Shown here piece by piece: positions 1-64,000 of a DNA stretch of 64,000 bases (its first letter is position 1; the number at the start of each line of letters is the position of its first letter). The DNA comes from Acanthamoeba lenticulata (taxonomy: Eukaryota; Discosea; Longamoebia; Acanthamoebidae): contig NAVB01000078.1 in NCBI GenBank assembly GCA_002179805.1, positions 1-64,000 on the forward strand, written 5' to 3'. Under the pieces are notes generated by a model. That model was not told the origin of the DNA. It was given only the letters and a program-made list of their open reading frames with translations, and did no database searches. Position numbers and translations under genes: made by a program.

Positions 1-1115
1 ATCGTTCATCTTATGGCGGGAAATGTGGCCGAAGCCATCATCCTTGTCCTGGGCATCTGCGCCGGCCTCGACCCTCCCCTCAACCCGCTGCAGATTCTCT
101 GGATTAACCTTGTCACCGGTTCGTGCTCTCAATAATCAATTATTAATAATCAATTATTATAATTATTAATAAGAATTTCTATTTTCTTAATTAATTTACG
201 TTCAAATCTGCTGCAGGCACTCCGCCCGCGATGGTGCTGAGTGTGCAGCCGGCATCGCGGGACCTTATGAACAAGAGGACGCGCCCTGTCGACGAGGGAC
301 TTTTCACCTCTGGTACCGCGCCTCCTGCGCCGTCTGCACGACTTTGCCTGACCAAATGGGGGCCAATCCAATTTTTGGTAAACAACAGGAACGTTGCTCG
401 ACATCATGTTCTATGGCGTGCTGATGGGAGCGCTGAGTTTGGGTAGCTTCGTGAGCATGGTCTATGGCTTCGACGTCGAGCTGAAGGAAGCGCAGGCCAC
501 GACCTACATCACGCTCACCATGCTCCTCCTGGCTCACGCCTACAACTGTCGTCGGCTCCGGCGCTCCATGTTCGGCAAGCAGATCTGGAAGGCTTACGGC
601 TTCCACCTCTCCTTCCTCTTCGGCATCGGTATGCAGCCCAATCATAAGTGCCCAAACATAGGTGCAGTTCTGATGGTGGAATGTACACGCGTGCGTGCGT
701 CGTGCTGCCTGCAGGCTCGGTGTGCTTTACGCTGTACGTGCCTGGAGTCAATGATGTTGTGTTCCACGCGGTGGCCCCCGGCCGGTGGGCCTGGGTGCTG
801 GGTGTTGGGTCGACGGCCATCTTCGTGGCGCTGTCAGAGCTCTACAAGCTGGTCGTCCACCGCATGCTGCGCCACTTCCTGTGGCTGGCCCGTGGCCGCG
901 AGGCTGGTGAGGCGGAGCGTGAAGCCCGTAAGGCCGCCCGCAAGATTCAACGGAGGCGCCGGAGGCGGGGACTCCGCCGCTTTGCCCTGGGACGCAAGAA
1001 GAAGAGGGAGGAGGAGCTGGAGAGGAAGGAAGAGTGCGGTGGTGAAGAGATCAACCAGAAGAGAAAGCGGGAGAGTCGCGAGGAACACACCCGCACCAAC
1101 AGCGAGGTCTTATGA
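1..1115 (+). CDS. P-type cation-transporting ATPase, subfamily IID-like, C-terminal part
   Basis: Only the last four exons are inside the window (1..118, 217..311, 389..628 and about 715..1115). The first exon encodes the transmembrane segment before the ion-binding loop, ending ILWINLVTGTPPAMVLSVQP. The next exons give DLMNKR, the FYGVLMGALSLGSF helix, a conserved TYITLTMLLLAHAYNCR helix and two further membrane helices, then a very basic cytoplasmic tail rich in R, K and E. In SERCA-type calcium pumps the loop reads VTDG. Here the aspartate is replaced by G, while the PPAM and FYG-MG blocks resemble fungal ENA-type Na+/K+ pumps (IID). That subfamily call comes from family knowledge. The phosphorylation and nucleotide-binding domains are off the left edge. 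A plasma-membrane efflux role is likely. Confidence 0.82.
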
Positions 1116-1584
1116 CAACCACTGCCCTGTGGCCAGGCCCGAGCCCACCAACCTCGTTTTTTCGCTTTTACAAGGACTAGTAAAGCGAAGCACTGCTTGC
1201 TTCCTCTTCAATTCCCTTCTAGAACGTGAGCGTCGATTCTGCCCTGAAGCTGCATTCTTGACATTTGTCCGTCCTTTTCCGGCCACAGTTTCCTTTTTGC
1301 GTCGTGCCATGCGGACAGCAGAAAACTCGCCGGCACAAGGAATATTGTTCATTATTAATCTGGTGCCATGAAGACGTTGGCAAGGATGGCTTGCGTGCAA
1401 TGCGCGAGGAATCCAGGCGAGAACGACGCATTGCCCAAGCTGGCGCACCATTTTTCTCCATGTCACGTTCTTGGGCCCTTTCAAGGACGAAGACCCAACG
1501 AGGGTGCATAAGTGAACTGTCTGGACAGGGGGCACCGAGTTCGTTTTGGCCGCTCCAAAGCGCACCGCACAGTAACTCCCTCCC
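1116..1584. other. Intergenic stretch
   Basis: No convincing exon is visible. This probably holds the 3' UTR of the ATPase and the promoter and 5' UTR of the next gene. The open frames here lack domain patterns or plausible splice continuity. Confidence 0.5.
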
Positions 1585-2646
1585 ATGACCACGTACACTA
1601 GCAGCAACAGAGGAAGTGGCATCCACTCGAGCAGGAGCGCTATCCGCGTTCTGCCCTCCATTCGACGCGCCTCGCGCCCGAATGGAATCTTCTCGGTGGA
1701 CTCGAACTCGTCGTCAGACTTCTCGCTCTACTCGTCCTCGTCGGACATGTCTTCTTCCTCGGAGAATGAGTGGAGTGATGACGACTTTGAGGACCCGCTC
1801 TGGGTAAAGGACGACAATTTGCGCCGTCCTCGAAGACGGTCCAACCGCCACGTCGCCGCGCCCCCGCCCACGCCCCCGAGCTCGTCGCAACCGAGCTTCG
1901 CCGACCACATGAGCGCCACGTGTAGCGACGACAACATGGTTCTCGAAGAGGACGTCAACATCAGCAGTGACATCAGCAGTTCGAATATCAAGGCTCCCAT
2001 GGCCATCGAGGAGCAACAGAGCACGCCACGCAAGCGGGGGCGGGACAAGAAAGCAGAGCGCAAGTCTGGTAGCAGCAACAGCAAAACAGGAAGCAAGGCC
2101 AAGAAGCGAGACCAACAGACAGCCGCCTACCGCGAGTTCGCGATGCGACTCGACACGTCAGCTCTGGAGAACCACCCTGCTCCCGCGGCCAGCGTGGGCC
2201 TCACCCCTCGGCGGTGCAAGGCCTTTTCGGTCAGCCTCACCCCTCGTGGCGGTTTCTTTTCTTCCTCACCTTCTCCTTCTTCTACATCTTCTACTTCCTC
2301 CTCGCCTTCTGCGTCGATCACTACGCCATCGACCAAGGTCACTCCCCAGCGCCGTGAACGAGAACGACGGCAGATCGAGCGCGAGATTCTGACCCAGAAG
2401 CAACAACAACAGAGACAACAACAACTGGCCATGCGCGTCCCGCCGCTCTCGCTGGCCCAAGATGCCTCGATCCCAGGCAGCAGCCCTAAGAAGGACGAGG
2501 GCAACTTTTGGCGAAAGAAGATGCGGGGCGTGAAGGCCTACTTCTCGTCTTCCTCGTCGGCGTCAGTGGCCCCGGCATCTCCCGTCACCACGAGACCCAC
2601 TTCGCACTCGGCGCCCGTCTCACCTGCGCTGCGTGATGTCGCGTAG
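1585..2646 (+). CDS. Serine-rich disordered protein with EDPLWVKDDNLR motif
   Basis: Single-exon 353-residue protein of unknown function. It is dominated by S, P, T, R and Q and is probably mostly disordered and nuclear or cytoskeletal, judging from basic RKR clusters and a glutamine tract near residues 270-280. Near residue 60-80 an acidic serine run leads into W-SDDDFEDPLWVKDDNLRR, which recurs in the next gene downstream as W-SEWEDPMWVKDDNLR. The C-terminus holds many SP/TP sites typical of phosphoregulated proteins. The start ATG follows an upstream region with stops. No catalytic domain is recognised. Confidence 0.7.
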   Translation: MTTYTSSNRGSGIHSSRSAIRVLPSIRRASRPNGIFSVDSNSSSDFSLYSSSSDMSSSSENEWSDDDFEDPLWVKDDNLRRPRRRSNRHVAAPPPTPPSSSQPSFADHMSATCSDDNMVLEEDVNISSDISSSNIKAPMAIEEQQSTPRKRGRDKKAERKSGSSNSKTGSKAKKRDQQTAAYREFAMRLDTSALENHPAPAASVGLTPRRCKAFSVSLTPRGGFFSSSPSPSSTSSTSSSPSASITTPSTKVTPQRRERERRQIEREILTQKQQQQRQQQLAMRVPPLSLAQDASIPGSSPKKDEGNFWRKKMRGVKAYFSSSSSASVAPASPVTTRPTSHSAPVSPALRDVA

Positions 2647-3147
2647 CCAGGACGTGTGCGCCCAGGAGATGATCTTGATTTTTGTTGTACATAAAGCGAA
2701 GAATTGTTTTGCATGACTTTCTCGAATCATCTTCGGCATCTTGGTAAGTCGCTTTTTGGAACGTATCCAGGCAATATGTTGAGGTTTCACCAACAAGCAG
2801 GGCTAGCATTGGGCGAAATTATAACCTAGGAAAGCGATCAACCAATCCGGCGCCCATGTCACCACACAAGGCCTGTCAGTTGCTTCAGGAAAGCCGCATG
2901 AAAGTCGATTGTTCGTGACGCCTTGGGCGTGCGCTATGTACCCACTGCAAAACTGGCACCATCTGGTCCGCGTGGCCGGTGACCCGCCTTGTTGTTGTTG
3001 TTAGGCACAGACGTGTAGAGGAAGAGGAGACACAGAAAAGAAGAAGCCTCTCTTGCTCTCCCCCTTGTCCTACACATTACCAAAACGGCGGCCAGCCCTC
3101 AAGCCAAGAAGAGCACACCACCTCCCTACACACACGCGATCGTCGTC
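2647..3147. other. Intergenic stretch
   Basis: The segment holds the 3' end of the upstream serine-rich gene (an ATAAA-like signal is visible near 2690) and the promoter and leader of its paralogue. I see no gene in it. Confidence 0.5.
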
Positions 3148-5649
3148 ATGCTGAAGGGGCGTATTCCCAAGCGGTGGCCCATGATGACCCGCGAGGACTC
3201 GTCCATTCTGGAGCTGTCCATCTATTCGGAAGACTCGTCCTCGTCGGGCGAGGAAGACGACGAACAGTGGAGCGAGTGGGAAGACCCGATGTGGGTCAAG
3301 GACGACAACTTGCGGTAGGTGACTGTACTTCCCCCCCCCCCTTGGTTGCGGGTGTGACTGATTACCACCTCGTTTCCCAGGCCCAGGAGCATCAAAAGCA
3401 AGAAGAAGAAGGCCAAGAACCCGCTGAAGAGGACCCACATGAGCCCAACGCTCATGCTACGTTCTTCCATGAGCCGCCCGTCGCTGTCCGCCGCCAAACC
3501 GGGCCAGACCCTTGCCAGCCTGCTCGAGGCCGAGGACCTGGCCAGCAAGCCCCCACCCGCGGCCACCAAGGCCATCCTCCTGGACACGTCCTTGTCGTTC
3601 GAGGGCCAGGAGAGCGGCGTCTCGTCGGCCTCCTCGTCGGCCTCGATCTCGCCGCTCCACTCGCCCGCGCCCGAGCTGCACTCGGCCGTCGCGGCCGACG
3701 ACTTCGAGGGCGAGGAACATGAAGAGGAAGAGCAGCAGCCGCCTGCTGGGTCGGCCGAGGGCGACTGGAGCATCGGCTCTGGCGTGGCCGACGGCGGCAA
3801 GCGGATGGTCGACCAGAAGGCCGTCGCCGACCCGGCCAGCAACGGCAAATGCAGGCCGCTGGACGAGGAGGACGAGAAGGATCACCACAACGCGGAGGAC
3901 GAAGAGGAGGACCCCTGGAGCGATCACGACGATGACGACGACACGGAAGAGGAGAAGGGGATGGAGTTCCTGCTTCGCAAGTACTTCCCCGCCGTCGTGG
4001 CGCAGGGCGAGGGGGGAGAGCGCCCCGCCGCTTCGGCGGCCGTCATCTCGGCCTCGACCTCGGCCCTGGCCACCTCGGCCGCCGAGAAGAAGAAAAAGAA
4101 AAAGAAGAGCAGCAAAACCGACAACGACGAGCAGCAGACCGCCAAAGCGGACAAGAAGAAGAAAAAGAAGAAGAGCAACGACGACAATAACGGCAAGGGC
4201 GACAACGACTACGAAGGCAAGGAGGAGAAGAAGAAAAAGAAGAAGAAGAAGAACAAGGCCAAGAAGGATGAAGATGCGACGGACCGACGAAGCCTCGTGT
4301 TCAGCGAAGACTGCGTGCGGCTCGAGCGCCGGGACATGGCGCGCAAGCGCTACGAAGCCTTCTTCATCCCGACGCTCGACCTCCAGGCCCGCCCCGCGAC
4401 GACGACAGACGCCGACGCCGTCGTGGACAGTCCGACCAACAACGCCAACAACGGCAGCAACCGGACGACGCCGAGGAAGCGGGTGGGCGAGCGCGAGCGG
4501 CGCCTGCCCCAGTCGGCCCGCGAGGGCTTCCGGCGCAAGAGTGCGCGCGAGTTGGGCGTCATTTTCCGCTGCGGCAGCCGCGAGGACGTCCCCACGACGG
4601 CCGACGTCATCGTCTCGCCCGGCCGCGCTTCTCCGTCCGCTGCCCAGGCTTCCCCTTCCCGCGTGAGACGGGCCCGCTCGATGAGTGGCCAGGGCACCAA
4701 CGAGCTCCACACTTCTTCCTCCTCCTCTTCTACTTCATTATCGTCATCAACGGCCGAGACCGGCCAAAGGCCCAAGGGCAAGCACAGCTGGATCATCAGG
4801 CGCGACGACCTCACGCCGCCGGTCGCGGCCACGGCAACGACAACGACGACGACGCCGCGCAAAGGCTCTCGTATCCTCGGTCGACGTCCGGCAGCGGCCA
4901 CGACGACGAGTGAGGCCTCCGAGCGGCCAGAGGGACGGCTGAGCATGTCGACGTCGGCCTGCACCACATCCCAGACGGTCGGGGCCGCGGCCCAGAAGCG
5001 GGCCGAGCAGGGCGCGCTGTCGCCCCGCAAGAAGACGGGCTCCTTCCGCATCATGTCGCGCGCTGGCGCAGGCAGCCGGCGCGGGTCCCTCGGCGACTCG
5101 CTGACGTCCAGCCTGGCCTCGTCCTCGTCCTCCACCTCGTCCTTGCTGGCCTCGTCGTCATCGTGCTCGTGGGCCCTGTCGGCCCCCATGGAAGCCATCC
5201 CGGTGGTGACAACCACCGCCACCTCAGGCGTTCCTCTGGCCGGCCCGTCGTTGTCCGACACCTGCCTGGCGTCATCGTCATCCTCGTCCTCTTCATCACC
5301 ATCTTCATCCTCTGCACCTGCGCCAACGATGCACCGCGGGCGGAGCTCATCGCTCAACAAGGCGGCGGGCCTGTTCAGGCGAAGCGGCAGCTCGCGCAGC
5401 AACGCGCTCAGCCCGCGAGCGGGCGACGAGCCGCTGAGCCCGGCCCGGCCCGGCCGAAGCGGCAGCCACCCGATGCCCGACGTCAGCGGCAACGGCGGCG
5501 CGGGCGGGGACGAGCGCCAGCGGCGATACGAGAAGCTGATGGGCCTCAAGAAGAGCTGGCGCGAGGTGGTCACCTACTTCAACGGCTCCTCCAGCTCGCC
5601 CCAGCCCAAGCCCTCGTCGGCCGCCACCAGCTCAACACAGCATCAATAG
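3148..5649 (+). CDS. Large Ser/Lys-rich disordered paralogue with EDPMWVKDDNLR motif
   Basis: Exons 3148..3314 and 3381..5649 give an 811-residue protein. The first exon encodes SSSSGEEDDEQW and the EDPMWVKDDNLR motif, and the intron falls directly after it. The neighbouring single-exon gene carries the same motif, so the two look like a tandem duplication that has diverged. The rest is low complexity: acidic patches, three lysine tracts around residues 195-260 (KKKKKKK), serine runs and many SP/TP and RxxS sites, with short basic segments such as RKRVGERERRLPQ. There is no enzyme signature. A phosphoregulated scaffold or nuclear protein is possible, but that is inference only. Confidence 0.7.
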
Positions 5650-5890
5650 ATTTTTATATCATCATAATCCACCTCTCCCCCTAAATATTGTTATTTATTA
5701 GGACCCTCTGTAATGCTCGATCAATAATGATGTTGTGTGATCTTCCTCTTTATCGAGAGCTTATCCTATTTTTCTAGTATGTACATACACGGTGGAGGAC
5801 GAGATGATGATGATGATGAAAAGGATCCGTCCTCCACAAAACGACGATAAAGAAGAAGAAGAAGCGCCTCTGGAGCAAAGAGGAGGGGGA

Positions 5891-7102
5891 TTAGAGGGCG
5901 GTGCCGCGTTCGAGGTTCTGCTTGATCTCCGAGGTGTAGGGGTCGTAGGCGCGCGAGAGCTTCTTGTTGAACTTGCGGTTGCGGTCGTTGATGTAGGTGA
6001 CATCCTCGTCCTCCAGGTGCGTGCGCCTCCTGCTGAACTCCTTCCGCCTCTGGAACCTGTTGCCGGGGGGAACGACACAAACAACACCAAGAGTCATGAC
6101 AAAGTTCTACTTCTTCTGCTTCTACTTCTTCGCCATCACTGTGCATGAAGGGGACGCCGCGGTCGTACACTTTGCCGAGCTCGCGCCGCATGGCGTTGAC
6201 CTTGTCGCGTGGGATCGGCTGCGAGTCCTCGCCATAGCTCAGGAAGTCAGCGTCGCGATAGAACTCCCCGCCCTGGTGATGGAGCCGTTGCGTCAGTCAA
6301 GAAGAAGAGCAAGGTGGTGGGCATAAGACGAGGACGAGTAGTAGGGCAACGTACGCGGGCCTCGACTTGCGCCTTCTTCTTCTCGTATTCCTCCTTCGAG
6401 AAAGTCGAGTCCTTCTGTCGCTTCTTGTAGGCGTTGTACTGCGCGTCCGTCCCGAACTCTGTTGGTGCAAACAAACACAAAGGCGTGAGCCAAGCTGCTT
6501 GGAGGGTTGTGCTCGAGAATGTGGCCACAACTCGACTACGTACTCTCCCAGCCAAAGGCGGAGTCGGCGCGGGCCTTCTTCTTGTCCTTCTTCTTGAGGG
6601 AGCCCTCAGCAGCTTCAGCGGTGGTGTTGAGAAGCTTCTTCTTCTCGTAGTCCTCGCCCTGCTCTTCCATCTCCCTGCAAATCCCACCTCGATTAAGCAT
6701 CCAGCTGCACATTCCGTGCCGCAGTTGATGGCAGAGAGTACCTGCGTGCAGTCTCCTGCTGCTCATATTGCTCGAGCCTTCTGCGCTTCGCTTCAGCCTG
6801 TGGGTCGCTTTCGCGTTGGTTCTCTTCGATCACAGCCTTGCGATTTTCATTCCTTACAATTCAATTCATGGTCGAATTAGCCAAGGCAGAAGGAGGTACA
6901 TTCAGTGACGGTTGTAGTACCTGCTTTCCTTGAGTTTCTTTCTCAATTCAGCGACCTTGCGCTCACGTGGGGTCATCTTTTTCAGCTCCTCCACGCGCTG
7001 CTCGTAGGTCTGCTCTGCATCCTCTTCTTCCAACTCCACCCGTTCCCTCTTGCGGGGCAGGGGATTATCGGCTTCAGAGTAACTGTAGGCAATCTCAGCC
7101 AT
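5891..7102 (-). CDS. SYF2: Pre-mRNA-splicing factor SYF2
   Basis: Six exons (7102..6921, 6852..6742, 6674..6544, 6458..6355, 6272..6169, 6056..5891) give 265 residues, close to animal SYF2. Family hallmarks are GEDYEKKKLL in the middle and the C-terminal block YINDRNRKFNKKL followed by YTSEIKQNLERGTAL. SYF2 is a component of the Prp19/NTC-associated spliceosome and acts in the nucleus. The fifth donor was placed at GT|GTACGACC because only that choice joins ELGKV to FQRRKEFSRRR in frame. The start is the first ATG in frame. The gene is convergent with the serine-rich gene and divergent from a methyltransferase with about 215 bp between start codons. Confidence 0.92.
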
Positions 7103-7316
7103 TTTGATGTTGCTGCCTTCCAATCTATGAATGTCGGACGCAGTTTTTTTTTCTGTTTTTTTCTTTTTCTCTGCAAGAAAAGTTCAGGAAAGTGGAAGCG
7201 GGCTGTGTTTTTTAAATCCACGGTTAGGCAAATCGGCCGAGGACCAGCATCCTGCTGCTCAGTGTTTATGCGAACAATGCCCGATAGCCCGCCATCACAC
7301 CAATCGTTTATCCAAG

Positions 7317-7964
7317 ATGATGTCCGCAGAGTACTGGAACCCACGGTACGAAGAAGAGAGCTTCGCGTATGGACAGGAGCCGAACGTCCACCTTGCCTCG
7401 GTGGCGCACCTCATTCGGCCTGGCGGACGCGTGCTCGTGCCGGCCGACGGGGAGGGCCGCAACGGCGTGTGGCTCGCCCAGCAAGGGTTCGACGTGACGA
7501 CGGTGGACATCTCCGAAGCCGGCTGCGCCAAGGCGCGCAAGCTGGCGCAGGAGAAAGGCGTCACTCTCAATGTCACCTGCGCAGACCTCCTGGAATGGGA
7601 CTGGCCTGTGGCCAAGTTCGACGCGGTGGTGTCTATCTTTATGCACGCCCCGCCTGATCTACGCGTTACTCTACATCACCGAATGCGCAATGCGTTGGTG
7701 GAGGGAGGGTTGATCATCATCGAAGCCTTTGAACCCGCACATCTGGAGCTCAGGAGCAAGAATCCTTCGGTGGGCGGTCCTCGTGAGCTGGCGGCGCTGT
7801 ACACACTCGACATGCTCAACAGCGACTTCTTCCCGCTGATCCCCATCCGTGGCGAGCAGCTCGAGGTCGATCTGGCGGAAGGCCGGTGCCACCAAGGACG
7901 AGGTGCAGTCGTGCGGGCGGTGTACTCCCGAAGTCCGGCGGTAAACACGACCAACGTGATGTAG
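7317..7964 (+). CDS. Class I SAM-dependent methyltransferase (TehB-like)
   Basis: Intronless gene for 215 residues. The N-terminus (YWNPRYEEESFAYGQEPN) is typical of small bacterial-type methyltransferases annotated as TehB-like. Motif I is seen as VLVPADGEGRNGVWLA, with the acidic residue after strand 2 in VTTVDIS, motif II in CADLLEWDW, and later strands in AVVSIFMH and GGLIIIEAFEP. It should bind S-adenosylmethionine in the cytosol. The methyl acceptor cannot be told from sequence. It is one of very few intronless genes here, and its closest style is bacterial, so transfer from bacteria is possible. It shares a short divergent promoter with SYF2. Confidence 0.85.
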   Translation: MMSAEYWNPRYEEESFAYGQEPNVHLASVAHLIRPGGRVLVPADGEGRNGVWLAQQGFDVTTVDISEAGCAKARKLAQEKGVTLNVTCADLLEWDWPVAKFDAVVSIFMHAPPDLRVTLHHRMRNALVEGGLIIIEAFEPAHLELRSKNPSVGGPRELAALYTLDMLNSDFFPLIPIRGEQLEVDLAEGRCHQGRGAVVRAVYSRSPAVNTTNVM

Positions 7965-7986
7965 TGTGATGTGATGTGATGTGATG
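7963..7986 (+). repeat. Pentanucleotide microsatellite (GTGAT)n
   Basis: Four to five tandem GTGAT units lie directly at and after the methyltransferase stop codon. Confidence 0.8.
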
Positions 7987-8227
7987 CCAGCAACGTGGCT
8001 GAACTTGTTGGCCGTACTACATGCAATGAATAATTGGACCAATAGAAAAAGAATCTCAAGACTGCAAACCAGCAACCACAACCAAGACCACCGCTGCGCA
8101 ATGCTGAACATTCCTCTCAAGCACAACGGTGCCTGTTCCGAATTTTTGTTGCTCCTGTTCGACCGCTGTGGTGTTGTGTTGTGCGGGCTGCAGAGGCCAA
8201 GATCGATGGCTTGAAGAGAACGAAGAG

Positions 8228-11200
8228 ATGAAGACGCACAGATGGGCCGTCTGTCTTCTCCTTCTCGCAAGTTGTTTGGCTGCTTGCCTGTCAGTGGTAG
8301 GGGGGTCTCTTGTGGCCTACTACAGTTTCGACGGTCCGGCTCTTCATCTTGTTCCTCTCTTCTTTCTTTCCCCCCCCCCCACCAAACTGAGTCCTCACGC
8401 GCAGGGGCGAGCTCGGGGTCTGCCCTCAGTGGCTTATGTCCGAACATCATTCCTGACCTCGCTCTGGTCTCCGGCGCGGCCGTGGTGACCACGGGCTGCA
8501 CCTTCCAGAGTTGCCTCCAGCCCAACTCTGGCTATCTCAGCAGTTGCGTTCCTCCACCAAACCCTCCCTTCTCTGGCTGTTGCTCGTGTTGTGGCCTCAA
8601 TCTTGGAGAGGGACATGTATCTATTTTATGTTTATGTTTATTTTATTTTTGATTAAACGTGTGTTTTGGAACTCGCCTCAGGCACCTCCGCGTTTCGCGT
8701 CTTCCAGAACTATGACACCTCGCAGATGTCCATCGCGGCCTGGGTGAGGACGCCCAGCAGCGCGAGCGAGGGGGTGATCCTCTACAAGAACGCCATGTTC
8801 TCACTCTCCTACACGACATGCTTCCTTTGCTCCTACACCGTACGTCCTCCTCCTCTTCCTCTTTCTCTTCTTCGTCAGTATCATCTTCCTCATCTTCTTC
8901 CTCCTTCCAGTTGACGTGCAAGTTCACGTTCAACGCCGACCAGTCCCTGTCGGTGAGCCTGGGCAACACGCCCTTGGCCGACAACACAGCCTACCACTTG
9001 GCCTGCACCTACGACGGCAAGCAGATGTGCCTCTACCTCAACGGCGCCGCCAAGGCCTGCTCCTCCATTACGAGCATCTTCACCGAGGGCGGGTCGAACA
9101 AGCTCCTCGTCGGCAGCGACGGCAGCACCTCGTGGGCGGGCACCATCGACGAGGTCAAGATCTACGACCGCGCCCTCACGGCGGCCAGCGTTGGGCTCCT
9201 CTATCGCGCCACGCAGCCCAACGACGCGCCGACCGTCCAAATTCGTGCGTCTGCCACCTTTTCTCTTTCGTTCTTTTTTTGCTGACGCTTTCGCTTTCGC
9301 TTTCGCTTTCGTTCTTTCAAGTGTACAACAACACCGTGCTCGCGGACTCCTTCAGCGCGCCGGCGCTCACCAACTTGAGCCTGTCGAGCGAGGTGGTCGA
9401 CGCGCGGGCGGCCTTCTCGGGCAACGCCTACTCCAGCCCAGACTACGCCGCGACCTTTGACTACACATGGGACGCGCTCTCGCCGCAGTGCGGCATCGTC
9501 GACACGACCGACGCCACCGGCCCCGACGGCATCATCAGCCTGCTCGGCCTGGGCTCCTTTTCCGTATGCCCCCCCCCTCCTTCTCTTCGCTTCTCTCTTT
9601 GTCCCTCGAGCGCGGCGCTGACTCGTCCGGCGCGACACACGCGCGCACGGCTGCAGCTGCATCTCTGCGTGTCGGACGGCGAAGTGGCGAGCGAGGCCGT
9701 GGTCTCGGCCTTCCAGAGCACGGCCTCGGCCCCGCGGCTGACCCGCCAGCCGCAGCAGCCCGTCGTGTACATCCCCGACGGCGCGCTCGAGTACCCGATC
9801 AGCGTCGAGGCCCAGGGCCTCCCGAGCCCGACCTACCAGTGGCAGCGCCTCGTCAACGTCGAGTACAACATCACCAACTCGACCGCGGGCGGTGGCGGCG
9901 ACAACTCGACGACGCCGGTCAACGCCACCGCCGTCGCGCGCGGCCTGGTCGAGCGCGAGTTGGTCGTCGTGCCCGAGTTTCACGACATCGAGGGCCAGAC
10001 CGACCCGGTCCTGCGCGTCAACGCCACCCGCGCGAGCGGCCTGAACGGGACCCTCGTGCGGTGCCTCATCTTCAACGGCGGCGGGTCGATCGTCACCGAC
10101 AACTTCACGCTCATCTTCACTGCCATCGTGCCGCTGCCGGGCTCGTCCTCCTCCGAGTACGCTGCTGCCCTCGTCGTCGTCATTGTCGTCTTGAGCCTCG
10201 GCAAGCAGCTTGTTGACTCACGCACGTGTGTGTGTGTGTGTTGGCGTCCAGCGGGGAGACGGCGATCATCGCGGGCGTCGTGGGCGGGGTGGGCGGCCTC
10301 ATGCTCCTGTGCTGCCTCGCGCTCGTGGCGGTGGCGCTGGCCTGGGGCTGGCGCCGCGGCCGGTCGCCCTACCGCCGCCTCAAGCAGCCCGACTACGACG
10401 CCATCGCCTACGGCGACGCGCCGCGCGGGGCCGGCGTCCTCCCCAAGCAGCAACTCGACGTATGTCCGCACGCGTGTGTGTGTGCGTGTGCGCACGCGCG
10501 CTCGACCTGTGGGCTGACATGCGCGTGTGTCGCCAGCACTACCGCACGCTCGAGCGGCTGCTGGTCGCGCCGGGCCTGCACCTGGCCCGCGCCGTGCTGC
10601 AGGTCGCGCAGGGCCCGACCGAGACCGACGCCATGTGCCGCGCGCTGGTGCACGTGCTCGAGGCCAACGGGCACGGCGCCGACCTGGTGCAGGCGGCCAT
10701 CACGCACGAGGTCGGGCTGGCTGACGACGAGGCCACGCTGTTCCGCGCCCACAGCGTGGCCGCCCGCCTGTTCGCGGTCCTGGTCAAGGTGACGTCGCTC
10801 AGCTACCTGTGGCACACGCTCGTGCTGTCGGTTCACGCGCTCAACGACAACGCCATCGAGTCCTTTGCCCCTCAAGGTTCGTGTCCCACCTCCACCGCAT
10901 GACACGACACACGCGCGCGTGTGTGTGGCTGATTCTGCAGACACGGCGTACATACGGCAGGCGACGACGGGTCGCAGAAGCGGTCTGGCGGCTCGCATGT
11001 CCCGGCCTCGCGGATCCAGCGGTACAAGCTGGACCTAGAGTCCGGCCGCGACGCGAGCGGCGGCGCGTCGAGCATTCTCAACATCTCCACCATGGAGCTC
11101 GATCCCACGGTGCGTGCCGCGCATTCTTCCTCCACTAGTCCCATAACAGCGGTGATGGTGATGATGATCGCCTGACAACAACAAACACAACAGAAAATCG

Positions 11201-11856
11201 AGGACGCGGGCGACCTGACGATCAACACGCTCGAGCTGTGGCTGGTGGCGCAGAAGATGCTGAAGCTGATCATCCACAGCGAGCGCCGCGTGCCGCGCCA
11301 GCTGCGCCAGGTCCTGCAGCGGCTGCACGACGAGGTGGGCCACAAGTTTGGGGAGGAGGCCAGCGAAAAGGCCATGGGCGGCTTCTTCTTCGTGCGCCTC
11401 ATCTGCCCGGCCCTCATGGCCCCGGCGGCCTTTGGGCTGCTCGACGAGGCGCCGCACGCCGTGGCCCAGCGGCAGCTGATCCTCGTGGCCAAGGTCCTGC
11501 AGGACCTGGCCAACGGCACGATGCCGGGCGCCCAGGAGGACTTCATGCTGCCCCTCAACGAGTTCATCACCTCCAACCGGCCCCAGCTGGCGTCGCGGTT
11601 CTACACGCCGCTCGTCGAGGCGCAGCGCTCGAGCAAGAACGCGTGGGTGCCGCCCACCAAGGTCCCCGAGGGCGTCAAGCAGGAGGGCCTGCTCGCCGTG
11701 CACCAGTTCCTGGTGGAGCACCTGGCCGAGGTCGAGACCAAGCTTCAGGCCGACGAGGAGGACGACGGTGCGGTGGCGGTGGCCAGCGCGCTGCAGTACG
11801 TGCTCAAGCAGATGGGCGACCTCAACGATGACCCCAGCCCAGAGGAATGCGATTGA
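8228..11856 (+). CDS. Transmembrane LamG/Ig-like receptor with cytoplasmic RasGAP domain
   Basis: Ten exons (8228..8333, 8405..8542, 8682..8839, 8911..9244, 9322..9563, 9657..10156, 10252..10459, 10537..10876, 10961..11109, 11194..11856) keep phase throughout and give 945 residues. A signal peptide (VCLLLLASCLAACLS) leads into a LamG/concanavalin-like domain with YYSFDG, SIAAWVRT, YHLACTYDG and GTIDEVKIYDRAL. An Ig-like segment follows (YQWQR and VRCLIFN as the W and C landmarks) with several N-glycosylation sites. A membrane helix lies near residues 496-525. The cytoplasmic part is a RasGAP: TLFRAHS supplies the arginine finger, FFFVRLICPAL matches the FLRLICPA block, and LILVAKVLQDLANG follows. 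It should accelerate GTP hydrolysis on Ras at the plasma membrane, perhaps controlled by an external ligand (inference). Confidence 0.9.
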
Positions 11857-12325
11857 ATGCTCCAGGGCTCGCGACATGTAAATAGTAAAGTAAAATAAGC
11901 TCGTTTAACAAGCTGCTTGTGCATGTAGCTTTTTCATTTGATTTTGCATAAATATCAGTTATCAGCCTTGTTAAATCAGCTGGCACTTCTTATGGTGCAG
12001 CCTTTGCCAAAACTATGGGCTCAAGCCAATGGGTGCCCATGGAACAAGAAGGGGGTCTGCTCTGCAGCTGCCTGGCGTAACAATCTGGAAATGCTGGAAT
12101 GTGAAAACCAGCATGGCAGCGGCCACCAGGAGCTCCAGTGGGCCACGGCTGCCCATACCCATGTGCGTAACATTAAAAGACATGTTTTTGCATTTTTCAG
12201 CCGTGGACGAAGCAATAAACTTCCACAAGTTTGCTCCCCCCCTTGGCGATGATGAGGTCGAACCGCGGCGCCCACCCTGCATCGGTGAGCGGCCGGTATG
12301 AAGCGTTCAGACAGATATCTAAAGA
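11857..12325. other. Convergent intergenic stretch
   Basis: This lies between the 3' ends of the RasGAP receptor gene and the ZZ-finger gene. An AT-rich part near 11880-11960 probably holds the polyadenylation region. No supported exon is seen. Confidence 0.5.
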
Positions 12326-12662
12326 TCACAACCGGAGGGTCCGGTGGCCATCCGTGTGGGCGCCCACCCGCTTGTTGCTGACGTGGCACTCCCCGCACAG
12401 GTCAAAGTCCGCACACTCCTGCACTCCTCCCCCCAACCCAACCCAAGTGACGGAAAACCTATACACGTCAACCTCTCACGCCTGTTGGTTGACGTTTCAC
12501 GCTCACTCCTGCTCCCTCCTCCCCACCCAACCTGACCCAGGAGGAAGGGGAAAAGAGGGGGGAGGGGACGCACGAGGCAGCGGAAATGCGGGGCTGTGAT
12601 GGCGCTGCGGCATCCGTCGCACGTGTAGCGCGCCCTCTCCTCCCTGACATGCGTGTGTATTT

Positions 12663-12693
<31 letters not shown>

Positions 12694-13881
12694 TATAAGG
12701 GAGTTAGCGCAAGTTGAGAAAGAAAGCGGCGGAGGAGGTACACGGCGAGCATCGGGTGGTCGCGTTTGTGGGAGGCCGCCTCACCGCCCTTGGCCTGGCA
12801 CGCCGAGCACACATCAAACTCGTCGCACACCTGTCGGGAGCACATACACACGTATATGTAAATATAAATATAAATCACATGTCTCTGAATGGGGCGGCGG
12901 TAGCAGCACCGTGCAGCGATGGCGCGTGTCGTCGAGGGCGATGAGCTGGGCGCACACGTCGCACGAGTGGCGCTGGGTTGAGCCGCCGCCAAGGCTCTGG
13001 AGGGAGATGTAGCCGGTCCGGCGACCGTCGCCCGTCCGCAGCTTCGTGAGCACCGTGAAGTAGCTCTCGAACAGGTCCATCGGTGCCTCTGCGGAGAGAG
13101 AGACGACGTTGAGAGAGAGGAGGCCATTCGAGGGGGTAGGGGCCAAACGGTGGTTGTACGGATGAAACGCCGGACGATGTCGTCCTTCTCGTGGTTCTCG
13201 CGGGCCTCGAACTTGACGCCGTTAAGGAAGCGGATGACGTAGCAGTAGCAGTTGTTCTTCAGCTGCTGGTACGGCCTGTAGCTCTTGAATCTGCGCAATA
13301 AAAATAATAAATATCAATAAACCTGAATAAAATACAGGAATAAAATAGGCTTTTTTGGGTGAAGCACGAACCGAAGTGATGGCGGTCGGGTGGTTGCGCA
13401 GTGCACGCACGGCCTTCTCGTAGGCTCGCGACTTGTGCATCTGACCGTTCGCCTTCTCGATCCGTCCCAGCTCTGGATTTGTTTGATTAATAAATAAAAA
13501 TTATCAAAAGGGCTGTTATTTGATTACTAATTAATATTTAAAAAAAAACTAGCCGTCGGTTGTACCGGCGAGGACGGTAGTGAGGCTCTCGTTGAAGTTG
13601 TCGTGCTTCTCGAGCGTCACTTCAGACGTTTGGTGCTTGCCCGCAGGCCGGCGCATGCCGGGCACCGCCTTCTTGGGTTTCTTGGGCTCCCTTTCCGCTG
13701 GTTGTGGTGGCTTCCTCTCCACTGCGGCCTCCGGTTTGGTGTCCTCCACCTCCGTCGATTTCCGTTTCTTGCTGACAAGTTTCATGGTCGAAGGAGGCGA
13801 AGGCCAGGCGAGCCCATCCTCTTCTTCTGCCTTCTTACTGACCGTCTGCGGCCGCTTCGACTTGGTCACAAATCGATCCAT
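12326..13881 (-). CDS. Protein with Pol-beta-like helical segment and two ZZ zinc fingers
   Basis: Seven exons (13881..13566, 13472..13372, 13283..13160, 13088..12910, 12830..12742, 12643..12574, 12418..12326) give 323 residues. A basic Lys/Pro-rich N-terminus with nuclear-signal-like KKRK and KKPKK clusters precedes NFNESLTTVLAELGRIEK and HKSRAYEKAVRALRNHP, which resemble the 8-kDa lyase/HhH region of family X DNA polymerases. An unrecognised segment follows, then two ZZ fingers: HSCDVCAQLI with VCDEFDVCSAC, and YTCDGCRSAI with ECADFDLCGEC. ZZ fingers bind peptides such as histone tails, so a chromatin or repair role is plausible but unproven. The third exon's acceptor is uncertain: the chosen site (AAG before 13283) is the one that keeps phase. 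No polymerase domain is present. Confidence 0.72.
12657..12690. repeat. (ATTT)n microsatellite in intron
   Basis: About eight tandem TTTA units sit inside an intron of the ZZ-finger gene, directly after the first GT-rich bases. Confidence 0.8.
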
Positions 13882-14039
13882 TTGGTTGCAGGTAATTATT
13901 TACGTGTTTCTTTATAATTTCAATTCTAAGAAACAAACCTCGCGAAAGTATTAAAAGAGAATTACAACTTTATTGTTGAAAGCTGGCTCTTGTCAGGTGG
14001 GCAGATCCCGTTGGTTCGCGCTCTCTTGCTGCCTGTCGA

Positions 14040-15341
14040 TCAGCAGGCGCTGGTGGCAGCGTGCCTGGTCAACTTGGCTTGCTTCCTGACTTGCCTGGCC
14101 TCGATGATGGACGCCACGCGCTCCACGTCGCCGTCAAGCTTCTTCAGGAGGCGGAGATTGCGCCTGCGCGTCCACTCGAGGTTCTCGCTGCCCGCCTTGG
14201 CACCACAGCCCTTCTCGTCAAGCTGTGCGAGAAGCAGCTGCAACTCGGCCGGCACTGGCTGCTCGCGCTCCTTGCGCTCGGCCATCCTGGCCTGGCACTG
14301 CTCCACGTCACCGCCAAACTTGGTCAAGAGGCGCAGGTGGCGCCTGCGGAGCCTCTCGGCCGCGTTGGACCTGCCGCTGCCGTCGTCACCAAAGCCCATG
14401 TCGTGGAGCTTGGCCAACTGCGCGGCATACTCGGTCTCAGTGGCGGCGACCTTATGCTGATGATCCCGCTTCTGCTGCTGCTTGGTGGACCAGGAGAGAA
14501 GCGCGGCTTTGGCTGCTTCGACATCGCCGCCGCTCCTGCGCAGGGCCGCCACGCACTTGCCGCGGCCAGCCGTCAAGCCCTTGTCGGCCACGAAGACCAC
14601 CAGGGCGTCGACCTCGGGCGGCAACTTGGAGGCCTTCTTTTCCTGCTGCTTGTCCGCGCACTTGGAGCGCGACTGCTGGCGAGCAAGGCGAGCCGCGAGT
14701 CTCTCGTTGTGGCGGGCCTGGCGCAGCTCAGCACGAGCCTTGAGTTGGTCTTCATCGGGCTTGTTCATGCGGTGCTGCTTGCGCTCATGACAGCGTTGGA
14801 TGGCCTCGGCAGCCTTGTCCATGTCGCCGTCGAACCTGGCGAGGACGCGGGCACAACGCTTCTCGGGAATGTTGACGATGCCCGCCTCGGCAAGCTTGAG
14901 CATCAGCACTGCGGCTCCGGTGATCTGCTGGGTAAATGGTTCCTCTTGGTCGGCCTTGATGATGGTGATCGGCTTGGCCTCGCTGGCGTCTTGTTCAACA
15001 CCAGCGAACTCGATGGGCGTGATGTCGGCGGTCACTGGAGTCGATGGCATGACGGTGGTGTCTACAAACAGGCGGAGAAGACGGCCAGGGGCGACCAGAG
15101 CCAGAGCGCAGGCGAGTTCGTCGTCGGACGAGACGCTGATGCGGTCGCCCTCGTCATCGGTGCAGCGCACTTGCACGGTGGCGGCTTGATCAATGTTGAA
15201 AGCGCGGTAGATCTTGTCCGAGAGCTGGGCAAAGGACGCGGGAGAAGATAGCGCGATGAAGTGGTTCTCCGCGAAGAAGGTGACCTTGACGCTGGTGGTG
15301 ATGGTGTTATCCGGATGAGTCTGCTGTTGCTGAGCGTTCAT
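14040..15341 (-). CDS. PB1-domain protein with repeated UBA-like segments
   Basis: Single-exon gene for 433 residues. Residues about 18-95 form a PB1 domain: VKVTFFAENHFIAL, then IYRAFNIDQAATVQVRCTDDEGDRISVSSDDEL, where the acidic DDEGDxxxxSSDDEL run is the OPCA-type motif. The rest contains at least four related helical segments with the pattern LxxxxGDVExAxxxI-xR, for example LARFDGDMDKAAEAI, ALRRSGGDVEAAKAAL, LLTKFGGDVEQCQARM and LLKKLDGDVERVASII. They recall UBA/CUE helices. The layout recalls p62/NBR1-type autophagy receptors (PB1 plus UBA), but no zinc finger or LIR is recognised. It probably works by PB1 oligomerisation in the cytosol. Ubiquitin binding is inference. Confidence 0.8.
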   Translation of the reverse strand: MNAQQQQTHPDNTITTSVKVTFFAENHFIALSSPASFAQLSDKIYRAFNIDQAATVQVRCTDDEGDRISVSSDDELACALALVAPGRLLRLFVDTTVMPSTPVTADITPIEFAGVEQDASEAKPITIIKADQEEPFTQQITGAAVLMLKLAEAGIVNIPEKRCARVLARFDGDMDKAAEAIQRCHERKQHRMNKPDEDQLKARAELRQARHNERLAARLARQQSRSKCADKQQEKKASKLPPEVDALVVFVADKGLTAGRGKCVAALRRSGGDVEAAKAALLSWSTKQQQKRDHQHKVAATETEYAAQLAKLHDMGFGDDGSGRSNAAERLRRRHLRLLTKFGGDVEQCQARMAERKEREQPVPAELQLLLAQLDEKGCGAKAGSENLEWTRRRNLRLLKKLDGDVERVASIIEARQVRKQAKLTRHAATSAC

Positions 15342-15650
15342 GATGATGATAGTTGTTGATGGTTGATTGCTCCTGTTACGGGTTGTGCTGCGTGTATCGG
15401 TAAGCCACGAGTTTGCTGTTGTGTTTTCGAGCGGACAAGTGTGGCCTTTTTATTGTGCGGTCTGTCGGGCCTGGTTCGCCGAACCCGCCAGAAGATACGG
15501 GCAAGACCGGGCTTCCCTGCTTCTCCCTTTCGGGCTTCCCCGTTTACGTTTTGCGATTTTGTCGACAAAGTTTTTAATTGTGTTTTATCTTGCTGTACAT
15601 CCACGCACGCTACACCACTGCTCGCCTTCATGAGGGCCCACCGGTGCCTC
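15342..15650. other. Intergenic stretch
   Basis: Promoter side of the PB1 gene and 3' side of the HMMR-like gene, both on the minus strand. No further gene is seen. Confidence 0.5.
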
Positions 15651-18600
15651 TCAATAATAGTCGAGAGGGGCAGACGCAGCGTCAACATCGCCGTAGATGT
15701 TGTCATCGTCACCAAACGGGTCGTCGTCATGAAGAAGCGCCTTACCCGCCGGTGGGGCAATCACGCTCAGGTTGGCCAAATCGCCCGTCATCTCCGCCGC
15801 GGCGGCGGCCATCACCATCGTCGCGTCGTCGGCCAGGTCGAGCATGAGGCTCACGTCGCAGCCGCCGCTCGCGGGCGCGACAGTGGTGGCGGCGGCGGTC
15901 GAGGCCGCCAGCTGGGCCGTCAGGTTAAGCGTCTGCGGGGCCGCGGCCGCCGTTGTCCGCGCGGCCGCCGTCGCCGGGGGTCGCAGCGTGCGTCGAGTGA
16001 CGGTGGCCGGCGCCTTCGTGGCGGTGGTGGTCGTCGACAAGACGCTGCTGCTGTTGACGTCGCGCGCGTTGTTCTCCTTCTCCACGCGCACACGCTGGGC
16101 GCCTCCGACCAGGGCATCAGCGCCCCTGCGCTTGCTTGCAGCCGCTGAGCCCGCAGACACGGACCGGTCCGTGGCACCGGAGGCCGCCGCTGGCTTGGCG
16201 CGCTTGAGGGCGCTGACAGTCTTCTCGAGGTCGGTGACCTTGGTCAAGAGCGCGGCGTTCTTGGTGCGCAGCTCGTGGACCTCGGCCAGCACGATCTCGT
16301 GCCGCTTGATCTTCTGCTTGGGGTTCGTGTTGCCCACCAGCCGTGCGTTCTCCTCGCGGATCTTCCTCAGCTCCCGTTCCAGCTCAGCGTTGACGGCCTT
16401 CAGCTGCTTCACCTCATACTCGGCGTTGACGTTGCTGCCGCTGTCTTGCTGTTGGCTGGCGGCGGCAGCGGCAGCCTGCTTCTGTCGACGGCGCTCGGCA
16501 CGCTCACGCTCGGCCCGGCGGCGTTCCTCGCGCTCGAGGGCGAGCTCGCGCTTGGCCTGCTGGAGCTCGCGCTCGAGGAAAGCGTTCTTGGCCGAGTAGG
16601 TCCCGAGGGTCATCTCCGCCTCTGAACACAGGGTCTGCTCCTTGGCCCGCGCAGCGTCCTCGAGGCCGGCCAACTCCTGGCGCTGCAGTTCGCACTGCTC
16701 GCGGGCAGCGCGAAGGTCCTCGGCCAGCCGTGCGTTGGCCGACTCGAGCTTGGTCCACTCAGACTTCATCAGGTCAAACACCTTGCGGTCCCGCGCGCGG
16801 CCCGCCTCGGCCTCTTGGCGCAGCCGCCGCTCCTGCTCGGCGATGGCCTCGAGCGTAGCCTGCTGCTCCTTGAGGCCGGCCGACTCGGCACGACCGGCCT
16901 TCACGGCCTCGGTCAGCAGCGTCTCGCGCTCGCGTGCCTCGCGAGCCGCTCGAGCGCGAAGTTCGACAGCCTCGTCGCGCTGGGCTTCGGTTTGGCGGCG
17001 CTCTTCCTCTAGCCGGGCGTTGGCGGCCTGGAGTCGCTCGACTTGCCGCTGCCGCTCGGCCGACTCGACCTCGAGTCGGGCCTTGGTGGCGACGACCTCG
17101 CGCAGCTCGTCCTCCTTGGCCTTAAGCTCGTGGCCGAGCGCAAGCTTGGCATTCTCAAGGGCGCGCAGCTCGGCCTCTTTACGCTCGAGTGCAGCATCGT
17201 AGGCCTGGCGCGTGGCCTGGAGCTCGTGCTGTGCCCGCGCTCGGTCGTCCGCGGCCTGCTGGCGCAGATGAGCGACCACCTGGCAAAGCTCGTGCTCCTT
17301 GGCCTGGGCCTCCTGCTCGACGGCCAGCTTGGCCCGCTCGACCGCCTGGAGCTCGTCGATCTTGGCCTCAAGGGCTGCGGTGTGGGAGTCGCGCTCGGTC
17401 TGCAGCTGAGCCTCCATCCTGGCGTGGTCCTCGGCGGCGACTTGGCGCAGTTGCTCAAGCTCGGCTTGGGTCTGGGCTCGTACAGATTCGGTCTCGCCCA
17501 GTCGTGCCTGCAGGCGGTCCACCTCCCCGACGAGCTCGGCCTCACGCTGGCGGGCAAGTTCGGCCTGGTGCGCGGCGTCTGATTCTACGCGGGCCTTGGC
17601 CTGGCCTAGGGCGTCGAGGGCGCACAGAGTCTCGCGCTTCTCCTCGGTCAGACGAGCTTCGCGCTCGCCAGCGGCAGCAATCTCGGCCGCGGACCGCTCC
17701 TCACTGGCCTGCTTGGCCAGATGCAGGGCGTCGAGGTCAGCCGCGCGGGCTGCCAGCTCAGACTGAAGCTGCGCCACGTGTGCCTCGAGCCGGTTGACCT
17801 GCTGTTGCTTGTCCTGGACCACGGCTTCAAGTCGAGCCTTGTCCTCGGTCAGCTGGGCAAGCTCGTCCTCTGTGGCTTGCAGGTCTTGCTCGAGCGATTG
17901 CCGAATCTCGTCCATGGCTTGGAGCTGAGCAGCCTTGGTCGCCAGCTCGGCATCGTGGGCAGCACGAGTGGCCTCGAGCTCGCGCTGAGCCGCGGCGCTG
18001 TCGTCGGCGGCTTGCTGGCGCACTCGAGCGAGCTCGGCCTCCGTCTCAGCACGCGCGGCTTCAGTGGCTCCGAGCTCGTCGCGCGCTTGGGCTAACTGGG
18101 CCTCGGTAGCCTCCAGCCGGGCCTCGGTGGCTTTAAGGGCGTTGATCTTGTCGGTCTTCTCCGCGTCGAGCCGCGCGCTGAGCTCCTGGGCTGCAGTAAG
18201 CTCGGCAGCCGCCTGCTCGCGCTCAGCCAGGCGCTGCTGGAACACAGCGGCCAACTCAGCCTTGACCTCGTCGCGCTCATGCTCGAGCTCAGCGTAGGCA
18301 GCCTCGATCTTGGCTACGCGCTGCAACACCGCGTCACGCTCGGCCTCTAGCCGGGCGTGGACCTCGCGAGCCTGATCCAGCTCGTCCTCCTTGAGCTGCA
18401 CGGCCTGCTCCAGAGCTTGCTTGGCCTCCATCATGGCTTGCAGTTCGGCCGCCTTGAGCGCCATCTGCCCGTCGTGGGCCTCCCGGGTGGCCTCGAGCTC
18501 GCACTGGGCACGGGCGCTGTCCTCAGCAGCCTGCTGGCGCAGCTGAGCAAGGTCGGCCTCGACCTGGGCCCGCGCGGTCTCTACGGCTTCGAGTTCGTTG

Positions 18601-21600
18601 CGGACTTGGGCCAGCTGGGCCGCGGTGGCCTCCAGCCGGGCCGTGACGGTGATCAGCTCGTCGATCTTTTGTGACTTCTCCTGCTCAACTGTCGCGGTCT
18701 GTTCGTGGGCCGCGGCGAGTTCGGCCGCCGCCTGCTGGCGCTCCATGGCGGCGCGTTGCTGCTGGGCCTCGAGCTCAGCCTCGACGGCCTCGAGTTCGGC
18801 TTGGACGGTGGCCTTATCAGTCTCGAGGTCGCTCACGCGTTGTCTAGCAGTGTCGCGCTCGGCCTCCAGCTTCATGTGAGCCTCGTGAGCCATGACGAGC
18901 TCGGCCTCCTTGTCGCTCAAAACCTGCTCTAGCCCGCGGCGGGCGGCTTCAATGGCGCGCAGCTCGGCCTCCTTCTGTTGGTAGGCCGCCTGCAGGGCCT
19001 CGAGCTCGCGCTGGGCCTGGGCGCTGTCGTCGGCGGCCTGCTGGCGGACCTGCTCGAGCTCCTCGGCAGTTTCGGTGCGCTCGGTTTCGGCGGCCTCAAG
19101 CCGGGACCTGACGTCGTCGAGCTGGCTCTGGGCCGCGTCGAGCCGCTCGGTCAGCTGGCGTTCGCGCAGGAGCGCATCCATCTCGGACTGGGCTTGCTGC
19201 TCTTCGGCTCGGGTCTTGGCGCACTCAAGGTCGGCCAGCGCTCGGGCCTGGTCGGCCTTCTCCCGGTCCAGCTGGGCATTAAGCTCCAGGGCCTCGGCCA
19301 GGCGGGCCGCGGCACTGTCACGCTCGGCCTCCACGGTCGCCTTGGCCGCGCTGAGCTCGTCAAAGGACTGCTGCAAAAGGGCGAGCTCCTTCTTGGCTGC
19401 GTTCTTGGTGAGGATGTTACGGGCCAGGTCATTCTTGCACGATTCGACTTGATCATAGGCCGTGCTGAGCTGCTCGGCGAGCCGCGCGTTGGCGCCCTCG
19501 AGCCGCGTCCGCTCGGCGGCCATCAGCTCTGACTTGTCCTCCGCTTCAGTGCGCAGCTGCTGCTGTTGCTCGAGGGCGACCTCGAGGTTGTGCCGCCGTG
19601 CGACGAGATCGGCCACTTGGTTGCGGCTGGCCTCGAGTTCCTGGTTGAGCTGAGCCTCACGCGCCTGGGCCTCTTGCGAGTGACGGGCATCGAGCAGGGC
19701 GGCTTCGGCGAGGCGAGCCTCGGCCGCGGCCAACTCCCGCTCGAGCACGGCCTTGGCAGACTCGAGCCGAGCCCTCTCCTGCTGGCGCTGTTCGCGCTCT
19801 GCAGCGAGCTCGTCCTGTACTCGGCGCAGCTGGTCCTGCTTGTCACAGTGGTCGCGCTCCAGCGCCTGCCTGGCCTCGTTGATGGCCTGCAGCTCGGCGG
19901 CCTTCTGCAACAGCGCGGCCTCGTGGGTAGTCGCAGTGGTTTCGAGCTCGTATTGGAAGCGGGCCCGGTCGTCGGCCGCTTGCTGGCGTAGCTGCCCCAG
20001 CTCGGACTCAGTGCGGACCCGGGCGGTCTCAGTGGCCACGAGCTGGCTCTGCACGTCGGCCAGCTGAGCCTGAGTAATCTCGAGGCGTTTAATGAGCTCT
20101 TCGTGGCGCTGCTGCGCCTCGGTCTCGGCCCGCGCTTGAGCCGAGATAATGCGCTCCTTCTCCTGCACGAGTGCATTCAGGGACCGGACGGCCTCACTCT
20201 TCTTGTCGAGATCGGCCAGCGTAGTCTTGTACTGACCGTCCAGCTGCGTGTTGAGGGCCTCGAGCCTGCCGACCTGCCGTTGTCCCTCTTCCTTCTCGAC
20301 CTCGAGTCGGGCCTTGGTGGCGACGACCTCACGCAGCTCGTCCTCCTTGGCCTTGAGCTCGTGCCCGAGTGCGTGTTTGGCGTGCTCGAGGGCGCGCAGC
20401 TCAGCCTCCTTACGCTCAAGGGCGAGGTCATAGGCCTGACGCGTGGCCTGGAGCTCATGCTGCGCTCGTGCCCGGTCGTCCGCGGCCTGCTGACGCAGGT
20501 GGGTAAGCTCTTCCTCCTTTTTGAGACGCTCAGCCTCGACGGCATTCAGCTTGTGCTGCACGTCGTTCAGCTGGGCCTCGGTGGCCGACAGCTGCTCGGT
20601 CACCTCGTGCAGGCGCGCAACGAGGAGTTCAAGGCGTTCCTTCTCCTGCGTCATCGCCTCGAGTGCCCGAGCGGTCTGGCTCTTCTCCTGGTTGAGGTGG
20701 GCGTTCTGTTGTCGCGCGCCAGCGAGTTCGGCCGCTACGCGCGCCTTCTCGGCTTCGAGGGCGTCGCGGGTGGCTCGCAGCTGTTCGTGTTCATGCTGCA
20801 GGGCATGAAGTGCTGTAGTCTGTTCGTGGGCAGTCTGCAGTTGACTCTTGAGGGACTCCAGCTCGGCCCGGGCCTCCTTGAGGTGGGCCTCGGCCTGCTC
20901 GGCCTTCTTCTGTGCTGCTTGCTGGACTCGCGTGGTTTTCTCGATGATTTGCTTGAGGTCGTTGATGTTGGCGTTGCACGCCTCAAGTTGGCGAACGTCG
21001 TCAAGCCTAGCCTTCTCGGCCGCGGTGAGCTTGTTGGTAATGTCTCGGTTCTCCTTCTCCAGGGCGGCCTTTTCGGAAGCTAGCGCGCTCTTGTCCTTCG
21101 TGAGCTGTGCAGCCTTCTCCTCGTGCGCCTTCAGCAACCCATTCAGCTTATCCAGCATCTTGGTGTGCGCATCCAGTTTCTCCTTCTCCGCCAGTTTCTG
21201 ATGAATGTCACATCAAAATGAGCTGCAAATTTGGAAGATTGCCACCAAAATGAAGTAGATGCGAAGTCTTGTGGTACCTCAGCTCGCAGCCTGACCAACA
21301 GCTGCTTCTGTTCGGTGACCTTGGCCTTTAGCCGCAACTGTTCGCTCGACGCGGCAGCCGAGGTGCTAGGGCGAGAAGAGACCACTGACGAGTTGACTGC
21401 TGATCGTGAACTCGCGACGGATCGGCTTGTGTTCACATCGGAACAGATAGACGAGTCTACAAGACACGGTAATGTTATTTGTTGGGTGGGCAAGAAGGAC
21501 GAGAAAACGGCATACCGGCGTCATTGAATCGTCTGGCTTTTGGAATAGTAATGGAGGCGCCACTCGTGTCGAGCGGCTTTACGTTGTAAGAGCCGGGACC

Positions 21601-21648
21601 AGGAATGTCGGACGGCTTGTCCACGAATCGGCTGCTCTTTGTGAACAT
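15651..21648 (-). CDS. Giant HMMR/RHAMM-like coiled-coil protein
   Basis: Three exons (21648..21516, 21456..21278, 21197..15651) give 1952 residues. The first exon encodes FVDKPSDIPGPGSYNVKPL, a PG-rich repeat like that at the start of vertebrate HMMR (RHAMM), followed by a Ser-rich linker. A nearly unbroken coiled coil of about 1600 residues comes next, built from degenerate repeats around RQQAADD-RAQ-ELEATR. Near residue 1730, RLVGNTNPKQKIKRHEIV matches the conserved HMMR tail block (HQNLKQKIKHVVKLK), and HELRTKNAALL continues it. The end is Ala/Thr-rich with an acidic DDDPFGDDDN tail. HMMR binds microtubules and spindle poles, so a centrosomal or spindle role is inferred. At roughly 2.5 times the length of human HMMR, expansion of the coiled coil is evident. 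Confidence 0.8.
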
Positions 21649-21795
21649 TCTTGTGGTGGCACAAAAACCTCTCTACTCTCTGCTCTGTTTGGGAACAGCC
21701 AACAAACGTACTTAAACGTGGGCTGATTCTTTCAGGGCGGCAGCGGGGATCGATTAATAAACGATTCTCCCCACCACAGTGCGTTTGTTTCGTCG

Positions 21796-21847
21796 TTTTG
21801 GCGCGCCAGCCGTTGGCGGCAACGAGCAGTCCACTTTTGGCGCCAAA
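21796..21847. promoter_or_regulatory. Two E2F-like sites in a divergent promoter
   Basis: TTTTGGCGCG at 21796-21805 and the palindromic TTTTGGCGCCAAA at 21835-21847 both fit the E2F/DP consensus TTTSSCGC. They lie between the divergent start codons of the HMMR-like gene (21648) and the kinase-like gene (21921), about 150-200 bp from the former and 75-125 bp from the latter. HMMR is cell-cycle controlled in animals, which fits. Direct evidence of binding is lacking. Confidence 0.55.
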
Positions 21848-21920
21848 TCCCTAAACAATACCATAAATTCCAAGCATGTGAAATGTCAGACAAGGCTCGT
21901 GAAGAATCCAGCAGCGGGTC

Positions 21921-23157
21921 ATGCCTGCATCCCCCGACTGCGGTCTTCGCGAGCTCTCCCGCCTTAGCCCACCCAACAAGCTGAAGATGGAGGGCACCGC
22001 CGCCACGCCAACTACACCAACCACTCCTTCCACTAAGGATAACCAGGCCACGTTACAGGTGGCCATGAAATCTCTGCAAATCTCGAGTGATGCGGGCACC
22101 GCCCTGCTGCCTGTAGTTGCCAAGAAGGACATCATTCTGGGGTCCCGACTGGGCGGACGCGCCCTGCGTGAATGGCACAAGGCTACCGTGCACGGTACTG
22201 ACGTCATCGTCAGCCGCCAGCGCGGCAACGACAACCCGCCAGCTGATGTGCGCCATGCCAACCTTCAGGCCTACGCTCTGCTGCGCCACCCCAACATCGT
22301 CACCCTCCTTGCGGCTACGGCCGACGGTGAGGTCATCACCGAAGTGTGCGACCACGACCTCCTGCCCACACCCGGCCTGGGGCAGACAGATGGTCGGCCG
22401 CGCTACTCTGTGGGGGACATCCTCACCTTTGCCCGCGACATCGCCCAGGCGTACGTTCATCAAGACCTTCATGGACTTCTGCCTCGACTTGACGCTCACC
22501 TTGGCCATGCGAGTGGGGCTACAGCCTAGCGTGGGCTCACTGCATGAACGTCATCCATCGCGACGTCAAGCCCTCGCACTGGCTCGTCGTGGGCGATCGC
22601 GCCAAGCTGGGCGGGTGGATGTTTGCCGAGGTTCAAGTGGGCGACCTTCACGCCAAGCCCGACGAGCGCTTCCACGGCACACCTTTGTACATGGGTACGT
22701 CCTTTGGCCCGAAGCCCCGTAGAGGCTCTCTCCACGGACTCTGACGCTACTTGCCTTGCTGCAGCCCCCGAACTGTGGCGCCACGAGCCCTTTGACGGGA
22801 AGAAGGCCGATGTCTACAGCTTTGGGCTCGCCTTGTGGGAGGTCACCCATAACGCCTTTGCCTTTGCCGGTTTCAACGATCTTCACGCCTTCCGCGCGGT
22901 ACGTGATTGTTGATCGTTGTTCCTTGGGCTTCTCCTTCTTCTTGCGCGGCTCATGATGTGACGGCGGCCAGGCTGTGACCGAGCGTCAGGAGCGGCCGCC
23001 GCTGTCCGACCAGACGCCCGGGGCTGTGAACAGGCTGATCGCCAGCTGCTGGGCACAAGAGCCGGAGCAGCGGCCGACCATGGTGGAGGTCGTGGACAGT
23101 CTCACGCGGATCATCTCCGCCCTCGACCTCCTGGAGGGCGTCGAGCCAGCCAAGTAA
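21921..23157 (+). CDS. Protein kinase-like protein, probable pseudokinase (TKL-like)
   Basis: Exons 21921..22450, 22525..22694, 22765..22898 and 22972..23157 give 339 residues. Kinase landmarks are LRHPNIVTLLAA, WAHCMNVIHRDVKPS, GTPLYMAPELW, KADVYSFGLALWEV and a final RPTMVEVVDSL, as in TKL kinases. Key catalytic positions are lost: the strand-3 lysine lies in VIVSRQR without the VAxK pattern, the catalytic-loop Asn is His (KPSHWLV), and DFG is replaced (AKLGGWMFAEV). It is therefore predicted to be catalytically dead and to act as a scaffold or allosteric partner. A second in-frame ATG lies at 21986. The gene shares a divergent promoter with the HMMR-like gene. Confidence 0.85.
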
Positions 23158-23232
23158 ATACGTAAACTTCTTTTTATTGCTGCAAGGAGGAACAAGCTGG
23201 GCTACTCCTCCTCCTCCATGTTGGCTTCATCG

Positions 23233-24322
23233 TCATCGTTCTCCGTCCTTGGCCAGGGACACGCTCCTCTCGTGCTCGGCGTCACAGAAGAGTTTGTCGG
23301 CTTTCGTGCTATCCTGGTGTCCGCCTCGCTTCGATTTTCCCTTTCCGTTCAAGAACGGGCGCTCACCGCAATGCTTCTTGAAGAGGTTCCAGAGATCCCT
23401 CTGGCCTTGGGTTCGGAGGCGCTGTAAGAAGGCTTGTGGTGAGAAGCCGCGTCGTGGGCTCTTCTTCGTTTCCTCGAAGGTGAACACATCGTTTCTCTGC
23501 TTGATGTGGCTTATGATGGACAGCGGACCCAGCTCGACGTCCGCCATGCGGCCTCGTTTGTGCTTCAAGACGGCTGTGAAGATCTTCCGCTCGAACGTGA
23601 TGGTTGGTGCGAGGAATGCGAGCTTGAGGAGGTAGGGACGTTTGATGCCCTTGGCGTCGGTCATGACCTTCCACGACCTGTCCGGGTCGGGATAGAGCTT
23701 GATGTCCTCCTCTTTGGCGTGCTGTAGGTGAAGCTCGAAGTCGCTGCGCTTGTGCGAGATGGCGTCGAAAAGCACCACCCAGATGGGCTTGCCTTCCTTG
23801 GGTCGGCCTTCCTGCGGTGGGACAAGCTCCGGCTTGCTCTTCTCGGGCATGAAGGTGAAGAAGGAGAACCTGGGGCTTGACTGCCAGGTCGCTCCATCTT
23901 GAACCTCATCCTCGGGCATGGTGGTCGAGGTCGAGGTGGTCGAGGTAGAAGTTGAGGTCGAAGGCAAGGGCGAGGTGGACGTTGAAGCTGTTGTCAGGGC
24001 TCCAGTGTAGAGTCTCTTTGGTGGCTGATCCTCGGCAAACTCGACTGCGGCTCGGAGCCTCCAGCCGCCGCTTGCCGAGTAAGATGGAAGGAGCCTTGGC
24101 TGAGGCTGCAGAGTGTGGTCTGCAATGCCGATGGTACTGGCGTCCCTGGAGAAGGGTGAAGGCTGGTGGTGGGTCTTGGTCTATCTCCTGCATCCTTGGC
24201 CACAGCTCTTCGTGGCTCGACGCGCGTTGGTCCGGCAGAGGGGGATCGGGTGGTCTAGTAGGCCTGGGCGGAATCGACTGGTCGGCTGGCTCGGCGTGGA
24301 CCCCCAGTAGTGCGTCGGTCAT
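23233..24322 (-). CDS. Lineage-specific family member A (putative beta-rich domain)
   Basis: Probable exons 24322..24204 and 24145..23233 give 343 residues. The second exon is secure: its acceptor after CCTTCTCCAG and the reading frame fit. The first exon's donor has alternatives. The core resembles the gene at 32877-34285: MPEDEVQDG and FSFFTFMPE, then SWKVMTDA, RPYLLKLAFLAP, FTAVLKHKRGRMADVELGPLSIISHIKQR, and FSPQAFLQRLRTQGQRDLWNLFKKH. A Ser/Thr repeat (STSTST) encoded by a GAGGTC-like DNA repeat separates it from the N-terminus. I recognise no named family. The GPLSII strand region recalls Ig-like or Rel/IPT DNA-binding folds, but that is a guess. The C-terminus is basic. Confidence 0.65.
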
Positions 24323-24524
24323 GGCAACCCTCTTGTAAACTACGCGAAAGGGGTGGAAGAGCTTCAGAAGGGCGGTCGATGCCAAGAAGACTGTACTACG
24401 CGGGAGCTCGAGTAAAAAGACTTATTTATTTGTTTCTTTTTCGTTCTTTTAACTTAGCAGTCGCGTTACGCCATTGGCGTACTTGTTGTCGACTTGTGCG
24501 GCGTTCGCCGCAGGCGCAGCTCTC

Positions 24525-25036
24525 TTAAAAGGTGCCAAGGAGGCACGTAGGGTGGGGAGAGCCGCTGCAGTCGACACGGAGGCAGGGGATCGGCCTTGCT
24601 CCGTAACAAACCCTCCTGGTCACTCCAAGGTGAATCGTAGAAGAGATAAAGGCCAACAAACAGCAAGTGACCGCGTACAGGTTTTCATGGTGTGAGTCAC
24701 TGGGCGGTCCGTTGTAGCTGGCTTGCTCTAACGCAAACCACTCACGGTCCCCAAGCACATTCAACTCAAGGAGCTTGGCCCACGACAAGTCTATCTCGTC
24801 TCCTGCCGTGGAGTCGTTCGACACGGCCGTCGGTAACGAGGGGACCTCAGGGCGCCCGTGGACGTAGCCTTCCTCGCTCTCAACGGCGTCCATCTCATGT
24901 GAGAAAAGTCGTTGTGGTCATAGGCCTGGTGTAGCTGAGCAGGTTCAACAGCAGGGATGTTGGTCTGGTAAACATCTTCGGCAGGCTTGAAGCATGAAGA
25001 AAAGGAGGCGAGAAGCTGGGTCGGTTCGTCAGGCAT
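24525..25036 (-). CDS. Small hypothetical protein
   Basis: A weak model. MPDEPTQLLASFSSCFKPAED (25036..24974) may be spliced to an exon starting MDAVESEEGYVHGRPE at 24893. That exon continues through DEIDLSWAKLLELNVLGDREWFALEQ to a GTACGC donor after HHEN or to a stop at 24525. Codon use looks coding in the 24893-24690 segment. An AATAAA on the minus strand near 24430 supports a separate transcript end before family member A. The product resembles nothing I know. The start could also be 24893. Confidence 0.35.
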
Positions 25037-25189
25037 GGTGCTGCGTGTGCGGTGACTTGACACGATTTTTAGCGCCTTTGTGGCCAGTAAAAACAACTCC
25101 TCATTTAGGTCGAAATGCTATTGGTCTAGAATATAAATTGGCAAAAAAGAAAACTGTGTTCGAGCTTGGAATCGAACCCCTCCATAGAC

Positions 25190-27268
25190 TTAATACTCGT
25201 GTCGGTAGGCAAAGTGGGCCTTGCGCTCTGCCCAGGCCTTGGCCACGCTATCTGCTTGCTTGCTCAGATCGCTGCTGTATTGGAACATGCCCAACACAGC
25301 CCGCTCGAGCGTCGTGTTGGCCTCAAAGGCCTTGAGCACCTCCGGGTGGTGGAAGGAGCTCAGGTTGGCGTAGGAGGCGCTGACGTAGAAGTACTGAAGC
25401 GTCGTGTTCTCCTGGCCCACCTTCATCACCTTGTCCAGGCTGTAGCCGAGCCTGATGTCGCCGTCCAGCTCCAACCGCTTCAGCGTCGCGTTGCCTGCGA
25501 CACGCTCCAGAAACGGGTCGGCATCGGCGACGTCGCTGATGTCGAAGCTCAAGCCCTTGATCTTGGCCGAGTCGAGCAGCGGAAGCGTCTCCGCCAGGGC
25601 TTCGCCCTTGAGGGTCACAGAGAGCTCCTCGAGCGCGGGCGCGTGGAGCACGGCTTCGACCAGGTCGTGCACGGGCGCCTTGGTCAGGCACCGGTGCGAC
25701 ACGGCCAGTCTGCGAATGGAGCTCGCGCCGATCCCGTCCATCAGCGACTTCCACAAGGCGCTCTCCTCGAAGCGGCTCGTGTACTCGAACGAGATCGCGA
25801 AGGACTCGGCCTGGACGGTCTTGAGCAGAGGCGCCAAGTCGAGCGTGTCCGACGCTTCCGGGACGCCCGAGAGGGTCAGCGCGTTGAGCTTGACGCTGGC
25901 GATGGCTTGCCACAGCTTGGGCAGGTGCGCAGACTTAAACATGCCCTGGCTCGCCACCAGCTCCAACTGCTCGAGGGCCGGCAGGGCGACCACGAGCTCG
26001 GCCAGGCCCGTCACGCCCGCGTCGTTGACCTCGGCCTGGTCGTCTGAGTACTTGAGCTTCTTGACGTGCGGCGCGCCCTTGAGCGCGGCGATGCCGCTCT
26101 CCATAGCGTCGGAGCCATCAAAGTCCAGCAGGTGCACTTCGGCGATGGACGGGACTTGCTTGACGACGTCGAGCAGCTGGCTGACCTCGTCGCTGGTGTG
26201 GCCCACGCGGACCTCGAGCGCAAAGACGGCCACGTCGCGTAGCAGGTCGGGCGTCCACTTGGGGCGCAGCTCGTTCCACTTGTCACTCGCGCCAAACGCG
26301 ACGGCCACCTCGACCACGGGGCGGGGCTCGCACTGCAGGCGGCCCTCGTACGCCTTGCACTCGAGGTACTGCACGACGCCCTGCAGGGTCGAGTGGTACT
26401 TGACCACGGGCCGCTTGGTGATGCGCCACGGGCCAAACTGGTTGCGGGTCTCGACGGACGAGAAGCCGCTGCCGGCCGGGCCACAGACCAGGTCGGTCTC
26501 TCGGCTCAAGACTTGCTGGTCGCCGGTCTTCCAGGCCAGCTTGACCCAGCCCTGGGGCGACAGGGGAACGAGCGTCGGACGGAAGAAGCTGGTGCTGTAC
26601 TTGACCTTCTCGTAGAGCTGTTCGAGGGGGAAGGTGGCCTCGCCCAGGAGGACGTCCCTCTGGATCACGTTGGCGTCAAACACTTGCACGCGCAGGACGG
26701 ACTTGTCGCGTGAGGAGCCGCCACCGAGCGTGAGCTCTTCGTCCTCCCACTTGGGGCTGAGGGTCTTCTTCTTGGTGGACGACTTGACCGTGGCGTCGCT
26801 GGCGCCTTCATGCGCCCACGAGAGAACGACGTACGGGTCCGAGGTGCCGCCCCGGTCGGCCGCGACCAGATGTCCGGCGTTGAAGAGGACGAAGGTGTAG
26901 CTCTCCCGGTCCGTGGTGGTGCCCTTCTTGAACTTGCGCATGAGGCCGCCGACGAAGCTCTTGTTGGAGAGGGTGATCACGGACAGCTTGCCGTCCCAGT
27001 CGTAGTCGCCCAGCATGCGGCTGCCGTTGAGGTTGATCTTGTAGTCCTCCAGGCAGCGCTTGGGGTCGAGCACCTTGGAGCCGTACTTGGCCACATGAGT
27101 CGATTCGTCCCCGCCGTTCTTGCGAATCACCTCCGCGATGGTGAGGACGGGCGAGTAGTGGCACAGGTTGGTCGAGCCGTCAAAGCACTCGAGGACGAAC
27201 CACCAGGAGCCCTGCACCTGAGAGCGCGACATGCCGTACTTGCGCGGATCGACTCTTCCCTTGCCCAT
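25190..27268 (-). CDS. C2-domain protein with leucine-rich C-terminal half
   Basis: Single exon for 692 residues from the ATG at 27268. Residues about 10-90 form an unnamed domain (GSWWFVLECFDGSTNLCHY, then LGDYDWDGKLSVITLS). Residues about 120-240 are a C2 domain: FVLFNAGHLVAADRGGTSDPYVVLSW, KTLSPKWEDEELTL and LRVQVFDANVIQRDVLLGEATFPLEQL, with the DRGGTSDPY calcium-loop pattern. The last 300 residues show irregular leucine-rich repeats (LEQLELVASQ, LNALTLSGV, LEELSVTLKG, LKRLELDGD). It is a likely calcium or membrane-responsive cytosolic protein. The C2 call is family knowledge and the LRR call is from periodicity. Confidence 0.78.
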   Translation of the reverse strand: MGKGRVDPRKYGMSRSQVQGSWWFVLECFDGSTNLCHYSPVLTIAEVIRKNGGDESTHVAKYGSKVLDPKRCLEDYKINLNGSRMLGDYDWDGKLSVITLSNKSFVGGLMRKFKKGTTTDRESYTFVLFNAGHLVAADRGGTSDPYVVLSWAHEGASDATVKSSTKKKTLSPKWEDEELTLGGGSSRDKSVLRVQVFDANVIQRDVLLGEATFPLEQLYEKVKYSTSFFRPTLVPLSPQGWVKLAWKTGDQQVLSRETDLVCGPAGSGFSSVETRNQFGPWRITKRPVVKYHSTLQGVVQYLECKAYEGRLQCEPRPVVEVAVAFGASDKWNELRPKWTPDLLRDVAVFALEVRVGHTSDEVSQLLDVVKQVPSIAEVHLLDFDGSDAMESGIAALKGAPHVKKLKYSDDQAEVNDAGVTGLAELVVALPALEQLELVASQGMFKSAHLPKLWQAIASVKLNALTLSGVPEASDTLDLAPLLKTVQAESFAISFEYTSRFEESALWKSLMDGIGASSIRRLAVSHRCLTKAPVHDLVEAVLHAPALEELSVTLKGEALAETLPLLDSAKIKGLSFDISDVADADPFLERVAGNATLKRLELDGDIRLGYSLDKVMKVGQENTTLQYFYVSASYANLSSFHHPEVLKAFEANTTLERAVLGMFQYSSDLSKQADSVAKAWAERKAHFAYRHEY

Positions 27269-27627
27269 TCCTCTAGAAAACTTGTTGTCGAGTTGAGGTC
27301 GAGGTCTTCTGGGGTGGCGGTGCTTGTTGTTCTTCAAGAAGAGGAGCAAAGACAAAGTGGTTGTTGATCAGCTCCTTACATGGCTGCCGTTCAGTGAGGA
27401 GGTACCCGTAGGAGCACCGTGGTTGGTTTTTCCCGCTCCTTCCTCATAATGAGAAGAATAATTAATGTTTTACTACGTTTTTTATGATTGGTGAAGAGTT
27501 ACGCTGCGGAGATACCCTGACAAGGCGCCACGTCACACTGGCCAGATCGTTGGCAAGGAGCTGGATGAAGGTGTCGCACGCCAGCAGAATGCCGTTGCTC
27601 TTTCCGCCACCGTCGTCGTCGCCAACA
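27269..27627. other. Intergenic stretch
   Basis: Between the start of the C2/LRR gene and the stop of SNRNP27, both on the minus strand. The codon run beyond the SNRNP27 stop shows no FNRPLD-type tail exon. No gene is seen. Confidence 0.5.
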
Positions 27628-28504
27628 TCACCGTTTGCCCGTTCCACCCGGCTTGCGATTCATGTACTGGCGGTACTCGCGCTTTTGCTTGACCTTGACG
27701 GCGCCCTGCGCGTTGCCATCGATGTGCTTGCCCTTGGTCGTCTCGAAGCCCACGGGAAGGCCCATGGCCGCCATCATCGCCTCCATCGAGCCCTCTTCAT
27801 ACTGCGGCGCGTTGGCGGGCGCCTTGGAGGCCTGATCGGCGTTGTCGTCATCGTCACTCCTTTCTCGTCGTTCCCGCGATTCCGAGCGCGGGTCGCGCCG
27901 CCTTTCCCTGTCCCGGGACAGACTGCGCCTCCGCTCGCGCTCGCGTTCGCGCTCGTGATGGTAGTCCATGTCGCGATCCCGTTCCCTGTCGCGGTCCCGC
28001 TCGCGTTCGCGCTCACGGTCGCGCTCTCGCTCGCGTTCGCGTTCTCGTTCCCGCTCGCGCTCCCGGTCGCGCTCACGATGGTGGTCGACATCGCGGTCGC
28101 GTCCCGAGCCCCTATCCCGCTCGCGGTCGTGGCCTCTATCGCGCTCCCGCTCGCGGTCACGTCCTCGGTCCCGCTCACGATCCCTATCTCGATCTCGGTC
28201 TCGATCTCGGTCGTCGCGGCGGGCACTGTCTCTGCGAGCATTAGCAAAATGAGGACAAACAACCAATGCAGCTCGGTGCTGAGGGAAGTATACCTTCTGC
28301 TGTCCTCCTCTTTGCGCGATCGCTTATCTCGAGACGAATCACGGTCGCTTCGGGAGTCTACCGGCAGAGCGAAACTGAATTAATAGTGCGAACAGAAGAT
28401 GAAAAAAATTGCATACAACGCTTTAATGGCAAAGGGGCATTCAGGCTGTTCGTACCTCTGTGTTCTCTTTCTCTGGAACGAGAGCGCTTCCTCGACGAGC
28501 TCAT
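27628..28504 (-). CDS. SNRNP27: U4/U6.U5 tri-snRNP 27 kDa protein (SNRNP27)
   Basis: Exons 28504..28456, 28357..28294 and 28231..27628 give 238 residues. The N-terminus and middle are a long alternating Arg/Ser, Arg/Asp and Arg/Glu domain encoded by CGCGAG and CGGTCG-like repeats. The C-terminal block MGLPVGFETTKGKHIDG followed by VKQKREYRQYMNRK is the conserved SNRNP27 domain of the tri-snRNP, which acts near the 5' splice site in the nucleus. The family usually continues after MNRK with GGFNRPLD. Here the protein stops as PGGTGKR, so the extreme C-terminus is lost or lies in an exon I did not find. Confidence 0.88.
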
Positions 28505-28892
28505 GTTGGTAGAATCTGCTGATCTGCGAGAATGGCCGTGGCTTTCTTCTTGAATACAGAAATTTTTCCTCACTTTCCAGGACCGTGCATGATTTCTTCC
28601 GTTTTGAAAGCATTTCTGAAACGCTTTCTGAACAAGTGTTCCATTTGGCGGCAATCAAGAGGCCGCTACTCGACGCGTGTAGAGCAAGTCGGTCATGTAG
28701 TACGTTGCCGGGCGGCTGCCGCTACACGAACCATGGCCGTAAAAGCCTTGCTCGTTGCTCATTCCCTTCCTACACCGCTTTTCCCACAAGCCCACCTACC
28801 GGTTACTCCGCCAACAGACGATGCAGACCACAACGGTGCAGCTAGCATTGCCTCCTTTGCACAACTGTGAGTGCCGAAAGACTGATTGTTAG
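28505..28892. other. Divergent intergenic stretch
   Basis: Likely bidirectional promoter between SNRNP27 and the S1/Plus3 gene. A plus-strand open frame at 28734-28870 does not splice in phase to the next exon, so I left it out. Confidence 0.45.
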
Positions 28893-31800
28893 ATGAATGA
28901 CTTATTACAGGGTGCGTCTGCGAAGATTGACAGAGAGCTGCAGGAGCTGGAAGATTTCCTCACGTACGACGTCCACAAACCGTTCCACACCACCCTGCCG
29001 TTGCGCATCCTAACGTAAACGCTAGCGGGCTCAGTGGCGACCTAGAGGACGCCTCCTTAGACAGCGTGAGCCCAATCTACTACTCGTGCCTGGACTCAAT
29101 GTGCGTTTCCACAAATCCTCCCATGAGCATCTCGTTCTCATGTTTCAAGCCTACTAGGAAACTCGAAGACGTCCTTAATCTCAGCTCGGCGGCGACGAGC
29201 TTACCGGTGAGTCCCACGCCCTCAGCCTGCTTTGGGCCCGCCGACCAGCCCGCAGCTACGGTCGAGCTACTGACCGCCCCAGCCAGCCCCCGTACGTGCC
29301 CTTGCCCCTTTGGTTGTTTGGCTTCTCTCGGGCTGACTCGGCACTCGTAGGTCCGCCTGCCGTTCTTTCACCGACGCCTCCAAACAATGATGTGGCACAC
29401 GTTGTGGCAACGCCGGACAACGTGGAGCTCGAGTCATCGAACCCGGGGACTACTCTCGCGGCAGGAAAGCAGAAAGGCGGCCCGAAGAAACGTCGTCGCT
29501 TCTGGTCGTCTGACATCGATGCCGCTCTGTTGATCCGGTCGTCACCCCGAAGGCGCTCCCAGGTCCATTCCTACGCCCAGGAGGTGGCAGCGCGTGGCGT
29601 CAAGCGCAGTATCAGCAAGGCCGGTGTCGACGTCCGCGCGGCCAACGCCACGAAGGAGAACGTGAAGCCCGCTGATCCCAACGTTGAAGCCAGCATCACT
29701 GAATCGAACACGCTCGTGTCGACGCCCGAGAAGAAGCGGACCATCAAGGCGAGGGCCAAGCCGAGGAAGCTCACTACCGCCAGGGCCATCGCCAAGCCTA
29801 AGGAGAAGAAAGCCAAGTTGGCAACGGTCGCTGCTCCAACGAAAGCACTAAGTAGACGACGGCGCGATGGCCACAGCTCGCTCGAGGCCTCTGAACAGCC
29901 GCGCGCGTCAAAAAAGGCCACGGGGAGCCGACGTAAGACGACCAAGACCCAGGCAGATGATCAAGAGGCCCATTCTGCGAAGAAGGATGAAGAAGAGCAG
30001 GACTTGGAGATAGATGATAGAGAAGAAGAAGATACTACAGGTCGCAAACCTGTCGAGGCAGAGAGTGAAGATGACGAAGACGAAAAGCCATCGAAGGCCC
30101 GCCAAGTCTCCAAACCACCGTCGAAGCGCGCCCGATTGTCGTCCTCGACACCGGCAAGCAAGAAGAAGACCAAGACCAAGCCTCCTAGCCAATCCACCAC
30201 CAAGAAGCGCGCCTCCACCTCTGCCTCCGACCATGACAACGAACCTGTTGATACGGTGGACTGGAGACGCCGCCAACGGGACAGCTCTTTCGTAGTCGAC
30301 AGCGATCACAAGCCCGACGAAGACGACGTTCGTCGTGAGGCCAAGAAGGCGCGGTACCAGACCTCACCGGTTCAGGAGATAGCGACAACGACTACAGGTG
30401 ATGACGACGAATCCAAGATGGCTGAGGCTGACCAACATCTGCCCCGAAGCGGTGACCACGAGAGCTCCAGCCGTCCCACAGCAGCATCGACGCCTCACAT
30501 CTCTTCGACCCCCTCGCCCCCTGCTCTGCCCCCGCCTCACCAGTGGTCGCCCGTCCCTCAGCCTTCAACTGCCTCTTCATCATCGTTTTCGTACACCCCA
30601 GTCGACGTGTGGGACTGCCTGGCTTGCGGCATCAAAGGTTGGAACTTCGTTCTCCCTCTGGCTCATGCCGGTACTGACCATGGTGGCTGGCATGGCAGGC
30701 AACTTTTCCTCGCGCAACGTGTGTCGCTCGTGCGGGATGGCTAATCGTACGCTGTCCGCCCTTCGCCTTAGTCTCACCCGTTCCTAACGAACCTGGTGCG
30801 TGCAGCGGACAAGAAGAAAGTGGTCCAGCCGCGGCTCGGCGAGGTCCTTCAAGGCACCATAGTCAGTCAAAGGGACCGGGGATGCTTCGTCGACATCGGC
30901 AGTGCGGGCCATGGTTCGTCTTCGGGTTAAATTGTCCCTTTCGCAAAAGCATTTTTCTCAATCGCTTCATCTCGTTCAGCCTTCCTCAGGAAGAGCGACT
31001 CGATGTCGATCGTACCTCACGTCGGGCTTCGCATCTTCGTGGTGGTCATCACTGTCGATGTACTCCTCTCCCTCTGCTGCACTTATCTATATTATTTATA
31101 ACTTGGGTCCTTCTTCTGCGTGACAGGACTGGGAGCACCAGAAGCGGACGCTCGTGTCGGCTGATGCCGTCGACCAGCAAACTGGACGCGAGCGACCCCG
31201 CGTGCCTCCACTGGGCTCCGCGCACACTGGCGTCGTCGTCTCGATTCAGCACTACGGGGTCTTCCTCGCCCTCCCTGGCTTCACCAAACACGGTTCGTTC
31301 CCATCTTGAACTCTTTTCTACAAAAACTATGGCTCACATCCTCTCCTGTTGTTGCTGGAATGTCGACAGCTCTGCTCCGCCGACACCAAACCGACGTACG
31401 CGAGGGTCAGCGCCTTCGGGTTGTGGTCGTCTTTGTTACGGTAGCTTGCCTCCCCCCCCGACCACGTGTATTACCAGCGCACTCACACCTGGTGAGCTTC
31501 AGGCTGACGAAAAAGGCAAGGCCTGCTACGAGGTCGAGCTGACTGGTGATGCCGTCGACAACGTCTCGCAATCATCGTCTTCCTCCACCTTGCAGCCCAC
31601 CTTTGCGATCGTGCCACCGCCGCCGCAACCAACGCCTTACAGTCAGCACCAGTACTCGTACCAGCAAAACCAACCCACCACCACCGCCGGCGAGGCTACG
31701 CCGTCGATGTCGTTTTGGGGCGAGCAAGGCGCCTATGGGTCGGCGGCCGGTCCGTCCTGCGCAAGTGCTTGCTCCACCTGCGGGGCGGGCCTCTACACCT

Positions 31801-32842
31801 TTGTGCGCTTCTGTCCACACTGTGGAGGTTTGCGCACCCTCCTCCCGCTCCAGTGCGTGTGCGGCGCATGGCACGACACACGCGCTAACTGTGGTTTATT
31901 TTGATGTCGACAGCGGCCTTAGCGGCGGCGGCCACGGGGAACACGGCCCGATATGGCTTCGCGCCCGCAACGCCCTACCAGGCGGGATCCACCACGTCCG
32001 CCGCGGGAGCGACGCTCTCAGCACCGGCGACCCCATTTGTCCCGGCCTCGTCGGCCTACACCTACGGCCCGGCGCCGCCGACCCCCTATGCAGGCTATTC
32101 CTTTGCTCCTTCTACTTCGTCTTGCGTATCGACATCGCCGACTGGGGTGGATGGAACCAGCATGGCCGCGGGGAGCTGCGTTGATTTGCCCCTCGAGAGC
32201 CTTCAGCAGGTTTTCCTTTCTCTTCTTCATCCTTGTTCTTCTTCTTTATCATTCGTATTTCCGTCATCGTCGTCTTCATCAATTTGTTTCTGACTCCACC
32301 ATTGGTGATGGTGGGCCGCAGATGTGGCTGGATCGCGATACGCTGGTGGAGTGGTACCGCGCCATCGGCTCCGAGCTCTTTGACGCCGTCTTGCCGGGCT
32401 TCTTCGTCCGCGTCAAAGGTCTTTTTCTGACCTTCCTCTTCATACATTCATGTTCACCACTATCATCTTGATGAGGCTGACGTGGCATGACGTGGTGACA
32501 GGCAAGGGCGAAGCCAACTACGCGGTCGGGCGGGTCGTCGGGTGCCAGCCGACGGCGCCCTACAGGCACGAGCTCCTGGGCCCGGGCGTCCTCTGCAACC
32601 GGCTCCTCCTCGTCCGGGTCTCGGGCGAGCCCGAGGGCAGCAGCGCCTTTGCGCTCTACATGGTCTCGTCGCAGCCCTTCACGCGGGACGAGTACGAGGC
32701 CCACCGCCTCTACGCGGCGCTCCACCCGGGCGAGGCCGCGGCGGGACTCGTGGCCGTCGGCCCGGCCGACCTGCAGCAGCGCCTCCGCGTGCGGCGCCTC
32801 GTCCAGGACCGCGTTGCTGCGCAGCAGACTGTGCATTCCTGA
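28893..32842 (+). CDS. RanBP2 zinc finger, two S1 domains and Plus3 domain protein
   Basis: Thirteen exons (28893..28963, 29026..29100, 29158..29291, 29351..30637, 30699..30746, 30806..30913, 30980..31059, 31127..31292, 31370..31440, 31503..31827, 31914..32209, 32322..32418, 32502..32842) keep phase and give 1032 residues. A long basic, disordered N-terminal half is followed by a RanBP2-type finger (VWDCLACGIKG joined to NVCRSCGMAN), two S1 folds (LGEVLQGTIVSQRDRGCFVDIG and HTGVVVSIQHYGVFLALPGF), a four-cysteine ribbon (CSTCGAGLYTFVRFCPHCGG), a Pro/Tyr-rich stretch and a C-terminal Plus3 domain (LDRDTLVEWYRAI, GFFVRVK, FALYMVSSQPFTRDEYEAHRLY). Plus3 is the Rtf1 domain that binds phosphorylated Spt5, and S1 and RanBP2 fingers bind RNA. 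A nuclear role linking transcription elongation to RNA is inferred. Confidence 0.85.
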
Positions 32843-32876
32843 AATGTCTAAAAAAACTTTTTTTTTTTGCTGGAAT

Positions 32877-34285
32877 TTAAGGAAGAGGGACGAGGGCCTC
32901 CGAGCAGAGGGGAACACTCTTGTTCTCGAACACTTCGTGAAGGAAGAGGGGCTCTCGGCGGCAGTTGTCGCTACCCTTGCCGTTGGCGTACCGTCGGTGT
33001 CGTTCGGGGTGAGGTTGAGTGTGATGAGCCTTGAAGTTCTCCCACAGCCTCTGCAGGCCGTTGGTGTTGAAGCCGGACAAGAAGAGCTTGGGCGAGAAGC
33101 GCACGTGTTGGCGTTGGCGCGCATCGTAGACAGGAAGCTCGCCCGATGCCTGACTCGGCGGGAAGCTCTCTTTGAACACCTTCTTCCTCAAAGAGGTGGT
33201 GCTCACGATGGACAACGGGCCCAGCTCGACCATGGTACGTCCTCCCTTCTTCAGGGTGGCCTTGTAGATCGCCCGAGTATACGTCTTGGCTGGGCAACGG
33301 AATGCGATCGTGTACTGGTACGGTAGAGCCACACTCTCGGCTTCGTCAGGTTTGACCACCTTCCACGACTGCTTCTCGGCAGGAAGGTCGAGGGTCGGAG
33401 GAGCCCTGCCCTTGCCGCCATAGGTGAGCTCGAGGCGGAGCTTGAAACTCGTGGGCTTGTGGTCGATGTCATCAAAGAACTCCACCCACAGTAGAGTGCC
33501 CGCCGCGGGAAGAGAAGTGAAATAGGAGACCTGGAGTTTCGTGGGCTCAGGCTCTCCGTCACGTTGAGCTACGTCCTCAGGCAAGGGTGGAGTGGTGGTC
33601 AAAGGCCGAGTCTCGGTCAGGGTGGGAGTGGAGCGGGCTCTCTTATGAGTCTTACGCGAAGATTTGGCGTGGCGAGCACGGGCCCACTTCAAAGGAGAAG
33701 AAGAGCACAACCTGTCAGCAGGTTCCAAGCATGCTTGCTGCACAGGGGGAAGATAGAAAGACAGAAACTGGAGTCCTTGCTTCTGAAGTGTCTGACTAGA
33801 CAGTTGGGTGTTGAGAGGTTCTTGTGCCCTGTTCCCCAAACAATCAAGGGCTCAGCAATGAAAAAAGTATTGGGGTATAATAAAGGGGAGGGCGTACTGG
33901 TTATTGTCTGGAGGCACTACGTCCTGCACAAAAAATTGGGCTTCTGACCCTTCGACGGCTTGGGTCACATGATCAATGTAGTATTGGTCGGGGACCACTT
34001 CATGGCTGAAGGGCGGGTAGGTGAGTGTAGGAGACTGATTATGTAGCTGGGCCAGTGGCTGATACAGGGGATCAGCAGCGTAGGACACGGAAATGGATCC
34101 CCCAGAGAAGAAACTAATAATATCTGAAGGGGGTGGGGGAAGAAGTAAGTGTGGGCAGATTCATTAGGAATAAAGAACATGCATGAACCTGCAATCTCGT
34201 CTTGCTGCAAGGGGCCTTCGCAGTTTAAGAGACCATAACCGGTCTCTGGCAAGCGCTGGTCTTCTGGAGGCAGTAGGAAGGACAT
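32877..34285 (-). CDS. Lineage-specific family member B (putative beta-rich domain)
   Basis: Three exons (34285..34189, 34123..33898, 33828..32877) give 424 residues. The N-terminus is Pro/Gln-rich with DQYYIDHVTQAVEGSE. A basic region (ARARHAKSSRKTHKRARS) precedes a core shared with the gene at 23233: LPEDVAQRDGEPEP, KLQVSYFTS, QSWKVVKPDE, YQYTIAFRCPAKTYTRAIYKATLKKGG, MVELGPLSIVSTTS and RFSPKLFLSGFNTNGLQRLWENFKAHH. Function is unknown. The nuclear-signal-like basic patch and beta-rich core would suit a DNA-binding protein, as inference. The stop is only 34 bp from the stop of the convergent S1/Plus3 gene. Confidence 0.75.
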
Positions 34286-34490
34286 GAGGCAACGTAGTCT
34301 AACAACAGGCGACGTTTTCAGCTAGCTAATTTGTATTTGTTCTGGCCAACCAATAGGCAATCTTCTTCGGTGGAAGTGTTTCGACGAGATTTCAAGAATC
34401 CCGAGGCATATATGTTTCGCATAGCTGTCATGAAGCCCAGCATTGGTGTTTGGCTAATCTCGCTCGTGGTCTGGCGAACGCAATAAACTT

Positions 34491-36242
34491 TTAATATGGT
34501 CCGTCCTCGTCCTCAGCCTCCTCTTCCTCGCCTGGCGCAGTTGGCTTGAACGCCCTGTAGACCTCGCTCATCAGATGCTGCCTGACACTCCAATCATTCT
34601 CAGCCCAGTGAAGGAACGCGCTGGACGTGCACCCCTGCGCCTCCCACGGGCAGCCTCATGGAAGTCGGTCATGCACCCAGTGGAGCATGGTTACATGCCC
34701 CCCGAGAGGAGCCTCAGGGAGTGAGTGGCCATTGGTATGCGCTGTCGTCCTCATGCCGATAAGGCCGTCCCACGCCACATGGTGACATTCCGTGGCGTCC
34801 CACGGGCAGCCATTGGCCCTGGTCCACTTGAGCACAGCAAGATGACCTCCTGACGCGGCAGCGTTGCAGGTCCACTTGTCCCACGGACAGCCATTGGCAT
34901 GTGCCCACTGGAGCACGGCCAAATGGCCTCCCAAGGCCGCGGCGTAGCAGGTCTTCTCGTCCCACGGGCAGCCATGGGCTCGCGCCCACTGGAGCACCTT
35001 GAGCTGACCCGCTCCGGCCGCGCTGGTGCAGACGTCCTTCTCCGCCCACGGTAAGCCATGGCAATGCGCCCATTGGAGCACATCCAGGTAGCCGCCAGCC
35101 GCGGCAAGGGGGAATGCCCTGGCGCCTTCCCACGAGCAGCCGTTGGCCAGAGCCCACTTGAGCACCCGCAAGTGGCCATGGAGGACGGCGGCACGACAGA
35201 TTCGGGCCAAGGTGGCCTTCCTGTCACCAAAGGGGCAGTTATTCTCGTGGGCCCATTGGAGAACATGAAGGTGGCCGCTCCGGGCCGCCAAGATCAAAGT
35301 CCTGTGGTCCCACGGGCAGGCGTTGTGGTGCGCCCACCTGAGCACGGTCAAGTAGCCTCGCTTGGCGGCGGCCGCGCAGGTGTCTTCGTTCCAGGGACAG
35401 CCATGGGCACGAGCCCACTGAAGCACGCCAAGATGGCCACCCAAGGCTGCTTGCGTGCAAGCCTCTTCATTCCACGGGCAGCCGTTAGCAACGGCCCACT
35501 CGAGTGTCTCCTGATGGCCGCCCATGGCCGCGTAGGTGGTCGTGAACGCGTCCCAAGGGCAGCCGTTGGCTCTTGCCCACTGGAGCACGGCAAGATGGCC
35601 GCCCTCGGCCGCTTTAGAGCAGGTTTCCGCGTTCCACGGGCAGGCATGAGCGCGCAACCACTGGAGAAGGTCCAGGTTCCCTTCCAAGGCCGCGTTGCGG
35701 CTTGTCCGATTGTCCAACTGGGCGCCGTGCGCGAGGGCCCACTGGAGGACTTGCATGTGACCGCCCTTGGCCGCCATGGAGCAGACTGATTCGTCCCACG
35801 GGTCCCACGGACAGCCGTTGGCGCAAGCCCACTGGAGCACTGCCAAATGGCCTCCTTGGGAGGCGCGCAAGCACGTCCTACGGTCCCATGGACAGCCGTG
35901 GGCTCGTAGCCACTGGAGCATCCCAAGGTGCCCGCATGCTGCTGCACCAGCGCAGGCTTCAGGCAGGAGCACAGTGCAGCCTTGGGTGTGCGCCCACCGC
36001 AGGACCGAGAGCCAGCCTTGGGCAGCGACGTCCTCGACGTACTTGAACCCGAAGCCAAAAAAGCCAGTTCTTCTTGAGGTCGTATGATGCAGGGCAACAA
36101 GCAGGGGCTGTGCGTGGTCTGGCGGCACAACGTGGCGGATGATACGCATCCACTTGCGAGATACACCCACACAAGAGACGAGGGCGTTGGGGACCACGTA
36201 GCTCAGGATGACACCGACAAGCTCTTCTGGCAGGGCTTCCAT
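34491..36242 (-). CDS. F-box protein with NGCPWD ankyrin-like repeats, in-frame TGA
   Basis: Single-exon gene starting MEALPEELVGVILSYVV, an F-box that would dock SKP1 of SCF ubiquitin ligases. More than a dozen ankyrin-like repeats of about 26-30 residues follow, with the signature GGHLAVLQWARANGCPWD. This repeat type is abundant in Acanthamoeba and in its giant viruses. The frame meets TGA at 34656-34658 (after HDRLP), but the same frame stays open for 54 more codons: it resumes with GCPWEAQGC, a repeat fragment, and ends with an acidic tail EEEEAEDEDGPY before TAA at 34491. Either the gene has a recent nonsense change, the TGA is read through, or the tail is vestigial. An upstream ATG at 36287 is also in frame. 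Confidence 0.82.
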
Positions 36243-36438
36243 ATCAAGTTTTTGCGGAATGTTTGGGTTTGTGTGCTGTACAGACATTACAGTACAAACA
36301 ACATACACTTTGGTTTGGTTCCAAAGCTCTGGTAAATGTTGCCTTCGGCCTAACTCAGCTTTAAAATATTTGCAATTTATCTTAACATTTTTTAAAGAAA
36401 AAATGAAGATAAAAGATATTATCATAAATGTTATTCGC

Positions 36439-39104
36439 ATGAAGGGAGGGAGGCAAGTAGAGGAGGGGCGGAAGGCGATGCTGGCTGCCTGGCGCCGGTG
36501 TCGTTCGTGGTCCCCAGAAAGATTAAACGACCGCTCGGTGCTGGGCCACTTCGAAAGCGCGGCAGCCACCTACCTGGGCCAGCTGCAGACCACCCCACAC
36601 AGCCCGCGGCTGACGCAGTGGGCACTCGTCCGATGGCTCTTTACCGACGATGGCGACGACAACGCTGGGCTTGGCCACGAGTGGGAAGACGCCGTGCGGG
36701 CGCTGGGGCGTCGTGCTCTGCAGAGCGTCCAGTGGAACAGCTGTCCGCTGCCCGAGCTCGTGGGCGATCTTCGCCCGCCGCCCGTGGTGGCCACCTTCAC
36801 GCTCGAGTTTGTGGCGCAGCAGCCGCGGCGGGCAAGCGAGCACTACGCCACCCGGCGGCGCCAGTGCCTCGAACGCACCGTCGCCGTGGCGCGGCGGCTC
36901 TGGGCCCGTGCGCTCGGGGCGGCGCTCTCCCCGGCCCACTTTGCCGACGCCCGCGCGCCCGTCATTTCCATACTCCTGGAGGTCATCCAGGGGTTGTTCA
37001 TGCTGCACAGCCAAGCGGCGGTCGCGCTGGGCTCTGCCCACATGGGCCGCCGATGGGTGGTTGACGAAGGGGGCGACTCGGCGTTGTGCGAAGCGCACTT
37101 GGTCAGCGCCTTCTTGGCCCACAGCAACCCGAACGTGGTGCACGGTCCGATTCGTCCCTGACTGGAAGCTGCTGTTGTTGTTGTCTCTCCTAATGTCCTC
37201 ATCGTCATTCTTGTCCATGTGTAGAAGCCCTCAAGTTACTCAACAAGACGGTCGAGCTGAAACTGGCCCACCTGCTGCCGCTTGACCTGGAGGTTCACCG
37301 CCGTTCCACAGAAGAGACCACACGACGCGTTTCGGCGTAGCTCAACACCATGCGTTGCAGGCACTCGACCGGGGCTCGGAGCTGGTCCAACAACTGTGGC
37401 GCCTGATCGACGACGAGACTGCTCGAGCGTCGCTCCGCGAGTACGCAGTGACCTTGTGGGCTTCGCTTCCGGCCTCAGGCCCGGTGCGTTTCCCTCCCCC
37501 GGCTTGGCCCTTGGCCATCCATTGTCGGCCCTCTGAGCCGTGCTGACCACACGCGTGACGCACACAGGCATTGTTGGAGCGATGCGCGCGGGAGACGAGG
37601 CCGTGGCTCTTGGCCCAGCTGTACGGGCAGGGCATGCGGATGCTCCAGGTCGGCGCAACGCCTGAAGACCTGGTCTCCTTGGCCCAGCGCGGCCTCGAGG
37701 TGCAGCGCCACTCCTCGTCCCCACGACCATTCGTGCCTCCTCACACACCTGGCCAGCACGACAATCGGCAGGTCGTCTGGGCCGCCGCCGGCATGCTGAA
37801 ACGCGTCGTCTTTCACGAGTACAACCTTCTCGGGCGGCCACAAGAGGCGCTGCAGGACAGGATCGCGGCGTCGGTCATTCGGTCGCTGCGGAGCAGCGAA
37901 CCTGGTGTGCCGAGCCTCCTGAACCAAACGGCTGCGTTGCTCGTCCGGCTGGAGAAGCAGGGCGTCGGCCCTGCTTTGTGGGCACCTGGCGAGGCGGAGA
38001 AAACGCTGGGCGCCGACCTCGTCGCCCTGCTGGAAGCGCATCGAAGCGGCGCAACTCGGTCTGTTCTTGAGCTGGCCGACCACAAGCTCCGCCAAGCTGC
38101 GCAATTTCTTTCGCTCAAGGACGAGACAAAGCGGTTGGAACTGTGCGAGATGGTCACGTCTCAGCTCCAGCCGGACCAGCCCTGGCAGATTCGGTGTGTG
38201 GTTTGGGCTGGTGGACTGTTTCCTTGTGGTCCTTGCATCTCACCTTGGAATTCATTTCCATCTGACAAGGGAGACCAGCCTGATCCTGCTGGCCATCCTG
38301 GTCCATGGCTTGCCAGATATGCCAGACGAAAGAGCGAATGCGCTTCTGCACCAACACTGGCCTCGAATCATGGACAGCCTTCGTGACCCAGTCGTGCGGC
38401 TTCCTTCCCTGCGCGTGCTGCACTCACGACTGCAAATTGACACTTGCGTGCAACGCCCAGATGCGGCTGCGGCAACTGGCCTGCAAGGTGCTCACGGTCT
38501 TGTTCAGGCTCTCGTCGCTCAACGAAGTGGCTGCGGATGATCAACTCCTAACAAGCCTCGTGGACGGCCTCCACTCACTCTTTGCGGTTCATCGTGCGGA
38601 ATGGACAGCCTTACAACATGACTGCCAAGAAGCGCTCTCCCTGCTCACGCTGCTGTTCTCGTATTCGACTCCCGGGGCCGCACTACACGAAAAGCTGGTG
38701 GGTGTCTTTCTCGAGGCTTTGCCTCTCGCCAGGCGCGGGCAGGTACCTGGCTCCAGACCTGCACAACGTCCTTCCTGCTGCTCTACACATGGCTTATATC
38801 CTCGGTGATGTGGCAGCGCGACAGCCTGCTCTCCCTCCACACCATAGTGGCCCAGCTGCGGAACCCCTGGATCACGTACGCCTATAACTGCGGGCTGGTC
38901 GACGGGATCGGCGAGTTGGTGGAGGGCAAAGCGCACGCCGAGCTGCACGACGACGTGGCCTTTCGGCTGCGGCTCCTGCTGAGAGATCTGGAGTGGCTCA
39001 GGACGAACCAGACGGTCACAACACAATTGCGCCTCCACTTGGCCCAAATCGCGGCCCCTGATGACGCCTTGCTCAAGAAGATGGAACTGCTTCGGCAGGT
39101 GTGA
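36439..39104 (+). CDS. Large helical-repeat protein of unknown function
   Basis: Seven exons (36439..37144, 37225..37292, 37361..37483, 37568..38193, 38270..38393, 38461..38701, 38743..39104) keep phase and give about 749 residues. Two short introns (near 38394-38460 and 38702-38742) are the least certain. The protein is nearly all amphipathic helix rich in Leu, Ala, Arg, Trp and His, for example LLEVIQGLFMLHSQAAVAL, LACKVLTVLFRLSSLNEVA and FRLRLLLRDLEWLRTNQ, which suggests a HEAT/ARM-like solenoid. I recognise no family. The start could also be the upstream in-frame ATG at 36402 in an AT-rich leader. It is divergent from the F-box repeat gene. Confidence 0.65.
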
Positions 39105-39212
39105 AAAAGCACATGTGAGCTCGTTCAGGGAGGCTTTTGGCTTCCAGCTAGTTGTATGAAAGCGTGTATAGCTCTTGGCTGCAACTCGGGAGCAAGGACA
39201 AGCGCAAGAGTT

Positions 39213-39596
39213 CTAGTTCTTCTGGTTGTCCGTTGCTCCCTGCCCCTTGGAGGCCCAGTACCCGCGCATCTTGGCGATGCATTCCTCACGTGCCGCGCTC
39301 TCGTCTTGCGCCGCTGCCTCTTCCGCGTGCCCGTCCTGAGAAAAGAGCAACTTGCAAGTGAACATGCAGGTCACCACATAGGAGAGCAAGAAGAGAAGGG
39401 CGCGTACGGCCTTGTCCACCATACGGATGTGCCTGTCGGCGTGGAGCATTTTCTCGTGGGTCAGGGCCTTCATCACAAGCACCTGGTGGCCGTCGATAGT
39501 TTCCTCGCCCTTGCCCTGGAAGCCTGTCTCTTGAGCCTTATTGATCGGCTCAACTGCCCCTTTGGCCGCTCCAACAACTTCCTTCAGAACTTGCAT
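39213..39596 (-). CDS. Small hypothetical protein, probably spliced
   Basis: An open frame of 127 codons is present, but a 72-base stretch (39407..39336) starts GTACGC, is pyrimidine-rich, ends TTTTCTCAG and is a multiple of three. Treated as an intron, exons 39596..39408 and 39335..39213 give a soluble 103-residue protein (MQVLKEVVGAAKGAVEPINKA, then HADRHIRMVDKA joined to DGHAEEAAAQ). Treated as exon, it would encode an apparent membrane helix. No family is recognised. Confidence 0.55.
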   Translation of the reverse strand: MQVLKEVVGAAKGAVEPINKAQETGFQGKGEETIDGHQVLVMKALTHEKMLHADRHIRMVDKAVRALLFLLSYVVTCMFTCKLLFSQDGHAEEAAAQDESAAREECIAKMRGYWASKGQGATDNQKN

Positions 39597-40025
39597 TATA
39601 GTTTGGGTGCTTGGCTAGGAGTGTGTGGTGTTGTGTTTGTGGTTGTGGTTGTGGTTGTGGTTGATGATGAGAAGGGATCACCATCGGCTGAGCTTTAAAG
39701 CTTCCGCCACGTCGAGCAGTCGTGGCTGACCAGATGGGGGTGCGCAAGATTGGGAAGGACCAAAAGGGGATAGGCTGCAAACCATCGAAAGTTGAACGGT
39801 GTGGTGCGCGTGGGTGGCTGTTCCTGATTCCATTGGAGTTTCTCACTAGCAACCACATTTCATCTGGAAACCGCCAATTGGAAGAGCTTATCAATAAGAT
39901 TCTGAGTAAAGTTTTTTGGCCAAAAAGAAGTTTGTCGCACCACAGAACGCAACTTGATGGCGTCACTTTTTTATTTATTTATTTTACATTGGAATAAATG
40001 AAAACATTTGCTTATTTAAATTGCA
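39597..40025. other. Intergenic stretch
   Basis: Contains a GTTGTG/GGTTGT repeat run near 39630-39662 and an AT-rich part near 39965-40010 that probably ends the U-box transcript. No gene is supported. Confidence 0.5.
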
Positions 40026-41402
40026 TCAAGAGGGACAAATCTGGCCCACGAAGAAGGAGTAGCTGCCCAGCACAGAGTCCACGCCTCGGTTGATGGACGG
40101 GCAGAAGTAGTGCGTGAACCAGAAGAACAGCATGCCAATCGGCACCAACAAGCTCCACAACGTCCAGACAACGCAAATGAGCACCATGTCGGCGACCATC
40201 AGGAGCAGGACCAGCGCCACCCACGCCGGGTACAACGAACCTGTGCCCACCGCCATCAACACCACCATGAATGTCAGCGCCAATGAAGCTGGTGATGACG
40301 AAGCGGATGATGAACGACGACAACGGAAACGAGTTGTTGTTGTTGTTGTCTCGAGAGAATATGGACTTACCGCAGATGGTGCGCGTGTGCCAGCTGCTCA
40401 TTCCGCCAAAGGAGACGTTGCAAGTGAGGGTCGTCAGCGGGAATATGAGCCAGCAGTTGCTGCAGTCATCGGCCATCTTGCACACGCCGCAGTCGCGGCA
40501 CTCCCACATGCAGCACCCGCGGCGCCCGGTCGGCCGGTCGCCCAGGCAGTTGCAGTCACAGCCGTGTCCTCCTCCTCCGCCGCCGTCGCCACCGCCGGCG
40601 TTGTGGTTCACGTCCGGCGGTGGGGGTGGCGCCGACGACGACGACGATGACGACGACGAAGTGTTGCGATTGACGTTGACGTCGTCTTCTGGGTGGAACG
40701 AGGGCATCGACCCCAAGCCGACGTCTGTCGCCGGAGGCGCTGCTCGTCGTCGCACAAGTTGTCAGTTCCAAGACAACGACAAGAAGAAGAAGAAGAAGAG
40801 GAAGGAGGAAGAGGACGAGAGACGCACCAGAGGGCTTGGCGGGCGGGTCGTAGGCCGACAGGTCGATGGTCACCTGCGGCGCGGAGGCCACGTCAGACCC
40901 GCTCGAGGAGCGGTCGAGCCGCTTGCCCATCTTCTCCTTGTATCTGGAAGTGGACATGTGCATGTTAGTTTGGGGTTGATGAGGATCAGCGGTGATGGTG
41001 GTTGGTACCGGTCGGCGGCGGTGCGGAGAGCCCAATTGGGCACGACGGGCGGGTTGCCGGTGGCGCGCGTCTTGCACACGGGGCAGGTTTGGACGGTGCC
41101 CTCCTGCTGCTGCCGCTTGAGCCACGCCCCGATCGACCCGGCCGAGAAGCTTTTTTTTTTGGGTCAGGTAATGAAAAGAAAAGAAAATAATGATACAAAA
41201 AAAAAATCGAAGAAGGTGGCCGACCTGTGGCCACAGGAGGTGATCATGACGGCCTCTTCCTGCACACAGCGAGAAGAGGTGAGCAAAAAAAATTATGAAG
41301 AAGAGGTAGAAGAGGCCTGAGGCGAACCACGAGGGTGAGGGTGATGGGGTCGACGAGCTCAGGCGGGAGCTCCTCCCGCGGGCTAGCACCATCGTCACTC
41401 AT
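40026..41402 (-). CDS. Membrane-anchored U-box E3 ubiquitin ligase
   Basis: Six exons (41402..41331, 41259..41225, 41149..41009, 40943..40828, 40739..40371, 40288..40026) give 331 residues. The N-terminus is a U-box: PPELVDPITLTLV, EEAVMITSCGHSFSAGSI, then TCPVCKTR, ending VVPNWALRTAADRY. A linker and a Ser/Pro/Gly-rich stretch follow. Next is a cysteine-rich segment (GCDCNCLGD, RGCCMWECRDCGVCKM, DDCSNCW), then two or three membrane helices in the last exon (LALTFMVVLMAVGTGSLY, VALVLLLMVADMVLICVVW, IGMLFFWFTHYF). It should recruit an E2 at a membrane. The cysteine-rich part recalls PLAC8-type regions (weak). Substrates are unknown. Confidence 0.85.
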
Positions 41403-41802
41403 CTGCCTCTCTTCTCCGGTGCGCTTGTGGCCTGGCGAGACCGTTGGTCGTCCGTTTTGTGCCACAGCTACGCGAGCGGTTTTCGCCTCCTGGCTCCTAT
41501 CGTTTCACGTAATCGAAATTCTTGCAGGATTGGTAGCCGCCAGGAAAACGGAGTTCGGCAGCAACGGAACTCCGTTTTTTGGCAGGCAGGACCTTTGGGA
41601 CAGACCACAAGAGCACGAGGCACAAGAACAGAAGACCTTGCTTGACTTCTTGGCCGTTTGAAAAGTGGAACTTTTCGTTAGCCTACGACATCACGCGTAC
41701 ATAACAAACAAAGCCTTGATGACTTTCAATCTTTTCATGTTCATGTTACCTCACCTCCACCATCAGCAACACAACAGCGTAATCCAAGCCAACGCGTGAT
41801 CA
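41403..41802. other. Intergenic stretch
   Basis: Promoter side of the U-box gene and 3' side of the RPN9 gene. The codons upstream of 41402 remain open in frame but have no ATG, so 41402 was kept as start. No other gene is seen. Confidence 0.5.
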
Positions 41803-43360
41803 TCACATGACGGTCTCCGGAGTGCCCTGCTCGATGTAGAGGGAGGTCCGGTCAACCTTTTGGGTCCACTCGTGGAGGTTGTCTCGCATCTTCTTGATGT
41901 GGTCGAGGCTCAGCACGCGCGACTGCACCCACGTCACGTTAAACGTCTGCGCGAGCTGGTCGATCTTGCCCTTGAGCAGCTTCAGCGACAGCGCCTTCAT
42001 CACAAGCAGCTCCACCTGAGAAAGACACACAATCGCATGAGACCCTCTTCTTCTTCTTCTTCTTCTTTTGTCTATCTCATGAAGAGCGTACCATGTCGAG
42101 AGGCACTTTAGTGGCCTCAGCAATGGCGGCGAGCGGGATGCTCCTCTCGACGGCCTGGCGAGCAAAGATGAGCTCGATGAGGCACAGGATGGAGATCTTC
42201 TCCTTCATCCGGTCGGCGTGCTGCACGAGGCTTGGCTGGCTGGCCAGCTGCTGTTCGTACTGCGCCACGAGCTGCTCGTACTTGGTGATGTCGCCTCGGT
42301 TGAAGGCATGGAGCAAGTGGTGCAGCCACTCGCCCTGCGTGCCCACCAGCAATTCCACGATGGGGTGTGCCAGCTGTGTGTAGAAGAATTGTTGAGCACC
42401 ATGAAGGCAACCACAAAAGAAGAAGAAAAAGAAGAAGGGCGTACGAGGTCGCCAAAGCTGTAGATGTCCTCGCCGACGAGGGCAGAGAGGCCCAAGTCAA
42501 ACGCCATCTGCAGCCGCTCCTGCTCAGAGAGGGACTCGATGGGCGTGTAGGAGAGATAGAGGAGAGCGTTTCGGTAGAACTCAGCCGAAAGGCCGGCAGC
42601 CTGCACAGAGGAAGAAGGATGTTATTATAAGCTCCCAAGCAGAGGAAGGAAAGTGAAGAAGGGAAATACCTTGTGGTAGATGGCCTGAGCCTTGTAGTAG
42701 TTGGCGTAAACGGAGGTGTCGATGCCAGCCACGCCCTCAAGGCGGTTCTGAACAGACTCGAGCAGCTCCTTGACTTCCTCCCGGTTGCTGGGGTCCTGCA
42801 GCTTGAGCTGAGCGATCACCGAGCGCAGTAGCAGGTAGGCATCGGGGTTCTCAGCTCCAGACAGCTTGGTGGCAACGCCCTCCAAAAACTTCACCGCTTC
42901 CACAGGATCTGCACGCCGCCCAGTAGCGAGATTAGCTTAGATCAAGGACGATTATGTGAGAAGAAGGTACCTCGGTAGGCCTTAGAGATGGCGAGGATGA
43001 TGTGAGCAAAGCTGAGCTGGTTGAGCTTAGACTCAAAGTGCTTGATGAAATCAGTGTAGAGACTGATGAGCTGAGGCGAATCCTTGAGGCTAGGGTGGTT
43101 CACCAACTCGAGCAGCTTGGAGGTGAGGTTGTGCCAGAGCCTGTGAGCCGATAACGGGTTCTTTGTCAATCAACCGGCCTTCAAGAGTGCCTCCAACTGA
43201 GCTGCATTCATATTGCGCAAGCACCGCCCCGCATCACTCTTCATTTGGCGTACCGCTTCTCGAAGAGAACCAGCAGCTCCTCGAACAAGGCAGCCAACTC
43301 AGGGCTCTGCCCCGCACTCGCGGCCACCGACTGTTCCAAATACGTTCTGGCAGCGTCCAT
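41803..43360 (-). CDS. PSMD13: 26S proteasome non-ATPase subunit RPN9/PSMD13
   Basis: Six exons (43360..43254, 43140..42971, 42908..42670, 42600..42445, 42373..42092, 42015..41803) give 388 residues, near the 376 of human PSMD13. Diagnostic segments are AGLSAEFYRNALLYLSYTP, FGDLLAHPIVELLVG, ISILCLIELIFARQ, and the PCI winged-helix end VELLVMKALSLKLLKG followed by VTWVQSRVLSLDHIKKM. RPN9 is a PCI-domain lid subunit of the 19S regulatory particle, next to the deubiquitinase module. All splice phases agree. No anomaly is seen. Confidence 0.95.
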
Positions 43361-43675
43361 CTTTCTGTGATGTGTTTAGCGGTCGTCTCTTTATCAATTG
43401 CTTTCGATTCTCGCTGGCCTGCGCTCGATCTTGTTGCCCACAGCGAAGGTCTCGCTGGCGCATTGCTGGGATTTGCCCTGCAAAACCTATCTTCCGGTTT
43501 TTGGGGCCAAATTTGGATTCTTGGCGCAACTGCACTTGGGAAGAAAGCTGAAACTCGGTAGCCTCGTCTGAATGCGCATGGACAAGCACGTCTGATTGCA
43601 GCCACATAAGAGCCATCTACTTCTCTCGACACGCTCTACGGAATCTTAATCATCAAAATTGAATTTTTCCAGCCA
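43361..43675. other. Divergent intergenic stretch
   Basis: Likely shared promoter of RPN9 and the phosphatase gene. AT-rich near 43640-43675. No gene is seen. Confidence 0.5.
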
Positions 43676-45746
43676 ATGAGAGATCTCTACCACCGCCCCA
43701 CAACACTTCTCACCGCCTTTGGCCACCTCTTCCTCCTGTCCTTCCTGCTCATCCTCTTGGCGAATCCACCATGCGGACTTGCACACGCCACCACACAACA
43801 ACGCGCGCTTGCAGCAGAAGGCATCTCCTTCCTGGTGGTAGGTGATTGGGGAAGCGGGGACGATCCCACCTACGCCCCTACGCAAGCCGCTGTCGCCAGT
43901 GGCATGGCCAAAGTGGGCGAACAGTACTGTCACCTCGTTTTCTCCCATCTTGACCACCCCAACTCTGGCCAACTTTTTTAATCTGAATTTTTAATTAATT
44001 ATAAATACATAAAATAGGGAGAACATCCAGTTCGTGGTTTCGGTGGGCGACAACTTCTACGAGGATGGCGTCCAGTCCGTCGATGACCCCAAGTGGAACA
44101 CCTCATTTGGTATCCCACCCGCTCTTCTGCAGAGCAGCTCTATTGCCCTCGGCGTAGACCATTATCTCATGTCTTCTCATGTGCACGCACGCCGATTCGC
44201 AGTAAATATGTATGCGGGGGAAGCGCTGCAAAAGCGATGGTATCAGATGCTGGGCAATCACGACTACCAGGGCAGCGTACGTCGTCATCATCGTCGTCGT
44301 TACCTTCCTTGCCGTTCATCGTCGTTGTTGACAACTCCGTTGTGGTCGGCCACAGGTCGAAGCGCAGCTGCACTACAAGGCCGACCCGCGATGGTACATG
44401 CCCAGCCGCAACTACAGCTTCACCCTGCCCGTCACGCGCGACATCCAGGCCACCTTCAGTTCGCACACGCCCTCCTCGACCGCCATGCCCGCGTCTGCGT
44501 GTGCCTAACTCGTGTGTGCGGCGCGTGTGTGTTGGACAGTCGTGCTCGACACGACGCCGTTTGTGAACGAGTACTACAATTACCCCAAGAATGACGCGAT
44601 GCGCGACCAGTTGCGCGACCAGCACTGGCAGGCGCAGCTCGAGTGGGCCACCGAACAGTTCAAGAAGGTGCCCAAGACCGACTGGCTGATCGTCTTCGGG
44701 CACCACCCGATCTTCTCTGGCCACCGCATCGAGGGCCACAATGAGTTCTACGGTTCGCCCTCAGCTCCGAATTTTTATTGTTTACTTATTAATTATTTCA
44801 AGGGTTTACCTAAATATTTATTCTTTGTTTGAATTAATTTAACAAATAAATAAATAATTCATTTTTTTTGTTGCAGGTGGACACAAGGAACTGCAGGCCA
44901 GCATCCAGCCGCTGCTGGAGCAGCACGAGGCTGTGGCCTACATCGCTGGGTCCGCTCCTCCTTTCGGATCCCCGCCCCACCGCTGCCCGCGTTTAACACG
45001 GTCTCTCTGTCGGACAGGCACGTGCACGACCTCGAGCACGTGATGTTCAAGAACGTCCAGTACTTTGTGTCCGGCGGCGGCTCTCGCGTCAAGATCCTCC
45101 CGCGCGCCGAGCAGCCGTGCGTCCTCCACCGCACACACGTGCGGTCCACCGCCGCCATCGTCGACTCACGCCGCACATGCACCGCACACGCGCGCACAGG
45201 ACCGAGATCGAGTCCTATTTCCATCACGACGGGGCCGGGTTCATGCACGTCGCGCTCGGGCGGGACAACCTGACGGCCACCTTCTACGACGAGACCGGCG
45301 CGAAGCTGTACACGGGCCATGCGGCCCGGCGCGAGCGGACGCTGCCCATGCTCGACTTCCACCTGCTCATGCAGTGGAACGGGAGCCTGCTGCTGCTCTT
45401 GTTCGTCCTGGGCACGGTCAACGTGATCGCGCTCGGCGTGCTGCTGGTCCTCTACCTCCGCAAGCGCCACCGGCGACGGCAGCAGATGATCCCCATGCGG
45501 CCGCTGGGCGGGGCCCACTACGAGATCGGCGAGGATGAGGGCGACGACCCCGAGGCCCACCGTGTCGGCGTCCTCCCCGCCGATGAAGAAGAGCAGCGCG
45601 GGGATGATGGCGAAGATGATGCAAATGGGAAGCATGAGGATGAGGATGGGGCGAACGACTCCACGAGCAACGGGCATCACGCAAACGGCCTCGGCAGCAT
45701 CAAGGAGAAGGAGGCTGCCACGGACACACAGCCCAACAACTTTTGA
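43676..45746 (+). CDS. Membrane-anchored purple acid phosphatase (ACP5-like)
   Basis: Eight exons (43676..43923, 44018..44109, 44203..44276, 44356..44458, 44540..44752, 44877..44949, 45018..45116, 45200..45746) give 482 residues. All five metal-binding blocks of the metallophosphatase fold are visible: GDWGS, GDNFYEDG, GNHDYQG, GHHPIFS and GHVHDLEH. An N-terminal hydrophobic signal (LFLLSFLLILLANPP) and a helix near residue 350 (LLLLLFVLGTVNVIALGVLLVLYL) followed by KRHRRRQQ make it a type I membrane protein with a catalytic ectodomain and a cytoplasmic acidic tail of about 90 residues. Substrates are phosphomonoesters. It probably acts at the cell surface or in endolysosomes. ACP5 itself lacks such an anchor. 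Confidence 0.9.
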
Positions 45747-45979
45747 TCCCAAAACAATGAACTCAACGCCTCTTGGCCGCATGCTTCTGGATTCAGTCGG
45801 CCATGGTGGACATTGCCACTGATAGGCGAGTTGTAGTTGAATTTAGCCTTGGGCAAAGTACAGACAACATACTGGAAAGCCAGATTCATGATATACCAGC
45901 ATTCAAAGTGTTCATAGAATTAAGTGATTAAGACCTTAGTTCACACTCTCTCCTTCCGACACACTCACTTGGCTCACTA

Positions 45980-46579
45980 TTGACCACCCCATTAGATGAC
46001 TCATACGAGAAGCAAACGCAAGTTGATGGTGTTCCACTTTTATTTGATGTTCTTGATGGCCACAAAGATACATCGTTGACCCAAGGCCAGGGAGATGATG
46101 TGCAATACCTGGATCAGGAGCGCAGACGTGGTCGTGCTGGCCTACTCGGCCACTTCACTCAAGTCCTTCCAGAGCATCCACGCCCTCTATCGCAAGGTAA
46201 GGCGGGAGTGGGCGTGGTGGGGTGACGAGAGTACTCTTCATTTCTTTCTCCTTTATCTATTGCAGCTGCAACAGGTGAAGGACTGGGTGTGGGTGCCGTG
46301 TGTGCTGGTCGAGACCAAGATCGAATTGCTCAACGCGCGCGAGGTGCGCGAGGGCTTGGGTGAGCAGGCGGCCAGGGCCACTGGCTGCCTGTTTGTTAAG
46401 TATGTTTCTGCTTCCCTCCTGTGCGCCAAGCAGCAGGCTTGGCCCCTTGTTGCTCATCATCACCATGCGGTGAGTTGATGTACATGACGTGCAGAACGAG
46501 CGCCAAGACAGGGCAGGGCGTCGAAGACATGTTCCACTCTGCCGCCAGGCTCCTGGCCATCACGGCGGACGGCGATTAA
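45980..46579 (+). pseudogene. Decayed Ras-like small GTPase
   Basis: The 3' part is well preserved across two good introns (exons ending 46195, 46266..about 46398, and about 46492..46579): VVVLAYSATSLKSF, LQQVKDWVWVPCVLVETKIELL, and TSAKTGQGVEDMF before the stop. The NKxD base-recognition motif is changed to TKIE. Upstream, DDSYEKQTQVDGVPLLFDVLD corresponds to switch I and strand 3, but the frame is lost before switch II. No intact P-loop is present, only a GQS-containing stretch near 45836-45935 that might be its remnant. There is no CAAX box. A live gene with an unrecognised 5' structure cannot be fully excluded. Confidence 0.6.
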
Positions 46580-48428
46580 GCACACCTCCAACGGCCTTCA
46601 GAGCGGACACGGGCACGCAGCTTCCGGCGCCCGCATTGCTGCGTCCTCTCCTGAAACAAGGCTACCACACCCATTGTGTCCACTCCAGACTCTTCTTGCT
46701 CAGCCCCCAGCACAAAAGATGAAAAAGAAAGTGAAACGTTTATTTGGTGTTTGTCAAGTAGAGCCAGTGTGGAAGCATGTGCTGGTTGCGTAGAAGCTGA
46801 AGTGGCATGTTGGTGCTGGTGGCCAATCTCGTTTGGCGATTGAAAGTAGGTTGGTGATCGTTGGTTGTGTCTCTGGCGCCGGGGGAGGCGGTGCTGAGAA
46901 GCACATCGGAGCGTGTTGCTTCCGCGAGAGGCCTGAGCGCGGGCGCGAGTGCGCGCAGCTGGGATCAGAGCCTGGGATTGCGGCCCCATTCAACCACAAG
47001 GTCCTTGTCGTCGCTGTATTTCCTGTCCGTCTGTCTGTGTAGGTGTTTATCTCTCATTTCGGTCGGCTTGTCTCTTTCCAGCGCAAGAAAGTTAGCCAAC
47101 AACTCAAGGCCAAGGACATCAAGCAGTCACTGAAGAAGGGTAGATGGAGGGAGAGGGTCACGAGGAGGAGGAACATACAAGACAAGACCGAGGCACGATG
47201 CGTGACGAATCGAGAGTGGTGCCACGTTGATGTGTTGGCACACTCACAGACAGACGGACAAGAAATACAGCGACGACAAGGACCTTGTGGTTGAATGGGG
47301 CCGCAATCCCAGGCTCTGATCCCAGCTGCGCGCACTCGCGCCCGCGCTCAGGCCTCTCGTGGAAGCAACACGCTCTGATGTGCTTCCCGGCACCGCCTCC
47401 AGCCTTTGGGAAGAGCACAATCGGGTCTGAAAAAAACGAACAAGCACAGGAGCTGGTGAGCAGGAGGAGCTGTGCAGAGGATCTGGCTGGTGCATGTCAA
47501 GGTACATACCAATGGGGCAATGGCAATGCCATCAAAGACCGGCACACCAGTCACGCTCATGCCCACTTCATCAGGGCAGAGAGGACTTGGCTACACTTCT
47601 TTAGTGTCCCAGCTTCAGCTCTTTGGAAGGCTCTCTAGCAAAGAGGATCTGCAGCCCAATTGCATGCCCGACAGAGGCTGAGATGAGCTGTTGGCAAGCA
47701 GGACGAACCAAGAAGAGGAGTTGGTGGAGTACCAATGAAAAAGTCCGCCCAATAGAGGGGGCGTGAGTTATCGTCATTAGACTTTTGGTTGCTTGTCTGC
47801 CGACACTTCCACTCAGTAAGGAGCAAAAATGCCAGAAGATCAAGCCCTTCATGTGACGATAGGTTGCTGAGGCAAGTCAAAGACTGATTGCCAGCCTCTG
47901 CGTTTTCGCGTAGTCGAGTAGCGGGATGGATTCGGGGAGGGCGGCCTTTGGGGGCAAGAGACGGCTGGTGCTCCACTTTTGCACTGTTGGAACGGCGGCG
48001 TATGGAGCCACTAGAGTTTATCTTCCCCACTGCACACTGAAGTCAGTCACGTTCAAACAGCATTTTCATGAAGGGTGTGAAATGGCATACAGTTTGCATA
48101 ACCCCACGCAAGGCACTGCTTCTGTGAATTTAGGAAGCAGAAGGCCACCTCAAGTGGCCTGCCACTTTGGTGACTTGAGTTACATTTGGTCTGATTCAGC
48201 AGGAAAAAGGTCATTGGAATTGTCTGCCAATTGACAAGATGGGCAAGGTATACCATGATGCTCACATAAAAGTGGTTTTTTGTTGGAACAATTACTTGTT
48301 GGTAGGTTGCCTTCTCATTTGCAGGCCAACCTTGCACGAGCAGAAGGTCATCTTTGATTGTGTCGCAGCCTTTAATTTTTTCACCTTGCCTGCGCGGGCA
48401 CTGCACGATTTAAAAAAAAAATAAAAAT
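46580..48428. other. Gene-poor region with a foldback element
   Basis: Apart from the inverted-repeat element at 46884-47400, I find no open frame with splice support or domain pattern. Codon use lacks the GC-rich third positions of neighbouring exons. Confidence 0.5.
46884..47400. repeat. Foldback (inverted-repeat) element, copy 1
   Basis: Two arms of about 160 bp (46884-47043 and 47240-47400) are reverse complements with only a few differences, separated by about 195 bp. The arms share the sequence reading CCTTGTGGTTGAATGGGG in the right arm. It is homologous to the copy at 49691-50067 in both arms and spacer. No transposase is present and no clear target-site duplication was seen. Confidence 0.85.
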
Positions 48429-49423
48429 TCAGTAGCCACTTCGACCGAAATAGGACAAAGAGGCTCGCACGTCTTTCCAAGTTAGCGGCAGAACAAGGAC
48501 AGAATAAGGCAGTCGGAGGTTTGTAGGAGTTGACTTCTTTTGGTCTCCTTTGTAGAAGTTTCTGATTTGGATTGGGCCTGAGACCGCAAACGGCAACTCA
48601 AGCAGGAAGTCGGTGTAGGTGTCCTTTGCTCTTTCCAGGTCAGACTGAGGAATAAGAGTGACTTTGATTGTGGCTGGCTCATCCGGCGGCTGCATTCTGC
48701 GTGGCTTGCGTGTGGGTTCTGGGGATGTGGCGCCAAACCGCAGCTTGTACCACCGGACCTACGAGGACTTTCTGACATGTCAAGCGGCATCCAGCCAACC
48801 ATTGGTGCCTAATGTGGCGGCCTCGGCCTCGGCAATGGAAAATCGCTGCCGGGAGCTGGAGGCGGCACCTCAGGGAAAGAGGACCACACGTGCAAAGGTC
48901 CGCACACGTGCAATGGACATGGATGTGAGCAAAGGCAACGCGATTGTCCGTTGATGAAAAAGACAAAGTTGAAACGAGAGAAGAGGCTACAAGTTTCTCA
49001 GACAAGGCGTTACTCCAACACGCACCTTTCTGGCCGTGGCAGCTCAACACTAGCAGAACACACTATCTGCGAAAGATCAGCCTCGTGGCAGGTGAACTGC
49101 CCAGTGAGCTACGGCTGGAACCGATGCGCATTGCCTTTGAACCAGCAAGAGGACGAGCAAGTAGCGCTGGAAGAGAAATCGCTCGAACCACGTCGCCCTT
49201 TGTTATTGCCTTTGGTGTAAACAGATTCGTCGACGACCAGATGCTTCCCTGGTTCGCTTCTCAAGCCATTAAGCGTGATGCGCAACGTGTGGTATTGTTT
49301 GTGGCCAGGTGGGAGATAGGTTCTTTCCTTGCCCGTTTGCGGTGATGCTTTTCTCCAACTGCGCTGCACGAGGAAGCTCTGCTTGTGCTCGCAGCACGGG
49401 GCCTCCCTTTTTTCCCTGAGCAT
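48429..49423 (-). CDS. Lineage-specific family member C (model incomplete)
   Basis: The first exon starts MLREKREAPCCEHKQS and contains QYHTLRITLNGL and HLVVDESVYTKGNNKGRRG, clearly related to the first exon of member D (KYHTLQFHCPPL, RLVVDKSVYVKGNNKRRG). The last exon, after a CGTAG acceptor near 48755, reads VRWYKLRFGATSPEPTRKPRR, IKVTLIPQSDLERAKDTYTDFLLELPFAVSGPIQIRN and ends YFGRSGY at 48429. The middle exon or exons (about 48760-49110) could not be placed with confidence, and some frames there hold stops, so this copy may be degenerate. Function is unknown. Confidence 0.5.
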
Positions 49424-50113
49424 CAACACGATGAGGCAAGAGGAGGCCGTAGAAGAATTTTTTTTTTTTACAACTGCCCAGCGGCCCAAGGTTGCCCGAC
49501 AACTTCAGTGGTTCGTCCGGGCTCAACTCACGCAACGTTCAAGGCACAGGGTCCAACAAGCAGACAACAAGAAACTGCAGTAAGACTGAACGTGTTGTTT
49601 ATGAAAGTGTTCAAGAAGGTGTTGGGAAGAAAGGCGATTGTCGTGGGCAGGGTTGAACCGGAGCGCAAATGAGGCTGCCGGGTACGGTCAGCGCGCTGCT
49701 GGATCGAAGCCTTGATTTCGACGCTCTCCGCCACAAGGTCACGTGTAGATGCCGCTGTCTCTGTCCATCCGTGTATGTGTACGTGTGTGTAGCTCTCTCT
49801 CTCTCTCTCTGGTCTTTGCACCTCCTTCACATCATAACCACAGTCAGCCCTGCAGGGCTACAAACACAGACATATGGGGAGGGAGGAACGTACAAGACGA
49901 GGCCAAAGCCGGTGCGCAACGAGAGCCGAGAGTGGTACCACGCAATTGACGTGGCACCAGGACACACACCTACACACACAAACACGGACAAACAGAGACA
50001 ACAGCACCTATACGCGACCTTGTGGCGGAGAGCGTCGAAATCAAGGCTTCGATCCGGCAGCGCATTGGCCACTTTCAAACCTCGCACGAAGGGACGGCTC
50101 AAGCTAGTGACGT
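49424..50113. other. Intergenic stretch with foldback element
   Basis: Contains the second foldback element and a CT-dinucleotide run near 49795-49812. Otherwise no gene is supported. Confidence 0.5.
49691..50067. repeat. Foldback (inverted-repeat) element, copy 2
   Basis: Arms of about 105 bp (49691-49795 and 49963-50067) are imperfect reverse complements sharing GATCGAAGCCTTGATTTCGA and CTCCGCCACAAGGTC. The spacer carries GGGAGGAAC-TACAAGAC and GAGAGTGGT-CCACG, also found in the spacer of copy 1. Each right arm contains a stretch resembling a Pol III A box (TGGCGGAGAGCG here) followed closely by a degraded B box (CTTCGATCC). Confidence 0.8.
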
Positions 50114-51255
50114 TCACACAGCGAGCATGAGCATCGAATGGACGAGTTGATGGTGCTGGTGTTGGGATAAGGTGTGTACCGGCACAGCATCGTCATGTAG
50201 GTGTTGTAAAAAGTCGTCATCAAGCCACAAGAGCAAGTTGTTCGTTTTCTGCTGAGACCCCTCACCCATATGGGGTGGGGATTCCGACAGATCAAACGGC
50301 AACAGCAGAGACTGATTGTAGTCGTAGTGGAGCGTTTCGAAGTCTCCCGTGCAAAGAATGTCGAGTTCAGGCGAGGAGAGGTACACAAGCGGCGAGAACT
50401 CAGGTTCTGAGAGGGAGCTAGCGTCGTCACTGGTGCTCGAGGACGGCATCATGACCGGCAACGTGAAGCTGTCCACCTGTCCCTCGGGGGTGACAAAGTC
50501 GGGTAATTGCGGCGGTGGCGGCGGCGTGGCAAGCACCGGTTCCAACCACAGTTCGCTGGGGATTTCAACTGTCGGGCAACTGATCTTCTTGTTTAGGCTG
50601 CGGGAACCAAAGACAACGCCGACTGTGGAATTGAAGGTGAAACGAAGTGAGTAAGTGAGAGGGAAAGGGAACGAGTAGAAGAAAGGTTGGAAACGTACCA
50701 TAAAGGACGGCCTGGAACAATGGCTGGCCTTGGTCACATTGCACCCAGAAGCGAACCTGGAAGGGGTGATCTTCCTGTTTTCCGTAATGGCACGAACAGC
50801 AGTTGATTCGCAACTTGCTGGTGAAGTGCGTTGGTGTAGCGATGCTCGGGCCTCCCCGGTGGAAGATCTCGGCCAGTGGGCGACCATGACTTTGGGAGCA
50901 GGTCTCTGGGCAGGTCCTCAAGGCGTCCTGTTACAAATCAGGGTAAGTCTTTAAAAGATAGTTGAGTTGCCGAAGGTATCAGGTTCAGTACCCCATCGGA
51001 ACCCGCATGCTCCAGCTGAGCGAACAGCTTGTAGTCGCTGGGGGAAGGGGCGTTGCAACCGCGTCGCTTGTTATTGCCCTTGACGTAAACGGATTTGTCC
51101 ACGACTAAACGCTGGCTTGGTCCGAGAGGAGGGCAGTGAAACTGCAGTGTGTGGTACTTGTTGGCGCGCAAGTAGTAGATTGGTTCTTTCTTGGCCCGTT
51201 TGCACGCCGGCGTACCCACGCTGCGCGACGGTGCCTTTCTTTTTTGGCCGAGCAT
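50114..51255 (-). CDS. Lineage-specific family member D, transcription-factor-like
   Basis: Three exons (51255..50992, 50927..50699, 50622..50114) keep phase and give 333 residues. A basic N-terminus (GQKRKAPSRS, CKRAKKEP) precedes KYHTLQFHCPPL and RLVVDKSVYVKGNNKRRG. A beta-rich stretch with paired cysteines follows (KLRINCCSCHYGKQEDHPFQVRFWVQCDQ, FQAVLYG, VVFGSRSLNKKISCP), then a long acidic, Ser/Pro/Leu-rich tail (SDDASSLSEPEF, NNLLLWLDDDFLQHL). A basic, beta-rich core plus an acidic hydrophobic tail is the usual look of a transcription factor, but no known DNA-binding family is recognised. It is a close relative of member C and a more distant one of A and B. Confidence 0.72.
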
Positions 51256-51548
51256 CGAAAGAACGAAAGAGGAGCTGTTCTGCGTGTGTGAGCCGAACGA
51301 GAAAAATGAAAAATGCCGCGAAGCCTGCGCTTCAAACGAAACGTAAGCCAGAGAAACGCAAGAGAAAATCGCATATCCATTCTTGGCGTTTTCGAAGCAT
51401 TGCTTCACAGAAGTTTCCTAAGTGGGCGCCATGAAGCTCGTTGGGTTCATGGAGCGTTCCTCACGTCCCACCCGACACCGAGCGAGCGTACAAGAACATC
51501 CCCGATCGAGCGATCACCACGACCAACAAACAACAACAACAACAAGAA
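51256..51548. other. Divergent intergenic stretch
   Basis: Promoter region between member D and the eRF1-like gene. An ACAACAACAACA run lies just before the eRF1-like start. No gene is seen. Confidence 0.5.
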
Positions 51549-53278
51549 ATGGCCAACTTTGATATGGACAGCGTAGAGGCCTGGCGCCAAAAGAAGATTG
51601 TGGAGCAGTTGGAGAGCGCCAAGGGCAACGGCACCTCGTGCATCACCATCATCGTCCCGCCCAACTACCAAATGGTCAACCTGACCAAGCTGCTGACCCG
51701 CGAGCTGGGTTCGGCGTCGAGCATTAAGAGCCGCCTCACGCGTAACTCGGTCATCGACGCGCTCAAGTCCATCCAGCACCGCGTCAAGCTCATCACGCGC
51801 CCGCCTACCAACGGCCTCGCCATCTTCTGCGGCACCGTCCTGCGCGACCGCCGCGAGAAGAAGGAGCTGACGGTGTGGGAGCCCATCCAGCCGCTTAAGC
51901 AGTTCTCCTACCTCTGCGACGGCCAGTTCCATGTAGAGCAGCTCAAGGACCAGCTCAACGAGCACGACAAGTACGGCTTCATCGTCCTCGATGGCCACGG
52001 TACCTTGTTTGCCACCGTCCAGGGCAACCACGTCAACGTGCTCCAGCGCTACACGGTGGCCCTCCCCAAGAAGCACCGCCGAGGCGGTCAGTCAGCCGCC
52101 CGCTTCTCTCGGTTGCGTTTTTAACGCGAGGCATACCTACCTCGTACGTCTTCTTCTTTCACTTGACTCCTTCTTTCACATCTTTATCCATATCTCTGAC
52201 GTTTGGTGTATGTCTTGTGCAGACGAAGGTGGCCGAAACAGCGGTCCACTGCTTCGTGGGTAGGGACGACCAGCCCACGGTCAAGGGCCTTGTCGTGGCC
52301 GGCTTGGCAGACCTCAAGGCCGAGCTGACGTCGAACCCGAAGCTGCTCGACAAGCGCCTGCTGTCTCGAGTGCTCAAGACCGTCGACACGGCCTACGGCA
52401 TGGAGAAGGGCCTGCACCAGGCCATCGCCCTGTCCGCCGACGTCCTTGGCGAGGTTCGACTGCTCAAGGAGCAGCGCCTGCTAGAGCGCTACTTTACCGA
52501 GCTGGGCGCGGTCAGCGTCACCGACGCCGGCAGCCGAGCCGCCTGCGGGCTGCGCGAGACCGTGACCGCCCTGCGCGAGGGCGTCGCCGACAGCATCATC
52601 TGTTGGGAGCGCCTCACCGTCGTGCGCTACACGCTCCAGCACGCCGCAACGGGTCGCACCGAAGTCGTCCACCACACCCCGCGGCCTGGCCGCCCGGAGC
52701 CCACGTTGGCCGAGCTTCTGGCCGACACAGCGGAGCAAGGCTGGGCGATCGTCGAGCAGGCGCCGCTGGTGGATTGGCTCGCGGAGCACTACCGCGAGTT
52801 TGGCGCCCAGCTGGCCTTTGTCTCAGGCAACTCGGAGCTGGGCCACCAGTTTGTGCAGAGCTTTGGCGGCCTCGGCGCCGTCCTGCGCTACCCGGTCGAC
52901 TTTGAGGCGCTCGACATGCCCGCGGTCCGCGAGGACGAGGATGACGAGGACGACGACTTTGACGACTTTGATCTCGAGAGCTGCTGTGTCAGCGAGCCTG
53001 AGCCCAAGCCGCTGGGCCCCAACGAGGAGGTCCTCGAGTTTGCCGAGGAGGACTTTATAGATGACGACGACGACGACGGTGACGAAGCCGGCCGTTGCGA
53101 CAACAAGGGAAACGACAAGGGCAAGGAGAGGGTCGGATTGCCGCCGCGTGCAGGGGGCAACAACGACAAGGCTTGCCCAGTCAAGCCGGCGCGCCAGCTT
53201 ACAAGCAAGATCAGGCCCACCGACAGGGTGTTTGTGCCGAACGGCCGTAGCAGCTCGACTGCAGGCGCCGCCCAGTAA
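51549..53278 (+). CDS. eRF1-like release factor with apparent +1 frameshift
   Basis: The first exon (51549..52143) and second (52223..53278) encode an eRF1 relative of about 549 residues if a +1 shift occurs at 52122. The N domain has GNGTSCITIIVPP, then SASSIKSRLTRNSV where eRF1 has TASNIKS, and keeps YLCDGQF (YxCxxxF). The catalytic loop KKHRRGGQSAARFSRLR is intact. The frame then reads TTT TAA C. Skipping one T gives NARHTYL up to a consensus GTACGT donor at 52144 and joins TKVAETAVHCF, matching eRF1 KRHNYVRKVAETAV without a gap. Domain 3 follows (GLVVAGLADLKAEL, MEKGLHQAIALSADVL, HQFVQSFGGLGAVLRYPVDF). An acidic extension of about 110 residues is extra compared with 437-residue human eRF1. 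The start is at MANFDMDSVEAWRQKK, aligned with eRF1. Confidence 0.85.
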
Positions 53279-53474
53279 GCGGCCATCGCCTCAGGGCCAA
53301 CTCCAGTAGTGGAAGACGGTCGTGCAACACGTTCACCTTCCTCCCCGTCTTTGTACCACATCTGGAGAAGTTTATCGTTTATTGATTGAAACTCAAATGC
53401 ATGCCCACACCAACTTTTTACATTTGTTTCTTGTTTTTATTTTAATATTTTGTAAAATACTTTTATTGTGGGCC

Positions 53475-54597
53475 CTACCAGAAGGAAGTGGAACGAAGCA
53501 GGGAGTTCTCGAAACTGTTGAGCTCCCATTTAAAGTTGAAGTAGTTCACTTGTAGGCGAGAGGCGTTGGCTGCAAGGTAGCGCTTGACCGCCGGGCTGGC
53601 CTGCATGTGGGCCGACACGTAGTTGACGACGCTCCCGTACTGGCGGGTGAAGTCTTCCTCCTCCCAGACAAAGATGCGCGACAGCGTCAACGTGCCGGTC
53701 GTCATGTCCAGCTGAAGGCCCTTGCCGGTGTCGTTGAGGAAAAGTGCGGCCGACTGGTTCATCTGGGCCTCCAGGGTTAAGCCCGTGTAGGCCTCGCCGA
53801 GAAGTGACGGGCACGACACGCAGGCGCTGACCATGCACGACCACGCACGCGCGTCGTTGAAGCCCCGCACGACGTCGCGCACCTGGCGCAGGGTGTAGCT
53901 CCGCCCGCCGACCGTGCCCGCCTCGACGTCCCAGTTGGACTGTGCACAATCAAGAAATTGTGCCAAAAGGTGGAAGCGAGTGAGTGCGAGCTGCGCCATC
54001 ACAGAGCTTGGGGCAGCACACTTACCTCGCCGAGGCCGCCGAGCTCGCGGATGCTGCGTGCGGGCCAGCAAAAGCGACCAAACGTGACACGGCACGGGTT
54101 GTTGACCACCTGACGCACCACGAACGCGTTGTACACGTTCTGGAGCAGGAAACGACAGGTGAGAAAGATGTAGAAGACAAGAGGTTCGACTGAAATGGAC
54201 GTACGAGCCAGAAGGCCAAGGTCTCCTCAGGAGACTGCGCCAACGAGGAGGGGTCGAAGGCGGCCAGCTGGGCAAGATAGGCAGCAAAGTCGGGGTCGGC
54301 TCGCCGGCGGAGCGCTTGATAAGCCACCACGGTCTCCTCTATCCCATCAATCTTGGCTGGCGTACACACCATGCCCCGTAAGAAATGTATTTCAAACAAA
54401 CAAAGAAAGCGATGAAAAAGCGAAAGAGAAGTACCAGAAGAGGCATAAGTTTGGAGGACGCGGGTCCACCGGGAATGGTCAAACGATGGAGAAGGCGAAG
54501 CCGTCACTGCTGGCAAAGATGTGCCAGCAATTGCAGGAGCCGACAGTAAGGCGAGCAGACAAATCAACACCACACCAGCTGTTGTGCCGTGCTCCAT
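53475..54597 (-). CDS. Secreted DUF547-domain protein
   Basis: Four exons (54597..54435, 54356..54205, 54139..54026, 53939..53475) give 297 residues. A signal peptide (VVLICLLALLSAPAIAG) precedes the DUF547 signature FWLNVYNAFVVRQVV, followed by GRSYTLRQVRDVVRG, a cysteine cluster (CMVSACVSCPSL) and FVWEEEDFTRQYGSVVNYV. DUF547 proteins are widespread in bacteria, plants and protists with no firm biochemical role. It is probably secreted or lysosomal. The start is the ATG, since the codon before it in frame is GTG. Confidence 0.85.
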
Positions 54598-54925
54598 CAC
54601 GGGAGAAAGGTGCTCGTTCTCTTCCCGTGGCCAGTCTTTTCTTTTGCTTATTTCCTGCTCTGATTTCTCTCTCTGTACGACACGTGCAAAGGTCTTTTCT
54701 TGTCTGGATAGAACTCCGGGCTTTTACCGCTTATTTGGGACGAGCTTCTGTCCCGCGTCTGAGGCATTCAAATTATGGTAGGCCAGTCTTGATGAAACAT
54801 CTTCAAATTCCCGTCTGATCGATCAGATTCTCGGGCTGAATGAGAACAATGACGAGAGCAAAACGGGGGCGAGCTTGGCGAAACGGCAAAGCACCAACAG
54901 TTCTCCATCTACACCACAACTCACC
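54598..54925. other. Divergent intergenic stretch
   Basis: Promoter region between the DUF547 gene and the NTF2-like gene. No exon is supported. Confidence 0.5.
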
Positions 54926-55327
54926 ATGGTCGATAAGGTTGCCATTGCCGCGCAGTACATGAAGGCCCGTATGGCCGAGGATCATGATACCCTCCTTTCG
55001 CTCGTTACCGACGACATCACCCTTATCAGCTCGAGGTGCGCAGAACACTGCTGATTATATTATTTTTTTTTTGCTTTCTGTCGATTTGGCTGGAACGTTT
55101 TCATTCCTCTTTCCTCCAGGGACGGCACCCACCAGGGCAAGGAGGCGTTCGCCAAGTACCTCAAGTCGGTGAAGCCCACCGGCAAGTGGGAGGACCCCGT
55201 CCTCGAGGGCGAGCAGGCTGTTGTCAAGGGCGCTGTCACCGTCATGTTCATCAACTGGAGCGTGGCTTGTTTCTTCGACTTCACTGATGACGGCAAGGTC
55301 AAGAAGATCGAGATCAAGAGGGTGTAA
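54926..55327 (+). CDS. Small NTF2-like (SnoaL-type) fold protein
   Basis: Exons 54926..55035 and 55120..55327 give 105 residues. The pattern is that of a compact NTF2-like/SnoaL barrel: an N-terminal helix ending in DDITLISSRDGTHQGKEAFAKYL, then strands PVLEGEQAVVKGAVTVMF, CFFDFTDDGKVKKIEIKRV. Members serve as isomerases, ligand carriers or dimer modules, so no specific activity can be given. The protein is probably cytosolic, as there is no signal peptide. Confidence 0.75.
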
Positions 55328-55554
55328 AAACTTCAACAATCTGACCAAAAAATATTAATAAACGTGTTGCGAGGATCAAACATCGAGTTGGTCCTGCAAC
55401 ATGTGCTCCATCTTGATGAGCACATCGAAAATCCTTTATTTTTTCGTTGCGCCAAGAATGAGAAAAATGAAGCAGGAAATGAATACACTCGCGAAATTCT
55501 CGCCAGAAGAAGTCGGAACGCCGGCACCAGCAACTCTCCCCGCACCCGCAACAG

Positions 55555-58500
55555 ATGCACGCCCAGCCTGGTGGCTACGCGGCCTATGGGGCCCCTCAAC
55601 AGCCCATCCTCTTTTACTCCACGGGTGTGTGCTCGCTCCTCTTCCATCTGACCCTGTGTAGTCGCGGACACAGCTGTGCTTGTGCATCTCATCTGCAGAA
55701 CTCGTTTTTTGTCGTTGATACCCTCCAACTTTGCTTTCGATGCCCAGCAGGAAGCGGGCCGCTGCCTCACATCGCGAGTACTGCACCTCAGGTCTTTGTG
55801 TCCCGCAAGCAGCAGGCCCAGGCGCCCGTTGGCACGTCACCCCACTTCCTGGCGCTCCAGTATTCCGTGCCTGCCACCCCAGTCCCTTCTGTCCCGCAGT
55901 CCGTCTGTACGTCCTCTCTTGCTTCTCCTACTCCTCCTTCTCCTTTCGTGCCTCATCTTCATCTTCTACGTTCAGGGGGTGCCGAACAACAACATGTCGC
56001 CGCCTACGGGCCCTACGCGCCCATGCAGCCTGTCTACGCGGCCGCGCCCGGCTACATGCTTCCACCTCCTCAGCTGCAACAAAACCCATTCCTTCAGCCT
56101 CAACAGCCTCCACCTCAGCAGTTGCAGCAGCAGCAGCAACATCTCATGATGCAGCAGCAGCAGCAGCAGCAGCCTCTGCAGCAACAATCGCAGCAGCAAC
56201 TTTACCAGCAGCAGCAGCATCAACATCAACTATATCAGCAACAGCAGCAACATCTCATGATGCAGCCGCAGCAGCCTCCGCCCCAGCAGCAACCACAGCA
56301 GCAGCAGGCCTTTGCCGCAGCGCCCTCCGGCCAGACCAGCCCGGCCTTTACGCCCTATCATCCGCCCGGCGCCCTCCACACCCAGCAGCCTCAGGCACAA
56401 CCTCAGCATCAGTATCAGCCGCAACAGCCTCAGCCTCAGCTGCAGCAACCCCAGCCTCAACAGCAGCCTCAGCATCAAGCTCAGCCTCAACTGCAGCGGC
56501 GGCCATCGCTCGTGGCCGACCCGTCGTCGTCCCCGGTCGTCCCACAGCCGGCCTTTCCGGCCTCACCGCAGTTTCCGCTGTCGATCGCGACCCCCGCCGC
56601 GGCCTCGACCATCGCCACGGCCTCGGCCATCGCGGCGGCGGCCTCGGCCACGGTCACGGCGCGGTCGCCCCGGGGCGCAGGCGGCAACACACTGTTGTCG
56701 GCCGTCACGCCCGTGGTGCCGTCGCCCCACAGCGCCCCCGCCGCGGCGCAGTCCACCGACGCCGCCGCCGCCGCCGCCGCCATTGCCCAGCCCTCGGCTC
56801 AGCCCTCCATCCAGCCCGTTCAGGCTGCGCCCGCCGCGGCCGCGCAGGCCCGCCCGCAGGGAAAGCGCCTGCCCAGCCTCCCGCCGACGCCCGCCCAGCC
56901 CGTGCAGCCCGGCCAGCAGACCGTCGCCCAGCCCGGCCTGGCGCAGGCCGTTCAGCAGCCCGACCCGGCGCAGCTGGGCCAGCGCCTGCCCAGCCTCACG
57001 CCCGCCCAGCGTGCCTACTCGATGCAGCAGCTTCAGTCCCAGGCCCAGCCGCAGCCGCAGCCCGCTTCGGTGGCCGTCTCGTACGTTGTCGTTGTCGTCT
57101 TCATGATGGCGATGGTGATGATGAAGGCTGACAACGGCGGAGAGGACAGGGACTTGGGCGGGCCGGCGCTGGCGCCGGAGATCAAGCGGGAGATCAATAT
57201 GTTTCAGTTGGAGGGCTACGCACAGCATTACTTCCGGACGGTCAAGAAGGGCTTCTTCAAGCGCACCGTCCCCGTGCGCGAGCTCCTCGTCTGGTCCAAG
57301 GGCGACATCGGCGGCGGACTCCTCAAACACGCCAAACGCGACACCCACAAGGCCGCCATTAAGCTCTTCCGCAGTACCTCATCATCTTCTTCTCCTTCAT
57401 CTTCATCTTCATTATTTCCTTTGTTGGCGTCATGGGGCTCATCCGAGGTGATGATGATGGACAGGCATTCAGCGGTTCATGGGCGACCGGGAGGTCAAGG
57501 CGGGCCAGCCCAGCGGCGACCAACTCGCGCTCGACATCGCCGTGCAGGGTACTCGAGCGTTCCCCTTCCCCCTCCCCCCGCGTGTTTCCACCGCCGTTTG
57601 GCACAGCGATTCACCCCCATGGGCGTGCGTGCGGTGTGGATGTGTGCGGCGCAGTGGATCGTGTCCCGGAGCTGCGCGATGAAGCCTACATCCAAGTCTG
57701 CAAGCAGACCACCCAGAACCCCTCCTCGTACCGCCTTTGCTTTCCACTTTCTCTTCCTCGTTTCGCTCCTGAGATTCCTTGAAGAGCCTAGAGCCTGAGA
57801 TGATTCCTGTGATGCGCGCACAGGAAGAGCAACGTGCTCGGATGGGAGCTGCTGGCCATCATCTCCTGTACGTAGCCACACATGGCCTCGACCCCAGATT
57901 CCTCCTCCTCCCCTTCCCCAATGCCTCACGTGTGTCGGACGGTGATTTCTGGGCAGCGATCTGCTACCCGACGAAGGATTTGGAGGTGCATCTGGTGGCC
58001 TACCTCAACTTTTACGTCGGCTGGAACGACGACCAGGTGCGCCCCCATCCATTCTCTATCTCTCCCCGCTTGCCCCTTTCCTCTCCCCTGCACGCGAGCA
58101 CACGCGCGCGCACGCACACACACGGGCACTGAGACGCGTGTGCTTGCTCGGGCGGCGGTGTGTGATCGGCAGGTTCGTGCGATAGCGCACTACTGCCTGC
58201 GGAAACTGATGCAGCGAGGCCGGCCTGCGTCCCTCCACCGCGCCATCACCCTCCAGGAGATCCAGCGGTATAAGGCACGCGAGCCTCTTCCTTTTCTTCT
58301 TCCTCTTCATGATCATTTGCGTCTTCTTCCGACGGGCTTACGTGTTGTTCAACTCTTCGTATCCGCAGGCGGCGCCGTTCCACAAGTCGTGGTTCGGAAG
58401 CGCGCTGCAGGACCAGCTCGACATGCCGGTGTCCTCGTCCGTCGCCTCCGCCGCCGCTTCTGACGTGCCGCTCATCCTGCCGGCCCTCACCCGCGCCATC

Positions 58501-59218
58501 GAGATCGCTGGTGGTACGTGTGTGTGTGTGCGTGCACGCGCGTGTGAAGTGGGACTCACATGCCAAACACGCGCGCGTGCGGTCACAATGCACAGGGTTC
58601 AAGACAGAGGGCCTGTTCCGCATCTCGGGAGACGGCGCTGCGGTGAGCCGCCTGCGCGCGCAGGTCGAGGGCGGTGACCTTGCGTTCGACCCGCAGGCGT
58701 GTCCGCATGACCTGGCCGCCCTCTTCAAGTCGTGGCTCCGCGAGCTCACCCCTGTCGTCATCGTCCCCGAGCTCTAGTACCTTCATCCTCCCTTTTATCA
58801 TCTTCTTCATCTTCTTCTTCATCATCTGACGTGGCGGCCGAACAGCCAAGCGTTCCTGGACGGGTGCGAGCAGGGCGAGGTCCTTCGCGAACTGGTCGAG
58901 CACCGACTGCCGCCGCTCCACGCCAAGGTGCTGGTCCACGTCCTGCAGTTCCTGCGGGCCCTGACCCACCCCGACAACCTGCCGGCCACCAAGATGACGG
59001 CCTCCAACGTCGCCCTCCTCTTCTCGCCTCTGCTCCTCCGGTTCGGCCGCCCTTCTCCTGATTTTTCAAGAGATTTAATCATTCTATTTTTATATTTTAC
59101 TTATTACTTTTTTCTATTTATGTGGTGTAGTTGCCCAAGCGACGACCCAATGGTGATGCTGGAGAACACCAAGGCCGAGAGCAAGGCGGTGGCCACCCTT
59201 CTCCAGCTCGACTGGTGA
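55555..59218 (+). CDS. MyTH4-RhoGAP protein (ARHGAP39/Vilse-like)
   Basis: Thirteen exons (55555..55624, 55748..55906, 55976..57080, 57150..57373, 57465..57548, 57655..57727, 57824..57867, 57957..58036, 58173..58274, 58369..58513, 58596..58776, 58846..59040, 59131..59218) keep phase and give 849 residues. The N-terminal half is Gln/Pro/Ala-rich with long glutamine runs. A MyTH4 domain follows (KLFRSIQRFMGDREV, ELRDEAYIQVCKQTTQNP, GWELLAIIS, HLVAYLNFY). The C-terminus is RhoGAP with GFKTEGLFRISG (arginine finger), LAALFKSWLRELTP, KMTASNVALLFSPLLL and MVMLENT. The order matches animal ARHGAP39/Vilse but without recognisable WW domains. It should inactivate Rho/Rac near microtubules or membranes. 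The intron after 58274 starts GC, not GT. Confidence 0.88.
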
Positions 59219-59322
59219 AGAAGCCACCATGCACCCCCATACTTTATTTATTCATGTTTTTATAATTTTAAAACCTATTTATTAAATAGTTTTTATTTAA
59301 AGAAAGGTTTTGTCTTTTTGTA

Positions 59323-61038
59323 CTACACGCGGACGCCATGAGCGAGGCGCATGTAGGCGCGGAACTGCTTGGCAGCCAGTGGGTCGTGGTCAAAGAAGGG
59401 ATAAGGCGCGCCGACGCGATGGGCCGCAGCCAGGCCCGAGATGACGGCGATCTCGTGGGTGTTGACCAGCGTGTAGCTCCCACAGAACCACGTCCGGCCG
59501 CCCTGCAGGAAGCGCATCCATGGGACCGTCAAGGCGTAGTGCCGCCACGTGTGGGCAAACTGGCGCCACCACTTGCGCAACACCACGCGGGCCGGGTCGA
59601 TGTCGTCGATCGTCCACGACGTCGCGCAGCGGTCGTCCAAGAAGATCGTCTGGAACACGTTGCCCGTCGTGCGGTCCCGCCCGGCCAGCTGCGGCTGATA
59701 CTGGCGCAGGTTGAAGCTCATCTCTGTGGAAAAGCCACCTTCAAGCCGTCAGACGCGCGACACATGACACGACACGCGCGCGTGTGCGGCACGACATGAC
59801 ACGACACGCACCAATTTTCTCGGGATCGCGGTCGTCGGTGCGGGTGAGGTATTGGTCGCCATCGGGTCCGAGGTTGATGTCGTAGTGGCGCCGCATGTAG
59901 TCGAGGTCCGTGTGGGTGACGGTGACATCGTTGAAGAACTCGACGTTGCCCAGCACCAGGCGCTCGGCGCGCGTGGCCCCGGCGCCGAGCATGCGCAGGA
60001 CCTGCTCGGCGTCGCACGCAAAGATGATGTCGTCGAACTCGGCCCGGTGGCCGTTGGCGTCGACCACGACGACGCGGTCCTCCAGCCGTACGACCGACTC
60101 CACGGCGCAGTTCAGCCGAAACTTGACGGTTTGTCCCGTTTGTGTCGACAACGTAGCGGCCGACGAAGAAGATGAAGGCGAAGAAGAGGAGGACTCGAGG
60201 CGGCGCATGATCGTGGAGTAGAGGCTGTCCAGGGACGGGAAGGCATACATGAGGGGTTTCTGACTGAGGAGGGTCTTGGGGTCGTATTCAAAGAGGCGGA
60301 GGTCGTCGTCGAGAAAGACCCGCGCGACGATGGCGGCCGACACGTTGGGGGTCTGGTTGCCCGTGCCAAAGAAGACAGCGACGAGGGGGAAGACCATGCG
60401 GTCTCGAAAGGCGGCGCTGAAGCCCAGAACGCGCAGAACGAGCCTGACGGGCACGAACACGAACAACGGCTCCAGTCTGTAGATCCACTGCAGTACACGA
60501 CCGAATCGATCGATTTCGGGCCTCAGCTTCTCCACGAGTGAGGAAGATGCGTAGTTGGTCCAGTGGTTATCGCCCCTTCCAAAGGAGATGGTGATGTGGA
60601 ACGGGCTGCCTTTAAATCCAAAGGCCTCCATCAAGAGGAGCGTGTTACGGTAGGTGGGCGCCGCCGCCTGCACGCCGTCGTTGATGAAGACATTATTGTC
60701 CTCACCACCGTCTTCATCCGACGAGGAAGATGGTGTAAGGGGCTTCTCTGAGGTAGCAACACCGCCAGGCCGGGGCAAGCGGTCCCAGGCCTCGATCTCG
60801 AAGCGTTCGGGGAAGCGGGCAAGGCTCCACACGGCCGCCATCCCGGCAGCGCCCGTGCCCACCACGCATACCCGTTTTCGTCGCCCTGCGGGCATGGGTG
60901 CGGGGGCGTCATCGCTGGGCTGGGGGGAGGTGAGTTAGCCTTAAATGCAGGAAATGTAAACCACTGCGCTTGTACCTTGAGCAGCCAGAGCACAAGAAAG
61001 ATTAGGACTACAAAGCCTCCAATCGTGTAGAAAATCAT
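59323..61038 (-). CDS. Membrane-anchored FAD-dependent amine-oxidase-type oxidoreductase
   Basis: Exons 61038..60976, 60919..59812 and 59723..59323 give 523 residues. The short first exon encodes a membrane anchor (IGGFVVLIFLVLWLLK). The next starts with a Rossmann dinucleotide-binding loop (VCVVGTGAAGMAAVW) and an acidic strand-2 end (EIEAWD). FDDIIFACDAEQVLRML is the usual FAD/NAD(P) dimer pattern of this superfamily. The C-terminal part has TWFCGSYTLVNTHEIAVISGLAAA, the closing FAD-binding block. The substrate is not evident, though relatives include uncharacterised amine oxidases and desaturase-like enzymes. The likely location is the ER or outer mitochondrial membrane with a cytosolic catalytic domain (inference). 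Confidence 0.85.
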
Positions 61039-61490
61039 CACCTGAGCTGAAGTTGCATTATGATTTTCGGTGTAGTCGTGAAAGACAAGCTCTAACGCCA
61101 GTCATCCTTCACACTGGCGAACGAACAAAGGCGTAATAATGTCCAGGATTCCTGGAAATTATTAGCTACCGTTTTTTTAAAAAGTTTTTTTTGTTGTTTG
61201 CCGTGGGCTGAGTAGTTGGTAATGAACAAGTTTGAAGGTCTGCATACATGAAGCAGCACCAGCACACCAGCAAACCACTGTGCATGTAGTGGCTGACAGC
61301 TTGGTGGACTGCTTCCTTAAACAGTATCTGGTGAGGCTGTACAGTGGTGGAGCTGGCGCTGGTGGAGGGCAACAGCACCCTACAAGGCACCCACACTGAT
61401 GGGTTGTAGGCGTTCGAGAGAGTGAAGTGTTGGTGTCCTTGTAGTTGAGCTCCCAGAACTGGGAGATTAACACGCCCGAGGAGAAGCGAA
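61039..61490. other. Intergenic stretch
   Basis: Promoter of the oxidoreductase and an AT-rich part near 61160-61195. No gene is supported. Confidence 0.5.
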
Positions 61491-61650
61491 CTAGACCTGA
61501 CCACCGGTGATAAGGCCCTTGGAGCCGATGTTGGTGAAGGTCGCGTCGAAGATCAGGTTGAAGCCGCTGGCGTCAGCCACTGACTGCCAGTGGCAGCCGG
61601 GGCACGTGGGCTCCAAAGCGAGGCACGTGCTTTGTCGCCTCTCGCAACAC
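61491..61650 (-). pseudogene. Possible orphan 3' exon or gene fragment
   Basis: The minus frame reads EPTCPGCHWQSVADASGFN, then LIFDATFTNIGSKGLITGGQV and a stop. Its GC-rich third positions look like an exon, but no upstream exon or start could be joined, and the sequence runs into the promoter of the plus-strand membrane protein gene. It may be a duplicated gene end. Confidence 0.3.
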
Positions 61651-61772
61651 TTTTGCCTTACGTATCTTTTGTGGAAAGCGTAGCGGAAAAGTCGGGGTGG
61701 TTCGATAAGGGAACTGCTTTTCCTCCTGTTGCTCTTCCGTTTGTTACGGGCGCCGAGGGAGTTGCACACAAC

Positions 61773-62646
61773 ATGATGACCGAGACACAGCACCTCTTGG
61801 ACAGCCAAGCCGACTTTGCAGTGCTGCGGGTGTTGACCCTCCCCATCGCCATGCCGCTCTGTCGGAGTGCATGCTTTCCGGTTTACACTTTGCCTACGCC
61901 CCTGCAGGACCGGATGTGTGAAGAACAGTACCAGGACATCCTACACCAACTGGACCGAATTCTACTCGCCTGGCCCTTCTGGCGGGTTGTCACGCCCGTG
62001 TGCTTTGTCACGGGCTTTATTCCACTGTACGCCGTTGTCGTGCCCGTCTCGCTGGGGCTCCTTCCAACAGCCTTCATTTATGCAACGTTGGGATTGGCCG
62101 TAGTCATGTCCATCCTTGCTCTTGTCGGGCTCCATGTCCACCAGAGCAAGGCACGTCTCCCTCTTCTGTGCCAACTTGACCTCTTCTTCACGAACTGAGC
62201 AACCACATGTGTACAGCTTGTCGAGCAGATCAACAACGTCCTTGCCCACGCCAACCAGACGCTGAACGTGCAGGGCATCAACTTTCGTCTGTGCGAGTAC
62301 AGCCGCCACAGAGACCTGGCCATCAGCATTGTGCCACCTCCAAGCGAGAGTGACGGACAGCAACGACCTTATGGTATGAACGCGGAAAGCTGAACCGAGC
62401 ATCTGCACGTGAGCTCGGTTCAGCCCCCCCCCGCCCAGGAGGGAAGAGGAGACTCACCCATTCCACAAACGTTGGAGGACAGACTCTCGAATGAAGCCCA
62501 AACCCAAGTCCTCCGCCAAGTCCGAAACTGACCGGCCAAGGAGCTTCCAGTGGCCCGGCGAGGTGAAGGACGTCTGGGAAAGCAACTTGCGCCTGGCTGA
62601 GGCAACAAGACAGGCCCACAGGACGCCAGCTGATGGCGGTGTGTAA
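61773..62646 (+). CDS. Small multi-pass membrane protein of unknown function
   Basis: Exons 61773..62150, 62217..62373 and 62483..62646 give 232 residues. Membrane helices are seen in VVTPVCFVTGFIPLYAVVV and LLPTAFIYATLGLAVVMSIL. A soluble domain follows (LVEQINNVLAHANQTLNVQGINFRL, AISIVPPPSES) and a basic tail (MKPKPKSSAKSE, SFQWPGEVKDVWESN). The first intron must begin GC (AAG|GCACGT), because no GT donor keeps the frame. The second intron contains a perfect 12-bp hairpin. No family is recognised. Confidence 0.65.
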
Positions 62647-62757
62647 GACTCGGTTGTTCGTTTTGTAGATGTAAAATGGTGAACAGTATTGTAGTGAGGA
62701 GGTATCATAGCATGAGCGAGTCGAAGAAGCTGTTCCGTTTGGCGCGTTGCACAACGA

Positions 62758-63993
62758 TCATGCAGTCGCGGAAGGCCGTGCCTGTGAACGCGGGATGCTG
62801 TCGATGTCCAGCTCGGGCGCGGCCCCGTGCGCGCAGAGGACCTCGACGACCGCCAGGTCGCCTCGCCGAATGGCGCGCTCCAGCGGCAAGCGCCAGCTGC
62901 CTTCGGCTGCCGTCCGGGCGCCGTAGTCGAGCAGGAGCCGCACCATCGGCGCTCCTTGAGCGACGGCCTTGAGCAGCAGCGGCTTGCTGCGGTAGCGCGT
63001 TCGCGTGTTGGGACTGGCGCCGGCGGAGAGAAGCACGCGGGCCCCTTCGAGGTCGTTCCGGCCCACAGCCTGGGCGAGCCCGTGGTTGAGCGCCAGGTTG
63101 TAGAGCTCCAGGTCGACGTAGTGCAGCTCGAGCATGAGATCGAGCGTCTCAACGTCGGGGCCAAGCGCCAACTGAAAGGCCATCTCGATGCGCCGGGCCT
63201 CGAGGAGCGGCTCGGGCGCCCGGGCGAGCAGGAGCCGGACCACCTCTGGCGTGCCCTGGAGCACGCCCTTGTCAAAGAGCGCCTCGTCGATCTCGGCGCC
63301 ATGGTCAAACAGCAGCCGAAGCACGGCGGCTTGGCCGCGTTCGACCGCCGCCATCGCAGCGCTGTGCATCCGCTCGAGCAGGTCGAGCGACACGTCGCCA
63401 TCGTAATTCTGTCGCAAGCCGAGCCCTTGGCCAGACCAGCCAAGCCCTTGCACCGGCCGCTGGCGCCCGAGCGTCGTGTAGCCCTTCCGCAAGTTGAATC
63501 CCTCAGACGAGGTGATGGGCGGCGGCGGGCAGGCCGCCAGGCGTCCGAGCTCAGCGAGGCTCTGCCGCACGGGCTCGGTGTAGCCGTTGAGGGCGGCCCA
63601 GGTGAGGCGCTTGGTCCACTTCTTCTCCTCGAGCGCCCACTTGCTCCTCTCGGCCTCGCGGTCGCACTCCATGTCTTGCTGGACCGCCCACATAAGCGCC
63701 CGCTGGAGCTGCTCGACAGGCGCCTTCCTTTCTCCCTCTTCTTCCTGTTCTACATCGACGTCCTCTGGGTCAGCCACCCCTCCAGAAAAGGCGTCGAGCT
63801 CGCGTTCGGCGCTGCGCTCGTCCTTCTCCCCTCCATCGCTGTTAGCCGAGGGCGTGGCCACGTCGACGCCCAGCAAGCGGCGGTGGAGGTGCTGCCACAG
63901 GCTCGGGTCGCGCGCCAGCGTGCGCCAGCCGCGGCAGACCAGCGGCACCTGGCGTACGAGGCTCTCGACTGGGACCCATCGCAGCACCTCCAT
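62758..63993 (-). CDS. F-box/ankyrin-type protein, 5' end outside the window
   Basis: The visible exon codes for 411 residues. It opens MEVLRWVPVESLVRQVPLVCRGWRTLARD, the second half of an F-box, and is preceded by TTACAG, a good acceptor, so the exon with the usual LPxE start is probably beyond 64000. After an acidic linker come ankyrin-like repeats: AAVLRLLFDHGAEIDEALF, PEVVRLLLARAP, GARVLLSAGASPNTRTR, MVRLLLDYGARTAAEG and AVVEVLCAHGAAPELDID. These are closer to classical ankyrins than the NGCPWD repeats of the other F-box gene here. It is a likely substrate receptor of an SCF ubiquitin ligase. The extreme C-terminus is uncertain. Confidence 0.75.
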   Translation of the reverse strand: MEVLRWVPVESLVRQVPLVCRGWRTLARDPSLWQHLHRRLLGVDVATPSANSDGGEKDERSAERELDAFSGGVADPEDVDVEQEEEGERKAPVEQLQRALMWAVQQDMECDREAERSKWALEEKKWTKRLTWAALNGYTEPVRQSLAELGRLAACPPPPITSSEGFNLRKGYTTLGRQRPVQGLGWSGQGLGLRQNYDGDVSLDLLERMHSAAMAAVERGQAAVLRLLFDHGAEIDEALFDKGVLQGTPEVVRLLLARAPEPLLEARRIEMAFQLALGPDVETLDLMLELHYVDLELYNLALNHGLAQAVGRNDLEGARVLLSAGASPNTRTRYRSKPLLLKAVAQGAPMVRLLLDYGARTAAEGSWRLPLERAIRRGDLAVVEVLCAHGAAPELDIDSIPRSQARPSATA

Positions 63994-64000
63994 CTGTAAC

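Follow-up and report, generated by a model that had tools for sequence, protein, structure and literature searches.

The 64000-nt stretch of Acanthamoeba lenticulata DNA that we analyzed (the window) contains a gene of the eRF1 family whose reading frame is broken by a stop codon shortly after the GGQ motif. We consider it quite likely that this gene encodes a functional, deep-branching paralog of eRF1, that its full-length product can be made only by programmed +1 frameshifting at UUU_UAA_C, and that the supply of release factor is the probable signal. The shift-prone stop codon, together with a matching continuation in the +1 frame, is present in both copies of the locus in the genome. The window corresponds to positions 1-64000 of one contig (C73), and the genome that we searched is a 48.5-Mb assembly of 1825 contigs. 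Two profilin ORFs in this assembly have PDB profilins IA/I and II as their best matches; these profilins are from Acanthamoeba castellanii, and as the matches are near-identical at most, they fit a different species of the genus.

A shift-prone stop codon within an eRF1-like gene

The gene is on the plus strand and starts with an ATG at 51549. No stop codon interrupts the zero frame between 51549 and 52121; it ends at a TAA (52122-52124). This open reading frame (51549-52124) encodes the N domain, the motifs SASSIKS, YLCDGQF, and GGQ, and the beginning of the M domain, up to RLRF just before the TAA; it was identified from its Pfam matches (eRF1_1 and positions 1-50 of eRF1_2), a match to eRF1 in the PDB (E about 1e-58), and an alignment of the motifs. 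The shift site, CGT TTT TAA C, is at 52116-52125 (TTT at 52119-52121, TAA at 52122-52124, and C at 52125) and includes five consecutive T (52118-52122). These coordinates agree with the initial annotation, except that it put the stop twelve codons after GGQ and we count 11 codons past the Q. In the mRNA (CGU UUU UAA C), a tRNA-Phe on UUU would be able to re-pair with the UUU of the +1 frame. We also noticed that the T run lies inside a small palindrome, TTGCGTT TTT AACGCGA (52113-52129), that could form a 7-bp hairpin around the shift site.

From 52123, the +1 frame reads AAC GCG AGG CAT ACC TAC CTC, which encodes NARHTYL (52123-52143; according to the eRF1 profile and Pfam, the corresponding residues of ordinary eRF1 are EKRHNYV), and reaches a GTACGT donor at 52144. 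By homology, this is the start of a 79-nt intron (GTACGT...TGTGCAG, 52144-52222) whose end fits the sequence of a metagenomic relative, P0001. Exon 2 (52223-53278) opens after TGTGCAG with TKVAETAV and continues in the +1 frame to a TAA at 53276-53278. According to Pfam and the alignment, it encodes the rest of the M domain, the C domain, and an acidic tail, in which a conserved FVP motif lies close to the terminus. Further along, on the minus strand, a neighboring open reading frame (53478-54338) has a weak match to DUF547 that falls below the cutoff (E 8e-4).

The +1 continuation fits eRF1 better than other ways of reading the gene

All three eRF1 domains are identified by Pfam, with domain 2 split over two frames. 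Within the 133 positions of eRF1_2, the zero-frame piece matches positions 1-50 and exon 2 matches positions 60-131 (followed by eRF1_3). If the ribosome moves to the +1 frame and the intron is removed, then positions 51-59 are filled by exactly nine residues, FNARHTYLT, and crossing the intron neither adds nor removes a residue. This bears out the earlier proposal that NARHTYL runs to the GTACGT donor and continues as TKVAETAV without a change in length. Among 109,796 stop-free 21-nt windows from both strands of the 64-kb window, just five, with NARHTYL being one of them, fit the eRF1 profile this well. Because the gap is filled exactly and so few windows fit equally, the +1 joint is beyond what chance would give.

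To compare products, we scored each with a profile built from 104 ordinary eRF1s, and the spliced +1 product scored best (484.8 bits) among the products compared. Second came a -1 shift that keeps the intron (454.0 bits), which we rejected as it adds an insert without homology. Truncation, readthrough, and a spliced -1 shift all scored about 244-246 bits; on this basis (~246 versus 484.8 bits), we also rejected readthrough in the zero frame. Transcriptional slippage was set aside as well, as a run of five T seems short for it.

The stop codon could instead be lost before translation, through an intron that was not predicted or through editing that deletes one U and so brings back the frame. 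On paper, 902 in-frame products can be written with GT/GC...AG introns at least 20 nt long. However, the best of these scored 441.6 bits, so that every one is at least 43 bits under the +1 product, and the 25 longest, which we examined, either retain the intron or lose conserved eRF1 residues. We know of no nuclear U-deletion editing in Acanthamoeba. Overall, we think it very unlikely that the frame is restored in this way.

A second copy of the gene has the same site

Another contig, C635, is colinear with the window from 41165 onward, to 64000 (we compared the first 20,000 of its 24,521 bases). Three long pieces of it are 94.9-95.9% identical to the window, and it is probably the other haplotype. 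It carries the same shift-site sequence, TTTTTAAC, with all five T; its intron is 73 nt. Between the two copies, we counted no substitutions in the 595 nt of exon 1, 1 in 73 nt of intron, 11 in 1056 nt of exon 2, and 74 in 1650 nt of three flanking stretches. Exon 2 is thus less diverged than the flanks (p = 1e-7), and exon 1 is better conserved than exon 2 (p = 0.01). By codon, the changes in exon 2 are seven synonymous and four non-synonymous, and both of its indels are multiples of three (12 and 6 nt), whereas those in the flanks are of mixed length. That all 595 positions of exon 1 are identical amid flanks that are several percent apart suggests either gene conversion or constraint at the nucleotide level.

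Relatives break at the same codon

We searched for relatives of exon 1 and matched 26 proteins among 106 candidates, and eight of the 26 end exactly with GGQSAxRFxRLRF. A profile built from nine pieces matched 1081 proteins, of which 120 were listed. (A pattern scan took 116 of the 120; the other four had already been matched by the exon-1 search.) Among the matches listed, a gap in score separates the top 11 (328-368 bits) from the remainder (254 bits and less). These 11 relatives, which we refer to as the clade, are 50-84% identical to the window gene. Nine of them end exactly with RLRF and a stop, at the same column as the window gene, as judged from protein ORFs (the codons and the downstream frame are known for the window genome alone), and the number of independent cases is fewer than nine because P0123 and P0125 are near-copies. 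The two exceptions are P0147, which reads RLRKYLHLI, and P0126, which ends with GGQSGKF. Below the score gap, P0182 (RLRV), P0234 (RQCL), and P0252 (RLWV) also stop at this column. P0234 and P0252 are distant eRF1-like pieces on unresolved branches.

Altogether we fetched 253 proteins, and 245 of these contain GGQS. With search length limits that favor truncated ORFs, 12 of the 245 end exactly at the shift column, while in the 60 residues after GGQ every other endpoint was seen once, except for one that was seen three times. In ordinary eRF1s, the residue after RLR was M, L, E, D, T, V, or I in all 116 that were read (of 120 listed), and never F.

A full-length search (about 302-960 amino acids, up to 8000 candidates) gave 228 matches, of which 120 were listed. 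Among the matches listed in this search and in the exon-1 and profile searches, we found no intact full-length member of the clade. The matches listed in the full-length search were instead three C-half ORFs (P0001, P0005, and P0021) and, otherwise, ordinary eRF1s at 39-48% identity. The C-half ORFs have no N domain and are 64-68% identical to exon 2, and they have its tail in common, including the acidic stretch and the FVP motif near the end. P0001 starts with LAFVNEQ and then reads TKVAETAV, which fits an intron that ends at the same place as in the window gene.

Given that the second copy and the relatives break at this codon, a sequencing error or a recent pseudogene is unlikely, even though a sequencing error or a recent one-base insertion had been put forward as the main alternative when the site was first noticed. 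Rather, a common break point in distant relatives suggests an evolved switch, not a mistake. In the relatives, an alternative cause of the break may be readthrough in frame, or an intron located there.

The gene is a paralog of the main eRF1

Exon 1 matches three loci in the genome: the window, the copy on C635, and a third contig, C295. The gene on C295 is an ordinary eRF1, with an uninterrupted ORF of 443 codons and the TASNIKS motif. The window gene has the YxCxxxF (YLCDGQF) and GGQ motifs of the eRF1 family in the alignment, but TASNIKS is replaced by SASSIKS, which is why we classified it as a paralog and not as an ordinary eRF1. It also has HRRGGQ where ordinary eRF1 has HGRGGQ (R for G). 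At the TASNIKS site, nine of the 11 clade relatives have CIKS, and P0121 and P0122 have SIKS. Judging by its sequence, then, the window gene is a divergent paralog and not the main eRF1 of the cell. The initial annotation was correct as to the family but took the gene for eRF1 itself.

To place the gene in a tree, we used 34 N-terminal pieces (P0125 was omitted as a near-copy), with four archaeal factors as the outgroup. The outgroup came from a search of genome contigs that gave 158 relatives, 80 of which were kept; the titles that we read among these were archaeal. The window gene and 10 relatives form one branch (support 86/92), and 16 ordinary eukaryotic eRF1s form a separate branch (98/98), with a bootstrap that had not fully settled in either case. 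If the column with the trait is omitted, support for the clade is 87/90. A clade that unites these 11 rows with P0182, P0234, and P0252 is compatible with the data but not demonstrated by them (p-AU 0.473).

A predicted stem-loop downstream of the stop codon

In the spliced mRNA, we predict a 20-pair stem, broken by small bulges, that covers offsets 14-63 (counted from the U of UAA), so that the stem-loop starts 11 nt past the stop codon. The exon junction is inside the 5' arm, which is made of 52136-52143 and 52223-52235; after the loop, the 3' arm is at 52242-52264 (the exon-2 part of the structure is 52223-52264, all on the plus strand). The minimum free energy of the 63-nt segment with the stem-loop, which was picked after the fold was seen, is -31.4 kcal/mol. 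Across 1000 synonymous recodings the average was -18.9 (sd 2.7), and none was as stable (z = -4.7 against codon resampling). With longer segments, the native stability was reached by 0 of 1000 recodings at 72 nt and by 2 of 1000 at 90 nt. When we scanned the coding sequence, the first folding window (z = -4.2) was the most extreme of 49 windows in the +1 frame, and 25 windows in the zero frame reached -1.7 at most. Another coding window has a slightly lower free energy (-31.7), but its z is not lower. With dinucleotide shuffles, 60-nt windows gave z of -3.7 to -5.0, while 40-nt windows showed nothing (-0.1 to -1.5).

In these predictions, the complete stem depends on splicing. Within spliced sequences 120 to 800 nt long, its pair probabilities are 0.78-1.00. 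When the intron was left in (three stretches, 209 to 700 nt), the probability was 0.0 for the seven outer pairs and 0.01-0.75 for the inner ones. Covariation does not support the stem because both copies in the genome are identical there. In P0001, 18 residues from TKVAETAV on are identical to the window gene, as are the 16 of these that P0005 covers; this identity fits constraint on the protein or on the RNA alike.

Is the short product the functional one, or the gene a relic?

We considered whether the 191-amino-acid product of the zero frame is functional by itself (for instance, as a decoy or regulator), with the +1 extension being rare or vestigial. AlphaFold2 models this product with a mean pLDDT of 81.5 and its N domain at about 87-95, and exon 1 is the better-conserved part between the copies, as noted above. 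However, the M-domain piece is modeled poorly, with blocks of 37-77, which is in line with the short product being an incomplete protein, and the C-halves are conserved as proteins. (The AlphaFold2 model of the C-half has a mean pLDDT of 67.4, and its tail looks disordered.) We give this explanation little credence.

It is similarly improbable that the gene is a pseudogene, in which a one-base insertion broke a redundant eRF1 paralog and was then inherited by both contigs. The genome does have an uninterrupted ordinary eRF1, and conserved eRF1 positions are altered in the window gene (SASSIKS, and R for G in HGRGGQ). Against this, relatives down to 50% identity have a stop at the same codon, and exon 2 is constrained both between the two copies and in comparison to metagenomic relatives. 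Finally, an error in the sequencing or assembly of the T run is the least probable of these explanations, since although it is a homopolymer within a small palindrome, the five T are also found in a second contig whose flanks have diverged, and metagenomic ORFs of relatives show the same break.

A proposed switch

The preferred reading is programmed +1 frameshifting, and from the site and its context we infer that shifting occurs and how it might operate. If release factor is scarce, UAA would be read slowly, and the Phe-tRNA could slip from UUU to the overlapping UUU, so that AAC enters the A site. Ribosomes that shift would add the remainder of the M domain and the C domain, to give a full-length product of 549 amino acids. 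The stem-loop, which would be complete only in the spliced mRNA, would be near the entry side of a ribosome paused at UAA and might stimulate the shift. If release factor is plentiful, the 191-amino-acid product, with half an M domain, would be released, and the mRNA of unshifted ribosomes may be subject to nonsense-mediated decay (NMD). Such a switch would tie the supply of a backup or specialized release factor to the capacity for termination.

As in bacterial RF2, the switch may include autoregulatory feedback. Because the gene is a paralog, the factor that competes at UAA may mainly be ordinary eRF1, and because ordinary eRF1 coexists with it, what the switch responds to may be overall termination capacity and not only the level of the paralog. 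If the proposal is correct, the gene would represent a natural eukaryotic sensor of termination capacity, in an amoeba from the host lineage of viruses with a similar arrangement, and it would offer a candidate +1 stimulator that forms only once the intron is removed.

Comparison to known systems

Release-factor genes that are controlled by a shifty stop codon are already known from bacteria and from mimiviruses. The closest case is the eRF1 of mimivirus (R726) and megavirus (mg280), whose expression involves a +1 shift (at CUU UAG C and CUU UAA C, respectively) as well as readthrough (PMC3521657). As in the window gene, this is an eRF1-type class-I factor with a +1 shift at an internal stop codon that is followed by C, and these are viruses of Acanthamoeba; but the gene is viral, the shift codon is CUU, and readthrough occurs at another internal stop, UGA-C (PMC3521657). 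The window gene is cellular and has UUU, a single stop, an inferred intron, a predicted stem-loop, and relatives that break at the same codon. From 51549 to 52121, its zero frame has no stop, neither an upstream UGA-C of the mimivirus type nor any other, and in place of CUU-stop-C it has UUU UAA C, which could work alike. In mimivirus, a tagged P2 band of 25-30 kDa hints, by our estimate, at a shift that is earlier than in the window gene (PMC3521657). Other Mimiviridae extend the viral case, with a CUUUAG consensus (PMC6582330).

In bacterial RF2 (prfB), the supply of release factor sets the outcome of frameshifting, and UUU_U is a minority shift site (PMC5009743, in part). RF2 resembles the window gene in having a stop codon followed by C within a release-factor gene, a +1 slip on a U-rich codon, and the same proposed feedback. 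It differs in that the protein family is unrelated, the site is CUU UGA C at about codon 26, and the stimulator is a Shine-Dalgarno sequence (PMC5009743); in the window gene, the stop is UAA, comes after part of the M domain, and precedes a predicted stem-loop. In plants, a circuit of readthrough and NMD makes a eukaryotic eRF1 message respond to the level of eRF1 at its own stop codon, but there the normal stop is read through and there is no +1 shift within the coding region (PMC11062462). Euplotes also shifts to the +1 frame at stop codons, but it does so in many genes and with a changed code (PMC5009743 and PMC10235951, in part), whereas here we examined one gene and an ordinary TASNIKS eRF1 is present.

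Among the papers listed by our literature searches, we did not find a cellular eukaryotic gene of the eRF1 type with a +1 shift site, and the sections of PMC5313130, PMC11946776, and PMC6514570 that we consulted describe none. So far as this search goes, the window gene would be new as a cellular eukaryotic case; the original suggestion that no eukaryotic parallel was known may hold for cellular frameshifting but not more broadly, given the +1 shift of mimivirus and megavirus (PMC3521657) and the plant circuit (PMC11062462). According to Jeudy et al. (2012, PMC3521657), the eRF1 paralog of A. castellanii has no internal stop codons. This conflicts with our results, unless the site is absent from the Neff strain of A. 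castellanii or was bridged in its gene model.

A broader scenario is possible, though we hold it only tentatively. An ancient clade of eukaryotic eRF1 paralogs, outside the ordinary eRF1s, might have retained a +1 shifty stop immediately following the GGQ region, by which termination capacity is sensed, together with a stimulatory stem-loop that only splicing completes; the same gene might have moved into a giant virus, and the recoding of host and viral release factors may share a history. If so, host ancestry would enter the question of where viral recoding came from. We scanned for eRF1 on viral contigs in three ways (with P0132, with profile A2, and with a KKHxxGGQ DNA pattern) and found none; two matches to the DNA pattern on viral contigs were discarded as chance matches in phage-like contigs. 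Our guess that P0132 is a giant-virus copy of the amoebal gene concerns a fast-evolving, 188-amino-acid ORF that ends with RLRF and a stop, is on a metagenomic contig of 195,460 bases, and has a long branch beside P0128.
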